The notes beneath the pieces are model-generated. The model saw nothing but the letters and a program-made list of their open reading frames with translations. It was not told where the DNA came from and did no database searches. Below are positions 1-42,522 of a stretch of DNA of 42,522 nucleotides, one piece after another; within the stretch, counting starts at the first letter, position 1, and the number at the start of each line of letters is the position of its first letter. This stretch comes from a virus. Position numbers and translations under genes: made by a program. Location of the stretch: IMG/VR virus record IMGVR_UViG_3300034355_000787, positions 1 to 42,522 of that record. One strand, given 5' to 3'.

Positions 1-62
1 GGGGCCGGGGCTGGGGCTCGGGCGATGGATCGGGCCATGGCGATGGATCGGGATCGGGCTAA
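1..62 (+). CDS. 3' end of Gly-rich repeat protein (partial, copy of 42396-42457)
   Basis: The first 62 bases carry the last 20 codons of a Gly-X repeat gene, ending GDGSGSG and TAA at 60-62. They are identical to the end of the gene at 42176-42457, because bases 1-127 repeat the right end of the window. This is the same gene seen twice, not a second gene. Apart from those shared bases there is no start codon or upstream part here. Confidence 0.9.
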   Translation, partial: GRGWGSGDGSGHGDGSGSG

Positions 63-127
63 TTTAAAAATTTGAATTAGGCATACGGTTATTAAAAATG
101 TTATTAAAAATAAATTTGGGGTTTAAA
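1..127. repeat. 127-bp terminal direct repeat (left copy)
   Basis: Bases 1-127 are identical to 42396-42522. An exact end overlap of this size shows that the sequence closes into a circle of 42,395 bp. 127 is a k-mer size used by common short-read assemblers, so I read it as an assembly overlap rather than a biological terminal redundancy. The genome may be circularly permuted or truly circular in the cell. Confidence 0.95.
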
Positions 128-526
128 ATGAGCACAAGAAGTATTACGTTTGTTTATACTGACAGCATGTTTGGTCAGCCGGAAGAGCCAATTTTAAAGC
201 TGTGCACACATGGGGACGGCTACCCAAGCGCGTACGGTTTAGAGCTTGCTAATTTTATAAACTCAAAAGAGATTGTGAACGGTTTAAACTCCGGTCTTGA
301 CATGGATAAAATAGCAAATGGCATGGATTGCTTGGGGGCGCAGTTAATAGCGCATCTAAAGAAAAAGCCTGGAAAATATTATCTTTTGCCGTTATATCCC
401 AAAAAAGATGACAATGGTAGTTATGATTATGTATATCATGTACACAAATCATTCGTTGAAGTGATCGGAAATCCTTCTTTTGTCGGGAGCTGGGAACATT
501 TCGGTAAATTCTGCGCAGATAATTAA
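128..526 (+). CDS. Conserved phage protein of unknown function (MSTRS-type)
   Basis: This 132-residue protein begins MSTRSITFVYTD and carries HGDGYPSAYGLELANF near residue 30. That resembles a family of small phage proteins with an STRS(L/I)T start and a DGYPSxxGxELAxF motif, whose function I do not know. I chose the ATG at 128 because GGGG lies 7 bases before it (118-120 region); an upstream ATG at 98 has no ribosome site and adds an unconserved stretch. It is the first gene after the Gly-rich cassettes on the circle and belongs to the rightward early operon. No signal peptide or membrane segment is seen. Confidence 0.75.
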   Translation: MSTRSITFVYTDSMFGQPEEPILKLCTHGDGYPSAYGLELANFINSKEIVNGLNSGLDMDKIANGMDCLGAQLIAHLKKKPGKYYLLPLYPKKDDNGSYDYVYHVHKSFVEVIGNPSFVGSWEHFGKFCADN

Positions 527-541
527 TAAGGGGGATTATAG

Positions 542-727
542 ATGAATAGTCAAACAGCTTGTGCGGTACAGCCTGACTTTAATAGCCTATTTGTATTTAT
601 GCTTTGTTTAGTATGCTTTCTCTTTGGGATGATTATTCTTGGGATGATTTTTAACAGAATAAGTCGTGTGCAAGATGAAGCAGCCGAAAAGTACTCCAAG
701 AAATTAAGAGATGAGCTAAAAAGATAA
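542..727 (+). CDS. Small single-span membrane protein
   Basis: This 61-residue protein has a polar N-terminus, one strongly hydrophobic segment (about residues 15-39, rich in F, L, C, I and M), and a charged, probably helical tail ending KKLRDELKR. It is preceded by GGGGGATTATAG, a strong ribosome site nearly identical to those of the next two genes. The topology suggests an inner-membrane protein. Its function is not recognised; host takeover or superinfection exclusion is only a guess from the early-operon position. Confidence 0.65.
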   Translation: MNSQTACAVQPDFNSLFVFMLCLVCFLFGMIILGMIFNRISRVQDEAAEKYSKKLRDELKR

Positions 728-739
728 GGGTGATTATAG

Positions 740-1102
740 ATGAATGATACTGTTGTAGGTGAAGTTGATACGACAAAATGCCCGCAATGCGGCGAAACGT
801 ACGGCGACCTTGATTCATGGTTTAACAAAAAAACTATGAATATTGACGAAAATATGAGATTTATTTGCCAAAAATGTAGAGAAATGAAGTGGGATCCACC
901 TTCTCATACTTGGTTCAGGGCAAGAGATGTTCTGCCGCCGCATATGCAAGAGGTATTGGTTAAAACGACTCATAATGGTAGAAATAGTATTTTACACTTT
1001 TGTCACATGCAAGGAAAATGGTTTAATCAAGATGATACAGAGCTTGACGGCTTTGGAATTGATTACTGGATGGTAATACCACCGTTACCAAATGATAAAT
1101 AA
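740..1102 (+). CDS. Zinc-ribbon plus DUF551 domain protein
   Basis: The 120-residue protein has two domains. Residues 13-50 hold CPQCG and a later CQKC, a four-cysteine zinc ribbon. The rest follows the DUF551 pattern: an aromatic with ARDVLPP, then VLVKT, a W in mid-domain, and DYWMVIPPLP at the C-terminus. DUF551 domains are common in phage accessory proteins and their role is unknown. The start has AAGGGTGATTATAG in front of it. It has DUF551 paralogues at 1409-2005 and 30542-30925. Confidence 0.75.
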   Translation: MNDTVVGEVDTTKCPQCGETYGDLDSWFNKKTMNIDENMRFICQKCREMKWDPPSHTWFRARDVLPPHMQEVLVKTTHNGRNSILHFCHMQGKWFNQDDTELDGFGIDYWMVIPPLPNDK

Positions 1103-1117
1103 AGGGGGATTATAGAC

Positions 1118-1300
1118 ATGGATAAAGATGATAAAATAAAATGTCCTAAGTGCATAGATGGTTTTGCCTTATTTAACGGTGATATATCACGCACACTTAT
1201 GGACCCGCCGAGGATTATATCCAGAGGATATACCTGCAAGCTATGCGGACATAAATTTGGTGTAGACCCTAAGGGTGATTATAGACATAATCACCACTAA
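1118..1300 (+). CDS. Small zinc-ribbon protein
   Basis: This 60-residue protein has CPKC near the N-terminus (residues 8-11) and CKLCGHKFG near the C-terminus, a typical four-cysteine zinc ribbon. The start follows AAGGGGGATTATAGAC. The last codons (GDYRHNHH) are encoded by another copy of that leader, AAGGGTGATTATAGACAT, inside an inverted repeat GTGATTAT-AGAC-ATAATCAC (1274-1293). The tail may therefore be read-through into a former start region whose own gene was lost. Function unknown; nucleic-acid binding is an inference from the ribbon. Confidence 0.65.
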   Translation: MDKDDKIKCPKCIDGFALFNGDISRTLMDPPRIISRGYTCKLCGHKFGVDPKGDYRHNHH

Positions 1301-1408
1301 AGGTGCGCCGCCCCCGCAGTAGCTAACATACGGGATTGCAGTACCGCTAATGCATCTAACGGCGTGTATAGGCCGCGCACAAAAGATAGTATAACATAGG
1401 AGCTGGGA
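1301..1408. other. GC-richer spacer between early genes
   Basis: This spacer is noticeably GC-richer than its neighbours at its left end (GCGCCGCCCCCGC) and contains no plausible reading frame. It ends in the ribosome site AGGAG (1397-1401) of the next gene. It follows the relic start-region repeat at 1274-1293, so it may be what remains of a deleted gene. No promoter or clear terminator is seen. Confidence 0.4.
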
Positions 1409-2005
1409 ATGACAAAAAAAGTATTGATTAGCTGGGAACAATTAAAGAATTTAATGATGGATTTTATTGAAATAATTGATAAAGAAGATGTGGTGACCTT
1501 ACGACCCGCTCTAGACTGGTTCGATTCTCAGCCAAAAGCTGCAGAATGGGTGAGTGTTGAGGATAGGTTGCCGGAGGATATGCAATCAGTATTAATCCTA
1601 ATATGTGACTCCCCTATTATTATAATGTCTGCCACATATGAATATGAGGGTAATCTTTTTTTTAGTGCAGATAATAAGTATTATAGTCCAACCCATTGGA
1701 TGCCTATTCCACCACTTTCCAAAATGGAAACAACTGGAGGTAAAGATGACAATACCAGAAGAAGAATAGAAGATAAAATCATAGCCAATAAAGAAGAACC
1801 GCGCGAGGAGGTGACGGTTGATGAATTGATTGATACTATAAAAGAGATAATGGTAGGAAATACAGACTGGATAAGAAGATTTGAAATTAGTTGTCAACGC
1901 GATGATAATTTGAGAGACCAATTAAATGAGAAATTTAGAAATATAAAGGAAAAACTAACCTACCTAGTCAGCTTGCAGGAGAAATATAGAAAAGCTAGTA
2001 ACTGA
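1409..2005 (+). CDS. DUF551 domain protein with helical C-terminal extension
   Basis: This 198-residue protein has an N-terminal helical stretch, then a DUF551 domain at about residues 48-105 (WVSVEDRLPE, VLILI, PTHWMPIPPLS), then a charged, probably helical C-terminal half. The start has AGGAG 7 bases upstream. The 3' end is odd: another frame stays open from 1968 to 2132 across the stop and reaches the next start codon, so the C-terminus may be truncated by a frameshift (see 1968-2132). Function unknown. Confidence 0.7.
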   Translation: MTKKVLISWEQLKNLMMDFIEIIDKEDVVTLRPALDWFDSQPKAAEWVSVEDRLPEDMQSVLILICDSPIIIMSATYEYEGNLFFSADNKYYSPTHWMPIPPLSKMETTGGKDDNTRRRIEDKIIANKEEPREEVTVDELIDTIKEIMVGNTDWIRRFEISCQRDDNLRDQLNEKFRNIKEKLTYLVSLQEKYRKASN

Positions 2006-2132
2006 ATTTGGTTACTCTGTAGCAAACTATGAGCATAGAACGCAAAAAGATATTGAACAATCATTTATGCTTGTTATTAACGCAAGAATACGGTTAATAG
2101 CAGCCATCAAACAATACAAGGAGCAGAAATGA
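1968..2132 (+). pseudogene. Possible frameshifted C-terminal extension of the DUF551 gene
   Basis: A frame different from that of the upstream gene is open from 1968 and ends in TGA overlapping the ATG at 2129. It reads like ordinary protein (for example LVTEFGYSVANYEH, then a basic helical end) but has no good start or ribosome site. The upstream gene stops at 2005, and without this segment about 120 bp would be non-coding in an otherwise tightly packed operon. A single-base indel, or translational slippage near 1980-2000, would join the two. It could also be chance. Confidence 0.35.
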
Positions 2133-2332
2133 AAATTACAGACTCAGAATATGAGGAATTTACTAAACTCACCGAAAATTTATCAGATTGTATTGATGCA
2201 CTTGTTGCTGAGGTTATAAAGCCTGGGTTAAGCTTTTCCGGTCGACTAAGGGCTGCCGAAAGGATGAATGTGAAGGTGAGGCGCTGTTTATCTAAAGTGT
2301 GTTGGTACATACTTCTAAATCAGGAAAAATAA
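2129..2332 (+). CDS. Small protein of unknown function
   Basis: This 67-residue, mostly helical protein starts MKITDSEYEEF. AAGGAG lies 6 bases before the start. It stops right before the ATG of the next gene, so the two are probably co-translated. No domain is recognised and there are no membrane or signal features. Confidence 0.6.
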   Translation: MKITDSEYEEFTKLTENLSDCIDALVAEVIKPGLSFSGRLRAAERMNVKVRRCLSKVCWYILLNQEK

Positions 2333-2671
2333 ATGAATATAATTGATGAGGTGTTCCAGCAGTTTAAAGAAATGACTATGAATGATGCGTCAACCCATCT
2401 TGGCTTGATAACACACCAAGATGTTATGAAAGATGCTATTAAAATAAAAAAGTGCAGCAAAATAGATGATATCGAGAGAATCCTCATGGTCATTTACCTT
2501 ACAAGCTCATATAGAGGATATTTGGATGCAGTTAGCCTGCTTAAAAATGCATTAGAAAAATTAGAAAAATACGGGATTGACGTCGATGCAATGATCGCAG
2601 ACTCCCAAACAGAAAAAATTTTTAAATCAATTCGAAAAACGGAGAAACGCGATGCCTATAACCCTACCTAA
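2333..2671 (+). CDS. Unknown helical protein
   Basis: This 112-residue protein is predicted mostly helical, with a basic C-terminus (KSIRKTEKRD). The start follows AGGAAAAATAA directly after the previous stop. Its last 20 bases overlap the next gene in another frame. I do not recognise the family. It is part of the rightward early operon. Confidence 0.6.
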   Translation: MNIIDEVFQQFKEMTMNDASTHLGLITHQDVMKDAIKIKKCSKIDDIERILMVIYLTSSYRGYLDAVSLLKNALEKLEKYGIDVDAMIADSQTEKIFKSIRKTEKRDAYNPT

Positions 2672-2840
2672 AGTCCGTATAACGTGCAATCTATGTAAAG
2701 GAAAAGTGAGCGTCAGCAAGATAACGCTCTCCTCCATCTTTAACGCCACATGTCGAGATTGCAGCAAGAAAGCACCCCCGATGCCCTTTGTGAGGAATAG
2801 AGGGTTAAGAAGGATATTGAAAATGTTGTTGAGCAAGTAA
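2652..2840 (+). CDS. Small zinc-ribbon-like basic protein
   Basis: This 62-residue basic protein has CNLCKG near residue 12 and CRDCSKK near residue 35, a compact four-cysteine zinc-binding pattern. The C-terminus is rich in Arg and Lys. The start overlaps the previous gene and has CGGAG 7 bases upstream. Nucleic-acid binding is an inference. It is the last convincing gene of the rightward operon before the convergent genes at 2939-3887. Confidence 0.6.
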   Translation: MPITLPKVRITCNLCKGKVSVSKITLSSIFNATCRDCSKKAPPMPFVRNRGLRRILKMLLSK

Positions 2841-2841
2841 G

Positions 2842-2910
2842 ATGAAATTTAAAAATTATATCGACGGAAGTAATGAGTTCATCTATTTTGGAGCAATACA
2901 TAAAACTTAA
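2842..2910 (+). CDS. Possible 22-residue peptide
   Basis: An ATG one base after the preceding TAA opens a 22-codon frame (MKFKNYIDGSNEF...) ending in TAA at 2908-2910. The ribosome site is weak (a GAG about 9 bases upstream), so expression would depend on coupling to the previous gene. It may be the remnant of a longer gene at the end of the operon. Confidence 0.25.
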   Translation: MKFKNYIDGSNEFIYFGAIHKT

Positions 2911-2938
2911 TGCCAAATCCAGTAGGAAGACTAAGTAA

Positions 2939-3223
2939 TCACTTCCCACACATCCCCAGTTCAAACATATCTTTAGTCTTGCCATCCTGTATCGTCTGCC
3001 ATTGCATATTGCTGGGGTCATCCGCACCCCCGCAAGCCAATGGCACAATATGGTCAATCACATAGCCTGGGCATCGGCCGTGATTGTTCCCATTCGATGG
3101 GCACGGATGTTCGCGCTTAAACGCATTCTTTTGAGCTTCGCTCCTATGTGCTTTTGCAAGCGCATGGAAACTACACCCTGCGACTAGCGGCAAGATTACA
3201 CAAAAAACAATAAGTTTACGCAT
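2939..3223 (-). CDS. Lipoprotein-type HNH nuclease-like protein
   Basis: The 94-residue product begins with a lipoprotein signal (residues 1-16, lipobox VAGC with Cys17). It continues with an HNH-type core: CPGYVIDHIVPLACGG, then DDPSNMQWQT and K(T)KD. The DHIVPL...NMQW pattern is that of small HNH endonucleases found in phages and bacterial exported proteins. The export signal implies that it acts in the periplasm or is held in a membrane, an unusual place for a nuclease. Cutting of incoming or leaking DNA, for example in superinfection exclusion, is speculation. It lies 1 base after the stop of 3225-3887 and is probably co-transcribed with it. Confidence 0.75.
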   Translation of the reverse strand: MRKLIVFCVILPLVAGCSFHALAKAHRSEAQKNAFKREHPCPSNGNNHGRCPGYVIDHIVPLACGGADDPSNMQWQTIQDGKTKDMFELGMCGK

Positions 3224-3224
3224 T

Positions 3225-3887
3225 TTACGCCTCTTTGCTAGAATAGTTAATAGACACTCTACTTTTTAAGTGATCGTTTTCATATAACAAAATTGTTTCA
3301 TCAGCTGTTTTTCTGCGCCCAAAAAATGAACATGGGAAACAACATCTAGAGGGTTCTCCGACCACATCATCATAATCATAAGCGGTATTTAATAGTGGTA
3401 CTGGATCTACGCTACCGCGTACTATATTTATAGTAACGCGATCGTCTTCTGACGATACATACGGATGGAACCGGAATATTAGCTCATTCAGATGCTCACG
3501 CAAAAAGTTAAAATTACGCGGCATATCGTGATACATTCTAACCAAGTTCCCAGGCGGGATATCTATATTTAGCTTTCTTATTTGCCCCGGAGCAAGCTCA
3601 CCAAAAACAACCATTAAATTCAATATCCTTAAAGCATTACACATCTTTTGCATAGTGGGGTGCAATGTAGATTCTGAGCGCATCTCAGAATCTGTTTTGT
3701 TAGATGGAATATAGCGGTTAAACTTATGCTCATCTAATTTAGTCAAAAATATACGCATAGATGCTTGCGCAAGTTTAAAACTGTGCTGCGCTTTAAAATC
3801 AAAATATGATTTTCTGTGATTGTATTGGTAGTAAAAATCTATTTGGTCAAATACTCTTTCGTACGCGTCTAAATACTTCATCATCAT
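3225..3887 (-). CDS. Unknown 220-residue protein
   Basis: The protein has a Tyr/Phe-rich, helical N-terminal half, a mixed middle, and an unusual CCFPC cluster near residue 185 followed by basic residues. No family is recognised. Three consecutive ATG codons (3887, 3884, 3881) follow GAGGG, so the exact start is uncertain by one or two residues. It is first in a leftward two-gene unit with the HNH lipoprotein. The hairpin-rich region upstream and a promoter at 4194-4221 could drive it. Confidence 0.6.
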   Translation of the reverse strand: MMMKYLDAYERVFDQIDFYYQYNHRKSYFDFKAQHSFKLAQASMRIFLTKLDEHKFNRYIPSNKTDSEMRSESTLHPTMQKMCNALRILNLMVVFGELAPGQIRKLNIDIPPGNLVRMYHDMPRNFNFLREHLNELIFRFHPYVSSEDDRVTINIVRGSVDPVPLLNTAYDYDDVVGEPSRCCFPCSFFGRRKTADETILLYENDHLKSRVSINYSSKEA

Positions 3888-3949
3888 ATACCCTCTTTCT
3901 ATAATTATAATTAAACTTTAAAAATCAAAAAGCGAAAAGCGAAAACCAC

Positions 3950-4193
3950 CCCCTTTACCCAGGCAGTGACCTTACCCTGGGGATGGCTCCCATCAAATAA
4001 AGCGGCTTCTAGCAGGACGACGGGAGAAATCATGCTCCCAGGTTTTGACACCTATCTGCTAGATAGCCATAAACTTGCTAGCGGAACCTGTTGCAATCCC
4101 GTTTAAAGCGCTTAACATTATGAATACACAGAGCAATACCGTCTTTGTTGCCTAGGACAAAGCCGCTATCCTCTATGCGCCGCTAGCCATACT
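3950..4193 (-). ncRNA. Candidate structured RNA or long structured 5' leader
   Basis: Reading leftward from the promoter at 4194-4221, the sequence can form a series of hairpins: CTTTGT/ACAAAG (4143-4148 with 4157-4162), CTATCT/AGATAG with a 3-base loop (4052-4066), CTCCC/GGGAG (4022-4039), CCATC/GATGG (3982-3994) and CCCAGG/CCTGGG (3958-3981). It has no reading frame and is GC-richer than the flanks. No known RNA family is recognised; 6S RNA was considered and not supported. It may be a free RNA or the leader of the 3887 gene. Confidence 0.35.
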
Positions 4194-4221
4194 ACTATAT
4201 CAGAATTCAACAAAAAGTCAA
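4194..4221 (-). promoter_or_regulatory. Leftward sigma70-type promoter
   Basis: On the minus strand TTGACT (4216-4221) is followed after 16 bases by TATAGT (4194-4199). Transcription would start near 4187 and run into the hairpin-rich stretch and then the genes at 3887-2939. Confidence 0.5.
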
Positions 4222-4275
4222 TAGCTGTTTAACTATTCTTTATTCTGGCCAGTTATTAGAATAAACCAGATAACT

Positions 4276-4294
4276 CATTATGAGTTTCATAATG
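4276..4294. promoter_or_regulatory. Inverted repeat, possible operator
   Basis: CATTATGA-GTT-TCATAATG is a perfect 8-bp inverted repeat with a 3-base centre in non-coding DNA. The size and spacing suit a dimeric repressor. Which protein binds it is unknown; the HTH proteins at 37762-37995 and 25676-26131 are candidates. Confidence 0.4.
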
Positions 4295-4393
4295 GAACAT
4301 ATGCCTAGCATACTTGATGGGGTGAAATCTATACCCTAATTGATAAAAAATAGGGGAAACTGTGGGGGAAACCTTTCAAATCTACCCCTTAAG

Positions 4394-4420
4394 ATTCTGG
4401 AATACATACTATTCCAGAAT
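4394..4420. terminator. 11-bp perfect hairpin, terminator or operator
   Basis: ATTCTGGAATA-CATAC-TATTCCAGAAT forms an 11-bp perfect stem with a 5-base loop and is followed on the plus strand by TTTTATT. It could stop rightward transcripts, or serve as a palindromic binding site. The stem is AT-rich, which weakens the terminator reading. Confidence 0.45.
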
Positions 4421-4434
4421 TTTATTGCGGACAC

Positions 4435-4482
4435 TCCGATCGGAACGATTTCACTCCGCTCGGAGTGAACCTATCGTACGAT
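4435..4482. promoter_or_regulatory. Cluster of three palindromes upstream of the nuclease gene
   Basis: TCCGATCGGA (4435-4444), TCACTCCG-CT-CGGAGTGA (4451-4468) and ATCGTACGAT (4473-4482) lie in a row 24-70 bp before the -35 of the rightward promoter. GTACGATTTTTC, which begins in the third palindrome, recurs at 37734-37745 in another regulatory gap. That suggests a shared regulator binding site. Confidence 0.45.
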
Positions 4483-4505
4483 TTTTCTGAAAAATATGAA
4501 TATTA

Positions 4506-4534
4506 TTGATGCACATGTTATTCTGGCGTACAAT
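4506..4534 (+). promoter_or_regulatory. Rightward sigma70-type promoter
   Basis: TTGATG (4506-4511) and TACAAT (4529-4534) are separated by 17 bases. A start point near 4541 leaves just room for the ribosome site GGGGA and the ATG at 4553. It would drive the nuclease gene and the two small genes behind it. Confidence 0.55.
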
Positions 4535-4552
4535 CTGTAAATGGGGAATAAT

Positions 4553-4960
4553 ATGTATTCAAATGCGCCAATAATAAAACGGAAGAAGGTAAAACGCGAA
4601 GAGCCAGAGCATAAAGCATTTGTAGCTTGGTTTAAACTTACATATCCAAGCGTTATTATTCTCCATCCCCCCAATGGGGGTGCTAGAGATAGCAATAAAT
4701 TGACCGCCATGCTGCGCGGCAAAGACTTAAAAGAAATGGGGGTGCTCGCTGGAACTTACGACCTCTTTATTCCGGAGTGGTTTTTATGGATCGAAATGAA
4801 ACCAAAAGAAGGCGGTTATTTAAGCCAGGCTCAAAAGATTTTCCGCAATAATATTGAGCGTGTAGGCTACCGAACATTTAAAGCAAATGGCTGCTCTGAA
4901 GCCATAGATAAATTAAAAGAATTCTTAGAAGAAGGTGGTATACCATGTCTTTCAAAATAG
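4553..4960 (+). CDS. VRR-NUC domain nuclease
   Basis: This 135-residue protein matches the VRR-NUC fold, a PD-(D/E)XK-type nuclease of Holliday-junction-resolvase kind: E..HKAFVAWF near the N-terminus, HPPNGG, KEMGVLAGTYDLFIP, then the catalytic IEMK and an AQK helix. The Asp of GTYDLF and the Glu-Met-Lys of IEMK are the expected active-site residues. I chose the ATG at 4553 because GGGGA lies 7 bases before it; the ATG at 4541 has no ribosome site and would sit at the predicted transcript start. Phage VRR-NUC proteins act in recombination or DNA processing; pairing with RecT is plausible. Confidence 0.85.
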   Translation: MYSNAPIIKRKKVKREEPEHKAFVAWFKLTYPSVIILHPPNGGARDSNKLTAMLRGKDLKEMGVLAGTYDLFIPEWFLWIEMKPKEGGYLSQAQKIFRNNIERVGYRTFKANGCSEAIDKLKEFLEEGGIPCLSK

Positions 4961-5058
4961 CGTTCGTTTTGGTTATGGGTGCAGCGGTACTGACATTTAG
5001 TATCAATTTTCACCATCAAGACGCGAGCAACCCCGTTAAATTAACCGAGCGTAAGTAA
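4945..5058 (+). CDS. Small membrane or exported peptide (37 aa)
   Basis: The frame begins MSFKIAFVLVMGAAVLTF, a short basic start followed by a hydrophobic segment, and ends in a polar stretch NPVKLTERK. It overlaps the end of the nuclease gene and has GGTGG about 7 bases upstream. Its TAA overlaps the ATG of the next gene. It could be a single-span membrane peptide or have a cleavable signal. Confidence 0.5.
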   Translation: MSFKIAFVLVMGAAVLTFSINFHHQDASNPVKLTERK

Positions 5059-5312
5059 TGCTTTTTAGTGACATTGCTGCCGATTCTGTCCGTGATAAGC
5101 TCATCAAATTGGTGGAGGCATCGGTCTATTGTCTGCATGTTTTGGGGGAAAAATCCGTTTATCAAGATAAACAAATAGAGCTAGCTTATAAGGAGTTATC
5201 CCAGGCAATGGGCAGTATTGTAAATGAGGACATCTCAAAGCATAGTGAGTATGCTTATATTCTTTATAGGGCAATATTGAAAATTAAAGTAGTCAATAAT
5301 ATATTTATTTGA
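5058..5312 (+). CDS. Unknown 84-residue helical protein
   Basis: The start overlaps the preceding stop (TAATG), indicating translational coupling. The protein is predicted all-helical, with a Lys-rich hydrophobic C-terminus ending NNIFI. No domain is recognised. It is the last gene of the short rightward unit that begins with the VRR-NUC nuclease and is followed by a 28-bp palindrome. Confidence 0.5.
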   Translation: MLFSDIAADSVRDKLIKLVEASVYCLHVLGEKSVYQDKQIELAYKELSQAMGSIVNEDISKHSEYAYILYRAILKIKVVNNIFI

Positions 5313-5322
5313 CTTTATTTGA

Positions 5323-5350
5323 AATAGGCAGTACAATTGTACTGCCTATT
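5323..5350. terminator. 28-bp perfect palindrome between convergent genes
   Basis: AATAGGCAGTACAA followed by its exact reverse complement gives a 28-bp perfect palindrome between the rightward gene ending at 5312 and the leftward gene ending at 5367. It can form a strong hairpin on either strand and probably ends both transcripts, although no good T-run follows it. A protein-binding role is also possible. Confidence 0.6.
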
Positions 5351-5366
5351 ATTGATAGCTTTCTAC

Positions 5367-5513
5367 TTATTCACAGTGCGTAGTGCTAATATCTGCACCA
5401 TTTTGCAATGCTTCGCATTTATTAGCATTTACTTTTTCGGGTTGATGGCTTCCCACAACCCCAACAGTCATAACGCCCGCAAATAAACCGATTACAACAA
5501 ATATAACAGCCAT
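5367..5513 (-). CDS. Small membrane protein downstream of the lysis genes
   Basis: This 48-residue protein starts MAVIFVVIGLFAGVMTVG, one hydrophobic segment, followed by a polar tail with two cysteines (KCEALQNG and THCE at the end). AGGAG lies 7 bases before the ATG, a strong ribosome site, which is why I call it despite its length. It is the last gene of the late leftward region, after the endolysin. That position suits a spanin-like or other lysis accessory protein, but no lipobox is present and the function is not established. Confidence 0.6.
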   Translation of the reverse strand: MAVIFVVIGLFAGVMTVGVVGSHQPEKVNANKCEALQNGADISTTHCE

Positions 5514-5595
5514 TTTTTTCTCCTAATTAAAAAGTTAAATTAACAGTACTATTGCAGTATAAAGCTTTTTAATTTTTTGTCAAGCTCTGTTTAAC

Positions 5596-6003
5596 TTATT
5601 TTAAAGGGTACTCAGTCCAAGTCAACTGGAAATGATATCCGTCTTTAAATGTGTCCCAGTCTCCGCCCCATTCTATGGGTGTTTTAAGTTCTAAAGCGGC
5701 CATTTTCATGGCTTTAGCGACGTTGGCAAAGTAATGCCAATTAGCTGGGTCGCGCCCATTAACCGAAGCCCTATTTGCCCAAGGGGTCAAATCAACCGCA
5801 TGACCGGTTAAATGCCGGCTTTTCAGGGTGGTGCTTTTGCCATTTGTTACATGTTCGCGTTGCTGCTCTATTGTCCTTAACCCTGATGTCACAGAGAAAT
5901 CAACGCTAGTAAGCACTAAAGCGCGCTGAATCACTCGCACCAAATCGGGGTGTACCCCATTTAACTTTGCCAAAGATGCAGCGCTTAGTTTAAAGTTATT
6001 CAT
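5596..6003 (-). CDS. M15-family peptidase endolysin
   Basis: This 135-residue zinc peptidase of the VanY/L-alanyl-D-glutamate endopeptidase type cuts peptide cross-bridges of the cell wall. Motifs: SGLRT..QQ (residues 40-48), the first zinc site SRHLTGHAVD (62-71, ligands His64 and Asp71), IEWGGDW (110-116) and DGYHFQL (121-127) with the third ligand His124. The length fits single-domain phage endolysins of T5 type. There is no signal peptide, so it needs the putative holin encoded 3 bases upstream. It is the distal part of the late transcript. Confidence 0.9.
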   Translation of the reverse strand: MNNFKLSAASLAKLNGVHPDLVRVIQRALVLTSVDFSVTSGLRTIEQQREHVTNGKSTTLKSRHLTGHAVDLTPWANRASVNGRDPANWHYFANVAKAMKMAALELKTPIEWGGDWDTFKDGYHFQLTWTEYPLK

Positions 6004-6005
6004 AT

Positions 6006-6338
6006 TTAGATTGCCTGTTTATTTAATGCGCCGGAGCCATTCAGTGCCGGAGGCGGTGGAGAAATTGGATCGCTTTTTAATAGCACATTAATAATATCAT
6101 CTTTTGTAGCTATTTTCGCATCTAAAGCTTTAATTGCGCGCGTATTTTCTTGTGTCGCAGCAATCCCTTCTTTTCCCCCTAATTCAATCCGCATTAAGCA
6201 GTCTAAGATAGACTGCTTAAGCGCCAGACCCTGCTTATAGAGCGGCAATACTTTTTTTAGGCCATATAAGATAACTAGCAATATAGCGTAAATTTCTGGC
6301 TTGCCGCTTAGTAGTGTAGCTAAGTCTATATTTTCCAT
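6006..6338 (-). CDS. Putative holin or lysis-associated membrane protein
   Basis: This 110-residue protein has one hydrophobic segment near residues 14-30 (IYAILLVILYGLKKVL), a helical middle and a Pro-rich C-terminus (PPPPAL). The gene directly precedes the endolysin and follows the tail fibre, the usual place for a holin. The family is not recognised from sequence, so the role rests on position and topology. AGGA precedes the start. Confidence 0.5.
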   Translation of the reverse strand: MENIDLATLLSGKPEIYAILLVILYGLKKVLPLYKQGLALKQSILDCLMRIELGGKEGIAATQENTRAIKALDAKIATKDDIINVLLKSDPISPPPPALNGSGALNKQAI

Positions 6339-6352
6339 TTTAAAATCCTATT

Positions 6353-7336
6353 TTAATGCCCTATGGCAAACCATTGTACTACCCAGCCTGGGGCTGGAGC
6401 TTCGTTAGGACCATAGCGCACTTCAAAGCTTCCTGTAGTGGTAGACGAACTGACTATTTTAACCGTTGGAGTATTGTCCACGAACTTTGGCCCCGCTGTA
6501 CCGTTAAGCGTAAATATTGCAGTGGGAAATGGGATAGGAAAGCTAAAACTTACATCTCCTCCCGCGCCCGTTGTAACTTGCCCCCATTGTACAATTAATT
6601 TGCCAATAGATGCCCAGCCATTTGGTGTTAACGAACCGGAAAATGTTGACGATACGCTTTGATGCAGTTCACCCCCTGTTAATGCCCATTGGCCATCAAC
6701 AACAGTAAATATAGCGCTGTCATTGGCTTCCAAACTCAGTGTTGTAACGGCGCCACTACTGCCGGCTAAAATTGTGTCTGGACTTTGCCGTGATATAACG
6801 CAACCAAATGTATTGCCGTTAAATGTTATTTGCGCGCCATTTGGTAGACCACCGGATATCAGAGGTAAAGCAAAACCTAAACTACCCGCAGTCGGCACAA
6901 CAATTCCGCCAATATTGGCATTGGTCAATGTAGTATTAACTGCATAACCCTGGCTATTAGCCAAGTTACCTAGTGCTCTTTGTACAAATTCGGTGGTAGC
7001 CGCTTTAGTGGAATTATCAAACTGCGGTTGTGTAGTAATTGCTGCAAGCGCGACATTTCCAGCAGCATCTTCAATCATTGCCGCAATTGTAGCCGGTGAT
7101 AAATCGTCTGTTACGTCCGTGGTTCCGGTTTCATTATCGGCAATAAACTGCCCTACGCCCGCACAAATCGCAGATGTTTGTCTTTGTGCTTTAGACATAT
7201 ATGCAGATGATGCGATGCTGTCTGCGACATACCCTGTGGTAGTTGTCACAGAACTGGCCGCGTAATCCGCGGTGCTTAATATGTTTGGTGGTACTTCAGG
7301 TTGTGCGAATGGATAAATATAATTATTTGCTGTCAT
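6353..7336 (-). CDS. Tail fibre protein
   Basis: This 327-residue protein has a variable N-terminal half, a linker with the common fibre phrase STKAATTEFVQRAL near residue 110, a Ser/Thr/Gly-rich beta region, and a C-terminal domain of gp53-like kind (NGWASIGKLIVQWGQ, then FPIPFPTAIF, ending VVQWFAIGH). This end is typical of receptor-binding tail fibre tips. GGAG lies before the ATG. It follows the DUF2612 baseplate gene, as expected for the fibre attached to the baseplate. Confidence 0.85.
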   Translation of the reverse strand: MTANNYIYPFAQPEVPPNILSTADYAASSVTTTTGYVADSIASSAYMSKAQRQTSAICAGVGQFIADNETGTTDVTDDLSPATIAAMIEDAAGNVALAAITTQPQFDNSTKAATTEFVQRALGNLANSQGYAVNTTLTNANIGGIVVPTAGSLGFALPLISGGLPNGAQITFNGNTFGCVISRQSPDTILAGSSGAVTTLSLEANDSAIFTVVDGQWALTGGELHQSVSSTFSGSLTPNGWASIGKLIVQWGQVTTGAGGDVSFSFPIPFPTAIFTLNGTAGPKFVDNTPTVKIVSSSTTTGSFEVRYGPNEAPAPGWVVQWFAIGH

Positions 7337-7348
7337 AATTTGCTCCGG

Positions 7349-8014
7349 TTAAGGTGTTATAAATTTAGCGAAATATCCGTCATCAAATCCGCCGAATAAA
7401 TCGCTGCTCAAGTCAAAGGCAAAAACTTTTTGCCCAGTTGGGACTATAATATAGTCCTTAATCAGTACCCCTTCAGGGCGAAAAGGGAAGTATCCTTGTT
7501 TTAAAACTTGCGGCCCCAATGCGCCTATATCAAATCCAACAAGACCTACTGTCATGCTCATGTCTTGATTGTCAACGATAAAAACGTATTCTCCATTAGT
7601 GAAAACAGTTGCAAAATCCGCGTAAGCGGTGGGTATAGAGCCATCCCATTTATTAGCCAAAATTTTAAATTTAATCACAATTCGATACATATAATCGGGT
7701 AATAAAACAATCTCGGTTCCATCATATGGCCCTTGCCAAATGCCCTGGTCAAAACCCAACCCGTCGGTGTCAAATTGGAAAAATACGCCGGTAATTGCGG
7801 TTTCTAATACGCGCGAAACGCCTACCCATTGCCCTACTGCATCTAGCTGCTTTCCGACCGCAATATCTACATCAAAATTGGTGACAAAATTATCTATAAC
7901 GCTTTGTATTACTGTAAGCGGCTCAACCATCGCGCCCAGCCATGCCATGTAATTAGGCGCGCTCTGATGCTCGCTAGTAACTAGAGATTGGTAATATTCA
8001 ACTGTATAACTCAT
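7349..8014 (-). CDS. DUF2612 baseplate protein
   Basis: This 221-residue protein has the DUF2612 pattern: YYQSLVTSEHQSAPNYMAW at the N-terminus, then FDVDIAVGKQLDAVGQWVG (residues 48-66), followed by repeated FDxDxxGFDQG and GFD segments. Members occupy the place of tail protein I in simple contractile-tail phages and link the baseplate wedge to the tail fibre. The start overlaps the stop of baseplate J (ATGA). Confidence 0.85.
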   Translation of the reverse strand: MSYTVEYYQSLVTSEHQSAPNYMAWLGAMVEPLTVIQSVIDNFVTNFDVDIAVGKQLDAVGQWVGVSRVLETAITGVFFQFDTDGLGFDQGIWQGPYDGTEIVLLPDYMYRIVIKFKILANKWDGSIPTAYADFATVFTNGEYVFIVDNQDMSMTVGLVGFDIGALGPQVLKQGYFPFRPEGVLIKDYIIVPTGQKVFAFDLSSDLFGGFDDGYFAKFITP

Positions 8015-9201
8015 AGTATATTTACCACTACATCTATTAGTGGATCGCAGGTTGCAATCTCAGTAAATGTTAATGTGACATTAGCAGGGGCATAACCACC
8101 CCCATTCTTTGCAAGCTCTAAGTCAGTAGTGGGGTCTGCAATGTCATAAGTATTTCCTTCCGGATATCCCGTTAAATTTGCAGGCGGATAAACGCGTGAT
8201 ATCAATACATCTTGCCCAATAGGTAAGCTATTAATATAGTCAGCAACGCTAGCTTTGATTAAATCAACGGTAGTGGATACAAAACCCGTTAAGGGGGTGA
8301 TATTAATCTGCACCCCAATAGTTGCAACTGTGGGTCTGAAAAAATTAATAGTATCCGGTACGCCGTATATGTCATATATAGTCTCTGATGTTGTCCCGTA
8401 CGTTCCAGTGCCAGGTGTCTTCTTATCCCATATCGCCTGAGCAATAGCCATGCTATCACCCCCTTCAGCGACTATAGCAATACTGTGAGGCGGTATACCA
8501 TTCGCATCTGTTACATTAGTATAGTTCTCATACCCTTGAAATCTAGTCACCCCCGTCACCGAGGCAACAAGCCCAACCGTAGATTCAAAGACTGTTAACG
8601 CTGGCTGCGCTACAGATAACGTTTGACGTATGCGCAACTCCGCGTCAGACTCAACGGGAGCGCCGGCAGTAGATGCAGCCACGTTATTAACTGTTTGCCA
8701 GCCTAGTGTAGGGGTGAAGATAGTCGTTACTGTATTCGCGGCAGCGCTAACATTACCCGCGTTTTTCGCTAACGCTGTAACCGTAATATCGCCAGACAAT
8801 GGAATAACGACGCTAGCCGGTAATAGCCATTGCTGGTTTAAGGTATCTAATGCTATGCCGTTTGTGATAACTGTTCCGGCCTGCCCGACTAGATACAAGT
8901 CAACCTGGGAGTATGTGGCCACATCACGGGCGATGCCGTTAATCTTAACCTGTGTAGATAATGCCTTTCCGATCGCCGTCAAAGGCGAAAACGAGTTATA
9001 GACCGCCTGCGCAATTTGACAGCAGTCAAAAGCGGCTAATGCAAAGATAGCAATATACTGTCCATCCTGGCTATCTGAGCCTAAATAAATATCAGAGCCG
9101 AATATAGCCTGGGTAGCGGCCGTATAATACGCCAATGTCGTAGGGTAATCGGGGGTGTGCAAACCGGTTGCATCTTCGTAAATTAGTGTACTAAAAGCCA
9201 T
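8011..9201 (-). CDS. Baseplate J / gp47-like wedge protein
   Basis: This 396-residue protein fits baseplate J family proteins in length and pattern: an N-terminal segment with PDYPTTLAYYTAATQAIFG, a central beta region with GTVITNG, AGAPVESDAELRIRQ near residue 195, and a C-terminal domain containing VLISRVYPPANLTG. It builds the outer wedge of the baseplate. It overlaps both neighbours by 1-4 bases, showing translational coupling. Confidence 0.9.
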   Translation of the reverse strand: MAFSTLIYEDATGLHTPDYPTTLAYYTAATQAIFGSDIYLGSDSQDGQYIAIFALAAFDCCQIAQAVYNSFSPLTAIGKALSTQVKINGIARDVATYSQVDLYLVGQAGTVITNGIALDTLNQQWLLPASVVIPLSGDITVTALAKNAGNVSAAANTVTTIFTPTLGWQTVNNVAASTAGAPVESDAELRIRQTLSVAQPALTVFESTVGLVASVTGVTRFQGYENYTNVTDANGIPPHSIAIVAEGGDSMAIAQAIWDKKTPGTGTYGTTSETIYDIYGVPDTINFFRPTVATIGVQINITPLTGFVSTTVDLIKASVADYINSLPIGQDVLISRVYPPANLTGYPEGNTYDIADPTTDLELAKNGGGYAPANVTLTFTEIATCDPLIDVVVNIL

Positions 9202-9554
9202 TATGTTATTACCTCTATATTAGCTTGTCCATAAATCGTGTTGATGAGCGCTACAATCTTTAAGCTTCTGGCATCCGGATTAATGTTTAAATCAAAAGTC
9301 ACAATCTCTGTGACCCCTTGTGTTTCTAATATGCGCTGGCGTATCGTTGGGCCTGCGCTCGTAGACTTACCGGTCCCTAGAACGTTAGTTTGATACTCCG
9401 TGCCTTCGGCGATATCGACAAACCATTCCCCGAGCCATAGCCTTAATCTTGTCTCTACAGCTTGTGCAACCGCAGCAGGATTATTTATGTAAAAGTCCAA
9501 GATGCCATTGCCAAAAACCATGTCACCATCTGATGTTAATTTCCTGTAAATCAT
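9201..9554 (-). CDS. gp25/GPW-like baseplate wedge protein
   Basis: This 117-residue protein contains DMVFGNGILDFYINNP and then AVAQAVETRLRLWLGEWF, the hallmark of the gp25-like or Mu gp46-like wedge proteins, and EGTEYQTNVLG further on. In contractile tails this small protein joins the baseplate to the first sheath ring. It overlaps the spike gene by 4 bases and baseplate J by 1 base. Confidence 0.85.
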   Translation of the reverse strand: MIYRKLTSDGDMVFGNGILDFYINNPAAVAQAVETRLRLWLGEWFVDIAEGTEYQTNVLGTGKSTSAGPTIRQRILETQGVTEIVTFDLNINPDARSLKIVALINTIYGQANIEVIT

Positions 9555-10207
9555 GGGTGCACCGTCCCGTTTAAGTAAATATTTGGCGCGGTTAGATTAA
9601 TATTCGAATTAGAAGTAATATTGATATCATTGGTAGAAATAATAGAAACAGTAGTTGCATTAACCTGCACATTATCGCCATAAACCTCTACGTCACCATC
9701 CGATTGAATGGTTATTTTATCGTCTGATATTTCAACATATTTTGTGGCATCCTCGTTCATAATCCTAAAAGATTCCGACGATATACCCGACAAAGCTTTA
9801 GGCTGAGATGTAGGTGCTAAAATAGCGAATCCATCTGATAAATCATGCATTCTAAATTCTGGGGCTATGTTGTTTATTCCCCCAGATTGCCACCAGCCAT
9901 CTAAACAACGACAAGAAAACATCAGCAGCACTTCATCCCCCGGCTGAACCGGAAATGTAATCGCATAACCTCCCGCGCGCGGGAAGCATAAAACCACATC
10001 CTCAAATACAGGCATATCGATATACGACACAATGCCCTCTTCGTTCTTAAATTCGCCCTTAATACCAGACTGGGCGGATATAGTCTGTTTATCTAAATTA
10101 ACCGCCGTTACAATAGCCGGCAAAGCGGTCCACATGCCACTTTGCAAATACTCAAAAGATATCCTGAAACATTCTTCTTCATCATTTAACCACTCGCGCC
10201 TATCCAT
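9551..10207 (-). CDS. Baseplate spike protein, Gp138 N-terminal type
   Basis: This 218-residue protein has an OB-like N-terminal domain (ALPAIVTAVNLDKQTISAQ, then PVFEDVVLCFPRAGG and VQPGDEVLLMFSCR, about residues 28-110). The C-terminal half is a beta-helix-like series of short Ile/Asn/Thr strands (VSIISTNDINITSNSN). This is the architecture of Gp138/gpV membrane-piercing spikes. The last residues (GTVHP) do not show an obvious metal-binding tip motif of the HxH type. It is coupled to the hub gene by an 8-base overlap. Confidence 0.85.
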   Translation of the reverse strand: MDRREWLNDEEECFRISFEYLQSGMWTALPAIVTAVNLDKQTISAQSGIKGEFKNEEGIVSYIDMPVFEDVVLCFPRAGGYAITFPVQPGDEVLLMFSCRCLDGWWQSGGINNIAPEFRMHDLSDGFAILAPTSQPKALSGISSESFRIMNEDATKYVEISDDKITIQSDGDVEVYGDNVQVNATTVSIISTNDINITSNSNINLTAPNIYLNGTVHP

Positions 10208-11129
10208 TTTGTGCCACCTGCGAGTTTGTAGAGCTCGTTTTGTCCATGCTTAAGCCGGTAATAGTGGTATACCAATCGTTACCTCGCGTATCGCCTGCGT
10301 GCTCTGCTACTAAGACACGATAAAATCCATCCGCCGCAATAGGAGATGGTGCAGAAGCTTGTGTAGAGCCGTCTACCGGCTGGTCTTGAATCAATTCCAG
10401 CTGGATGTCGTTCTGGTTTATTTGTATTGCCGACGCTATTTTTATATTTGGATTAAGCAAACACTGCGCAATAATGCCGTCATTTGTTTGATTGGGGGTG
10501 TAAACAAGGCCGGTAGTACTATTCAGTACCACGGCTTGGTTCGGCAACACCCCAGTCTGCTTAACGGATTGGTAGTTACCTGCTTGTATGGACCAGCTTG
10601 TGTTAGTGTTGACCGCCGATTTGCGCAGATAATCCCGCGACATGCCATACATGACTTTGCATCTCGGGAGCTTTTTACTGTCTGTATCGTCTATATAACC
10701 GAGCCCCACGCCATTCTGCTGCATGGATGCTAGGGACGCCGTTACGATATCCGCTTGGTTAGAGCCAGCAGATAGACTTTTATTCACAACAGCGTAGTTA
10801 TATGCGACATCCCCATCCCCTGCGCTGATGTCAATAAAAGTGTCTACGTTGTTTTCTGAGCCATAAATTACCTGCTTAATACTGCCAGCAAATATCGTTC
10901 CGAAATTAGATTCATACCCAGCCTGTAGAGTGATAGAAGTAAACTCCTGCTGAATTTGTGACGCTACCGTTTGCGATAGATTGTAGACTCGTACTCTTGC
11001 ATTATTTGGTGTCTGTGAATCCGCAAGCTTGACATCAAAAACAATGCGAAATTGAGATAGGTCTAACCCAGCTCCATTTTTGTCTGCTACGATTAAATTT
11101 ATTTTACGTAAATATTGAGTTTGATTCAT
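10200..11129 (-). CDS. Baseplate hub protein
   Basis: This 309-residue protein contains RIVFDVKLADSQTPNNARVRVYNLS near the N-terminus and GYESNFGTIFAGSI near residue 88, the pattern of phage hub proteins that bridge the tail tube and spike (gp27/gpD-like). Position between the plug and the spike agrees. The start overlaps the previous gene (ATGA). Confidence 0.8.
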   Translation of the reverse strand: MNQTQYLRKINLIVADKNGAGLDLSQFRIVFDVKLADSQTPNNARVRVYNLSQTVASQIQQEFTSITLQAGYESNFGTIFAGSIKQVIYGSENNVDTFIDISAGDGDVAYNYAVVNKSLSAGSNQADIVTASLASMQQNGVGLGYIDDTDSKKLPRCKVMYGMSRDYLRKSAVNTNTSWSIQAGNYQSVKQTGVLPNQAVVLNSTTGLVYTPNQTNDGIIAQCLLNPNIKIASAIQINQNDIQLELIQDQPVDGSTQASAPSPIAADGFYRVLVAEHAGDTRGNDWYTTITGLSMDKTSSTNSQVAQNG

Positions 11130-11449
11130 TCGACCTCCGTAATATAAAAAACGCTGGTCTCATTGCCGAGAGATTCAAAAGTTGGTAAAGCGCCGGGGTC
11201 TCCGTTGGTGTAGACTACTAAGTCGCCCGATAAACCAGTGTAGTAAAATTGCATAAATAAATTAACACCTGTGACTAACGCCACCCCCGTTATTATATAG
11301 TTTTGGTTATTTGCATTTTGAATGCTTACAACCCAGGTTGGGAGCTCCTGATTCCATACGCAAGTGACGATTAAATTTTGTCCGTTTAACGTGATGCGGA
11401 AAACCTGATTAGTATTAACAAAAGGAATATTAAAAAAATTAAAGCTCAT
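11126..11449 (-). CDS. Baseplate plug family protein
   Basis: This small beta protein of 107 residues begins with FNIPFVNTNQVFRITLNGQ, then WNQELPTWVVSI, and ends with SVFYITEVE. It resembles the plug proteins described in the simple baseplate of cyanophage Pam3 and similar myophages, sitting between the Dit-like protein and the hub. ATGA overlaps join it to both neighbours. Confidence 0.75.
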   Translation of the reverse strand: MSFNFFNIPFVNTNQVFRITLNGQNLIVTCVWNQELPTWVVSIQNANNQNYIITGVALVTGVNLFMQFYYTGLSGDLVVYTNGDPGALPTFESLGNETSVFYITEVE

Positions 11450-12015
11450 GTATTAATCCCCTGTATCCCTGTCGCTGATGCTAGATAGCTCGTATCTAAA
11501 GTTGTACTATCCACGGGGGTGGCTTTTTTGTCGCCTAGATTCGATGTTGAGTTAGTCTTTTGTGGAATTTCCTGTTGGCTTTGAACTGGCACATTTGTTT
11601 GCTCTACATCCACAATAATTATCTGCTGGAAATCGCCCATGACATAAAGAATGTTCTCTTTTGTGACATCTGTACTTACACTTAGGCTTCTGAATAACAT
11701 GTTCTGATAGACGCGCTTGCCAGTAACAATTGCAAACGGCTCACGGGACGATTGCAAAGTTAACAGCTCTTGATAGATTTGATCTAATGGGGAACTAATA
11801 ATATGGGGGGCATAAATAAACCGAATCGAAACTGTGCTAGGCTTTAAATAAGCGTGATCTGTAATAGACGCACCGCGTTGGACAGGATGTTGTGTTATTT
11901 CAAGTTCGTCGTGTGAATCTTCATCCATGCAGACATACCCCGTAAACGGGCCTATGGCACGCTGAGAAACTTTCGTAGAAAACAGCACGCTGTTTGGGTC
12001 TAAAATGCTGCTCAT
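11446..12015 (-). CDS. Dit-like baseplate/tail protein
   Basis: This 189-residue protein has a Dit-like N-terminal domain (LEITQHPVQRGASITDHAYLKP near residues 38-60 and PFAIVTGKRVYQNMLF near 93) and a polar, Ser/Thr/Gln-rich C-terminal tail. The phrase HPVxxGxxITDHxyxxP is typical of this family. It directly follows the tape measure gene with an ATGA overlap, as in Pam3-like baseplate clusters. Confidence 0.8.
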   Translation of the reverse strand: MSSILDPNSVLFSTKVSQRAIGPFTGYVCMDEDSHDELEITQHPVQRGASITDHAYLKPSTVSIRFIYAPHIISSPLDQIYQELLTLQSSREPFAIVTGKRVYQNMLFRSLSVSTDVTKENILYVMGDFQQIIIVDVEQTNVPVQSQQEIPQKTNSTSNLGDKKATPVDSTTLDTSYLASATGIQGINT

Positions 12016-13697
12016 CGCACAGCCCCCTGCACATTTCGGACGTGATTTGCATTGACTGATTTTTGCTGATTTTTAACTGCTGTCGCGGTTTCATAGGGAT
12101 TTCCCGAACCGTGCACATTTATTGCCGTATTGTTGTTAACAGTTACGTTTTTTCCGCTGGCAATAGCCCCGGCAGTTGCAGGGCTTGGCGCCAAAGCGTT
12201 TTTACCACCCCCAAAAAGATTCTCGGTCTTAGCTGCAACTTTATCAATGGTCCCTATAATCTTAGAAAATATCCCAGCAAACCAATCGTAAACACCCTGC
12301 CAGGTCGACTCAAACCAGTTTGCCAAACTGCCAAAGATTTTATGAAATTGCGCCGAGATGACATCCCAATGCTTGTACATCTCATAACCAGCAGCAGTTA
12401 AACCTGCAATAAGCGCTATAACTAAACCTATTGGGTTAGCGCTTAATATAATGTCGAAAATTTCCATCGAAGCCGACGCAAGTTTAAGAGCCGTATTTGC
12501 GGCGTAAAAAGCCGTTGCAAGCGCCCCCACTGCTATTGCCACATCTTTAATTATTTGGCCGCTTGTATTTCCCCAATCTATAAATGATTTACCGCCTTTT
12601 TCCCAGGTTTTGTAATCATCATAAAGCAGGGAAAATGCAGTAGCTAATTCTAAAATGATTCCAATAGGAGACATAAGAAATGCAAAATTTAATTTTTTCC
12701 ACGCAAATATAACTGCGGCAATTCTAAGCGCCCACCCCCCCGTGGCTTTATTAATATCACCTAAAAAGCTAATAACCTTAGTTGCCATCCCACCAAAGAC
12801 CGCGCCAATCTGCAAAGCAATACCGGCAATTTGAATCATGCTAGTAATAATCGGCTTTAACAAACCAATAATCACAGGCATATTCTCAATCAATAAATCC
12901 GAAAAACTATCAAACCCATCGGCAAATTTATCAAAGAAAGATGCGGCCACCGCGTCCTTAATAGCACCCCAAATGTTGCCTACGCGCTTTGACGCCTCTG
13001 CAAACCGTACTGCTGACTCCGCTGCTTCGTTGTTGTTAATGCCGGCGCCTTTCATTACCGCGTCATATTCTTTGGCTAGTTTACTTACGTCAGTCGTTAA
13101 CGAATTAATAAGTGTAGGGTCTATTCCCAAACGAGACAAAACGGCAAGTTGCTTACCACGCTCCATCCCTTTTATATGCTCGCCAACTTCAAATAGTAAT
13201 TTAGTTGTGTCTTTTAGCTTACCATTTGAATCAGTAACGCTTACACCAATAGCTTTAAAAACAACTTTAGCGCGACCGACCCCCAAAGCAGTTGAGCCCG
13301 CCGCTTTGTTAAGCCCATCTAATGAGGCTTGAGCAGCCTCCATTGAAGAGCCTGTAAATTCTGCGATATATCCTAGTTTTTTAATGGCCTCTGCGGAAGT
13401 GTTAACGCGATTTGCAAGATGGGCTATCTGTTCAAAGCCTTCAGCACTTTTTTCGATAAATTCAAACGTTTCTTTGTAAGCATAACCAATTGCCGCAGTA
13501 ATACCGGCAAGAGGCAATAACATAGACTTTAACGCAGGAACAAGACTGGTATTAACAGCAGCGGCGGCAGCGGTAACCTCTCTATCTAATACCGCAGCAG
13601 ATGCACCGACCTTGGCCATTCCAGCGTCAACAGCGGCAAGCTGTGACTGATTGATGCTAACACCAATTTTGATTAGCAATTCTTGTAATATGCTCAT
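12012..13697 (-). CDS. Tail tape measure protein
   Basis: This 561-residue protein is mostly Ala-rich helix, with hydrophobic segments in the middle (about residues 265-310, 380-440) and a GGGKNALAPSPATAG linker before a polar C-terminus. The N-terminus (LLIKIGVSINQSQLAAVDAG) and the place between the tail chaperone and Dit-like genes are typical. At 561 residues it predicts a short tail. Its ATG overlaps the TGA of the frameshift product at 13694-13696. Confidence 0.9.
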   Translation of the reverse strand: MSILQELLIKIGVSINQSQLAAVDAGMAKVGASAAVLDREVTAAAAAVNTSLVPALKSMLLPLAGITAAIGYAYKETFEFIEKSAEGFEQIAHLANRVNTSAEAIKKLGYIAEFTGSSMEAAQASLDGLNKAAGSTALGVGRAKVVFKAIGVSVTDSNGKLKDTTKLLFEVGEHIKGMERGKQLAVLSRLGIDPTLINSLTTDVSKLAKEYDAVMKGAGINNNEAAESAVRFAEASKRVGNIWGAIKDAVAASFFDKFADGFDSFSDLLIENMPVIIGLLKPIITSMIQIAGIALQIGAVFGGMATKVISFLGDINKATGGWALRIAAVIFAWKKLNFAFLMSPIGIILELATAFSLLYDDYKTWEKGGKSFIDWGNTSGQIIKDVAIAVGALATAFYAANTALKLASASMEIFDIILSANPIGLVIALIAGLTAAGYEMYKHWDVISAQFHKIFGSLANWFESTWQGVYDWFAGIFSKIIGTIDKVAAKTENLFGGGKNALAPSPATAGAIASGKNVTVNNNTAINVHGSGNPYETATAVKNQQKSVNANHVRNVQGAVR

Positions 13698-14277
13698 TCC
13701 AATGCTTCTCTATAGCGCGCTTCGTTTTCATCTAAGGCATCTATAGCTGCGTTCATAACAGCTATGTCGTATAGTGATACTGTCCCGTCGATTGTGCTTT
13801 CATATTTACAAAGTCCTCGCAAAACGGGGCGCATAACAAAATTTAAATGGTCGCCTAAACTGACGTACTTGACGGGCCTTTTAGTGCCGCTGCCGCGCTC
13901 GGGAAAGCTCGGGCGGCTGAAGCTAAAAAATCCGCAAAACTCAACATAAAGCTCTCTTTAAGCAATGACATGTAAACATAGGGGTCATTCTTTATATCAT
14001 TATACAAAAATATGCCGTCTTTGAAGACATCGCAAAGCACATTGTGGTCACGTTTTTTAATAAGCCCAAATAATGAATAAACAATCTCGTTGTACTTATC
14101 TTTAGTAAGCCCACCTAAAGCGCCAGAAATAGCCGTAGTGCTGTCAGTTGAGCTAATAGCAGATTGCAAAGATAGCAGTATCGGCATAAACTGTACTGCC
14201 AAGTAAGATGAGTCATGCGCATTCATGCCGGCAATGACGTAATCTACATCGTTTAATTTAACTTCAATTGTCTTCAT
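13694..14277 (-). CDS. Tail assembly chaperone, -1 frameshift product (GT type)
   Basis: The chaperone frame contains the slippery heptamer T TTT TTA in the correct phase (minus strand, 13930-13924). After a -1 shift the new frame is open to TGA at 13694-13696, which overlaps the tape measure ATG. The extension ends with LYDIAVMNAAIDALDENEAR, a sequence type seen in the second half of tail chaperone fusions. Total length is 194 residues. Two-protein chaperones made by frameshifting just upstream of the tape measure gene are a conserved feature of long-tailed phages. The shift efficiency is unknown. Confidence 0.85.
13855..14277 (-). CDS. Tail assembly chaperone (G type, unshifted)
   Basis: This 140-residue protein is largely helical and starts MKTIEVKLNDVDYVIAG. 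It is made when ribosomes do not slip at 13930-13924. After the slip site it continues with an Ala/Pro-rich stretch and ends PSSTSV. Place (between tail tube and tape measure) and the programmed frameshift identify it as the short tail chaperone that coats the tape measure during assembly. I do not recognise its family from sequence alone. Confidence 0.8.
   Translation of the reverse strand: MKTIEVKLNDVDYVIAGMNAHDSSYLAVQFMPILLSLQSAISSTDSTTAISGALGGLTKDKYNEIVYSLFGLIKKRDHNVLCDVFKDGIFLYNDIKNDPYVYMSLLKESFMLSFADFLASAARAFPSAAAALKGPSSTSV
13924..13930 (-). promoter_or_regulatory. Programmed -1 frameshift site
   Basis: On the minus strand the bases are T TTT TTA, with TTT and TTA as zero-frame codons (Phe-Leu), matching the X XXY YYZ rule for simultaneous slippage. 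The -1 frame stays open for about 76 codons after it. No upstream Shine-Dalgarno stimulator or downstream stem was worked out. Confidence 0.8.
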
Positions 14278-14287
14278 TTTTTACCTC

Positions 14288-14731
14288 TTATAATAATCGT
14301 TGTACGCGAGCGGCGATGAAAGTCCACTCATTCTTGCCAGCCTGTGCTGCGTAATTTAGCGGAGTCCATTTACTAAACGCGACAAACTCACATACAATAA
14401 AATCCTGCCCGTATACATTCCGCAGCGTTAAAATATTAGTTCCGTTAAGTGATGGGTCAATTTGTTGGATGTTGGCCATAATCTGCAGGGTTTTGCTTGC
14501 AGGCCCAACCTTGCTAAATCGTGCTGTAATTGTATGAGCTGTAACGGCAGACAAGGAATGAGCCACAAAACCATCAGCACCATACTCTGCGGTGGATTGA
14601 TCCATTACGGGCTCGAATGTTAACCCGTCCTCTGCCGCACCGGAGCCAAATGCTAAATCAACGTTGCCGCCCGGACCGACTAAGTTTGCGCTGATGCCCT
14701 GAAAACCATAGAAACCTGCTACTGCTGACAT
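14288..14731 (-). CDS. Tail tube protein (DUF3277 family)
   Basis: This 147-residue protein has features of DUF3277-type tube proteins: YGFQGISANLVGPGG near the N-terminus, EDGLTFEPVMDQSTAEYGADG (about residues 33-53), then TITARFSKVGPASKTLQ and KNEWTF near the end. Tube proteins polymerise into the inner tube beneath the sheath. It lies right after the sheath gene, as usual. Confidence 0.85.
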   Translation of the reverse strand: MSAVAGFYGFQGISANLVGPGGNVDLAFGSGAAEDGLTFEPVMDQSTAEYGADGFVAHSLSAVTAHTITARFSKVGPASKTLQIMANIQQIDPSLNGTNILTLRNVYGQDFIVCEFVAFSKWTPLNYAAQAGKNEWTFIAARVQRLL

Positions 14732-14742
14732 TGTGTTATCTC

Positions 14743-16221
14743 CTAGCGATTAACATTAATTAAGATATCGACTCTTTGTATTGCGCCAGCTAATTTGATA
14801 GCGCATTGTATAGGCGCGCCTATACGAGCATCACGGCTGATTTGGCTTTGGCTCGAAATTGGGGGCGCATATGTGTAGTACCCGGATTGCAGATTCTGGC
14901 CTGTCGCTAAACCTGGCAAAGATGGGCCATTCCAAATGCCTGGGGCTATCATGCCGTTGGCTACAGCCTGCGAAAACACGCTATTAATAGTATTGATAAT
15001 GGCGGTCATACCGGCATCGGTTTGGCCAATTTTGGGGCTTTGCGCTAACAGATTAAACACAGCTATTTGTACGGCATTTTGTAACCAGTCGAATGATTGA
15101 CGCTCATCCATGTAAAGCTGGTAAGACATCACCGCTTCTTGATAAATCGGCGTACCCGTTACGTAGTTAACATAAACGTTACAGCGCTTGGCTTGCAATG
15201 TATCCGCTTGAGTCTCGGTAATGGTTTCTGGTGTCACCCCCGGCAACGTCTTAAACATATAAGTAGGTAACGTATTGCTGCCTTCGAAATTTGTGCCCGC
15301 CCATAGTCCTGCTACTGACGCCATTTCATACGCATTTGTAGAGCCGTACGTTACAGCGCTGCGGTCGTATTGTAGGGTCTGCAGTCTAGTGGAAATATCG
15401 GTAGTGTAAGTAACATCTAATTCGCGTGAATCTTGGTCCGTCACAAACAAGACGCGGGAGATAGATGCCGTCTGAATGAATGCCGCTACATCAACTAATT
15501 CATCATCAGTCGGCATCGTAGAAGCTGCAAACAGCTCTATGTACCATGCGGATGAAATGTTATATAAAGCTTCAGTTGCTTCTAGCGGGCTTTCTGGCGC
15601 AAATCCTGGCACTGGAACATTTGCATTAGCAGCATTTAACTTAAGCTGTCCAGAGATATCAAATCCTGTCCCTTCGGGGGTGGCATAACCAACCAGAGAC
15701 AGCACGCCGGTAGTAGCGCTTGTGATGACAAACTGGCTGCCATTCCACGTACATGTCGCACCCGAAAGGCCAGCAGTAATAACCACGGCCACGCCATTAA
15801 GGTTGGTTTCGCCGCTAAAGTCTAAGCCTAGTAAATCTTGCGTGCTGCCGTCTACGTCAATGCTAAATGAGCCCGTGGTAATAGATGTCCAATTCGACAT
15901 TAATTGTTGTGATGCGGTCAGTATTCCGCCATTGATAAAGCCGGATGTTGCGGTTCGCAGCCAACGCCCTATTAAAACTTCACCGGGGACAGGATTTTGA
16001 CTAAAGTATAAAAGTGCTGCCAAATATTCAGGTGCGGCTGTGCCGAAATCAGTTGCCACTTCGGCTATATCTGTGTAACTTCTGAGGCGCTCAACACCGC
16101 TTATGATGTTGCTATCGCCTACTATTACGGGCAAACCAAAATTTCGAACAGCTGCGCCTTGAGGCGTTAAAGTGACATTAACATTGACTATACGAGATAC
16201 ATTTAAACCTTGTGCAGACAT
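14743..16221 (-). CDS. Contractile tail sheath protein (DUF3383 family)
   Basis: This 492-residue protein begins with LNVSRIVNVNVTLTPQGAAV and contains YTDIAEVATDFGTAAPEYLA (residues 45-64), FVTDQDSRELD in the middle, and QLYMDERQSFDWLQNAVQ in the C-terminal third, the DUF3383 sheath pattern. Its presence shows that the phage has a contractile tail. Position between the terminator and tube genes agrees. Confidence 0.9.
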   Translation of the reverse strand: MSAQGLNVSRIVNVNVTLTPQGAAVRNFGLPVIVGDSNIISGVERLRSYTDIAEVATDFGTAAPEYLAALLYFSQNPVPGEVLIGRWLRTATSGFINGGILTASQQLMSNWTSITTGSFSIDVDGSTQDLLGLDFSGETNLNGVAVVITAGLSGATCTWNGSQFVITSATTGVLSLVGYATPEGTGFDISGQLKLNAANANVPVPGFAPESPLEATEALYNISSAWYIELFAASTMPTDDELVDVAAFIQTASISRVLFVTDQDSRELDVTYTTDISTRLQTLQYDRSAVTYGSTNAYEMASVAGLWAGTNFEGSNTLPTYMFKTLPGVTPETITETQADTLQAKRCNVYVNYVTGTPIYQEAVMSYQLYMDERQSFDWLQNAVQIAVFNLLAQSPKIGQTDAGMTAIINTINSVFSQAVANGMIAPGIWNGPSLPGLATGQNLQSGYYTYAPPISSQSQISRDARIGAPIQCAIKLAGAIQRVDILINVNR

Positions 16222-16230
16222 AATTTTCCC

Positions 16231-16797
16231 CTATACATTAAAATCTTGTGTAGCCACATCGTCAAAATACATCGTGCCTGTAGCCCCGAGTAATGACAAA
16301 ATGTCATACGTTCTTGAGACATTACGATTCATGTTTATCGTAATGTCTGTCCTTTCGTACCAGCGGTCATTGACCAATTCTGGTAAATATTGCATTCCTT
16401 CAGAGCCTAGAACTGCCATACCGGCAGCGACCAATTGGTCTGAGTTCTGCGGTATCTGCAAGCCGTCCCTCAATATCGCTGCATAACCCATAGAATTAGG
16501 GCCATAAAAATTAACAACGAGATCGAATAATTCATTGGTGCCCAAAGCTGCATTACTATCCCCTTGCGTTAACCAAGGCATGCCTTCCGTGTGCCGGTTG
16601 CGAATGATGAATGCACACCAGTCCACATCAATATCGGGTATCGGGGGTGAGTTGACCTGATAAGCAGGACGTACAAGCGTTACATCCAGCCCCGTCACCC
16701 CCACAATTACGCCGTGCATAAATCTTTTCAAAAGATTGTTATCTAATACCGTATTAGTCGGTAATAAATAACCACCCGTTGCGCTGGAATTAGGCAT
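16231..16797 (-). CDS. Tail/neck terminator protein
   Basis: This 188-residue protein contains VTLVRPAYQVNSPPIPDIDVDW near residue 40 and later YERTDITINMNRNVSRTYDI near the C-terminus. It resembles the neck or tail terminator proteins coded immediately before DUF3383 sheaths. It caps the tail and joins it to the head. The gene overlaps the next upstream gene by 8 bases. Confidence 0.75.
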   Translation of the reverse strand: MPNSSATGGYLLPTNTVLDNNLLKRFMHGVIVGVTGLDVTLVRPAYQVNSPPIPDIDVDWCAFIIRNRHTEGMPWLTQGDSNAALGTNELFDLVVNFYGPNSMGYAAILRDGLQIPQNSDQLVAAGMAVLGSEGMQYLPELVNDRWYERTDITINMNRNVSRTYDILSLLGATGTMYFDDVATQDFNV

Positions 16798-17161
16798 GCG
16801 CTACTTCCTTGGCGCATAACGCTTGAGACCAACCGCTTGCAAAATTCATAAATTGCTCATTCACAAATTTCACCAAATACCTATAACCATTCCACAAAAT
16901 TACATCACAATATCCGCCTGGAGCCTGAGCCTGTAACTGCCCCCTATACCAAACCGTTATTCCATCCCATAGCTGCGCATCTTCCGGCATTCTTTTTAAA
17001 ACTTCTGGGCTTACGTTCTGCACTACGCCTGTAATCGTGGATGACGTTTCAGTGAGAACCATCTCTCCATAATTGTCTATCATTGCCGCCCTACGGATTA
17101 ACGTAAAAGTGTCGCAAAAGTCCGGGTCTATAATTAATGGCGATACATCTATTAATGCCAT
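16790..17161 (-). CDS. Head-tail joining (stopper-type) protein
   Basis: This 123-residue beta-rich protein has FTLIRRA near the N-terminus and a C-terminal part with VWYRGQLQAQAPGGYCDVI and WNGYRYLVK. By order (capsid, adaptor, HK97 gp10-like, this gene, terminator) it fits the head-closure or stopper protein. The family was inferred from position more than from motif. It is coupled to both neighbours by overlaps. Confidence 0.6.
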   Translation of the reverse strand: MALIDVSPLIIDPDFCDTFTLIRRAAMIDNYGEMVLTETSSTITGVVQNVSPEVLKRMPEDAQLWDGITVWYRGQLQAQAPGGYCDVILWNGYRYLVKFVNEQFMNFASGWSQALCAKEVAHA

Positions 17162-17649
17162 TAGTCTTCTCTAACCACGTATGTAATGCTATTTAGCATT
17201 TGCCCCGTATCAATTAACGGCTTCATAACGCCAGTACGTCGATTCTTCTTACGTGTAGACCTAATCTTCATAGTTACCGGCGATAGCGGTTCTATATCTG
17301 TACTTTGCTGTATGCGTCTTTTCACGGTATCTCTAGCCACCTGACCCGCTTTATTTAAGGCGATATCTACATCTTGAGGGCCGCTTTCAGTTGTGATTGC
17401 TGCTTTACTCAATATCGCCGAAACCTTATCACCCGCTTCTTTTACCCCTGGAATCAGAAACGGTCTTGCGGGTATGTTTCTCGCTGGGCTACCAAATTCG
17501 TTGATATAACCGAGTTGCGAATTTGTCACCTGACCTTCCTCACGCTTGTTGTGGTCTTCCGGTATACCCACATACACATTCTTTTTAATCAAAGCCTGCA
17601 TGGTTTCTTTGAACTGCTTTACCAAACTAGTGGTAACGATGACGGTCAT
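17161..17649 (-). CDS. HK97 gp10-like / neck protein
   Basis: This 162-residue protein contains VYVGIPEDHNKRE, then SQLGYINEFGSPARNIPARP (residues 44-63) and FLIPGV, a phrase characteristic of phage gp10-like or virion morphogenesis neck proteins. The C-terminal end has PLIDTGQMLNSITYVV, also typical. It connects the head and tail during assembly. Confidence 0.8.
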   Translation of the reverse strand: MTVIVTTSLVKQFKETMQALIKKNVYVGIPEDHNKREEGQVTNSQLGYINEFGSPARNIPARPFLIPGVKEAGDKVSAILSKAAITTESGPQDVDIALNKAGQVARDTVKRRIQQSTDIEPLSPVTMKIRSTRKKNRRTGVMKPLIDTGQMLNSITYVVRED

Positions 17650-18062
17650 ATCACGTACCCCGCTAGAGGTAATCCAAAACCTGCCATCATGCCGCCTTTC
17701 CCGTACATCTTTGCTAATTGCAAATATTGTCGGCCGTAAATTGTGTTATTAAACCAACCGCCGTTAGTCTCAAAAGACCATTGCGTATCGTATGTTTGAC
17801 TAACACTACCCACTTCTTTAGTCTCAACCTGCCCAGCTTGTCCAATTGGGAACCCACCTGTCGCTGCGACAGAGATATCTTGCGCTTGAATCGTAATGCA
17901 GTGGGCGGTGTACAACTCAATAATGTTGTTGTACACGTCCCCAAATCTTATTGGACTGTGCAGTTTCTCGGCTAACGTCGACCAGTAAGTGCACATGCTA
18001 TCGCTATAAGTCGTAACATTTGCAAACTCTGGGAAATCCACCCGAAACTGCGCTATATCCAT
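17646..18062 (-). CDS. DUF4054 head-tail adaptor protein
   Basis: This 138-residue protein begins with FRVDFPEFANVTTYSDSM, the classic start of DUF4054 proteins, and contains ELYTAHCITIQ and a C-terminal YGRQYLQLAK. Members act as head completion or connector proteins bound to the portal. TAATG and ATGA overlaps couple it to its neighbours. Confidence 0.85.
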   Translation of the reverse strand: MDIAQFRVDFPEFANVTTYSDSMCTYWSTLAEKLHSPIRFGDVYNNIIELYTAHCITIQAQDISVAATGGFPIGQAGQVETKEVGSVSQTYDTQWSFETNGGWFNNTIYGRQYLQLAKMYGKGGMMAGFGLPLAGYVI

Positions 18063-19021
18063 TAGATGCCGTCGCGATAAGCAAAAGTTTCGACGTACGG
18101 GAATTCCACTTGGCCAAAACCATACAAGTACGGACGGATGATATTAATACCGTCTGGGCTTGTAGCTTGACGCCCTTGAATTGGGCACAGCGGGAACCGC
18201 ACATAGTCTTGGTTGTTTGTGTAAACAACCATACGAGCTTTAGTTGGATCTGCACCATACGGTACGCCAGCAGTTAAGAACTTCAGCGGTTGAATATCTA
18301 AAGAGCCGTTCAAATTTGTGCTAATACAATTAAGTTTTATGTAATTTAGGATACTGATGTTACCTGCATTACTTACCTTTTGAGCACAAATATAAGCAAA
18401 CTGTGCTGGAGGTAATAACACTTTGTTTGGAGGGAATTGCAAACCGGAACTAGTCCACGCAGCAACTAAAGCATCATTTATGTCCGCGACAATTTCATCC
18501 GGATCTTTATTAACCCATAGCGTAGATGTGCCCGCAGCATTTAATGCAACATCTTGAGTATTAACAGACGGGTTATTAACCAAGCCGTAGAAAGTTGCAT
18601 AAGAACTGTTGTCGCCTAAATAGACTACTTTGTCTAAATCTAAACGATATAATGCGTTTAAAGCTAACATCTTAGCGGTATCTAAAGGCTGGCCCGTCAT
18701 TTGTGAACGCTCTAGTTCCACAATTGTATAAGTCAAATTACGTGCCAAAGGTCTAAACGGAGTCGTAATCTTTTGACCTTCTACGCTTATACCGGGGATC
18801 ACGTTACCGTTACCGGCTAACCAAGGTAAACCTTGGGCTGATTGCGTACCCGTAGCACCAAAAGTATTTTTGATAAACGAGGTCGCTTCCACACCTAATC
18901 CAGCATCAATATATTTAATATCGCGGCTAGCGGTAAAATCCATCAAGGGCTCGTTGAATTTAGGATTAAAAAGTTCTGTTTGACCAATGTAATAAGCTAA
19001 GGTCGAATCTAATGCTGACAT
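18062..19021 (-). CDS. Major capsid protein (DUF2184 family)
   Basis: This 319-residue protein has the DUF2184 pattern: FTASRDIKYIDAGLG near residue 29, LARNLTYTIVELERSQMTGQ (about 92-111), then AGVPYGADPTKARMVVYTNN and a C-terminal VEFPYVETFAYRDGI. DUF2184 proteins are HK97-fold major capsid proteins in phages with DUF3383 sheaths. The start has CAGGAG upstream. It stands between the cement protein and the connector genes. Confidence 0.9.
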   Translation of the reverse strand: MSALDSTLAYYIGQTELFNPKFNEPLMDFTASRDIKYIDAGLGVEATSFIKNTFGATGTQSAQGLPWLAGNGNVIPGISVEGQKITTPFRPLARNLTYTIVELERSQMTGQPLDTAKMLALNALYRLDLDKVVYLGDNSSYATFYGLVNNPSVNTQDVALNAAGTSTLWVNKDPDEIVADINDALVAAWTSSGLQFPPNKVLLPPAQFAYICAQKVSNAGNISILNYIKLNCISTNLNGSLDIQPLKFLTAGVPYGADPTKARMVVYTNNQDYVRFPLCPIQGRQATSPDGINIIRPYLYGFGQVEFPYVETFAYRDGI

Positions 19022-19034
19022 TTATTTGCTCCTG

Positions 19035-19550
19035 TTATGAGTTAACGCGTACAGCGGTTGTGTTGTTGGAATCTTTGCCGTCTACAGCCCAAACTACAGT
19101 AGGCAATAAAACGTTCTCGATACCGTCTGGGGTAGCCTCTAAATCGCCTACCGCGCCAGGACCAGCAGTAACGCGCATATAAACCGGGCCACCTCGTACG
19201 GGCGTACCAATTGTGCAAGCAACTAATACATAACCAGGACCTCCAATAACCACCCCCGATACCGTTCCCGCATTAGGTTGGCCGGAGTTAATGATTGTGG
19301 TTCCACCGGCAACGGTAGGGGCAGAACGACTTAAAATACCGTAAAAATCGGAGGCAGCATCGCCGCTCTCAATTCTTGCAATCTTGCTTACGCCGCCACT
19401 GGTAACGACTTTAACGGGTACGCCGAATGCGGTTGGGGTAAGGACAGCGTCTAAAACCCAAGATTCAATTGCCGTTCCTGGCATTTGATTGATATCACCA
19501 GGCACGCCCGAATTGGCTGCGTATAGAATTGCGGTAGGTGTAGCTGACAT
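19035..19550 (-). CDS. Capsid cement/decoration protein
   Basis: This 171-residue protein is Gly/Val/Thr-rich and beta-type, with PGDINQMPGTAIESWVLD near residue 17, FYGILSRSAPT (about 69-79) and TPVRGGPVYMRV. It resembles structural cement proteins encoded directly upstream of DUF2184 capsid genes. It would stabilise the head from outside. Confidence 0.75.
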   Translation of the reverse strand: MSATPTAILYAANSGVPGDINQMPGTAIESWVLDAVLTPTAFGVPVKVVTSGGVSKIARIESGDAASDFYGILSRSAPTVAGGTTIINSGQPNAGTVSGVVIGGPGYVLVACTIGTPVRGGPVYMRVTAGPGAVGDLEATPDGIENVLLPTVVWAVDGKDSNNTTAVRVNS

Positions 19551-20803
19551 TAGTGTAGGACTCCTATTTGTTTGTTAGACCAATAATCTTCATTTGCTTT
19601 GTTAAGCACGGAAACATTTGTATAATTTGGCGCTTTGGCTGCCGCATCAAAAGCAGATGTTTGTTTCATTACGGATGCGCGCTCAGCGGACAATAAGGCC
19701 GCCGCTGCGTTGAACAATATGTCATTATCAATTGCATCAAATGACTTGCCCTGTAATATCCTGTCTATAATTTTTTTACCGGATTCAGTTTTGTAGCAGG
19801 AATCTAAAGCGCGCCGCTTAATGTCTTTTTCAGTTTTAGAAAGACCAGGCGCTAATACTTCGGCTTTAGAAATTGTGTCAGAGTCGTAAGCAACTGCCGG
19901 CTCTTCTGCAACAACAGCAATAGATTCAGCGGCATCTTCAGCAACGCTTTCTATTTTTTCAACTACCTTGTCAAAAACTATATCTTTAATTTTTGCAGTT
20001 AGCTCAGATAACATGGTCTCTATATTACAAATGCGCGCATCTAAACTCATAAACGCCATATCTTCCATGGCTTGAACCATCGGGGATTCATCAGCAGCTT
20101 TGGCTTTTTCTGCCACCGCTTTAACGTCTTCCTTTGCAGATTCAACTTTTGTAGCCATTTCGTCGGGAACAGCTTCGTCAATTGCTTTTGAAAATAAATT
20201 TACCGCTTCTTTCAGCTTATCTTTTAACGACATATCTTTGATATCCTCTTTACTGTCAAAAATCGCACACTGAGGGCCTGCTCTGCCCCTCGGTACTAAC
20301 GCAACATGATTGCCGCGTATATTTGTTTGCTCAAAAAAACCATCTTGTATGTTTGCCGCATCATAGTTGTAACCACAGCTCACTTCGCGCAAATCTCCGC
20401 TTTCTACCCAGTCAATTGCTTCCTTATCCATAATCACAAAGTCGGCTAACAATTTGTCAAATGACCTTCCGCTCCCTGGGCGCACGTTCTGAATAACTCC
20501 ACGGGCAAGATCCATTGCGTTTTCGGGCGTTACAAAAACACCGTTCCCCATATCGTCTTTAGGGTGACCTAAAGTGATAGGTTTTCCCTCGAACGAGCGA
20601 ATCGTGGCATCCGAATGGATCTCATCAATATTTTTTGCTACACGCACATGCCCATTCTTGGCCTTAATGCCATCTCCAAATTGGTCGGGGGTGTAATACA
20701 TATCGCCCGCAACCGTAATCGGAACATCATGACAGACTAAAAATCCTTCTGGAGTCTTTGAAATTCTTTCAGATAGCTGTGTTTCGCAATAAAACTTGTC
20801 CAT
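19550..20803 (-). CDS. DUF2213 capsid protease/scaffold protein
   Basis: This 417-residue protein has an N-terminal protease domain (about 1-180) with TPEGFLVCHDVPI, PITLGHPKDD, DLREVSCGY and RGNHVALVPRGRAG, the DUF2213 set. The conserved His of HVALV and the nearby Ser are catalytic candidates. The rest is a Lys/Glu/Ala-rich coiled region (about 185-330), as in fused scaffolds, then a basic C-terminal part. It would cleave and template the prohead. The start has no clear Shine-Dalgarno sequence. Confidence 0.85.
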   Translation of the reverse strand: MDKFYCETQLSERISKTPEGFLVCHDVPITVAGDMYYTPDQFGDGIKAKNGHVRVAKNIDEIHSDATIRSFEGKPITLGHPKDDMGNGVFVTPENAMDLARGVIQNVRPGSGRSFDKLLADFVIMDKEAIDWVESGDLREVSCGYNYDAANIQDGFFEQTNIRGNHVALVPRGRAGPQCAIFDSKEDIKDMSLKDKLKEAVNLFSKAIDEAVPDEMATKVESAKEDVKAVAEKAKAADESPMVQAMEDMAFMSLDARICNIETMLSELTAKIKDIVFDKVVEKIESVAEDAAESIAVVAEEPAVAYDSDTISKAEVLAPGLSKTEKDIKRRALDSCYKTESGKKIIDRILQGKSFDAIDNDILFNAAAALLSAERASVMKQTSAFDAAAKAPNYTNVSVLNKANEDYWSNKQIGVLH

Positions 20804-21054
20804 TAGGCAACATTAATTCGTAAATTTATTTATTTATACCATTAATAATTACTGTCCGGTGCAATGGCTATTTATTATTGTGTATATTTTGAATGGTTAG
20901 GATTTGCTTGCGGCGCTTAGATTGGCTTTGTTAGTCTTATGCTCCCCGCCGTATAGTCATTAGCGCCGCCAGAATATTTAGCCACAAGCGAAGCGCCGGC
21001 AACTGTGGATATGTTAATAGCTGCCTTTAATTCTAAAAATAATTATATTTCTAT
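20804..21054. other. Gap between the protease and head-fibre genes, with gene remnant
   Basis: This 251-bp leftward gap holds a fragment of a structural protein (20917-21042) and otherwise AT-rich DNA without a clear promoter or terminator. It is the largest gap inside the late operon and marks a place where fibre genes have been rearranged. Confidence 0.5.
20917..21042 (-). pseudogene. Remnant of a fibre-type C-terminal domain
   Basis: A minus-strand frame without a start codon reads ELKAAINISTVAGASLVAKY and then SGGANDYTAGSIRLTKPI before a stop. This looks like the last strands of a phage fibre or decoration beta domain rather than random sequence. There is no ribosome site, and an in-frame stop precedes it at 21043. 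It is most simply the 3' end of a fibre gene whose front was replaced by the gene at 21055-21486. Confidence 0.45.
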
Positions 21055-21486
21055 TCAGGATAATTCTGGCCCTATTATAGACATCTGCGCCTGAACTAAA
21101 CTGACATTGCTGCCAGATTCTATATTTGCCCACAGTTCCAAATAGTCTTGATCTACCAGGCTTACCGGGTAATTTAAGATAGTCGGGCTGGCTGGGTCGG
21201 TAATTATTGACGACGTGATTTGTATGCCGTTTTTATAAATCGCGGCTCTTAAGGTCACACCTTCTTCTCGCAAAAGAGAAAATCTTGCAGAAACAAAACA
21301 CGACAATTCTACGGAGCCGGTATACTGCAAACGACCATTATCATCCATGTTAAAATTGCTGCTACTTAAAAAATTATTGTAAGTAATGGTATCCGCTAAA
21401 TTGGTGTAATATGGAAATAATAAAATGGGCATCCCTGTAGATCCGTTATCTGCAGTCATTACAGCGTTAGACAGCACTATAGCCAT
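21055..21486 (-). CDS. Beta-sandwich fibre/decoration domain protein
   Basis: This 143-residue protein consists of one domain resembling the C-terminal domain of the next gene upstream: both have NxxxGRLxYTG, an IYKNG or LYKNG turn, an NYP or NFP strand and a V(D/N)(Q/D)YL/F segment. The layout suggests a C1q-like jelly roll. It is probably a separate head-fibre tip or a decoration protein. The start has AGGAG 8 bases upstream. It may derive from duplication of the tip domain of 21505-22764. Confidence 0.6.
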   Translation of the reverse strand: MAIVLSNAVMTADNGSTGMPILLFPYYTNLADTITYNNFLSSSNFNMDDNGRLQYTGSVELSCFVSARFSLLREEGVTLRAAIYKNGIQITSSIITDPASPTILNYPVSLVDQDYLELWANIESGSNVSLVQAQMSIIGPELS

Positions 21487-21504
21487 GTTAAAATCTCCTA
21501 AAAA

Positions 21505-22764
21505 TTAAGTTGAGGCACTCAACGATATACTAATAACTTGCACTGTGTTGTTTGCACTGCGCCGAATAAAAATTGAAAAGTAGTCATTTGTGACTACTGA
21601 TTGCGCCGGAAAGTTGAGTAAACAAGGACTGGCATTTGTATTAACATATATTTCTGAGCCTGCAAGCGGGACACCGTTTTTGTACAACTGCGTTGCAAAA
21701 CTTCCTGACCCATTTGTTAGCACAACTAAAGAGCTGATTTTCAAATCAACTGTGTCCGTCCCCGTATATGTTAGTCGGCCTTCCTCTGGCATCGAGAAAT
21801 TAACCGCTCCTGCTGCTAATACATAGCTTGTCCCTAATCCTCTAAGTTCCCGATAGGCTGTGGTGAATGCAAAAGTAGGGCCGGTCCAACTGTCAGTGTT
21901 CATCCAAATATAACCCACAGCACGAGCAGGCGCAGAACTCACCCATGTAGTACCATTCGAAGTTAATACGTTTCCAACCGCCCCTGAACTGGCAAGACCG
22001 GTACCGCCATTACTAACCGCTATAGTTCCCGTCAGCCCAACGGTGATTGAGCCGGGCCCATTAGTAACTGCAATATTGGTTCCTGCAGTTATATTAGCCG
22101 CTGTAGGAGTCGCGCCCGTACTGCCAACTATAATTTGACCATTCGTCAGAGCAGAGGACCACCCTGGAACACCGGCCAATGAACTGGTCATAACCGCAGA
22201 GTTGACTGGCGTAATAGCCGCTAATATATTTGGAGCCGATGCATAGACCATGTTATTAACACCAAAGGAACTTGGTATTGTCCAATTGCTTGGCACGTAA
22301 CCTGTTCCGCTGGCTCTTAATATTGTCCCTGTTGTAGCATTACCTTCCGGATATGTAGTGACAGATTTTGTCCATACGCCGGTAACGGTAGCTATAATTA
22401 TTTGACCTTGAGTCGGAGATGCCCCAACAAATCCAGGCACGCCTAAGTTGTTAGTACCCAAGATCGCGTTAGTAGCAGTAGGCAGCCCAGAAACGGCATT
22501 AGGACCATTTGAGTAAAGAATTGAACTTGCTGCATAAGTATCAGAGTAAGACGCGGTACTAGACAACCATGTAGTACCATTAGATCTTAATATTGACCCA
22601 ACCGCGCCCGAACTGGTAAGACCGGTACCGCCTTGACTGACTGCCGCAGTACCGGATATCAAACTAAATGCATAATCGCCTGATTGTGCTGTAACGGCTC
22701 CAGTGCGGCCAAATACAGAATTAACAGACGGATAGACACCTATTTGATTATTAGTAAACGGCAT
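21505..22764 (-). CDS. Fibre protein with GGTGL repeats and C1q-like tip
   Basis: This 419-residue protein starts with SVFGRTGAVTAQSGDYAF, then Gly/Ser/Thr-rich repeats containing QGGTGLTSSGAVGS and NGGTGLASSGAVGN. It ends in a beta tip domain (about residues 290-419: EEGRLTYTG, LYKNGVPL, NDYFSIFIRR). VFGRTG and GGTGL repeats are widespread in phage fibres. Position among capsid genes rather than next to the tail fibre suggests a head fibre. Repeats are shared with 22766-24421. Confidence 0.75.
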   Translation of the reverse strand: MPFTNNQIGVYPSVNSVFGRTGAVTAQSGDYAFSLISGTAAVSQGGTGLTSSGAVGSILRSNGTTWLSSTASYSDTYAASSILYSNGPNAVSGLPTATNAILGTNNLGVPGFVGASPTQGQIIIATVTGVWTKSVTTYPEGNATTGTILRASGTGYVPSNWTIPSSFGVNNMVYASAPNILAAITPVNSAVMTSSLAGVPGWSSALTNGQIIVGSTGATPTAANITAGTNIAVTNGPGSITVGLTGTIAVSNGGTGLASSGAVGNVLTSNGTTWVSSAPARAVGYIWMNTDSWTGPTFAFTTAYRELRGLGTSYVLAAGAVNFSMPEEGRLTYTGTDTVDLKISSLVVLTNGSGSFATQLYKNGVPLAGSEIYVNTNASPCLLNFPAQSVVTNDYFSIFIRRSANNTVQVISISLSAST

Positions 22765-22765
22765 T

Positions 22766-24421
22766 TTATACCCCGTCTATGCTGTTTGTGTTGTTCACCA
22801 CCATGAATGTGGTATTGGCAACAACGCACTCTAACCATAACACTGTATTTGGAGCTGTAGACTGCAAAGAGCCACCAGTACCTACAGTAGTTACTTGTCC
22901 AATTCCAGCTAAGGAGTTAAACAATATGCTTTGCCCAGCATTTTGGGCAATCTGGAATGTATTGCCCGAAATGCCAGACATTACTTTAATATATTGTCCT
23001 GCTGCTATTGTTGTGGGCAATGTCATTACGCAAAGCCCTGCAAAAGTTGTGTAGTATTTTGTATTAGGCGCTAATGTCTGCGTTGCGGCAGTAACAGAGA
23101 CAAACGAGGGTGCAATTTGCTCCTCGGTGTAATCGCCTGTTACAGCTACTACTACTCCAGTACGACCAAATACGCTTGTTACTGGCGCAGCGGCTGGGGC
23201 CGAACTTACCCATGTGGTACCATCGGAAGTTAGAACATTGCCAATTGCACCGACGCTAGTTAAACCTGTACCACCTTGGGTCGCGACTGCAGTACCAGAT
23301 ATTAAACTAAACGAATAATCGCCGGATTGCGCTGTAACGACGCCCGTACGACCAAATACACTGGCAACGGCTGGGGCTGTACTAGCCCACCCTGAACCCG
23401 TAGAGGTTAAAACATTGCCTACAGCACCAGAAGCTGTTAAGCCTGTACCACCTTGGGTGTAATCAGCAGTGCCCGAAATTAGGCCGAAGCTGTAGTCACC
23501 AGATTGTGCGCTCACTACGCCCGTACGACCGAAGACTGTTGCAACACCGTTTATGTTAATTGCCCAGTTGGATGACGTTTGCCCAGGAGCATTAACTAAT
23601 GCTAATAAATTTGCGCCGACATCGCAGAAAGTACCCGCTATTGTACCCGCTGTAGTCACAACCCAAACGTCGCCAGCCACAACAGCACCAGCAGTACCGG
23701 AGCCGCCAGTTGAAGGAAACAGCCCTGTAGATGCATCGTAACCGCCACGGAATGATTTGGCACTTGTAATTTGGTTGGCAATAGCCATCTGTACATAAAA
23801 AGATGACATAATTGTGGATGCGGAAATATCGGAAGCAGACGAGCTTAGAGAATAACCATTATCAACGACCTGACCAGATGCATTTGTAAAGACAAAGTTG
23901 CCGTTGATTGGTGCTGTAATAAGCGGTTGTACGTCTACAGCATCATCTATCCCGTTTACTGAGGATGTTAATGTTGTACCCACAAGCGATAAGTTATTGC
24001 TATTAATAATAGTAACGTTTGCGGACGGCGTACCCCCGTTTACAGCAACATTTAAGTTATTAACTGAGCTTGTCAACGTGCCCGTTAAATCCGTTAACGC
24101 CGAGGCATTTAATGCAGGTAATGCGCCAGCACCGGTTAATTGCACGAGCTCATTTGCCCCATTAACACCGCCACCAGGAAGTTGCGTTATTGCAATAGTG
24201 CCTGAGATAAGACCGAAACTATAGTCCCCAATCGTCGCTACTACTGCACCGGTGCGGCCAAAAACGCTACTAACAGGTGCGGCTACTGGGGCCGAACTTA
24301 CCCAGGTAGTACCATCGGAAGTTAGAACATTGCCAATTGCACCGACACTGGTAAGACTTGTACCACCTTGGGTCGCGGGGATTGGAAATTGCAACCCTAA
24401 CTGGTTTTGTGTAAAGCTCAT
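22766..24421 (-). CDS. Long fibre protein with four VFGRTG repeats
   Basis: This 551-residue protein contains four copies of VFGRTG followed by a GDY(S/T) turn, three of them with LISGT, interspersed with QGGTGLT and GNVLTS repeats of about 50 residues. The C-terminal domain (about 430-551) contains FQIAQNAGQSILF and is homologous to the end of the next protein. DNA of these repeats is also conserved, so recombination between copies is likely. Head fibre is the most likely role because the genes sit between portal and protease. Confidence 0.75.
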   Translation of the reverse strand: MSFTQNQLGLQFPIPATQGGTSLTSVGAIGNVLTSDGTTWVSSAPVAAPVSSVFGRTGAVVATIGDYSFGLISGTIAITQLPGGGVNGANELVQLTGAGALPALNASALTDLTGTLTSSVNNLNVAVNGGTPSANVTIINSNNLSLVGTTLTSSVNGIDDAVDVQPLITAPINGNFVFTNASGQVVDNGYSLSSSASDISASTIMSSFYVQMAIANQITSAKSFRGGYDASTGLFPSTGGSGTAGAVVAGDVWVVTTAGTIAGTFCDVGANLLALVNAPGQTSSNWAININGVATVFGRTGVVSAQSGDYSFGLISGTADYTQGGTGLTASGAVGNVLTSTGSGWASTAPAVASVFGRTGVVTAQSGDYSFSLISGTAVATQGGTGLTSVGAIGNVLTSDGTTWVSSAPAAAPVTSVFGRTGVVVAVTGDYTEEQIAPSFVSVTAATQTLAPNTKYYTTFAGLCVMTLPTTIAAGQYIKVMSGISGNTFQIAQNAGQSILFNSLAGIGQVTTVGTGGSLQSTAPNTVLWLECVVANTTFMVVNNTNSIDGV

Positions 24422-24424
24422 TTT

Positions 24425-25630
24425 TTAAACTCCTGATAAATTTTGTTGACAATTGAGAACAGTCCATTCTGCATTGTCGACAATGCATTGGAGTTCTACG
24501 ACGGTATTTGGATCTACGGACAATAAGTAACCTGATGGACCTACAGTTGTTTGTTGTGATATTCCAGCCTGCGAACCAAAATATATGATTTGCCCAGCAT
24601 TTTGGGCAATTTGAAATAGGTCCCCAGTGGAATTTGAAATTATTCTTATGATAGCGCCGGCAGTAGCTAAAACCGGAAGGGTTAACACGCATGTACCACT
24701 GTAATTTACATAATAAATATTATTTTGCGCCAATGCTTGAGATGCAACAGTTACAGTGTTAAAAGTCAGTGCTGAAGATTGAGAAATAACAAAATCATAT
24801 ATCGCTTGAGTAGTAGCAAGACTGGTATCGTTGCGCGAGGCAAAAGTGGAATCTATGGAAATATCATTTACAGTTGCGCCGAACGCAAGCTTAGTGCCGG
24901 AGGCGGATATTTGCATTTGTAATATATTGTCAGGCAAGAACTGCTGTAGCCCTACACCAAATAATATTTTGTTAGTGGACTCTGTGTAACGACGCAGCGC
25001 AGTGACAGATACAAACGGGGTAACCAAGTCTATGCTACTGGGGGCAATTAGATTCATCGACCCCGAAGACTTTGTGATATCAAAAGAGCCAACGTCTAAA
25101 TCGCCACCCAAGGCTAATGTGCCCGGCAGCTGTAAAGTGGGAGACAAGGACACGGTAGGATTGCCGTTTAACCCATCACCATTGGTGACAATAGTTTGAT
25201 TAGCAGTACCAGCAAGTATGCGCGATACAAAATCACCACTTCCCGTCTCAACGGCAATAAAACCAGTAAACAAAGCAGATAAAGGGCTGGAGTTAGGCAA
25301 TACTGCGGTTTCGTCAGTTTGAGTTATGTATGTAGCGGTGGTTGGAGCTCCACCACCCCCGCCACCAGAAACTTGGGCTTTAATTGCCCCACTGGTCAGC
25401 AAATCTAACAAGTCTATAACTTCATTGTCTTGATTGATAAATTTGCCGACCCACGGCGCAATATTGTCATATTGCAACACAGTAGCGCTGCCTACGGGCA
25501 CCACTGGCCCGGGAGCCGCCGCAGTTACAACTACAGCACCGCTTTCTAAAACAGACTGGATATCCTGGACATTGTTATTGCTATCAATGAACGCGCTGGT
25601 AGGCGGTGTTAGATTATCAAAGTTTGTCAT
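24425..25630 (-). CDS. Fibre protein with Gly linker and shared tip domain
   Basis: This 401-residue protein has two similar N-terminal segments (AFIDSNNNVQDIQSVLESGA and KFINQDNEVIDLLDLLTSGA), a GGGGGG linker near residue 95, a beta-rich middle (DGLNGNPTVSLSPTLQLPG) and a tip domain with FQIAQNAGQIIYF matching the neighbouring fibre. The tandem N-terminal motif could be the particle-binding part. It is the first fibre gene in the leftward order. The ribosome site is weak. Confidence 0.7.
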   Translation of the reverse strand: MTNFDNLTPPTSAFIDSNNNVQDIQSVLESGAVVVTAAAPGPVVPVGSATVLQYDNIAPWVGKFINQDNEVIDLLDLLTSGAIKAQVSGGGGGGAPTTATYITQTDETAVLPNSSPLSALFTGFIAVETGSGDFVSRILAGTANQTIVTNGDGLNGNPTVSLSPTLQLPGTLALGGDLDVGSFDITKSSGSMNLIAPSSIDLVTPFVSVTALRRYTESTNKILFGVGLQQFLPDNILQMQISASGTKLAFGATVNDISIDSTFASRNDTSLATTQAIYDFVISQSSALTFNTVTVASQALAQNNIYYVNYSGTCVLTLPVLATAGAIIRIISNSTGDLFQIAQNAGQIIYFGSQAGISQQTTVGPSGYLLSVDPNTVVELQCIVDNAEWTVLNCQQNLSGV

Positions 25631-25638
25631 TACATTAC

Positions 25639-25677
25639 TTGTAAAAAATAAAAAATACTATATAATGAATAATTCAT
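25639..25677 (+). promoter_or_regulatory. Promoter and palindromic operator of the embedded regulator
   Basis: TTGTAA (25639-25644) and TATAAT (25661-25666) are 16 bases apart and read rightward. ATGAAT-A-ATTCAT (25665-25677) is a 13-bp palindrome that overlaps the -10 end and the transcription start, a position suited to autorepression. Leftward transcription into the fibre genes also starts around here or reads through. Confidence 0.5.
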
Positions 25678-26131
25678 GTCGTGTGCATCGATTATTATTT
25701 ATTTAGGTGTTGATTTGGCATATAATATAGATTTAATTCAATTGGTTAAGATTTTAAAATCTAAAACGATTAAAGAAGCCGCCGTTCATTTGGGCGTGTC
25801 TTATGGGTCGCTATATTATTTTTGCAAAAAGAATAGTCTAAAATCATCTATGCCTAGCAAAGGCGGCAGGCCATCAACGACGGAGCAATATGTTGAGGAA
25901 GTCGTGAACGATTATTTGGCTGGTATGAGTCAACAGCAAATTGCAAAAAAGTTTGGAATAGCCAAAGGAACGGTGCAAAGGATAGTTAAACTGGCCGCTC
26001 ACCATATGCGGACACGCTCAGAAGCGGCGCGCTTGCGTGACGCCAGAAAGACCGACGACGAGCTAAAACAACAAGCGGCTGCGGCTAATGCGGTGCGTAT
26101 GGCGATGGGGATTATCAATAGATTTGGATAA
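25676..26131 (+). CDS. HTH DNA-binding regulator on the opposite strand
   Basis: This protein of up to 151 residues contains two helix-turn-helix-like segments: TIKEAAVHLGVSYGSLYYFC (about 35-54) and MSQQQIAKKFGIAKGTVQRI (about 84-103). A charged helix follows. The ATG at 25676 lacks a ribosome site; TTG at 25715, 6 bases after AGGTG, is a credible alternative giving 138 residues. It is the only rightward gene inside the late region and has its own promoter. It may control late or fibre expression. Two tandem HTHs also occur in terminase small subunits, but that role is filled at 32268-32729. Confidence 0.7.
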   Translation: MSCASIIIYLGVDLAYNIDLIQLVKILKSKTIKEAAVHLGVSYGSLYYFCKKNSLKSSMPSKGGRPSTTEQYVEEVVNDYLAGMSQQQIAKKFGIAKGTVQRIVKLAAHHMRTRSEAARLRDARKTDDELKQQAAAANAVRMAMGIINRFG

Positions 26132-26134
26132 TAA

Positions 26135-26154
26135 AGCCGCCCTTTCGGACGGCT
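26135..26154 (-). terminator. Leftward hairpin terminator candidate
   Basis: Read leftward, AGCCGTCC-GAAA-GGGCGGCT pairs fully if one G-U pair is allowed, has a GNRA-type loop and is followed by TTTATTAT. It would reduce late transcription running antisense over the HTH gene. Read rightward it has one mismatch and no T-run. Confidence 0.45.
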
Positions 26155-26177
26155 AGACAGGTGGTTTTACTCGGTGG

Positions 26178-26193
26178 TGTTTCACGTGGAACT
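26178..26193. promoter_or_regulatory. parS-like 16-bp site
   Basis: TGTTTCACGTGGAACT matches the bacterial chromosomal parS pattern TGTTYCACGTGRAACA at 15 of 16 positions, including the whole GTTNCACGTGNAAC core. It lies in non-coding DNA between the hairpin at 26135-26154 and the gene at 26277. parS sites are bound and spread upon by ParB. No ParB gene is seen in this genome, so host ParB would have to be the partner. A role in segregation, positioning or ParB titration is inference. Confidence 0.55.
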
Positions 26194-26276
26194 TTTTCGT
26201 GTTATTTTGCTTCGGCCAGAATAACTTCACTCACAAAATCGCCCCCCTCTGGTGTGGGTGTCGTACACTTGGAACA

Positions 26277-26615
26277 TTACTTATCCACCCCCGCGGCAGC
26301 TGGAATAAATTCGCCCTCAATTGGTTCGGCGGCGGGTTTAGCTGCAAGCGCGTCTAGTTGCGTAGTTAGGCTTTTTATTTGCTCGGTTAATGCGTTTCTT
26401 TCGTTTGTGACGGCATTAAATGCAACATGGAAATCATCAGCAACACTAGCCATTACTCCGCTTTTTAGGCTTTTACGTAATATATTAGCTAAAACCACAT
26501 GCATCGGATGGTCTTCTGCTTTTAATCCTACATTTTTTGTAGGGTCTTCCTGAGCAATTAAACCGCCTTTTTCCAATAATTCTGCAAATGCATAAACATA
26601 ATTTTCAATACTCAT
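26277..26615 (-). CDS. Unknown protein, possibly scaffold or head accessory
   Basis: This 112-residue helical protein (VASVADDFHVAFNAVTNERN, a probable coiled coil in the second half) ends in an Ala/Pro-rich tail. It sits between the Mu F-like head protein and the fibre genes. CAGGAA precedes the ATG. After its TAA the same frame remains open for 24 more codons, starting CSKCTTPTPEGGDF and ending at 26202-26204, so the stop may be recent or suppressed. No family is recognised. Confidence 0.6.
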   Translation of the reverse strand: MSIENYVYAFAELLEKGGLIAQEDPTKNVGLKAEDHPMHVVLANILRKSLKSGVMASVADDFHVAFNAVTNERNALTEQIKSLTTQLDALAAKPAAEPIEGEFIPAAAGVDK

Positions 26616-26714
26616 AAGAAATTCCTGTTGTGTTTATATTAGAACAATATTCTATCATAGCAATAAGCGTAAACGCTAGCGGGTGACGCCTGAATTGTCT
26701 TATGCTATAATGCA

Positions 26715-27437
26715 TTAAATTACTACTTCACTATAGCAGCGACAATTCGGAAATTCTCCAGGTCCATGCGGCCCCTCATCCCCTACCTCTGGTGGATCGT
26801 CAAAATCAAAAGTAAGGTTAGCCATTTCCGCGTGAGACTCGCGCACAGCCCCATCTTCCATCGTGCGCCATATATATTGAGTGGCACCCACCAGACCCGC
26901 GCGGGCTTGCGTAATATTAGCATTAGACTTAGCTATCTCTGTACGAGCAATAAGCGTCGCCCTGGATTTGGTTACGCTTGTGGTTTCTTGCAATTGCTTC
27001 GCTATCTCATCGGCGCGCGTACCGGTAGTCTGTGCTTCTATAGCCAGCTTTTGCGCCCGCTCTGCTGCTTCTGTGGGTAAGCTTTTTATCAACACAACTT
27101 GTTCCGCTTGCAATCTTAGTAATGTGGGTGCGATACGTGAGTCTTTCATTAAGTCACTTAATCCACGTCCTATAATCTTTGAATTTTTCTGCCAAGCTCG
27201 CTCGTTGGATTTAGAGACCGAGGCTATCATCGCAGCAGCTACACGGTTCGCCCATGGAGTTAATGCTTCGCTGTAGAGCAAAGCCGAATTCATCATCGTA
27301 GCGATATCTTCGAGTTCACCATCATCATTAATATGCGCATTGACTATAGCGCCGCTATGCTCTGCGACTTTTCTTAACTGTCGAGCATATTTAAGCTCTT
27401 GCGATTTCTGATATTGCCAATCCGATTTATTAGCCAT
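26715..27437 (-). CDS. Mu F-like minor head protein
   Basis: This 240-residue protein has the Mu gpF/SPP1 gp7 pattern: SRATLIARTEIAKSNANI in the middle (about 156-173), YIWRTMEDGAVRESHAEM (about 187-204) and a C-terminal GEFPNCRCY with Cys residues. It is injected with or placed on the portal and needed for head morphogenesis. It overlaps the portal gene by 8 bases, the usual arrangement. Confidence 0.85.
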   Translation of the reverse strand: MANKSDWQYQKSQELKYARQLRKVAEHSGAIVNAHINDDGELEDIATMMNSALLYSEALTPWANRVAAAMIASVSKSNERAWQKNSKIIGRGLSDLMKDSRIAPTLLRLQAEQVVLIKSLPTEAAERAQKLAIEAQTTGTRADEIAKQLQETTSVTKSRATLIARTEIAKSNANITQARAGLVGATQYIWRTMEDGAVRESHAEMANLTFDFDDPPEVGDEGPHGPGEFPNCRCYSEVVI

Positions 27438-28971
27438 CTAATTTGTCCGCTGGTGCGAGCTTGTCATCGGATGGCGTTTGCCCTGTCATCGCCAAAGCCT
27501 TAATCATTTCTGGGCTAGGCTCCGGGGGTGCCTCGTCTTCTTCTTTAGCTTTGCGCAAGTCTTCGTCCGTAATGTTGCTCCACACCCCCGTTCCCTCGGA
27601 GCTTTGCAATAACTCTTGCGTTGCGGTTTCTTTGCTTACAAGTCCGGAGCTAAACGCCTCCACTATGCTTGCGGTGGTTTGTTGATTGATAACTGATTTT
27701 TCATTCAAGTCCAATTGCCACAACGGCACAAATTCAAAGTTTAAATCTGCAGGCGGTTGTTCCCCCAACGTCGAGATATACATCACTTTTAAAAGCTTAA
27801 GATAATCCGGCCGCATACCTTCCTGTGCGTCTTTGACTTTGTCATAATACATGCGGGTGTTTTCTTCTCCCGTAGCGTTAAGACCTTGCGCTGTTTCACC
27901 CATGAACTTAGTCGCAGGCGCTCCGCTTAATGTGCATAGCTGATTTTCAAATTTATTTTGCGCTGCTAAGAGGCCGGTTAAATCATAATTGAGGATTTCG
28001 ATGGAATCATTGGTGCTAAGCACGGTCACATTCTCGGTGCTCTCTGTTATCTTCATAGCTTGTATAAAGCCCATCAGATTATTAGCAGCTTGTCCTTCCA
28101 GGCCTTGGTTGACTACCTCATACATATTGTCAATTTTGACGACTCGAAAAGACGATTTATACGCAGCAGAGGCAAGCGCGGCTGACGCGGTTAAGTAGCT
28201 CGTGATAACATCCATGGGGTTAACTAATACCGAGCTATGCCAGCGCTGGTTTTGCAGGAAGTCAATAAAGGGCAAAAAGTCGCCATCGCATCTAATTACT
28301 CTAGAACGATGAATAATTACTTCTGTTTGGTATTTCTGCAGCTTTGAGTAATCAGAAGGGTTGGGAAATTGCATATCCCAGTCGTATGGGGATAGAACGG
28401 TATAATAGTTTGGCATATTATCAATCGGGTCGTAATCATCAGTAGACGGCCACAGTTGCCAGCGGTCCAACATCTTAAGCCCTTTGAATTGGTCTTTGCG
28501 TATAGTCGTCAAATCAAGCGGGGTAGATAATAATTGGCCCTCTATATCCAAAACCGCTATCGCACCCCCGTATAAACGGGCCATGCAAATTGTCTCAAAC
28601 AATCGTTTTTGTAGTCCGAGCCCAGACCAATTGGACATGATAGCCTTAATCTTATCGGGCTCTATATCCCCTTTAATTTGTATGCCCTCGCGCGTCATAT
28701 CCTCTGCTTGCATCTCAATTAAGCGCCTACAGATAAAATTACCGCCATACATTGCGCGCAGTTTAAGCCAGTTAAAGTTTTGCGCTACCGGGTTAATAAA
28801 AAAGCCAGAGCCTAGCGCATTACCGCCGCCCATGCCTAGACTTAAAAGGGGGTTGACGAAAGAATCGAAGGCTTGGCCTGCGATGACTTTCATATCTTTA
28901 ACCAGACTGACTGCCCATGACTTTTGTTGATTGTTAATAGCTACAGGCATTCGGATTGATTTCTTGCTCAT
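27430..28971 (-). CDS. Portal protein (DUF1073 family)
   Basis: This 513-residue protein shows the DUF1073 portal pattern: NWLKLRAMYGGNFICRRLIE near residue 68, then ARLYGGAIAVLDI, HRSRVIRCDGDFLPFI and APATKFMGETAQGLNATGE (about 345-363). Portals form the DNA-packaging ring at the capsid vertex. The start has AGG upstream. It follows the large terminase gene directly. Confidence 0.9.
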   Translation of the reverse strand: MSKKSIRMPVAINNQQKSWAVSLVKDMKVIAGQAFDSFVNPLLSLGMGGGNALGSGFFINPVAQNFNWLKLRAMYGGNFICRRLIEMQAEDMTREGIQIKGDIEPDKIKAIMSNWSGLGLQKRLFETICMARLYGGAIAVLDIEGQLLSTPLDLTTIRKDQFKGLKMLDRWQLWPSTDDYDPIDNMPNYYTVLSPYDWDMQFPNPSDYSKLQKYQTEVIIHRSRVIRCDGDFLPFIDFLQNQRWHSSVLVNPMDVITSYLTASAALASAAYKSSFRVVKIDNMYEVVNQGLEGQAANNLMGFIQAMKITESTENVTVLSTNDSIEILNYDLTGLLAAQNKFENQLCTLSGAPATKFMGETAQGLNATGEENTRMYYDKVKDAQEGMRPDYLKLLKVMYISTLGEQPPADLNFEFVPLWQLDLNEKSVINQQTTASIVEAFSSGLVSKETATQELLQSSEGTGVWSNITDEDLRKAKEEDEAPPEPSPEMIKALAMTGQTPSDDKLAPADKLDG

Positions 28972-28979
28972 TTTATAAC

Positions 28980-30509
28980 CTATTGTTTAATAACTTGCTG
29001 CCACCATGGCGTGATGCTTTGAGCTATCATGCCGTTGATTGCGTAGACCATTGGGTCTACTTGGTCATCATGGGGGTGGGTATCATCAGCCGTAAACGAC
29101 TCGCATTCTTCTAAAAAGTCGAATAAGTACGGCGCATCTTTCTGTAAGTATACCATACCCGCCTCTAGTATAGGCGTTATAGCATAAACGCGCGTGTATT
29201 TATCCTTTGAGACTCTTTCTTGCTTACTATCTTCTTTTCTTTTATTCCGAGATTCCGTGGTGCGTTTATCTTCTTCCTTGATTGGAAATATCGGTATGCG
29301 TCCTTCGGCGCGTATGCTTTGGATGAGGCCTGTGCCGCTGGCTTTGTCTTCGATGCAAATTCTGCGTAATTGGCCATGGGTCCGCACATCTAGCCCCGAC
29401 ATCTTTATCCAAAAGGCTATTGCTTGACGCTTAAGCTCTGGCGCTTCCCACTTACCGCGGATTTGGTCTATTAAGTAGATGTTGCCGTTCTTTCCTTTGC
29501 CCCAGCACTGGAATACCGAATAGTCGTGTTGTTCACCAGTTTTCATGGCGGTATCGGCGTAGATTTCACGGTATTGTATTTCTGGTAAATTTTCGTAGTA
29601 GCCGAACCATTTTGTTTTGATGATGCCGCCACCTTCTGGGTTGGGGCGCTGCTGCATTTGAGAGGCGTAACCGTCTGAGCCTAGCGCAATTTTGAGTTGC
29701 TCTACGGCTTCGCGTGGGAATCGTTCCGGAAATAATAATTGTCCTTCTTCGGTACGCGGGTCTTCGAATCCTATCGATGTATAGCATTTACGCTTAGATT
29801 CAAATTCCATCGGTAGCATAAGGCATACATAGCCTTGCTCTCTAGCTGCGGCAGCCACATCATTTTTAGCTACGCGCTGGAGCATAACGGATATTGTAGA
29901 GTCCACTTGACTGTTTAGTCGAGTTGGCAAAACGCGGCTAAAAATGTAGTTGGCATTGGCTATTTCGACCGAGCTTTTAGCGTTTAAAACGGAAATTGGA
30001 TCGTCCCAATTTACCCGATCGCCACGCTTACCCGTCATTGAGCCTATAGCGCAACATTGCCGAAAGCCGCGATGCTCATTTTCAAAATAGCCTTTGGTGT
30101 TTTGGTCTGTAGTGAGTTTTAATGGCCATAGGCTTTGGAACCAATCCGACTCAATAATGATGCGTGTTTTACGGTTATCGCGTAATGCATTCCCTATTTC
30201 GTAGCTCGCGCTGATAGTGCGCAGATGACCTAAGCCACGCGGCCCCCATTCCCATGGTGGAAACATTACCTGGGAAATAGTACTTTTAGACAGGCCAGTA
30301 GGTAGCTCGACAAGAAGGCGTTTAATCTGACCCTCGGTGATAGCTTGGTAATGCTCGCAGACAGCGCCCATAGCCCAGCCGTTAACAAATTCTGTTCCAG
30401 GCTCAATCAACGGCCACGCTCTTTCTACAAAATTAATAAGCCTCAAGCTGCAGTATTCGCGCTCGATTGCTAGAAAGTCTTCATTGGAAAGATCTAATAG
30501 TGCTGACAT
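28980..30509 (-). CDS. terL: Terminase large subunit
   Basis: This 509-residue packaging motor has an N-terminal ATPase and a C-terminal nuclease. The Walker A-like motif is ELPTGLSKST (68-77), a variant with G-S-K instead of G-K but common in phage terminases. The Walker B region is VNWDDPIS (168-ff). Nuclease acidic residues are likely in IYADTAMKTG, CIEDKASGTG and HPHDDQVDPM. It cuts and pumps DNA into the prohead together with the small subunit at 32268. The ATG has no clear ribosome site. Confidence 0.92.
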   Translation of the reverse strand: MSALLDLSNEDFLAIEREYCSLRLINFVERAWPLIEPGTEFVNGWAMGAVCEHYQAITEGQIKRLLVELPTGLSKSTISQVMFPPWEWGPRGLGHLRTISASYEIGNALRDNRKTRIIIESDWFQSLWPLKLTTDQNTKGYFENEHRGFRQCCAIGSMTGKRGDRVNWDDPISVLNAKSSVEIANANYIFSRVLPTRLNSQVDSTISVMLQRVAKNDVAAAAREQGYVCLMLPMEFESKRKCYTSIGFEDPRTEEGQLLFPERFPREAVEQLKIALGSDGYASQMQQRPNPEGGGIIKTKWFGYYENLPEIQYREIYADTAMKTGEQHDYSVFQCWGKGKNGNIYLIDQIRGKWEAPELKRQAIAFWIKMSGLDVRTHGQLRRICIEDKASGTGLIQSIRAEGRIPIFPIKEEDKRTTESRNKRKEDSKQERVSKDKYTRVYAITPILEAGMVYLQKDAPYLFDFLEECESFTADDTHPHDDQVDPMVYAINGMIAQSITPWWQQVIKQ

Positions 30510-30541
30510 GCATATATGTTAACACTATTTGAATTTAGTTG

Positions 30542-30925
30542 CTAATTATTTGCGGGGTGATCGCCACATACAATGCATTCACCGATTCCGTGCGCGTCTC
30601 TAATTAGGTGGGGGCACGTATCATTCTCGGTCAGAGCATCGGCAACAAAGTTATCGATATGCGGAGGTATCGGCATCCAGCAAATTATCCCATCAATATT
30701 TCGGACATAACCATCTTTTGTGTCAACAGTCTTGTTATCAATAGAGTCCAGAGGATATTCTTGTATTACAAACGCATTAACATGCACTCCATACCGAACC
30801 CTAAAGACGCACGGCTGCATAAAGTACCTGCGGTATACAGGGCTATATGATTTGACTAAAACTGACTCCCCGTCTATCGGTAATATGTCGCGAGGCGAAA
30901 CCCACGGTTCTAAATATTTAGTCAT
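30542..30925 (-). CDS. DUF551 domain protein
   Basis: This 127-residue protein contains WVSPRDILPIDGESVLVKS (about 9-27) and later IDGIICWMPIPPHID, the DUF551 pattern, then CPHLIRDAHGIGECIVCGDH, a possible zinc site with two Cys pairs and His. I chose the ATG at 30925, which follows AAGGG by 5 bases, over the GTG at 30931. It is related to 740-1102 and 1409-2005 in the early operon, so paralogues lie in both early and late units. Confidence 0.7.
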   Translation of the reverse strand: MTKYLEPWVSPRDILPIDGESVLVKSYSPVYRRYFMQPCVFRVRYGVHVNAFVIQEYPLDSIDNKTVDTKDGYVRNIDGIICWMPIPPHIDNFVADALTENDTCPHLIRDAHGIGECIVCGDHPANN

Positions 30926-30973
30926 TTTCACCCTTATTCTTGTGTATGTATAGGATAATCTGCCATAAAGAGC

Positions 30974-31621
30974 TCACTCATCGGCGTATCTCCATTTTAA
31001 AGTCTTATATGGCCCGGTAAATTTTGGCCCGAAACCGCTCTCCACCGTTATGCCGTTATAGCAAAGAATAGGAACACCATCTATAATCACCAACTTACCT
31101 TCATGCTGCACTTTAGCTTTACTTGCGCATTGGCTTTCTAGTTCGCCAATAATTTTTCTGCCCTGCTTTGGCCAGCACTTCTCAGCGTCGTACCATTCCG
31201 GTTCTTTTTCTTCCAATTTTCCATCAAAAGATATGAGCTCTAAATCAAGAGCTTTTCTAAGCCCCACATTCTCTCTCATCAGCTCTTTGTTTTGTTCTTT
31301 GAGCTCAATTACCTGTTTAGTCAACTCCAGCGCTTTATCAATATGCGTTTGCAATGTTTCCCGGGCTACCTGCCAATACTTGACCGCATCATCTTTGCGG
31401 CCTTCGGCTTGACCCAAATCATATTCAAGGGACTCAATGCGTTCTTTAATCTCGCCCTCCATATCTCGCCTCTCATGCCACATCAGTTCTTGCATCACTT
31501 GTATGCCTTTAGCATAGCCCCGCTCAAACTCTGCTTTGCCGTACTCCTCAATATCTTGCATGATGCGCGGCATTGATTCGCTCAAACGACATTTTATTTT
31601 CTCCAACAATTTATCACTCAT
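30974..31621 (-). CDS. Coiled-coil protein with DUF551-like tail
   Basis: This 215-residue protein is mostly charged coiled coil (about 25-145, Glu/Lys/Leu-rich). It ends in a small domain with WYDAEKCWPKQGRKIIGE and YKTLKWRY, whose spacing of W, P and a terminal aromatic resembles a degenerate DUF551 domain. The ATG at 31621 follows GGGGGTGAG and overlaps the preceding stop. Upstream in-frame ATGs at 31666 and 31633 lack such a site. Function unknown. Confidence 0.6.
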   Translation of the reverse strand: MSDKLLEKIKCRLSESMPRIMQDIEEYGKAEFERGYAKGIQVMQELMWHERRDMEGEIKERIESLEYDLGQAEGRKDDAVKYWQVARETLQTHIDKALELTKQVIELKEQNKELMRENVGLRKALDLELISFDGKLEEKEPEWYDAEKCWPKQGRKIIGELESQCASKAKVQHEGKLVIIDGVPILCYNGITVESGFGPKFTGPYKTLKWRYADE

Positions 31622-31931
31622 ACTCACCCCCATGCTCAGTAATCCCAAGATAACTTGTGCCGTCAAAGTTTATATTAGGAGCGTATTGATTTAAGTGGAC
31701 ATAGTGGAGCTCGACAAGATTCTGCCACGTCGACAAATTGGGTGCAAGAATGTTAAATGTTATAGCCACACATTCGGTCAGCAAGCTTGACAAACGAGCG
31801 GCAGCAGCACACCGGTCAATATCCATCATTTCCGTTAGATATTGCCCAAGCAGAGACTTTACTTCAGATTCCACGTGGCCGAAAAGAAAATCGCCGCGTT
31901 CTTCTTTGCGGTCGCTTAGTTTATTTGTCAT
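31614..31931 (-). CDS. Unknown helical protein
   Basis: This 105-residue protein has an acidic/basic N-terminus (KLSDRKEERGDFLFGHVE) and a mid helix rich in Ala and Leu. It overlaps both the preceding gene and the following coiled-coil gene, so it is co-translated in the leftward unit after the small terminase. No family is recognised. Confidence 0.55.
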   Translation of the reverse strand: MTNKLSDRKEERGDFLFGHVESEVKSLLGQYLTEMMDIDRCAAAARLSSLLTECVAITFNILAPNLSTWQNLVELHYVHLNQYAPNINFDGTSYLGITEHGGEYE

Positions 31932-32268
31932 CTTTATTCCTTGCTTCTAACAGCTCGTGTAACGAGAAACCCATTTTATATACTTTAACCTCAATACTCT
32001 TTTCGTTATCCTTGTAAAGGTCTGCCTTACATCGCCTTATTAAACTATTGCGCATGAAAGTAACCGCATGCTCCATCATGTCATCATAAATATAGATATC
32101 GGATAGAGCGGCAAATCTAACTCCAGGCCAAAGATGTGGAACGGCAAAAGGTATATTCTCAATATCAGAATACACCCTAATATCATCATATTCACATTTA
32201 TCATTAATAGTTAAAGCGTAAGTGCGTAGCCCGCACGTACCCACTATAAAGTAGAAATATCTCATCAT
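31921..32268 (-). CDS. Unknown protein
   Basis: This 115-residue protein has a beta-rich N-terminal part (YFYFIVGTCGLRTYALTI, then DDIRVYSDIEN) and a basic helical C-terminus. The start overlaps the stop of the small terminase by one base. It follows the small terminase in the same transcript. No domain is recognised. Confidence 0.55.
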   Translation of the reverse strand: MMRYFYFIVGTCGLRTYALTINDKCEYDDIRVYSDIENIPFAVPHLWPGVRFAALSDIYIYDDMMEHAVTFMRNSLIRRCKADLYKDNEKSIEVKVYKMGFSLHELLEARNKDDK

Positions 32269-32729
32269 TATTTAGCCGCCCTCGCTTCCAATAACTCTTT
32301 CATAGTCTGCGCGCTCAGCTTGGACACATCAAGCGCAGGCTTAGGTGTCATAGTGCCGTCGGTAGAGCTATGGTCTATATTAAATTTGTTATAGCCAAAC
32401 ATCACGTTTAGCTCTTTAATTGCGGCTATACGCTCAGAGCCCTTGTAGCTGTCATCTGCTACTATTTCTTTTAGGCCCTTCACCGATTCCTCGATCGACC
32501 ATAGAGTTTTTTTCTCTACCGTTTTGCGCAATTCTTGCACCCTTGCCAAAACCGTGTCATTTTTGGACATATGCGACGCCTTTGGGTGCACCGATTCATC
32601 CTTCCACTTTAGGCTGACAGGGTAGGCGGCTCTATAAGCATCTGCCTGGCTTTTGCCAGCGACTATAGCTTGCGCAAATATTTCTATTCTATCAGCCGTA
32701 CTCGGCTTCTTTTTAATTTCTTCGGTCAT
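32268..32729 (-). CDS. terS: Terminase small subunit
   Basis: This 153-residue protein has the Terminase_2-type arrangement: IFAQAIVAGKSQADAYRAAY (about 14-33), HPKASHMSKNDTVLARVQEL (48-67), then LKEIVADDS and ERIAAIKELNVMFGYNK. It recognises phage DNA and hands it to the large subunit. It is the first gene of the late leftward unit, 19 bp behind the -10 of the promoter at 32748-32776, with AAAAGGGG before the ATG. Separation from terL by four accessory genes is uncommon. Confidence 0.85.
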   Translation of the reverse strand: MTEEIKKKPSTADRIEIFAQAIVAGKSQADAYRAAYPVSLKWKDESVHPKASHMSKNDTVLARVQELRKTVEKKTLWSIEESVKGLKEIVADDSYKGSERIAAIKELNVMFGYNKFNIDHSSTDGTMTPKPALDVSKLSAQTMKELLEARAAK

Positions 32730-32747
32730 GATATCCCCTTTTCTTAA

Positions 32748-32776
32748 AGTTTAAACTAAATTAAAAAGGTTGTCAA
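32748..32776 (-). promoter_or_regulatory. Late leftward promoter
   Basis: On the minus strand TTGACA (32771-32776) and TAAACT (32748-32753) are exactly 17 bases apart. It is placed directly before terS and diverges from the rightward promoter at 32825. The near-consensus elements suggest use by host sigma70 RNA polymerase. About 25 kb of late genes lie behind it, so anti-termination or internal promoters are likely. Confidence 0.7.
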
Positions 32777-32824
32777 TATTATTTGCAATACCGCGTTATT
32801 TTTCCGAATTATTTTAAACGTCCC

Positions 32825-32852
32825 TTGACATTTTTTTAAATGGTGCTATACT
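32825..32852 (+). promoter_or_regulatory. Rightward promoter of the 32.9-34.4 kb operon
   Basis: TTGACA (32825-32830) and TATACT (32847-32852) are 16 bases apart. Transcription would begin about 40 bases before the ATG at 32901. With the promoter at 32748-32776 it forms a divergent pair, which could share regulation. Confidence 0.7.
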
Positions 32853-32900
32853 GAGGATATAAGCAATTGGGCTTATGTACTAACAAAGGATATTTAACAA

Positions 32901-33203
32901 ATGACCAAACATGATATAGATGCAGATTTTGACACCAAGGCGGTAAATCAAGAAATAGCGGCGGCGAATTATCATTCCGCTTTGTTTAAGCGCTTATCTA
33001 AGGATAACGGGGTAATCACGTCCAACCTACTAGCGCGCTCCATTAGTAGTAAAGATGTTGGGGAATATGAGCAATTTGCAGTAAAAGACAGGCTTGATAA
33101 TGGGTCGATAGCTGCGATTGATGTTTTTGGCAACGAGGAAATATTTAAGCTAATTGATGGCGTTTATATTGCGCAAGATAACAAGCCAGTGTGGGCAAAA
33201 TAA
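32901..33203 (+). CDS. Unknown protein, first of rightward operon
   Basis: This 100-residue acidic protein starts MTKHDIDADFDTKAVNQE. AAGGA lies about 11 bases before the ATG. No domain, signal or membrane segment is recognised. Its place right behind a strong promoter suggests early, high expression, as for host-takeover peptides, but this is inference. Confidence 0.6.
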   Translation: MTKHDIDADFDTKAVNQEIAAANYHSALFKRLSKDNGVITSNLLARSISSKDVGEYEQFAVKDRLDNGSIAAIDVFGNEEIFKLIDGVYIAQDNKPVWAK

Positions 33204-33219
33204 TAAGGAGATTTAAGAG

Positions 33220-33447
33220 ATGAAATCGCTAACAAGATACTTGGTCGGGGATATTCTAAAGGGAAACTACACTTATGAAAGCTATTTGTCGTATGATGAT
33301 GCGCATTTTGCATATCAAAACTATGTAGAAGCCTATACCCCGTCTGATAGTCCATTTGTCGCGCCAGAGACAATGGCTACGGAGTTTTTCTATATTAAAA
33401 AGGTTACAGAAGAAGTTATTTTAGGGGGACTACAACCGAATGATTAG
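33220..33447 (+). CDS. Unknown Tyr-rich small protein
   Basis: This 75-residue protein has an aromatic-rich middle (NYTYESYLSYDDAHFAYQNY). AAGGAG precedes the ATG. It overlaps the next gene by 8 bases. No family is recognised. Confidence 0.6.
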   Translation: MKSLTRYLVGDILKGNYTYESYLSYDDAHFAYQNYVEAYTPSDSPFVAPETMATEFFYIKKVTEEVILGGLQPND

Positions 33448-33661
33448 AATGCACAGAATAAAACAAATATGTGCGAAGCACAAAGTGCAGCCGTACACAG
33501 AAAATATAGTCCATTTTCGTAAAAGGCTGGCTAAAGCCAAAGATGAGGGCGAGCTCATGGCTATAATTAAGGACATCTATATAGACGGCTACGAAGACGG
33601 CTATCTAGATAGTTTAAACAACCGATACAGAAATGTCGTTAAATTAAATAAAGAGGATTAA
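33440..33661 (+). CDS. Unknown small basic protein
   Basis: This 73-residue protein has a basic N-terminus (MIRMHRIKQICAKHK) and the acidic-aromatic phrase YIDGYEDGYLDS. AGGGGG lies about 11 bases upstream of the first ATG and the overlap with the previous gene implies coupling; the second ATG at 33449 is possible. No family is recognised. Confidence 0.55.
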   Translation: MIRMHRIKQICAKHKVQPYTENIVHFRKRLAKAKDEGELMAIIKDIYIDGYEDGYLDSLNNRYRNVVKLNKED

Positions 33662-33662
33662 A

Positions 33663-33899
33663 ATGCAGTTAGATGTACAGTATGTAACGTTGGAAACAAA
33701 GCATGCGCTAGAGCGCGCTTATGGTGCAATACAGGATGCGCAGGCAGCAATAAAAGCTAACGACTTAGACGAAGCGTACGGCAAATCATTTTCGAAACTT
33801 TCGGAGACTTTAGTGTGCTTTAGGCATGCTATAGAGCTGTTAGGGATCGAGTATGGCGCGCTAATGAAATCATATGCGGTTTTAACTATTGTTAAGTAG
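33663..33899 (+). CDS. Unknown helical protein
   Basis: This 78-residue protein is predicted all-helical (KHALERAYGAIQDAQAAI). GAGG precedes the ATG at the normal distance. It starts 1 base after the preceding stop. No family is recognised. Confidence 0.55.
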   Translation: MQLDVQYVTLETKHALERAYGAIQDAQAAIKANDLDEAYGKSFSKLSETLVCFRHAIELLGIEYGALMKSYAVLTIVK

Positions 33900-33907
33900 G
33901 GGTATAT

Positions 33908-34114
33908 ATGTATTACGCATTTGATTACCGCAGCTCTTACCCGCCTATTTGTATAGGCGGTGTGGAGCATGCTAGAGGTACTGTTTTGTGTTTCAAAGAC
34001 AAGAAAAACCGCAATCAATACCTTAAAAGAAACAAATATATTGGAATGATAAACAAATCCTACGCTGAGTTATTAAAAAATAATGGAATTAAATTTGAAC
34101 AAGTAGAGGAGTAG
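33908..34114 (+). CDS. Unknown small basic protein
   Basis: This 68-residue protein starts MYYAFDYRSSYPP and has a basic middle (KDKKNRNQYLKRNK). AGGGG precedes the ATG. It is the fifth gene of the six-gene operon. No family is recognised. Confidence 0.55.
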   Translation: MYYAFDYRSSYPPICIGGVEHARGTVLCFKDKKNRNQYLKRNKYIGMINKSYAELLKNNGIKFEQVEE

Positions 34115-34117
34115 ATT

Positions 34118-34429
34118 ATGAGTAAATTAAGCTATTTAATTGAGACAAAAGAGCGCTATCGAATCTGTGACGCCACAGGAAGCTTTACAATTTCCGTAAT
34201 CGAGAGCTCCGGTGGTGTACATTATGGCATGGAAACTCAAGGGGTGATGTCTCCAGGCTCACTGTCTAAATGCGTCGATTTATTGCGGGAGCTCATACAA
34301 ATTGATTGTTATAACTCGGTTGTACGGGCGGGTGAGAAAAAGGGTAGCATCAAGGTGGCCAAGAAAGTAACGGCTAGATTAGATAAGCTGTTGCAGCAAA
34401 GAGATTCGTTCACCCCCAAAGCAAAATAA
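34118..34429 (+). CDS. Unknown protein, last of the rightward operon
   Basis: This 103-residue protein has a beta-like N-terminal half (YRICDATGSFTISVIES) and a basic C-terminus. GAGGAG precedes the ATG. It is followed immediately by the hairpin at 34430-34452. No family is recognised. Confidence 0.55.
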   Translation: MSKLSYLIETKERYRICDATGSFTISVIESSGGVHYGMETQGVMSPGSLSKCVDLLRELIQIDCYNSVVRAGEKKGSIKVAKKVTARLDKLLQQRDSFTPKAK

Positions 34430-34452
34430 AGCCTAAGGTATCCCCTTAGGCT
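34430..34452 (+). terminator. Operon-end hairpin
   Basis: AGCCTAAGG-TATCC-CCTTAGGCT forms a 9-bp perfect stem starting one base after the last stop codon. There is no T-run, so it may stall rather than end transcription alone. Two more hairpins follow: GGCGA-ATAA-TCGCC (34455-34468) and ATTGCC/GGCAAT (34477-34498). Confidence 0.55.
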
Positions 34453-34575
34453 CCGGCGAATAATCGCCTAAAATCCATTGCCTAATATGGACGGCAATAG
34501 ATTAGCGAAGGTAACTTGACTAACCATTAAGTTAATAATAAGAACTATACAGAAATTTCGTACAAGAAGCAAGAG
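34453..34575. other. Convergent gap with further hairpins
   Basis: This gap lies between the rightward operon and the leftward DUF6378 gene. It contains the two hairpins at 34455-34468 and 34477-34498 directly after the operon-end hairpin, then AT-rich DNA without a reading frame. The serial hairpins may be the stable 3' end of an mRNA or a small RNA derived from it. Confidence 0.4.
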
Positions 34576-34953
34576 TCAAGAGGATATTTCTCTGACTAAT
34601 CTATCGGCACGTGTTTGTAGATGCCCGTCGCATGGCACACCAAAGCACTCAATGTTTATCGCACATGCTTTACAATGACCATTCTCGCGCTCCCCCTTCG
34701 CTAACATCGCATACCCTGCTATGTCGTCCCAGTGGTCTGCGTGGTTCGGGTCTCCGCAGACGATGCGGGCCATCTTGAGACAAATCATCTCTAAAGCAAG
34801 GAAATGCGTTGACTTTATAGGTTCAACGTCTAATCGGCGCATTTTCTTTATTTCGTCCTGCATAAATCTTAAAATTGTAGTATGAAATAAGGATACCGCC
34901 TCATAATCCCCGTGCGTCTTTTCGCGTTCGTTTAATATTTCTCTAGTATCCAC
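34576..34953 (-). CDS. DUF6378-type phage protein
   Basis: This 125-residue protein shows ILNEREKTHGDYEAVSLFH near the N-terminus, then FLALEMICLKMARIVCGDP and DHWDDIAGYAMLA, a pattern of a widespread phage protein family (DUF6378). The Glu and Asp residues at these motifs resemble all-alpha NTP pyrophosphohydrolases, but no activity is established to my knowledge. The start is GTG, 6 bases after GGAG. The C-terminal part adds a Cys-rich segment (CKACAINIECFG). Its 5' leader is the two-motif repeat array. Confidence 0.7.
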   Translation of the reverse strand: MDTREILNEREKTHGDYEAVSLFHTTILRFMQDEIKKMRRLDVEPIKSTHFLALEMICLKMARIVCGDPNHADHWDDIAGYAMLAKGERENGHCKACAINIECFGVPCDGHLQTRADRLVREISS

Positions 34954-34976
34954 TCATTACTCCTACAAGTTTATTT

Positions 34977-35317
34977 TGGTTTCTCATCTTTTACCTGGCT
35001 CGCAATATTATCTTGGTTTCTCATCTTGCTTGTGGCTCGCACACTTTTATGGTTTCTCATGCAAGTCTTGGCTCGCAAACTTATCATGGTTTCTCATCAA
35101 TCTCTTGGCTCGCAATCATGCACTGGTTTCTCATTCTTTGTGTGGCTCGCAAACTTATCGTGGTTTCTCATCCTGTGATTGGCTCGCAAAGTTTTAATGG
35201 TTTCTCATTATCTGTATGGCTCGCATTGCTGTTGTGGTTTCTCACTCCTAATTTGGCTCGCATTTTTTATCTGGTTCCTCAAGGCTACGTTGGCTCGCAA
35301 ATGTTTATGGTTTCTCA
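34977..35317 (-). repeat. Alternating two-motif array, period 37 bp
   Basis: Ten copies of motif A (plus strand TGGTTTCTCA, one copy TGGTTCCTCA) alternate strictly with nine copies of motif B (TGGCTCGCA). Between them are unique spacers of 9 bases (two of 8). A starts at 34977, 35014, 35050, 35087, 35124, 35161, 35198, 35235, 35272 and 35308; B starts at 34996, 35033, 35069, 35106, 35143, 35180, 35217, 35254 and 35291. On the minus strand, the direction of local transcription, they read TGAGAAACCA and TGCGAGCCA. The rightmost A contains the stop codon of the IS110-type gene. It is not a CRISPR: the repeats are too short and of two kinds. A function as iterons, protein-binding array or RNA array is open. 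Confidence 0.9.
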
Positions 35318-36133
35318 TTTCTCTTTTGGCTTAATCTCATGCGCATGACCCAATATCGCTATAGCATATGGTTTTGGGGGTGTTATACCTTTTATCCTTA
35401 GCGACATCTCCCAAAAATGCGATAAAAATATTTTAGCTGCATATCGCTCCGCCATTGCTTGTATATGTGCCGGCGGTAATTTACCTGCGCTATAATGCTT
35501 AAATGCGTCCGTATCTTTGCTATATTTTTTGTCTATTAAACATTGTGCCGCGCGGCCGGCATAGTCCCCGTTTTCGTTTTTAGCTACGTAATATGACTTT
35601 TTTTCTCTGTACAAATGCCCATACAATGCCGCCTCATTCCCGGATACTTTAACAAAAGATTGACCGATAAGCCATGCTAAACGTTTAAGGCTGCTTGACC
35701 AATTCGATTTTTCGCCTCGCTTACGCTTTTGGCCCGGTACGAGTCCGCAATATGACCACAGGTCGCCGCAAGACGCAAAACGCGTCGCATCACCTATATT
35801 CGCGCATAATCCGGCCGATAGCACGGGCCCAATTCCCACATTGGATTTAGCCCACGCACCTGCAGGTTCTTGGTCTGTGTATTTATCCAAAGCGCGCTTA
35901 ATCTGACTTTCTAATGTTTCCGACTGCTCGGCAGCCCAGTTAATAACGCTATGTGGCTCCTCCGTCTCGTTTAGCGCCCGCACTTGTCCATAGCTTCTGA
36001 TACGATTGTCTTGCATTTGATAATACAAGTCTACAAGATAACGCGCTTCTTTGTGTGACAAAGTTTTAGACGCATTAGCTAAATCTCGAGTCAGCTTAAT
36101 AACCGGCTCTAATCCAATTTCGAATTCTAACAT
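35315..36133 (-). CDS. Lone IS110-type C-terminal (Transposase_20) domain protein
   Basis: This 272-residue protein has a charged helical N-terminus and a Transposase_20-like domain at about 97-165: VGIGPVLSAGLCANIGD, then FASCGDLWSYCGLVPGQ and LKRLAWLIGQ. In IS110 transposases this domain follows an N-terminal DEDD RuvC-like nuclease; that nuclease is missing here. The segment that usually carries the catalytic Ser is basic (GQKRKRGEKSNWSSS) and not clearly conserved. It may be a DNA- or RNA-binding relative without recombinase activity. It lies between the replication-type gene and the 37-bp array, and its stop codon is inside the array. Confidence 0.75.
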   Translation of the reverse strand: MLEFEIGLEPVIKLTRDLANASKTLSHKEARYLVDLYYQMQDNRIRSYGQVRALNETEEPHSVINWAAEQSETLESQIKRALDKYTDQEPAGAWAKSNVGIGPVLSAGLCANIGDATRFASCGDLWSYCGLVPGQKRKRGEKSNWSSSLKRLAWLIGQSFVKVSGNEAALYGHLYREKKSYYVAKNENGDYAGRAAQCLIDKKYSKDTDAFKHYSAGKLPPAHIQAMAERYAAKIFLSHFWEMSLRIKGITPPKPYAIAILGHAHEIKPKEK

Positions 36134-36358
36134 TTATTCCCCTTTAATTTTTATACCCAGAAATTTTGCCATAACATCCTCATGGCCCGAAAACTCTTTT
36201 GCGCCTGCCTCAATAATTACATGCAGCTTGCTCTGTATAATCGGGTTTGTATAACGGCTTTTAGCAACCGGTATCGGGGGTGGTTTAAACGCCGCCGCAG
36301 CCATTTTCCCTCGCGCTCCAAAACCAAAATCATCGTCATCATGTTGCCAAGCCATCAT
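36134..36358 (-). CDS. Small protein between the replication-type and IS110-type genes
   Basis: This 74-residue protein starts MMAWQHDDDDFGFGARG and continues AAAFKPPPIPVAKSRY. It overlaps the stop of the upstream gene (GGGGGTGCATGATGA), so either of the first two ATGs may be used. The acidic patch and Pro-rich linker suggest an adaptor for a replication complex, but no family is recognised. It is one base from the start of the IS110-type gene. Confidence 0.55.
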   Translation of the reverse strand: MMAWQHDDDDFGFGARGKMAAAAFKPPPIPVAKSRYTNPIIQSKLHVIIEAGAKEFSGHEDVMAKFLGIKIKGE

Positions 36359-37623
36359 GCACCCCCGTATCTCGCTATCTCCCAGCGTCGCTGTAAATCC
36401 TCAAGCTTGCGCCTGCGCTCTGCATCTTGCACATCAACCTCAATGGCCGCAGGGGGCTCATAAACGGCATCAGGGACGTCAATACCAAGTTCTGGCGGTA
36501 TCTCTCCCCGAGCCTGCAAGCGGGCCAGCTGTGCGCCTGATTTTAGCTCGTAATGCTTCTTCTCACGCGCCTTAAGCTGCAAGTAGCCGTCTTTGCATTC
36601 ATCGCTGTACTTTTCATAACCAAACGGCATGCGCCACCCCCCAGATCGGATTAAAAGCATGAATCTATTCACAGCATGCTTAAAATTCTGCGTGCCTTGC
36701 CGATGTTCTGGGGTTGATAAGGCAAAATGTACTTGTGACCACAGCGTTTTGATATCGCCCACAGCCACTTTTGCTTTCAAAACTGTCCGCTCAACCGCGG
36801 CTTTTGCATATGCTAATTGTCTTTTGTTCAATTTAGATTCATCTTGATTAAAATTAACATCACCCCCGGTATTTTCTAAATAATCTACATTATTTGTATT
36901 ATTATTTATAATTTCTACCGTATTAATATCTCTATTATTAATGGATGTGGTCAAAATCGTCCGTTTATGCGATTTAATAGTTTCTTTTTTATGCTTTGCT
37001 TCATGCTCTATCCTCTCCCATTCCGCCATCAATTCATCATACTTTGCACTATTTATGGTCACATAGTGTCTTAGATGCCTGGGCGTTCTAACGATCAACC
37101 CTTTTTGCTCTAAAGCAATTACGATTGCATACGCCCCCTTCAGCGTCAGCCCTAATAAATTAGCCAGCTCTAGCTTAGGCACACTACACCATCCTTTCTG
37201 AGCGTTAGGTTTCCCTAGCGAAATCATATAAGCAAAATAAGAAAGTGCTACGCTCGCCTTGTTGCCGCCTGTGTAACTGTTCAAAAATTGTAACTTTCTT
37301 ATGTTAACGCTAAATTTTATATCTTCTTTACACCGAACAAACATTCGCTTCTTTCCGTACCACATGCCGAGCACCGTTTGTATTAATGACATACTCTTAA
37401 GTTGCTCCAACTTTCTATCAATGCTCTTTAAGCTACAGTTCAGATAATTGGCTAATTGCCGCCTAGTCCTTGCTATAACCCTGTCCGCACCTCTGACTAT
37501 TTTAGTATTGCTTACTTGATACTTAATAGCGCCGAAAAGAAGACTAGCGTCTATATCCCCGACCACGTCATTGACTACAGCTAACTGTTTAAAATTCACA
37601 AAACAAAATCCCTGAAAACTCAT
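36355..37623 (-). CDS. Winged-helix replication-initiator-type protein
   Basis: This 422-residue protein has two winged-helix-like segments: RTRRQLANYLNCSLKSIDRK (about 51-70) and SVPKLELANLLGLTLKGAYA (about 146-165). The second is followed by a wing with VRTPRHLRHYVTI. A polar Asn-rich linker and a helical C-terminal half follow. The architecture resembles plasmid and phage replication initiators (RepA or O-like), but I cannot name a family. GGGAG precedes the ATG. It heads the leftward replication segment. Confidence 0.6.
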   Translation of the reverse strand: MSFQGFCFVNFKQLAVVNDVVGDIDASLLFGAIKYQVSNTKIVRGADRVIARTRRQLANYLNCSLKSIDRKLEQLKSMSLIQTVLGMWYGKKRMFVRCKEDIKFSVNIRKLQFLNSYTGGNKASVALSYFAYMISLGKPNAQKGWCSVPKLELANLLGLTLKGAYAIVIALEQKGLIVRTPRHLRHYVTINSAKYDELMAEWERIEHEAKHKKETIKSHKRTILTTSINNRDINTVEIINNNTNNVDYLENTGGDVNFNQDESKLNKRQLAYAKAAVERTVLKAKVAVGDIKTLWSQVHFALSTPEHRQGTQNFKHAVNRFMLLIRSGGWRMPFGYEKYSDECKDGYLQLKAREKKHYELKSGAQLARLQARGEIPPELGIDVPDAVYEPPAAIEVDVQDAERRRKLEDLQRRWEIARYGGA

Positions 37624-37761
37624 ACACTGCTCCCGCTTAAATAATTCGACGTATTGTCTACGTAATAATTAGTGTTGGGTGCAATGATTACTTATTATTT
37701 ATTTGGCGTATACGAAATACCCCTTTTTGTCTTGTACGATTTTTCGTAATTTTTGCATATA
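37624..37761. promoter_or_regulatory. Regulatory gap upstream of the replication-type gene
   Basis: This 138-bp gap has an inverted repeat ACGTA-TTGTC-TACGT (37649-37663), the palindrome CGTATACG (about 37707-37714) and GTACGATTTTTCG (37734-37746). The last shares 12 bases with the cluster at 4435-4482+. No convincing -35/-10 pair was found. It probably carries repressor or initiator binding sites. Confidence 0.4.
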
Positions 37762-37995
37762 TCAACTTTTACTCTCTTCGGCCAATATAACGCTTGACAT
37801 ATTTTCAATATGTCTCTTTAAATAACGCAGAATCTTGCGTTTAATAGATGGCGGTATCTTATGGCCCTGCATATATTGAGTCCAAAAAAAACGCGATATT
37901 TTGGAGCTACCAACTAAAACGCTAACCTTGTAGGGCAGAAGCATTTTAGCCATATCTTTGCTTGCGCCGTCGACATAACCATCTGTTGCATACAT
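37762..37995 (-). CDS. Small HTH-like regulator of the divergent switch
   Basis: This 77-residue protein contains YKVSVLVGSSKISRFFWTQY and a basic end IPPSIKRKILRYLKRH, compatible with a small HTH repressor of Cro type, though the motif is not clean. I chose the ATG at 37995, 7 bases after AGGTG, over the ATG at 38013, which has no ribosome site. It faces the consensus early promoter across a 170-bp gap. That is the classical place for a repressor. Confidence 0.55.
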   Translation of the reverse strand: MYATDGYVDGASKDMAKMLLPYKVSVLVGSSKISRFFWTQYMQGHKIPPSIKRKILRYLKRHIENMSSVILAEESKS

Positions 37996-38029
37996 TGTAA
38001 ACACCTTTTGCATAAATAAACTTAACGTG

Positions 38030-38058
38030 AGTTTAGCATAATTTTAATGGCCATGCAA
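38030..38058 (-). promoter_or_regulatory. Leftward promoter of the switch
   Basis: On the minus strand TTGCAT (38053-38058) and TAAACT (38030-38035) are 17 bases apart. It would express the regulator at 37762-37995. It lies back to back with the stronger rightward promoter at 38107-38135. Confidence 0.5.
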
Positions 38059-38106
38059 ATTTTAAGAAATATCGTACAGGAAAATGGATTATTTTGCAAA
38101 ATAAGC

Positions 38107-38135
38107 TTGACAAATATTTAAATGAGCGTTATAAT
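38107..38135 (+). promoter_or_regulatory. Consensus early rightward promoter
   Basis: TTGACA (38107-38112) and TATAAT (38130-38135) are exactly 17 bases apart, a perfect sigma70 promoter. TGTACAG follows at about 38140-38146 and CGTACAGG precedes at about 38074, sharing TACAG; these may be operator half-sites. It drives the long early operon that crosses the circle junction. Confidence 0.8.
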
Positions 38136-38168
38136 TATTTTGTACAGTAAATAAATTGGAGCTTAAGA

Positions 38169-38270
38169 ATGGATAATGAAACATGGCCGGAAAATAATGA
38201 CTGTTATGATGATAGTCAAGAATTTAGATTTGAGTTTGAAAGAAATTTACAGGAGTTTAAAAATGGATAG
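38169..38270 (+). CDS. Small acidic protein (33 aa), first of the early operon
   Basis: The frame begins MDNETWPENNDCYDD and is strongly acidic. GGAG lies 8 bases before the ATG and about 16 bases after the predicted transcription start. Its TAG overlaps the start of the next gene. First position behind a consensus promoter supports it as real despite its size. Function unknown. Confidence 0.55.
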   Translation: MDNETWPENNDCYDDSQEFRFEFERNLQEFKNG

Positions 38271-38430
38271 TCGACACATACTAGCAAACACAGAATCTAA
38301 GGTTATTAATTGGGATAGGCTAGAGGCATTGTGTGCTGGTTTTATCAAATCAACAACTATAGTAATGGTGACAATAGTATGTTGTTGGGGCGTCTATTGG
38401 TTGCTAGCACAGACTTTTGGAGTTTTATAA
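38263..38430 (+). CDS. Small single-span membrane protein (55 aa)
   Basis: Starts MDSRHILANTESK and ends in a hydrophobic segment (TTIVMVTIVCCWGVYWLLAQ). CAGGAG lies 8 bases before the ATG at 38263, which I prefer to an upstream in-frame ATG without a site. It overlaps both neighbours (8 bases and TAATG). An inner-membrane protein; function unknown. Confidence 0.6.
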   Translation: MDSRHILANTESKVINWDRLEALCAGFIKSTTIVMVTIVCCWGVYWLLAQTFGVL

Positions 38431-38558
38431 TGACAACCATGCGTAGATTTAACCAGCAGTTTAATCGCATCACTTTTGTCGGGGCGATGGCTACTATTAT
38501 TATTGTGTCGATATGGGCCATTGATTGGGCGGTAATGTATTTTGGAATGGTGAATTGA
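38430..38558 (+). CDS. Small single-span membrane protein (42 aa)
   Basis: Starts MTTMRRFNQQF, then a hydrophobic segment ATIIIVSIWAIDWAVMYFG. The start overlaps the previous stop (TAATG) and has GGAG 8 bases upstream. The pair of adjacent tiny membrane proteins at the front of the early operon is suggestive of superinfection exclusion or membrane takeover, but nothing proves it. Confidence 0.55.
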   Translation: MTTMRRFNQQFNRITFVGAMATIIIVSIWAIDWAVMYFGMVN

Positions 38559-38583
38559 GTTTTATTAACTAAGGAGCGTAAAA

Positions 38584-39492
38584 ATGAGTAATAATGAGAT
38601 GACTGTGGTAAAGATTAACTCTTTATCAGAATTGGAAAAGATAGCAAATAGCATGGTTAAATCCAGGTTGTTTGGGGTAGAAAACTTTGACCAAGCCTTT
38701 TCGTTGATGATGATAGCAAATGCCCGTGGCATACATCCGGTTAAAGCTGCGATGGACTATCATGTCATTCAGGGTAGGCCCGCGCTTAAAGCGGACGCTA
38801 TGCTGGGGTACTTTCAGGAGTCCGGCGGTATTGTGCAGTGGAAAGTATATACTGATGCATGTGTTGTTGGGCTGTTTTCTCACCCCCGCTCTGGTCAAAC
38901 TGAGCCGGTGGCGATAGAATGGACTATCGAAATGGCCTCTAAAATTATGACCTATGAAAAAGGTAAGCAAATACCCTTATCTAATAAACAAGTTTGGAAA
39001 GATTACCCTCGGGCTATGTTGCGGTCTCGATGTATCAGCGAAGGTGTGCGTACTGTGTATCCTGGGATTGTTGGTGGTTTCTATACGGAAGAAGAGGTGT
39101 CTACCATAACGGAAAACGAAAGATTTAATAATGCCAAATCTGTAGTTTCGATTCAGCATCAAAAGTCTGAAAGAACTGTTATTCCAAGTGTTGATACTAC
39201 TAATGCGGAACCTTCTGTTAGTGATTTAGAGGATGAAACAAGAAGAAACATTTTGATTCAGTTCACAAGAGAGGCGGAGCCTATCCGTGATGAATATAGA
39301 ATGATGGACGCTGACGAGGGGTGCAATGGCAATGACTGGGTAGCTATCCATGACAAACTTATGTCTAATTGGCTAAATCTTTGCGATAGATATAAAAAAG
39401 AATACGAATGGTTTGTTGTACCGCAGAAATGGCAGGATGGGATGAGCAAAATGTTCGGGATTGAAGAAATAAAGGAGTTAATAAATGCATGA
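38584..39492 (+). CDS. recT: RecT-family single-strand annealing protein
   Basis: This 302-residue protein shows the RecT/Red-beta pattern: FDQAFSLMMIANARGIHPVK (about 37-56), YHVIQGRPALKADAMLGYFQ (64-83), then KDYPRAMLRSRCISEGVRTVYPG. It anneals complementary single strands in phage recombination. AAGGAG precedes the ATG. The usual YqaJ or Exo partner is not seen; the VRR-NUC nuclease and SSB are the other recombination proteins here. It overlaps the CsrA-like gene by 8 bases. Confidence 0.85.
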   Translation: MSNNEMTVVKINSLSELEKIANSMVKSRLFGVENFDQAFSLMMIANARGIHPVKAAMDYHVIQGRPALKADAMLGYFQESGGIVQWKVYTDACVVGLFSHPRSGQTEPVAIEWTIEMASKIMTYEKGKQIPLSNKQVWKDYPRAMLRSRCISEGVRTVYPGIVGGFYTEEEVSTITENERFNNAKSVVSIQHQKSERTVIPSVDTTNAEPSVSDLEDETRRNILIQFTREAEPIRDEYRMMDADEGCNGNDWVAIHDKLMSNWLNLCDRYKKEYEWFVVPQKWQDGMSKMFGIEEIKELINA

Positions 39493-39796
39493 GATGAAAA
39501 AGGTTTTGGGTAACCTGGTGTTAACTAGAGGAATTGGCCAAAGCATTATGATTGGTGATGAGATCGAAATTATGATCGGCAAATTTAACGGCAGTCAAGT
39601 AGTAATTGCTATTAATGCCCCAAAGCACATTGTTGTGCATCGCAAAGAGGTGTGGGAAAGAATTAAGGCTCAACAAAATGCTCGACAACATGACTGTGCT
39701 GATCATGCAGAATATCATATCGGGCGAGTTGGGGTGCGCATAGCGACTTGTGAAATGTGCGGATCAAGATGGAGTCCCGACGAGGATGAAGAGTAA
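39485..39796 (+). CDS. CsrA-like RNA-binding protein with zinc-type C-terminal extension
   Basis: This 103-residue protein has a full CsrA domain at residues 11-63: LVLTRGIGQSIMIGDEIEI, GSQVVIAINAPKHIVVHRKE, VWERI. Residues equivalent to E. coli CsrA Leu4 (Leu13) and Arg44 (Arg53), which contact GGA-loop RNA, are present. The C-terminal 40 residues carry C71, H74, H78, C89 and C92, a likely zinc site absent from standard 60-residue CsrA. CsrA blocks or stabilises mRNAs by binding GGA at ribosome sites, so a phage copy may rewire host or phage translation. AAGGAG precedes the ATG. Confidence 0.85.
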   Translation: MHEMKKVLGNLVLTRGIGQSIMIGDEIEIMIGKFNGSQVVIAINAPKHIVVHRKEVWERIKAQQNARQHDCADHAEYHIGRVGVRIATCEMCGSRWSPDEDEE

Positions 39797-40023
39797 TGTT
39801 TAGGAAAAATTTAAATTTATTGCAAGCATCTAGACTACTTGAGACTGGCGATTGCGATTATATTACTCGAGCAAATAGTTATGTAGATTGGCTTATTCTG
39901 GGCGATAAAGGATTGTTAGCTAGAGGCCCATCTAATATCAATTATGATGGGCCGGTATCTTACGATTTGAATTTAAGCCTATCTGACATTAGAGCTTATG
40001 ATTGGGAATGTAATTTTTTTTAA
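39796..40023 (+). CDS. Tad2/DUF2829-like small protein (tentative)
   Basis: This 75-residue protein starts with NLLQASRLLETGDCDYITR, has a middle with WLILGDKGLLARGPSN, and ends LSLSDIRAYDWECNFF. The layout (helix, basic strand, C-terminal sDIxAxDWe) resembles the DUF2829 proteins to which Tad2 belongs; Tad2 sequesters the signal nucleotide of the Thoeris defence. The match is by eye and short, so anti-defence function is a hypothesis. The start overlaps the CsrA-like stop (TAATG). Confidence 0.45.
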   Translation: MFRKNLNLLQASRLLETGDCDYITRANSYVDWLILGDKGLLARGPSNINYDGPVSYDLNLSLSDIRAYDWECNFF

Positions 40024-40041
40024 TATAGGAAATAAAAACAA

Positions 40042-40287
40042 ATGCAATTTGAATGTAAAGAAACAATTAATGAACAGCCGGATATTCTACAAGAATTTTT
40101 AGAGTATAGGGAATCAGCAAAATTACTCAATATGGATCTGCCTATACGCTATGAATCTATTCCGCCGACCCGAAAATCAAAGTATAGTATAGCCGAATGC
40201 TCGCACTGCAAAGGATTAAATGCATTTGAAAATCCATTGCCAAAAAATTGTTGTCGTGTATGCGACTGGTGCGAAAGAGAGTTTTAA
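40042..40287 (+). CDS. Cys-rich small protein
   Basis: This 81-residue protein ends in a zinc-type cluster: CSHCKGLNAFENP, then CCRVCDWCEREF. The first half is helical and acidic. AGGA lies about 11 bases upstream. Function unknown; it precedes the first Gly-rich cassette. Confidence 0.55.
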   Translation: MQFECKETINEQPDILQEFLEYRESAKLLNMDLPIRYESIPPTRKSKYSIAECSHCKGLNAFENPLPKNCCRVCDWCEREF

Positions 40288-40302
40288 AAAGAGAGTTTTA
40301 AG

Positions 40303-40614
40303 ATGAATAATTTTTGCAAAGTGTTTGGGAAAAGAATTGGCTCGGGCGCGGGCTATGGCTATGGCTCCGGCGACGGCTATAGCTATGGGTCCGGCGACGG
40401 CTCCGGCGATGGCTCAGGCTCCGGCTACAGCTATGGCGCCGGCTCCGGCGATGGCGATTGCTCCAGCTTGGGCTCCGGCGACGGCGATGGCGATGGGTCC
40501 GGCTGGGGCAAAGGCTATGGCGCGGGCGCTGGCTCCAGCTTGGGCTCCGGCCACGGCGCGGGCAACGGCGATGGCTCGGGCTATGGCTCAGACGATGGAT
40601 CCGGCCATGGATAA
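40303..40614 (+). CDS. Gly-X repeat protein, copy 1
   Basis: This 103-residue protein starts MNNFCKVFGKRIGSG and then alternates Gly with S, D, Y, A, W, N, C, K, L or H to the end (GSGHG). The head sequence recurs in four other genes at 41039, 41280, 41809 and 42176, which fixes the true frame although the other frames are also open. The DNA is an about hexameric GGC-NNN repeat, far GC-richer than the genome. Function unknown: Gly-rich alternation suggests flexible or condensate-forming protein, but this is inference. Confidence 0.65.
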   Translation: MNNFCKVFGKRIGSGAGYGYGSGDGYSYGSGDGSGDGSGSGYSYGAGSGDGDCSSLGSGDGDGDGSGWGKGYGAGAGSSLGSGHGAGNGDGSGYGSDDGSGHG

Positions 40615-40644
40615 GTGTGTTTTTATTAACAATTGGAGACAGAA

Positions 40645-41046
40645 ATGAAAGAAAATGAAATAGTAATTAATGGCGTAAAATATATAAAGCAAAATCAAGA
40701 GTTGACTGCAAATAGTATATACTCAAATTTTATAGGCGAGTATTGCATTGTTCGCAGCTATGGCGCTGGTGTGTTTTTTGGCGTGCTAAATGCAGTCGAA
40801 GATAACTATGCAGCTATATTATCGGACGCTAGACGCATACATTATTGGGATGATCATACAGCGGCGGCATGTACAGATTTAGCTTTATATGGCATCACCG
40901 AAAAGTCTAATTCGAGCAAAAGCAGCCGCGTTTGTGCAGCTGTCGACAACCAAGTTTTAATGCAAGTTATAGAAATTATCCCGTGTTCAAAAACAGCAAT
41001 TAACTGCCTGAGAAATTTTAGAGTTTGGACAGAAGGCCGTGAATAA
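40645..41046 (+). CDS. DUF6948-type protein
   Basis: This 133-residue protein contains GEYCIVRSYGAGVFFGVL (about 31-48), ILSDARRIHYWDD (63-75) and a C-terminal IEIIPCSKTAINCL, the pattern of a widespread small phage protein family (DUF6948) of unknown function. GGAG lies 6 bases before the ATG at 40645. It sits between Gly-X copies 1 and 2 and its end overlaps the GTG of copy 2. Confidence 0.75.
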   Translation: MKENEIVINGVKYIKQNQELTANSIYSNFIGEYCIVRSYGAGVFFGVLNAVEDNYAAILSDARRIHYWDDHTAAACTDLALYGITEKSNSSKSSRVCAAVDNQVLMQVIEIIPCSKTAINCLRNFRVWTEGRE

Positions 41047-41272
41047 TTTTTGCAAAGTGTTTGGCAAAAACATTGGCTATGGCTCGGGATCGGGCTGGGG
41101 CTCGGGCGCGGGCGATGGCTCCGGCTATGGCGCCGGCTATGGCTATGGCTCGGGCGCGGGCAAAGGCTCGGGCGACGGCTCGGGCTATGGCTCGGGCTAT
41201 GGCTCGGGATCGGGCTGGGGCTCGGGCGCGGGCGATGGCTCCGGCTCCGGCGATGGCTCCGGCCATGGATAA
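41039..41272 (+). CDS. Gly-X repeat protein, copy 2
   Basis: This 77-residue protein starts at GTG with VNNFCKVFGKNIGYG and continues as Gly-X repeats to GSGHG. The GTG lies in GAAGGCCGTGAA, a context repeated before copies 3 and 5. The start overlaps the DUF6948 stop by 8 bases. Segments of this copy are repeated within itself (GDGSGYG and GSGSGWGSGAG blocks), indicating internal duplication. Confidence 0.6.
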   Translation: MNNFCKVFGKNIGYGSGSGWGSGAGDGSGYGAGYGYGSGAGKGSGDGSGYGSGYGSGSGWGSGAGDGSGSGDGSGHG

Positions 41273-41279
41273 GAAGGCC

Positions 41280-41345
41280 GTGAATAATTTTTGCAAAGTG
41301 TTTGGGAGAGAAATTGGATCCGCCCCCAGATGGGGCGAAAATTAA
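41280..41345 (+). CDS. Truncated Gly-X cassette, copy 3 (head only, 21 aa)
   Basis: The same GTG context starts VNNFCKVFGREIGSAPRWGEN, then TAA. The head module is intact but the repeat is missing. Either it is a decayed copy or it shows that the head alone is kept as a unit. It starts 7 bases after the stop of copy 2. Confidence 0.45.
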   Translation: MNNFCKVFGREIGSAPRWGEN

Positions 41346-41367
41346 AGTAAAAAATTAAGGGGAAAAA

Positions 41368-41793
41368 ATGTCTGGCGTAAATAAAGCAATTTTATTGGGC
41401 AACATCGGGAAAGACCCCGAAATAAGGACTTTTCAAGACGGCGATCGAGTTGCTAACTTTAGCTTAGCGACATCGACCAAATGGAAGGATAAAGTTACGG
41501 GTGAGCAAAAAGAAGCGGTGGAATGGCACAATATAAGCGCTTTTGGTAAATTGGCTGCTATCTGCGAGCAATACCTTAATAAAGGTGACAAAGTATATAT
41601 TGAGGGTCATATAAAAACTGAAAAATATACCGATAAAGAAGGCGTTGTTAGATATAGCACTAAAATTATTATGGACAATATGCAAATGCTATCGAGTTTT
41701 AAAGGAGATGTGCGCTCAGATGGGGAAGATTCCACATTGCCGTCAAGCTCTAAGCTTTCCACTAATACCTTTGATGACGATATACCATTTTAG
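41368..41793 (+). CDS. ssb: Single-stranded DNA-binding protein
   Basis: This 141-residue protein has the SSB OB fold: VNKAILLGNIGKDPEIRTF, VANFSLATST, VEWHNISAFGKLA, YLNKGDKVYIEGHIKT, and the acidic tip DDDIPF used to recruit partners. AAGGGG precedes the ATG. It lies between Gly-X copies 3 and 4 and would serve with RecT in replication and recombination. Confidence 0.95.
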   Translation: MSGVNKAILLGNIGKDPEIRTFQDGDRVANFSLATSTKWKDKVTGEQKEAVEWHNISAFGKLAAICEQYLNKGDKVYIEGHIKTEKYTDKEGVVRYSTKIIMDNMQMLSSFKGDVRSDGEDSTLPSSSKLSTNTFDDDIPF

Positions 41794-41808
41794 GGGATGG
41801 AAAAAGAA

Positions 41809-42168
41809 ATGAATAATTTTTGTAAAGTGTTTGGGAAAAGAATTGGCTCTGGCAACTGCGATGGCTCGGGCTACAGCTATGGCGCCGGCGATGGCGATGG
41901 TGCGGGCTTTGGCTGGGGCTCGGGCGATGGCTCGGGCGACGGCTCGGGCTGGGGCGCCGGCGATGGCTATGGCTCCGGCGCGGGCAAAGGCGCGGGCTAT
42001 GGCTATGGCGCGGGCTCGGGCGACGGCTCGGGCTATGGCGCCGGCGATGGCTATGGCTCCGGCGCGGGCAAAGGCGCGGGCTATGGCTCGGGCGCGGGCA
42101 AAGGCGCGGGCTATGGCGCCGGCTATGGCTATGGCTCCGGCTCCGGCGATGGCTCCGGCCATGGATAA
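41809..42168 (+). CDS. Gly-X repeat protein, copy 4
   Basis: This 119-residue protein starts MNNFCKVFGKRIGSG, then GNCDGSGYSYGAG, and alternates Gly-X to GSGHG. GGA lies about 7 bases before this ATG; an ATG 12 bases further up would add MEKE. Its first approximately 80 bases are identical to copy 5, so one arose recently from the other. Internal repeats such as GYGYGAGSGDGSGYG occur. Confidence 0.65.
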   Translation: MNNFCKVFGKRIGSGNCDGSGYSYGAGDGDGAGFGWGSGDGSGDGSGWGAGDGYGSGAGKGAGYGYGAGSGDGSGYGAGDGYGSGAGKGAGYGSGAGKGAGYGAGYGYGSGSGDGSGHG

Positions 42169-42175
42169 GAAGGCC

Positions 42176-42457
42176 GTGAATAATTTTTGTAAAGTGTTTG
42201 GGAAAAGAATTGGCTCTGGCAACTGCGATGGCTCGGGCTACAGCTATGGCGCCGGCGCCGGCGATGGCGATGGTGCGGGCGATGGCGCGGGCAATGGCTC
42301 CGGCCACGGCGCGGGCAACGGCGACGGCTCGGGCAACGGCTCCGGCTACGGCTCGGGCGCCGGATCGGGATCGGGATGGGGCAACGGCTCAGGCTGGGGC
42401 CGGGGCTGGGGCTCGGGCGATGGATCGGGCCATGGCGATGGATCGGGATCGGGCTAA
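42176..42457 (+). CDS. Gly-X repeat protein, copy 5
   Basis: This 93-residue protein starts at GTG (GAAGGCCGTGAA context) with VNNFCKVFGKRIGSG and ends GSGHGDGSGSG. It starts 7 bases after the stop of copy 4. The end extends beyond the GSGHG seen in the other copies. Its 3' end is duplicated at the left edge of the window because the map is circular. Confidence 0.65.
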   Translation: MNNFCKVFGKRIGSGNCDGSGYSYGAGAGDGDGAGDGAGNGSGHGAGNGDGSGNGSGYGSGAGSGSGWGNGSGWGRGWGSGDGSGHGDGSGSG

Positions 42458-42522
42458 TTTAAAAATTTGAATTAGGCATACGGTTATTAAAAATGTTATT
42501 AAAAATAAATTTGGGGTTTAAA
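42396..42522. repeat. 127-bp terminal direct repeat (right copy)
   Basis: Identical to 1-127. It contains the end of Gly-X copy 5, the AT-rich leader, and GGGG as ribosome site of the gene at 128. Removing one copy gives the circular map. Confidence 0.95.

What the first reader, a model, noticed from the sequence alone, without database searches (positions are those of the whole stretch)
34977..35340. Strict two-motif array (A-N9-B-N9)x9 beside a lone IS110-type domain protein
Ten 10-bp A motifs and nine 9-bp B motifs alternate with almost constant 9-base spacers whose sequence is not conserved (only AACTTATCA and AACTTATCG look alike). A partly matching tenth B (TGGCTTAAT) overlaps the end of the IS110-type gene. 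Minus-strand A (TGAGAAACCA) and B (TGCGAGCCA) resemble each other, so the basic unit may be an about 18.5-bp TGnGAnnCCA. 18.5 bp is close to 1.75 helix turns and 37 bp to 3.5 turns, so successive A motifs fall on opposite DNA faces. The array fills the whole gap between two leftward genes. It could be iterons for the replication-type protein, a nucleoprotein array bound by the IS110-type protein, or an RNA whose short unique spacers act as guides. IS110 enzymes are known to use a bridge RNA with short guide segments, which makes the pairing interesting, but nothing here proves guidance.
Basis: partly seen in the sequence, partly recalled or inferred. Interest (0 to 1): 0.85.

Follow-up and report, generated by a model that had tools for sequence, protein, structure and literature searches.

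The report
Phage TIGR-Tas guide-RNA array
A phage genome carries a TIGR-Tas locus, a recently discovered CRISPR-like system in which an array of ten paired 9-letter guides steers a small IS110-related protein to DNA; this copy has no cutting domain, and what it targets is not known.

Summary
The array is real. Read on the minus strand, as RNA, it is nine edge repeats (UGCGAGCCA) alternating with ten loop repeats (UGAGAAACCA), separated by 18 spacers of 9 nt and two of 8 nt. It starts with a 5'-truncated edge inside the end of the neighbouring gene and ends with a 3'-truncated edge, which gives ten tigRNA units. The IS110-type gene is a Tas protein: NCBIfam TIGR_Tas_endo 201.5 bits (cut-off 100), solved TasR 1.9e-20, and the best Foldseek matches are TasR and TasH ahead of IS621. 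It is 272 aa, all helical, with no RuvC or HNH domain, so it is a TasA. This is the TIGR-Tas system of Faure et al. 2025 (PMC12045711). Dual-repeat arrays with different repeats lie beside relatives in other phages and in a Solibacteraceae MAG. Inferred mechanism: the array is co-transcribed with tasA and cut into about 37-nt guides; a TasA dimer opens an 18-bp target, each spacer pairing with one strand, without cutting. Targets are unknown: the phage's own genome has none, and viral searches gave nothing convincing. It is a new member of a known kind; what TasA does stays open.

The parts
34966..35335 (-). TIGR dual-repeat array, ten tigRNA units (5' end at 35335, 3' end at 34966)
   Evidence: anatomy matches PMC12045711
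35327..35335 (-). 5'-truncated edge repeat ATTAAGCCA, keeps box C (CCA); lies in the last codons of tasA
   Evidence: truncated first edge is a described TIGR feature
35308..35317 (-). first of ten loop repeats TGAGAAACCA (others end at 35272 [TGAGGAACCA], 35235, 35198, 35161, 35124, 35087, 35050, 35014, 34977); its TGA is the tasA stop codon
35291..35299 (-). first of nine full edge repeats TGCGAGCCA (others start at 35254, 35217, 35180, 35143, 35106, 35069, 35033, 34996)
34966..34967 (-). 3'-truncated edge repeat, box D only (TG), running into the ribosome-binding site of the next gene
   Evidence: truncated last edge is a described TIGR feature
35315..36133 (-). tasA: 272-aa Nop-type Tas protein without RuvC or HNH domain
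   Evidence: NF052498 201.5 bits, cut-off 100; PDB 9mty 1.9e-20; Foldseek TasR/TasH best, all-helical model
36134..36358 (-). 74-aa ORF of unknown function; its stop codon abuts the tasA start codon
   Evidence: no Pfam, PHROG or PADLOC match
36355..37623 (-). replication protein-like gene (DnaD-like helicase loader / O-like), upstream in the same direction, overlaps the 74-aa ORF by 4 bases
34576..34953 (-). DUF6378 gene directly downstream of the array
34428..34454 (-). terminator-like hairpin after the DUF6378 gene, possible end of the transcript that includes the array
   Evidence: consensus match only; 1 found against 3.7 expected in shuffles, so weak

Best explanation
This is a phage-encoded TIGR-Tas system of the nuclease-less TasA type with a dual-repeat array. 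Inferred working: the array is transcribed leftward with tasA; TasA dimers hold each UG...CCA repeat (box D / box C), and a host RNase cuts in the edge repeats to give about 37-nt tigRNAs (half edge - spacer A - loop - spacer B - half edge). The TasA dimer with one tigRNA opens a DNA site of the form 5'-spacerB-(0-2 bp)-reverse complement of spacerA-3', each 9-nt spacer pairing with a different strand. It bends and occupies the site without cutting it, acting as a programmable block on DNA that is probably not the phage's own. Shown here: array anatomy, protein family, absence of a nuclease fold, co-occurrence of dual-repeat arrays with Tas genes. Taken from PMC12045711 for other Tas proteins: processing and two-strand targeting. 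Inferred: that this copy is active, and what it blocks.
For: Array anatomy matches the published definition point by point: two alternating 8-12-nt repeats, 9-nt spacers, UG start and CCA end of both repeats, truncated outer edges, A-rich loop, array next to the Tas gene. Protein: NF052498 TIGR_Tas_endo 201.5 bits, cut-off 100; PDB 9mty TasR 1.9e-20; model pLDDT 82.4 matches TasR/TasH first. No beta strands in the model and no N-terminal domain, so no RuvC/HNH. Dual-repeat arrays with different repeats stand beside relatives L009, L020, L024, L016, L017. Array RNA is unstructured (z 0.29).
Against: No RNA or binding data. No target found. The TasA mechanism itself has not been shown experimentally in the paper; it is inferred from TasR/TasH. 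Two spacers are 8 nt. No terminator directly after the array. The first unit's edge and spacer A are also codons of tasA.
Confidence: 0.88

Rival explanations
1. Functional sub-hypothesis: the tigRNAs are aimed at competing mobile elements or phages, and TasA blocks their replication or transcription without cleavage (like type IV or V-M CRISPR), giving superinfection interference.
For: No targets in the phage's own genome; no nuclease domain; proposed for TasA by the discoverers. In another TasA phage (Morrissey) one guide matches 17 contiguous bases in two phages of the same host species.
Against: No convincing target for this array in viral contigs. The Morrissey match is near chance level for one guide, and other guides gave none. 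TasR gave no phage or conjugation defence in E. coli.
Confidence: 0.4
2. Functional sub-hypothesis: TasA regulates a host locus or assists integration or replication of the phage itself by RNA-guided DNA bending.
For: tasA lies in a replication gene cluster; TasR bends DNA by almost 180 degrees, and integration help was suggested.
Against: No self-targets; host unknown, so host targets untested.
Confidence: 0.25
3. Replication iterons bound by the neighbouring replication protein.
For: The replication-type gene is two genes away; the repeats are regular.
Against: Two alternating repeats with the TIGR box D/C signature; arrays with other repeats stand beside Tas-family genes in relatives with different neighbours; the first unit reaches into tasA, not into the replication gene.
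Confidence: 0.02
4. An IS110-type transposon with a bridge RNA, or a degenerate remnant of one.
For: Pfam Transposase_20 match 6.5e-7 over aa 99-137; shared ancestry of the Nop-type domain.
Against: IS110 equivalog model far below cut-off (36.8 against 140 bits). No DEDD catalytic domain: the model is all helix. IS621 is a worse structural match than TasR/TasH. An array of ten units is not a single bridge RNA.
Confidence: 0.01

Closest known systems
TIGR-TasA systems with dual-repeat arrays (e.g. Flavonifractor plautii FpTIGR; PMC12045711)
   Same: Solo Nop-type Tas protein without nuclease, adjacent array of alternating edge and loop repeats with 9-nt spacers, UG/CCA boxes, truncated outer edges
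   Different: Repeat and spacer sequences are its own; the array begins inside tasA; no terminator directly after the array; activity not shown
TIGR-TasR / TasH (TaTasR, PDB 9mty; Salicola phage CGphi29 TasH)
   Same: Homologous Nop-type core (1.9e-20 and 1.2e-7) and the same array logic
   Different: They carry RuvC or HNH nuclease domains and cut DNA; this protein lacks them
IS110/IS621 transposases with bridge RNA, and box C/D snoRNP Nop proteins
   Same: Distant relatives sharing the Nop-type RNA-binding fold (IS621; Nop5 only a weak match there, E 3.5)
   Different: IS110 has a DEDD transposase domain and one bridge RNA; snoRNPs guide RNA methylation

Membership tests
TIGR-Tas system | Array of two alternating 8-12-nt repeats with about 9-nt spacers | tested here: met
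   10-nt loop and 9-nt edge repeats, 18 spacers of 9 nt and 2 of 8 nt
TIGR-Tas system | Both repeats start with UG (box D) and end with CCA (box C) on the RNA strand (as in TasR arrays) | tested here: met
   UGCGAGCCA and UGAGAAACCA
TIGR-Tas system | 5'-truncated first edge and 3'-truncated last edge | tested here: met
   ATTAAGCCA at 35335-35327; TG at 34967-34966
TIGR-Tas system | Rho-independent terminator after the array (typical) | tested here: not met
   None directly after the array; the only candidate lies after the next gene. The paper calls this typical, not required
TIGR-Tas system | Adjacent Nop-domain Tas protein | tested here: met
   NF052498 201.5 bits, cut-off 100; TasR/TasH best in PDB by sequence and fold
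TIGR-Tas system | Array processed into 36-nt tigRNAs bound by Tas | not testable with these tools
   needs small-RNA sequencing
TIGR-Tas system | Tandem-spacer DNA binding | not testable with these tools
   needs binding assays; no natural target found
TasA subtype | Solo Nop-type protein without RuvC or HNH nuclease | tested here: met
   272 aa, homologous core from aa 75 against 154 in TasR, no beta strands in the model, no nuclease family hit
IS110 transposase | IS110 equivalog model above cut-off and a DEDD catalytic domain | tested here: not met
   36.8 bits against cut-off 140; all-helical model
Replication iterons | Single repeat bound by the replication protein and conserved with it | tested here: not met
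   Two alternating repeats; dual-repeat arrays follow Tas-family genes in relatives with different neighbours; binding itself not testable

The most novel reading that the evidence does not exclude
A nuclease-free TasA uses ten dual-spacer guides to hold and bend specific sites on competing phage DNA inside the host, a cleavage-free, programmable form of phage-against-phage exclusion. This would be the first natural function for TasA.
Probability: 0.3. Interest if true: 0.75.

Novelty: new member of a known kind. Interest (0 to 1): 0.38.

Why it matters
TIGR-Tas was described only in 2025; its natural targets, the role of the nuclease-less TasA and the origin of spacers are open (PMC12045711). 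This is a clean, complete phage TasA locus, probably in a complete genome (127-bp terminal direct repeat), with ten readable guides. Isolated, culturable actinophages carry relatives with stem-loop arrays, which makes the target question testable in ordinary laboratory strains.

Tried and rejected
Iterons and an IS110 element: rejected (see rivals). Self-targeting of the phage: best 2-4 mismatches, same as re-paired controls. Targets in 2.9 million viral contigs for three guides: unit 5 gave 2 hits; unit 6 gave 8 hits in 4 contexts; unit 3 gave 11 hits in 6 contexts, all at gap 0. Unit 3 looked promising, but the sites lie in unrelated genes, most of them where in-frame codons spell TATPN or LGVAV, and isolate phages gave only one Acinetobacter phage (two records, 16 of 18); the wrong-arrangement control gave 2. 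The unit 3 excess is therefore not fully explained, but I do not count it as a target. DNA search with the repeat pattern found one site in another contig, L011, about what chance gives. Relatives of the replication protein: none found, so the 'same operon without tas' test could not be made. Rfam: no match. PADLOC: no match for tasA. Spacer duplication: not significant.

Full report
Observation. The array is exactly as described and far beyond chance. Nine exact and one single-mismatch TGGTTTCTCA alternate with nine exact TGGCTCGCA between 34977 and 35317, and eight exact A-N9-B units occur against none in 100 shuffles. Read on the minus strand, the coding strand of the adjacent gene, the array is: ATTAAGCCA (truncated edge, 35335-35327), AAAGAGAAA, TGAGAAACCA, TAAACATT, TGCGAGCCA, ACGTAGCCT, TGAGGAACCA and so on down to TGAGAAACCA, AAATAAACT, TG (truncated edge, 34967-34966). 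That makes ten loop repeats, nine full edge repeats and twenty spacers, eighteen of 9 nt and two of 8 nt. The first edge and first spacer are codons of the neighbouring gene, and its stop codon TGA begins the first loop.

Identity of the protein. The specific NCBIfam model NF052498 TIGR_Tas_endo scores 201.5 bits against a cut-off of 100, whereas the IS110 equivalog scores 36.8 against 140. Sequence search of the PDB finds the TasR cryo-EM structure 9mty at 1.9e-20 and TasH at 1.2e-7, with IS621 only at 0.0014. An AlphaFold2 model (pLDDT 82.4, pTM 0.80) is all helical; its best Foldseek matches are TasR and TasH, then IS621. The homologous core starts at aa 75, against 154 in TasR, and no strands precede it, so the RuvC domain is absent and there is no HNH. 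It is a TasA. The word 'endonuclease' in the NCBIfam name should not be carried over.

What it is. Faure et al. 2025 (PMC12045711; [quoted passage not shown] Outer edges are truncated, and both repeats of TasR arrays start with UG (box D) and end with CCA (box C). In TasR arrays the edge carries an extra base pair and the loop is A-rich. All of these are met here: the edge is UG-C-GA-G-CCA and the loop UG-AGAAA-CCA. Only the typical terminator directly after the array is missing.

Relatives. The protein query found L009 and L010; the alignment search added L020, L022, L023 and a Solibacteraceae MAG, L024; these relatives are 34-50% identical in the alignment. L009 (both sides of the gene), L020 (both sides) and L024 carry dual-repeat arrays with repeats of their own. 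Microcystis phage Mvi-JY20 and the published Salicola TasH phage do too; the Mvi-JY20 edge, TGCGAGCC, is nearly that of this window. L010 and L022 have AT-rich tandem arrays of another type; L023 is unclear. All 12 records tested exceed the family cut-off. No dual-repeat array was seen away from a Tas-family gene, but the search was led by the gene, so orphan arrays are not excluded.

Likely mechanism. Established for other Tas proteins: Tas-dependent processing to 36-nt tigRNAs, and one Tas dimer with one tigRNA opening an 18-bp site, spacer A on one strand and spacer B on the other, no PAM, gaps of up to 2 bp tolerated. From the reported 8-nt 3' overhangs and the C-5 rule, the target reads 5'-spacerB-reverse complement of spacerA-3' (my derivation). 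By homology TasA here should bind and bend but not cut. The gene order replication protein, 74-aa ORF, tasA, array, DUF6378 on one strand, with overlapping or abutting reading frames for the first three, and a terminator-like hairpin at 34454-34428, suggests one early transcript that contains the array; this is inference. The array RNA shows no fold beyond shuffles (z 0.29).

Targets. None in the phage's own genome beyond re-paired controls. Three guides scanned through IMG/VR gave hits near chance or largely explained by codon runs. The spacers are 49% A against 28% for random 9-mers of this genome, and 21-33% in four relatives; this is unexplained. The function of TasA is therefore not settled here. 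Interference with other elements is favoured weakly, on the absence of self-targets and of a nuclease.

Side lead. Isolated actinophages annotated with 'transposase' or hypothetical proteins carry Tas-family genes with stem-loop arrays: stem, CCA, 9 nt, CGNNNCCCA, 9 nt, CG, stem; seven units in Gordonia phage Morrissey. Morrissey has no self-targets. One of its guides matches 17 contiguous bases in Gordonia terrae phages Dogfish and Ewald and nothing else in 50,697 phages. By my estimate about 0.5 such matches per guide are expected by chance over the collection; a second guide gave only scattered 16-base matches, and five others gave none (those combined queries reach only the longest exact matches). 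It is a hint only, but these phages and hosts are in culture.

Verdict. A real, complete new member of a known system, TIGR-TasA. Novelty is low; the value lies in the open question of what TasA does.

Noticed in passing
L012/L048 (Gordonia phage Morrissey), L013 (Mycobacterium phage Euphoria), L014 (Rich), L015 (Rhodococcus phage Peregrin): Isolated actinophages whose 'transposase' or hypothetical proteins are above the Tas family cut-off (L012, L013, L015 tested) carry stem-loop TIGR-like arrays (stem-CCA-9 nt-loop ending CCCA or similar-9 nt-CG-stem); seven units in Morrissey, one of them at the annotated start of its tas gene.
   Followed up: partly
L049 784-800 (Gordonia phage Dogfish gene 55; also phage Ewald): The predicted 18-bp target of one Morrissey guide matches 17 contiguous bases here and nowhere else in 50,697 phages; same host species, but near chance level for a single guide.
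   Followed up: partly
window 34966-35335: Spacers are strongly A-rich on the RNA strand (49% against 28% for random 9-mers of the genome, none of 20,000 samples as high; 21-33% in four relatives). No explanation found.
   Followed up: partly
window 40303-42470: Several ORFs that begin MNNFCKVFGK and continue as glycine-rich GSGYGAGDG-type repeats, separated by other genes.
   Followed up: no
window 1-127 and 42396-42522: 127-bp exact direct terminal repeat, so the contig is probably a complete circular or terminally redundant phage genome.
   Followed up: no
L009 1680-1850 and 2725-2960: A relative with arrays on both sides of its tas gene; the upstream array reads in the opposite direction to the gene.
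   Followed up: no
window 38107-38135: A perfect sigma-70 consensus promoter (TTGACA-17-TATAAT) on the plus strand upstream of the RecT-like gene.
   Followed up: no

Follow-up and report, generated by a model that had tools for sequence, protein, structure and literature searches.

CsrA homologues on mobile elements

The CsrA dimer binds GGA motifs in mRNA leaders, with the result that ribosomes are blocked. Genes for such proteins on phages and plasmids have already been published (PMC7366521, PMC8450108, PMC9144972 and PMC12038007, in the passages drawn on here), and the mobile homologues are thought to seize post-transcriptional control of the host. The plasmid-encoded RsmQ binds GGA as well as host sRNA loops supplied as single-stranded DNA copies, and it changes how the host behaves (passages of PMC9928087), and RsmA represses cas genes, while phages carry RsmA homologues that have been proposed as possible suppressors of CRISPR-Cas (passages of PMC8450108). 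The expectation that mobile CsrA homologues can override host control thus has published support, in each case from proteins other than the one described here. Among the matches listed from the open-licence literature, as judged by title and the start of the abstract, we found no report of CsrA joined to a zinc-binding domain, and the words "cysteine", "zinc" and "fusion" are absent from the main text of PMC7366521.

The gene considered here lies in a virus record of 42,522 nucleotides (IMGVR_UViG_3300034355_000787; the whole stretch is called the window), which has a 127-base direct terminal repeat and in which PHROG profiles identify terminase, portal and tape-measure genes. For the protein encoded at 14743-16221 (-), the nearest match is a hypothetical protein, so annotated, of a Bordetella phage (51%), followed by Burkholderia phage proteins at 46-47%, some of them annotated as tail sheath. 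Elsewhere in the window, a transposase-like protein (35315-36133 (-); PF02371 and phrog_4285, the latter annotated transposase) is encoded one gene away from a DnaD/replication-initiation-like gene (36355-37623), and a DUF6378 protein (34576-34953 (-)) has a Cys-rich C-terminal addition. Further small ORFs with CxxC pairs occur at 740-1102, 1118-1300, 2652-2840 and 40042-40287 (+) and at 30542-30931 (-), one of them two genes past csrA, so zinc proteins may be numerous in this phage.

The csrA gene, its neighbours and its CsrA core

The features of the locus, with the evidence for each, are as follows.

38584..39492 (+), upstream RecT-like ssDNA annealing protein (PF03837, phrog_561)
39474..39477 (+), Shine-Dalgarno-like GGAG, 7 nt before the csrA ATG and within the end of recT (sequence)
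39485..39796 (+), CsrA-family gene whose 103-aa product (P0001) has an N-terminal extension and a Cys/His tail (ATG start)
39485..39514 (+), residues 1-10 (MHEMKKVLGN), before the first CsrA strand (translation; alignment)
39515..39667 (+), CsrA domain core, residues 11-61 (PF02599; the model matches 5z38, 1vpz and 2bti in Foldseek)
39527..39529 (+), R15, equivalent to R6 of E. coli CsrA, numbered by alignment (invariant in alignments of 15 and 53 rows)
39641..39643 (+), R53, equivalent to R44 of E. coli CsrA, in the VHR motif (invariant in the same two alignments)
39668..39793 (+), C-terminal tail, residues 62-103 (42 residues), partly zinc-ribbon-like (AlphaFold2 model of 64-103 alone; sub-threshold L37ae profiles)
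39695..39706 (+), first putative ligand pair, C71-x2-H74 (codons)
39749..39760 (+), second putative ligand pair, C89-x2-C92 (codons)
39796..40023 (+), downstream 75-aa ORF without a family match (TAATG junction with csrA)

The end of the recT-like gene overlaps the csrA start by 8 nt, and these overlaps, together with a Shine-Dalgarno sequence of its own, give csrA an appearance typical of translational coupling; the ORF looks like a real gene. The first ATG is favoured over that of M4 because of its spacing from the Shine-Dalgarno sequence. A PF02599 scan of the window gave a single CsrA match in the whole record, and profile searches with the downstream ORF gave no family. This arrangement did not recur in the records that we searched: a scan of viral contigs for the window's RecT found no match, and the two phages in the phage collection with the closest RecT (48% identity over 59% of the query) lacked CsrA in the regions read, which were of 10.5 kb and 8.0 kb. 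Among 50 records, many of them fragments, out of the 80 found with the terminase, one had a CsrA match, and that fell below the family cut-off.

The window's CsrA might mainly time the expression of the phage itself, acting on its own operon and on other phage leaders. The leaders of csrA and of the next ORF contain four GGA each, whereas 62 leaders average 1.39, and one of these GGA lies within the csrA Shine-Dalgarno sequence. However, three of the 62 leaders reach four, by our own arithmetic close to the number expected from a Poisson distribution with that mean, and the folded csrA leader presents no clear GGA hairpin loop; we regard autoregulation as the principal role as improbable. Beside csrA at 40303-42522, and also at 1-97, is a family of Gly-rich repeat ORFs, each starting NNFCKVFGKRIGSG or a close variant, which surround ssb (41368-41793) and extend through the terminal repeat of the record. 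The repeat genes at 40303-42522 were considered as a CsrB-like GGA sponge and rejected, as ANGGA is too infrequent in them (3 occurrences over 1043 bases and 4 over 726, the latter about twice the mean of the whole + strand, which has 107 in 42,522).

The protein itself is a phage-encoded CsrA homologue, as had been predicted. It matches PF02599 over profile positions 2-52 of 53 with 65.6-66.4 bits (Pfam cut-off 27; E 3.8e-18), PHROG 9500 ("CsrA-like regulator") with an E of 6e-19, and the NCBIfam model PRK01712 with 76.9 bits (cut-off 73). The csrA equivalog TIGR00202 scores 64.2 bits, under its cut-off of 70.1; such a threshold is set for proteins of closely equivalent function rather than for the family, and we read the result as the mark of a divergent CsrA. 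In a full-length AlphaFold2 monomer model, built on 53 aligned CsrA sequences, residues 11-70 have block mean pLDDT values of 82-90, and all 12 PDB chains recovered by Foldseek at E<=0.001 are CsrA/RsmA entries, with target-normalised TM-scores of 0.72-0.92 for these top 12.

The proposal that residues needed for binding GGA-RNA are kept was borne out in part. R15 is unchanged, as is R53, which occupies the junction of strand 5 and the helix at the position of E. coli R44, a residue reported to be essential for GGA recognition (PMC7366521, in the passage cited). In contrast, alignment with typical CsrA places G16 at the position of E. coli R7. Ten residues precede strand 1, and Asn10 occupies the position immediately ahead of the domain, which is Met in most of the rows listed. 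The substitution of G16 for R7 and the added residues again point to a divergent CsrA. They could also be taken to indicate a decoy or dominant-negative protein, which would pair with host CsrA subunits or bind host CsrB-type RNAs, with mRNA repression weakened by the altered N-terminus beside strand 1 and by Gly16. The retention of R15 and R53 argues against such a protein, as does the statement in the relevant part of PMC7366521 that heterodimers of CsrA paralogues have not been demonstrated, and we consider it very improbable.

The Cys/His tail

The tail following the core contains the pattern C71-x2-H74-x14-C89-x2-C92, with H78 also present. A pattern of the form C..[CH]-(6-25)-C..[CH] arises in 3.5e-5 of random 40-residue draws at the composition of the window's presumed genes, and when the letters of the tail, which is Cys/His-rich, are shuffled, the paired pattern appears with a spacing of 8-20 in 0.8% and with a spacing of 14 in 0.07%, both tests having been devised after the motif had been seen.

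Modelling gave a confident CsrA core but a divided result for the tail. Folded alone and without an alignment, residues 64-103 gave an AlphaFold2 model with a mean pLDDT of 78, rising to 87-88 over 74-93, in which a short helix runs to residue 73 and is followed by strands at 75-79 and 85-89 and by a two-residue bridge at 95-96. The ligand pairs in this model fall just before strand 1, with C71 at the end of the helix, and at and after the end of strand 2, a placement that, as we read the model, resembles that of a zinc ribbon. In the full-length model, however, residues 71-103 are poorly ordered (pLDDT 52-66), and C71 and H74 lie within a single helix spanning 54-75. The tail-alone model recovered nothing significant in fold searches (best Foldseek E 0.35; best VIA-align Z 2.7), and the absence of a family in these searches is no evidence. 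The weak Foldseek and VIA-align matches include Pol III C11, RNA polymerase II chain I and the ATCase regulatory chain, which we take to be zinc-binding, and the further weak Foldseek matches include the small zinc-finger protein ZifS and chains of ribosomes or initiation complexes; WW domains appear in the same weak lists.

Profile searches likewise gave ribbon-like matches below the curated thresholds. The L37ae model of Pfam (PF01780) scored 16.1-18.7 bits on the tail (cut-off 21.9; E 0.012) and that of NCBIfam (PRK03976) 18.5-21.6 bits (cut-off 87), the latter with an E of 0.0015 that fell to 1.6e-4 when the 12 preceding residues were included. Other profiles matched about as weakly (phrog_4867, E 0.015; phrog_18378, E 0.016; DUF7296, E 0.031). 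The prediction of a zinc-binding tail is favoured by the four-ligand pattern and by the model of the tail alone and left in doubt by the sub-threshold profiles and the low confidence of the full-length model; on balance, we read the tail as a probable zinc ribbon with putative metal binding, and we do not assign it to the L37ae family.

The tail proved to be rare among CsrA relatives. In tblastn searches, CsrA relatives turned up in 34 of 50,697 phage records, always at less than 80% coverage of the query, and in 142 of 72,556 plasmid records, nine of which reached that coverage; the two of these nine that were examined (from Xanthomonas and Legionella) had no paired tail. To these we added relatives from genome contigs (the best 80 of 180, mostly Planctomycetota, Armatimonadota and Spirochaetes) and from viral contigs (the best 80 of 416), all 28 matches of a search of viral sequences weighted to the tail, and the best 80 of 167 from a search weighted to the tail of L262, a phage CsrA considered further below. 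After removal of three that lacked the R-x-E motif, the 280 CsrA ORFs reduced to 198 distinct ones, comprising 78 from genome contigs, 109 from viral contigs, 10 from phage, plasmid or chromosome records that carry annotation, and the one in the window. A paired four-ligand Cys/His tail was present in two of the 198, namely the window's CsrA and L262, so the tail is rare in this sample, which is biased in that the genome ORFs are mostly from the three phyla named and the viral ones are the best rows listed, and uniqueness is not implied. The tails of the other 196 vary in length and sequence, and four of these ORFs have at least two Cys without the paired pattern. One of the four, L269, is doubtful and was not counted; its Cys-rich tail is overlapped by an ORF in another frame and has no pair of C-x2-[CH] pairs. 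Other C-terminal arrangements were seen on viral contigs, including a CsrA extended at its C-terminus by a long segment in which KKGDYVSL occurs (L241, ORF from 2977) and a tandem CsrA-CsrA ORF (L004:4878-5192).

Direct searches for the tail gave the same picture. Against the phage collection, no tblastn match had an E below 5; the last 50 residues, scanned as a peptide against viral contigs, had no relative there; and the DNA pattern VHR..E..C-x2-[C/H-like]-x14-C-x2-CG, in this spacing only, matched no viral contig and one site in the window, the query itself. Scans of viral contigs may leave out records very near the window. With no homologue in the phage records or viral contigs, conservation lends the tail no support, and the search originally suggested, for the same extension on other phage CsrA proteins, did not find it in these collections, the tail of L262 being different. 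The concern attached to the original prediction, that the tail might be random low-complexity sequence absent from relatives, therefore applies in its second half: the tail is not of low complexity, and it is absent from nearly all relatives examined.

These observations bear on whether the protein is an ordinary phage CsrA with a dispensable appendage that serves stability or solubility only. The C-termini of CsrA proteins differ greatly from taxon to taxon, an additional C-terminal helix on the CsrA of a S. meliloti plasmid is believed to leave function undisturbed (PMC7366521, in the passages cited), and the diversity of the 196 tails without a paired Cys/His set is consistent with such a view. 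However, unlike those tails, that of the window has four spaced Cys/His ligands and, folded alone, is modelled with fair confidence in a ribbon-like form, and L262 is a further phage CsrA whose tail resembles a metal site. We thus consider a dispensable tail rather unlikely, although it deserves consideration.

Predicted function and comparison with known systems

We favour, with a probability of roughly 0.55, a functional dimeric repressor of GGA-containing mRNAs whose metal-stabilised ribbon adds a second contact. The window's CsrA would probably be produced together with the recombination genes and, as a CsrA-type dimer, would repress translation of mRNAs with GGA near their ribosome-binding sites. 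Host mRNAs, possibly including those of defence genes, would be the first targets, and perhaps its own operon as well; by analogy with RsmQ and with RsmA and its phage homologues, we infer the same kind of action on host control. The C-x2-H-x14-C-x2-C module would form a small, putatively metal-stabilised zinc ribbon after the C-terminal helix of CsrA, most likely stabilising the C-terminus and adding a contact to RNA, ribosome or protein on each subunit of the dimer; it could, as first suggested, also alter RNA choice or dimer contacts. In this picture the gene, its CsrA core, the retained arginines, the overlapping order of the genes and the ligand pattern are observed, whereas dimerisation, binding of RNA and of metal, the time of expression, the added contact and the targets are predicted.

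A more elaborate form of this regulator would be two-headed and metal-dependent, with the GGA grip of the dimer complemented by two ribbons docked on the ribosome, RNA polymerase or an RNase. Repression would then be stronger, or dependent on zinc or redox state, and the protein would outcompete host CsrA and escape control by host sRNAs; we consider this distinctly unlikely. As to the favoured repressor with a second contact, the putative metal site is compact and the protein small and easily expressed, and point mutants of R53, C71, H74, C89 and C92 would allow a clean test of whether phages add contacts to CsrA to override the host network.

The closest known systems are members of the CsrA/RsmA family, namely RsmQ, the CsrA proteins of Vibrio and Pseudomonas phages, and gp47 of Burkholderia phage JC1, with which the window's protein shares the core domain, VHR, the arginines and a mobile carrier (passages of PMC7366521, PMC8450108, PMC9144972 and PMC9928087; RsmQ and JC1 gp47 were compared by description only). 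Among the family members whose sequences were read, it stands out in its paired four-ligand tail, shared in form only by L262, in Asn10 and in having Gly for R7. For the tail, the nearest likeness is to the ribosomal protein L37ae (eL43; PF01780/PRK03976), whose profiles match it over equal lengths (residues 3-33 to 31-61, and 3-34 to 34-65). The spacing of L37ae, which we take to be C-x2-C-x14-C-x2-C, would put both ligand pairs of the tail in register. Unlike L37ae, the tail has His as its second ligand, scores below the curated cut-offs and has no ribosomal context.

L262 (IMGVR_UViG_3300006853_000025, 2890-3144) resembles the window's protein in being a phage CsrA with a four-ligand Cys/His tail and in directly following a DNA-metabolism gene, in its case an ORF that reads, from its sequence, as an ATP-dependent DNA ligase. 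Its tail is shorter, has the order C-x2-C-x8-C-x2-H and does not align confidently with that of the window, so the two were probably gained independently; were the two-headed reading true, the separate tail of L262 would mean that this solution has arisen more than once. What appears to be new here, in one sequence and one look-alike, is a predicted zinc-ribbon-like tail on a phage CsrA.

Follow-up and report, generated by a model that had tools for sequence, protein, structure and literature searches.

Disordered tails of eukaryotic Sm proteins tune binding or concentrate partners. The disordered tail of Hfq is reported to do the same (PMC6561178). Sm, LSm and Hfq proteins whose C-terminal tails are disordered or Gly-rich are the described systems that come closest to the phage genes analysed here, in that a predicted small beta-barrel (DUF6948) is coupled or attached to a low-complexity chain, with natural fusions of DUF6948 and the Gly-X tract in locus L390 and, in degenerate form, in L209; unlike them, the phages mostly encode the chain in a gene of its own, and it alternates strictly with Gly, bears Tyr and Asp, and differs between close relatives. 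The GYGYGY tails of bacterial proteins, which we take to be tyrosine kinases, share the Gly–Tyr alternation at the protein end, but have mixed codons and Tyr as X, reach a median of only 8 units and end long bacterial ORFs. As in diversity-generating retroelements, variation between phages is limited to a small gene region with constant flanks; the phage genes differ in that few residues vary, at repeated units and with length change, and in the lack of a reverse transcriptase match (10 records). Contingency (phase-variable) repeat loci likewise differ in tract length between relatives, but the Gly-X unit is six bases long, so that the frame does not switch, and both length and residue order vary. 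We examined a viral DNA of 42,522 nucleotides (IMG/VR record IMGVR_UViG_3300034355_000787; this whole stretch is called the window), in whose Gly-X locus a two-gene phage module would have been amplified.

Five Gly-X genes in the window

The locus and its neighbours comprise the following features.

38584..39492, + strand: RecT-like annealing protein, upstream of the Gly-X copies and on the same strand
39485..39796, + strand: CsrA-like regulator (PF02599, E 3.8e-18), also upstream and on the same strand as the copies
40303..40614, + strand: Gly-X copy 1, ATG start, 103 aa, with its own upstream region
40645..41046, + strand: DUF6948 gene (PF22253, E 1.6e-19), predicted Sm/LSm fold
41031..41046, + strand: the 16 nt AGAAGGCCGTGAATAA, where the DUF6948 end coincides with the copy 2 start region; found again at the start of copies 3 and 5
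41039..41272, + strand: Gly-X copy 2, GTG start, 77 aa, overlapping the 3' end of DUF6948 by 8 nt
41280..41345, + strand: Gly-X copy 3, head only (VNNFCKVFGREIGSAPRWGEN), 21 aa, beginning 7 nt past the copy 2 stop
41368..41793, + strand: SSB (PF00436, E 1.6e-36), between the Gly-X copies
41809..42168, + strand: Gly-X copy 4, ATG start, 119 aa; second in-frame ATG at 41797
42176..42457, + strand: Gly-X copy 5, GTG start, 93 aa, beginning 7 nt past the copy 4 stop

As an earlier note on this DNA had claimed, five genes share the head NNFCKVFG: the pattern AATAATTTTTG(C/T)AAAGTGTTTGG has five matches in the window (at 40306, 41042, 41283, 41812 and 42179), with none on the other strand and none when the pattern is read backwards. 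Strict Gly-X tails follow in four of them (33 units counted in copy 1, then 32, 47 and 34), copy 3 being the head alone, as the note had it. The ending GSGHG, ascribed there to the tails in general, terminates three of the four, and in copy 5 the end is GSGHGDGSGSG. Some 80 shared bases had been noted for copies 4 and 5, and the two do contain an exact repeat of 80 to 84 bases (41810/42177), which makes up the first ~80 nt of copy 5, and the 3' part of that copy enters an exact 127-bp terminal repeat of the record. The sequence GGATAAGAAGGCCGTGAA is found twice in the window, at 41267 and 42163. Since none of the k-mer lengths tested, 85 to 127, gave a repeat within 40201–42457, long-k-mer assembly could separate the copies, and from the terminal repeat we infer that the window is a complete genome, circular or permuted, of about 42.4 kb.

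The tails are more than chance would produce, as judged by the unit counts, by the share of GGC (144 of 160 tail glycines vs 113 of 288 across 12 further ORFs of the window) and by a local GC of up to 0.65 vs 0.43 overall. Their X residues also include Ala, Lys, Trp, Asn and His with mixed third bases, a range wider than the Ser/Tyr/Asp norm described below, so that the window has the GGC lock without the restriction of X to Ser, Tyr and Asp at a locked third base; wider X alphabets also occur in module members L435, L456 and L490.

The picture of genes inserted beside DUF6948 like mobile cassettes, drawn in the earlier note, is not supported: Gly-X genes regularly have DUF6948 as their partner, and part of the DUF6948 3' end is present in copies 3 and 5. 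Copy 2 is the canonical module partner and probably represents the type that founded copies 3 and 5, which would descend from such an original partner together with the last DUF6948 codons.

DUF6948 as the partner of Gly-X genes

These genes belong to a widespread class, missed by the earlier note, whose codons are locked and whose members vary between close relatives. A search for the head motif in other phages, which that note had suggested, did not lead to it: in viral contigs the exact head DNA pattern gave two matches (L001 and L002), both AT-rich coincidences in another gene, and the head looks private to the window phage. A pattern for VFGxxIGxGxGxG gave 26 loci, with a long Ser/Tyr/Asp Gly-X ORF only in L014 and L030, which have another head and the same protein sequence in the part compared. 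The window tail as a protein query found no match in viral contigs and phages, as expected from its low complexity, and window DNA 1–24,000 found none in phages. Used as a single query against viral contigs, the window DUF6948 returned no relative, so that the Gly-X region of the phage was seen in no close relative; a contig of 6.4 kb that shares the window's TerL protein (L034) has no Gly-X pattern match.

By module we mean a DUF6948 gene with a Gly-X gene downstream of it, on the same strand and no more than about 600 nt away, an arrangement provided in the window by copy 2. DUF6948 was found in 60 of 76 records with Ser/Tyr/Asp-type tracts (41/50 in a first count of 49 of 75 loci plus L014, and 19/26 in the remainder) and in 2 of 44 records with other Gly-X repeats from the same DNA scan, in which one locus, L217, had no qualifying run. 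These two have a Ser/Asp tract behind DUF6948 (L192) and a Gly-rich acidic tail fused to it (L209). Among the 16 Ser/Tyr/Asp records without a DUF6948 match, 11 are shorter than 14 kb and the others (G052, G065, G067, G077 and G092) span 32–64 kb. When 50 of 80 TerL loci were taken in for comparison, a single TerL relative, G049, had DUF6948, and it carries a Gly-X tract too. The tract lies downstream on the same strand in 42/42 DUF6948 matches of the first Ser/Tyr/Asp count and the TerL set, at a distance of at most 240 nt in 41 and of 763 nt in one.

The converse search, with DUF6948 alone, gave a Gly-X run (at least five units, half of them Ser/Tyr/Asp) within 600 nt downstream in 77 of 80 viral loci by script and a clear tract in 78 by eye, the 80 including identical phages and thus not all being independent. 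The run in L462 was due to chance and L440 has just a degenerate Gly-rich stretch further down; tracts gained by eye are those of L435, with its wider alphabet, and L439, where the tract overlaps the end of the DUF6948 match. In 54 of 76 loci with a usable tract, the ATG nearest the tract precedes the DUF6948 stop by exactly 10 nt, a figure that rests on a codon count reading some GGG tracts in a shifted frame. DUF6948 is present in at least 552 of 600 candidate viral stretches, from which 80 were examined for the Gly-X neighbour. The gene pair occurs in hundreds of viral contigs, and its second member is easily overlooked: in phiPLPE the Gly-X frame falls in an unannotated gap.

PF22253 was matched by 62/62 module members examined, in the window with 70.3 bits vs a curated Pfam cut-off of 27. 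The structure model of the window protein (pLDDT 87.2) predicts a small five-stranded Sm barrel of the Sm/LSm fold. Among the 50 Foldseek matches listed, 48 are Sm/LSm, snRNP or spliceosomal (best E 4.8e-4) and two are chain C of NatC, presumably the Sm-like subunit of that complex; the 50 VIA-align matches listed are all Sm/LSm, snRNP or spliceosome, the best having Z 9.2, slightly above a background of 7 to 8, and an rmsd of 1.9 over 70 residues. Profile scans of the 62 members gave weak matches to SM-ATX in two (best E 0.0087), to LSM in one (E 0.17) and to the phage tail ring protein family CrAss_Ring_3_4 in four (best E 0.011), and the best PDB sequence match, a weak one (E 0.34), was a ribosomal protein. 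Pfam gives PF22253 as a domain of unknown function, and the literature searched yielded no paper carrying the name DUF6948 and no description of the two-gene module. The predicted Sm-like fold and the Gly-X partner of DUF6948 would thus be new, as far as could be found.

Our best explanation, advanced tentatively and with slightly less than even confidence, is that an Sm-like nucleic-acid binder is coupled to a disordered, fast-recombining Gly-X partner. The first gene would encode a small protein of predicted Sm/LSm fold that binds RNA or single-stranded DNA amid early replication and recombination genes; the second, whose start codon overlaps or lies near the DUF6948 stop, would be translated into a short head followed by a chain in which Gly and X strictly alternate, expected to be disordered. 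The chain may act as a separately made low-complexity tail of the Sm-like protein, tuning its binding or concentrating its partners, and the condensate or nucleic-acid roles proposed for the tails in the earlier note are plausible, if putative. Length, periodicity and composition would matter and residue order would not, which would leave the repeat DNA free to recombine, so that units may be shuffled, tract lengths changed and whole genes duplicated in tandem. If this is true, phages possess an Sm-like factor whose low-complexity tail is detachable and evolves fast, and the module would provide a natural experiment on the features of disordered chains, composition and spacing being kept and order scrambled.

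Codon locking and divergence of the tracts

In 69 distinct tracts with 2,039 units, counted with preference for the Ser/Tyr/Asp frame, the median Gly-codon share is 1.00 and the X third-base share 0.986, vs 0.57 and 0.67 in 46 bacterial GY tails used as a codon-usage control. These came from a genome-contig scan for Ser/Tyr and Tyr/Asp alternation that gave at least 120 stretches, mostly short tails of the kinase type, and says little about prophages. Outside the window, X varies among Ser, Tyr and Asp with the codons locked; the Gly codon is GGC, GGG or GGT depending on the phage, and X codons mostly end in C or T. Nine distinct phage or plasmid sequences continue in frame after the tract into a conserved domain of about 150 aa, which is modelled with confidence (pLDDT 91.5) and has no PDB fold match (best E 0.4), no Pfam match and a sole, weak PHROG match (E 0.067).

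Between close relatives the tract can differ. The cultured Pectobacterium phage isolates Ymer and Amona are identical over 4,057 bp ahead of the tract and over 1,707 bp beyond it, the difference being confined to the tract across more than 5.7 kb, with the proviso that the isolate genomes were assembled from short reads with metaSPAdes and that an assembly error in the repeat is possible. In the pair L459/L479 the tract is altered at two units, both GAC to TCC by two-base changes, with the length unaltered. Other comparisons gave no tract change: L184 and L414–L418 are identical over the stretches compared, as are L420 and L421; L442 and L443 differ in DUF6948 and have the same compared tract; and L450 and L453 differ only upstream. 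When tract units of the Pectobacterium isolates were aligned, only Abuela or Ymer with Amona scored clearly above shuffles among the pairs listed (z 3.4, shared ends included); the other listed pairs gave z of −1.7 to 2.0, from which the stepwise course of tract change is not readable. The rate of change and the function are open to culture work in these isolates, where the Gly-X head reads MSKLIKPEK. The differences between identical flanks, together with the fixed-head tandem copies of the window and of L163, L478 and L482, bear out the earlier proposal that copy number and length change by recombination.

It is conceivable, if unlikely, that the phage system deliberately keeps a hypervariable Ser/Tyr/Asp Gly-X polymer with a fixed Sm-like partner, as a lineage-specific low-complexity 'barcode' protein. 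With locked codons, recombination would rewrite only the X residues; the product might, for example, keep a phage's own replication compartment or ribonucleoprotein apart from those of co-infecting relatives, and arrays such as those of the window and L163 would hold several variants simultaneously.

Alternatively, the repeat may act as DNA: the GC-rich hexamers arrayed behind DUF6948 could form a recombination joint, signal replication or packaging, or adopt a G-rich structure, the open frame being a by-product. Selection on the protein alone would not usually lock synonymous positions in this way, the neighbours include recombination genes, and the tracts differ between close relatives. We nevertheless consider this quite unlikely, since the Gly codon changes with the phage and no common DNA word is kept, yet the Ser, Tyr and Asp residues are; Ala makes up 8 of the 2,039 units although the DNA search pattern permitted it; the start codon at −10 recurs; and the frame leads into a conserved domain or, in L390, is fused to DUF6948 itself.

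That the tract is actively diversified by targeted change of X, variation itself being selected for purposes such as self/non-self discrimination between co-infecting phages or escape from recognition, seems comparably improbable. Both the near-free choice of X among three residues at locked synonymous sites and the tract changes in Ymer/Amona and L459/L479 speak for such a process, but recombinational shuffling of units yields the same pattern without a writer, and identical tracts persist in several contigs. Nothing pointed to a diversity-generating retroelement: reverse transcriptase (PF00078) was matched in 0 of 10 records including the window, all of them possibly incomplete except the window and two isolates.

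A distinctly doubtful reading makes the Gly-X proteins functionless and selfish, a short overlapping ORF whose GGC repeats grew by slippage and are tolerated. Heads vary from phage to phage, residue order is not kept and copy 3 has lost its tail, all in favour of this reading; against it stand the clear tracts behind DUF6948 in nearly all loci viewed by eye, the restricted residues, the strict periodicity and frame kept across loci of GC 0.23 to 0.73, and the Gly-X fusions to conserved domains. The coupling of a variable chain to an Sm-like binder remains our preferred reading.

Genes around the tracts

PADLOC models matched 0 of 6 proteins at E 0.01, NCBIfam gave no match, and matches of the window tails to TrAA12 were discarded as low-complexity and below cut-off. 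T-even gp38 adhesins have Gly-rich hypervariable segments, and in seven annotated records of the Ymer group a tail-fibre gene adjoins the Gly-X locus on the opposite strand; that the likewise Gly-rich and variable Gly-X proteins are hypervariable adhesin tips is nonetheless highly improbable, since the putative structural genes of the window, read without a family scan, lie at about 6–30 kb on the other strand, and elsewhere helicase, exonuclease and annealing genes lead the neighbour families. In that neighbour scan (115 of the 256 ORFs around the tracts, taken by hand from 24 of 41 loci and mostly on the DUF6948 strand), the PHROG families matched most often, ranked as the best 25 of 118 matched, include DnaB-like helicase, RecE, Erf and exonuclease, with three members each.

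The DUF6948 gene as partner of S/Y/D-type tracts

Gly-X tracts, in which Gly alternates strictly with a variable X, are associated with a DUF6948 gene (Pfam PF22253) where X is mostly Ser, Tyr or Asp (S/Y/D-type), and the tracts themselves are variable. Scanning viral contigs with the pattern (GGN KMN)x12 gave at least 120 stretches, of which 120 were classed: 75 S/Y/D-type tracts, 44 other Gly-X repeats (GA, GS or GD, for example) and one stretch (L217) with neither. Among records with an S/Y/D-type tract, 41 of 50 and 19 of 26 have DUF6948; it was also present in 2 of the 44 same-scan records with other repeats and in 1 of 50 TerL relatives, the last also having a Gly-X tract. One of the two exceptions (L192) carries a Ser/Asp tract downstream of DUF6948; in the other (L209; minus strand, around reverse-complement position 6295) DUF6948 runs in frame into a degenerate, strongly acidic Gly-rich tail, which may have decayed or may represent another type of tail. 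The tract lies downstream of DUF6948 on the same strand in all 42 records (the 41 from the set of 50 and the TerL relative), within 240 nt in 41 and at 763 nt in one; at L390, one of the 42, the two are fused in frame.

The converse search, by DUF6948 alone, found at least 552 of at least 600 candidate stretches to encode DUF6948, of which 80 loci were kept. A Gly-X run within 600 nt was scored in 77/80 and a clear Gly-X frame was seen by eye in 78/80: the run at L462 is a chance one and L440 has no nearby frame, while L435 (X also V, F, E, A) and L439 (where tract and match end overlap) have genuine frames. The stricter count of ORFs with at least 10 units gave two or more per locus in 7, one in 66 and none in 7 (n=80). 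The tract-nearest ATG lies exactly 10 nt upstream of the DUF6948 stop in 54/76 loci. A phage search by DUF6948 gave 15 records, of which 14 were fetched (the 15th is a duplicate phiPLPE entry), plus one Monoglobus plasmid; a Gly-X frame lies downstream of DUF6948 in the plasmid and in all 14 (phiPLPE, CV-1-33, IKEMa6-1, seven phages of the Ymer group, Setonix, two faecal phages and one Manatee Spring phage).

In phiPLPE (L368, about 1190–1460) the Gly-X ORF lies between phiPLPE_84 and gp83, where no gene is annotated. Gly-X genes with LGSVMFxPV-like heads (L155, L159, L171, also L136 and L179) occur in records giving no DUF6948 match, and are perhaps a second class with a different partner. 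One record (G097), with three in-frame TGA codons in the DUF6948 frame (L405), a GGT tract (L186) and a GC content of 23%, is probably from a recoded phage.

Gly-X genes of the window and their probable origin

The earlier note's family of five genes sharing the head NNFCKVFG(K/R)xIG is borne out.

Gly-X genes of the window
40303–40614, plus strand, copy 1, 33 counted Gly-X units
41039–41272, plus strand, copy 2, 32 counted Gly-X units
41280–41345, plus strand, copy 3, head without Gly-X tail
41809–42168, plus strand, copy 4, 47 counted Gly-X units
42176–42457, plus strand, copy 5, 34 counted Gly-X units

The proposed GSGHG tail end holds for three of the four tails and fails for copy 5, whose tail extends beyond it; the roughly 80 identical bases claimed for copies 4 and 5 agree with a repeat of at least 80 and fewer than 85 bases. 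GGC supplies 144/160 Gly codons in the window tails, as against 113/288 in 12 other window ORFs.

The window DUF6948 gene (40645–41046) ends ...ACA GAA GGC CGT GAA TAA, and the GTG start of copy 2 falls within this end. Sixteen bases spanning it, AGAAGGCCGTGAATAA, recur at the starts of copies 3 and 5, immediately 3' of the stops of copies 2 and 4, respectively. The first eight, AGAAGGCC, are coding in DUF6948 and a mere start-codon leader in copies 3 and 5. From these common bases, which are observed directly, we infer a sequence of duplication events: since AGAAGGCC codes only in DUF6948, copies 3 and 5 would derive from a copy 2-like gene carrying the DUF6948 end, probably as its ribosome-binding region.

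Arrays occur elsewhere. L163 has five Gly-X genes (1693–2960) with identical head and tail DNA and differing interiors, L478 has four copies with MERI heads, and L482 has at least three with constant head and end; the window is therefore one instance of a recurring amplification. In L163 identical joints of ~70 nt alternate with different tracts, a repeat-spacer-like layout.

Codon locking and variability of the tracts

In 68 tracts from 54 sources (including the window and L014), taken at ≥55% S/Y/D, the X residues were Ser (715), Tyr (686), Asp (484) and Ala (21); in 69 distinct DUF6948-linked tracts (2,039 units) the counts were 827, 632, 427 and 8. In the latter, the predominant Gly codon had a median share of 1.00 and the predominant third base of X one of 0.986; the shares were 0.57 and 0.67 for GY tails that end long bacterial ORFs (n=46), taken here to be those of tyrosine kinases. 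Silent sites are therefore near-constant inside a tract while X varies, which we read as rapid turnover among a limited set of hexamer units.

Pectobacterium phages Ymer and Amona show no difference over 4,057 bp upstream of the Gly-X ATG and 1,707 bp downstream of its stop, but their Gly-X genes (222 and 204 nt) agree over 40 bases at the start and 49 at the end and have different interiors; elsewhere aligned blocks of the genomes are 92–96% alike. Abuela equals Ymer in this region, and Taid has a 258-nt Gly-X gene beside a DUF6948 with one difference over 382 bp. Koroua, Pappous, Sabo and Setonix, with more distant DUF6948, have genes of 270, 162, 222 and 252 nt. L459 and L479 differ by GAC to TCC at two tract units. 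Change is not constant, however: over the stretches compared L184 is identical with L414–L418, as is L420 with L421, and L442/L443 and L450/L453 differ only outside the compared tract. The Ymer-group phages were isolated from an organic waste sample and sequenced by NextSeq with metaSPAdes assembly (PMC11445585); the terms glycine, recombin and hypervariable are absent from the main text of that paper.

Predicted fold, gene neighbours and possible function

The model of the window DUF6948 protein (from 62 sequences; pLDDT 87.2) looks like Sm proteins, with evidence from sequence that is mixed and weak. Nearly all matches listed in PDB fold searches were Sm or LSm chains; the best Foldseek match listed was Lsm3 (E 4.8e-4), and two others were NatC chain C, presumably an Sm-like subunit. 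Against AF-Sm1 the model gave Z 9.2 (rmsd 1.9, 70 residues); Z values of 7 to 8 often arise by chance. Weak sequence matches among the 62 proteins were to SM-ATX (2), LSM (1) and a crAss-phage tail ring family (4). The viral model search placed other DUF6948 proteins closest and a cyanophage S-CAM3 Sm-like protein lower in the list.

In nine loci (L128, L168, L170, L199, L216, L222, L366, L367, L502) a conserved ~150-residue domain (FAHGE ... LTGSCxxGR) follows the tract in frame; its model is confident (pLDDT 91.5), with neither a Pfam nor a PDB fold match. Given this conserved in-frame domain, the Gly-X frame is most likely translated. A PHROG scan of 115/256 neighbour ORFs listed DnaB-like helicase, RecE, DNA helicase, exonuclease, Erf and endonuclease among the most frequent matches (three members each), with resolvase (two) and RecT (one) lower; the window neighbours are RecT, CsrA and SSB. 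The module thus sits, in this partial sample, with early nucleic-acid genes.

We suggest that the predicted Sm-like DUF6948 protein may bind RNA or ssDNA, and that the Gly-X protein would be its tail, putatively disordered and made separately. What would count in the tail is its composition, spacing and length, and residue order would be irrelevant, so that recombination in the repeat would go unchecked. Rival explanations are that the repeat acts as a DNA element, that tract diversification is itself selected, that Gly-X is a tolerated selfish repeat or that its protein is an adhesin. The name DUF6948 was not found in the literature searched, which takes in a minority of subscription papers and no bioRxiv preprints, and the titles and abstract openings of the matches listed there held no account of a DUF6948–Gly-X module.

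The window CsrA (39485–39796), which has a Cys-containing C-terminal extension with a weak Ribosomal_L37ae match, is likely a second RNA-binding protein within the Gly-X/DUF6948 gene run. The window, a virus record, has an exact 127-bp end repeat (1–127 = 42396–42522), and 127 is a common assembler k-mer; it is therefore probably a circular genome cut within copy 5, and we infer a complete genome, circular or permuted. Close to a gene at 36355–37623, a candidate replication protein from reading the sequence, an array of ~37-nt repeats (34977–35331) with alternating TGGTTTCTCAT and TGGCTCGCAAA motifs possibly represents origin iterons.
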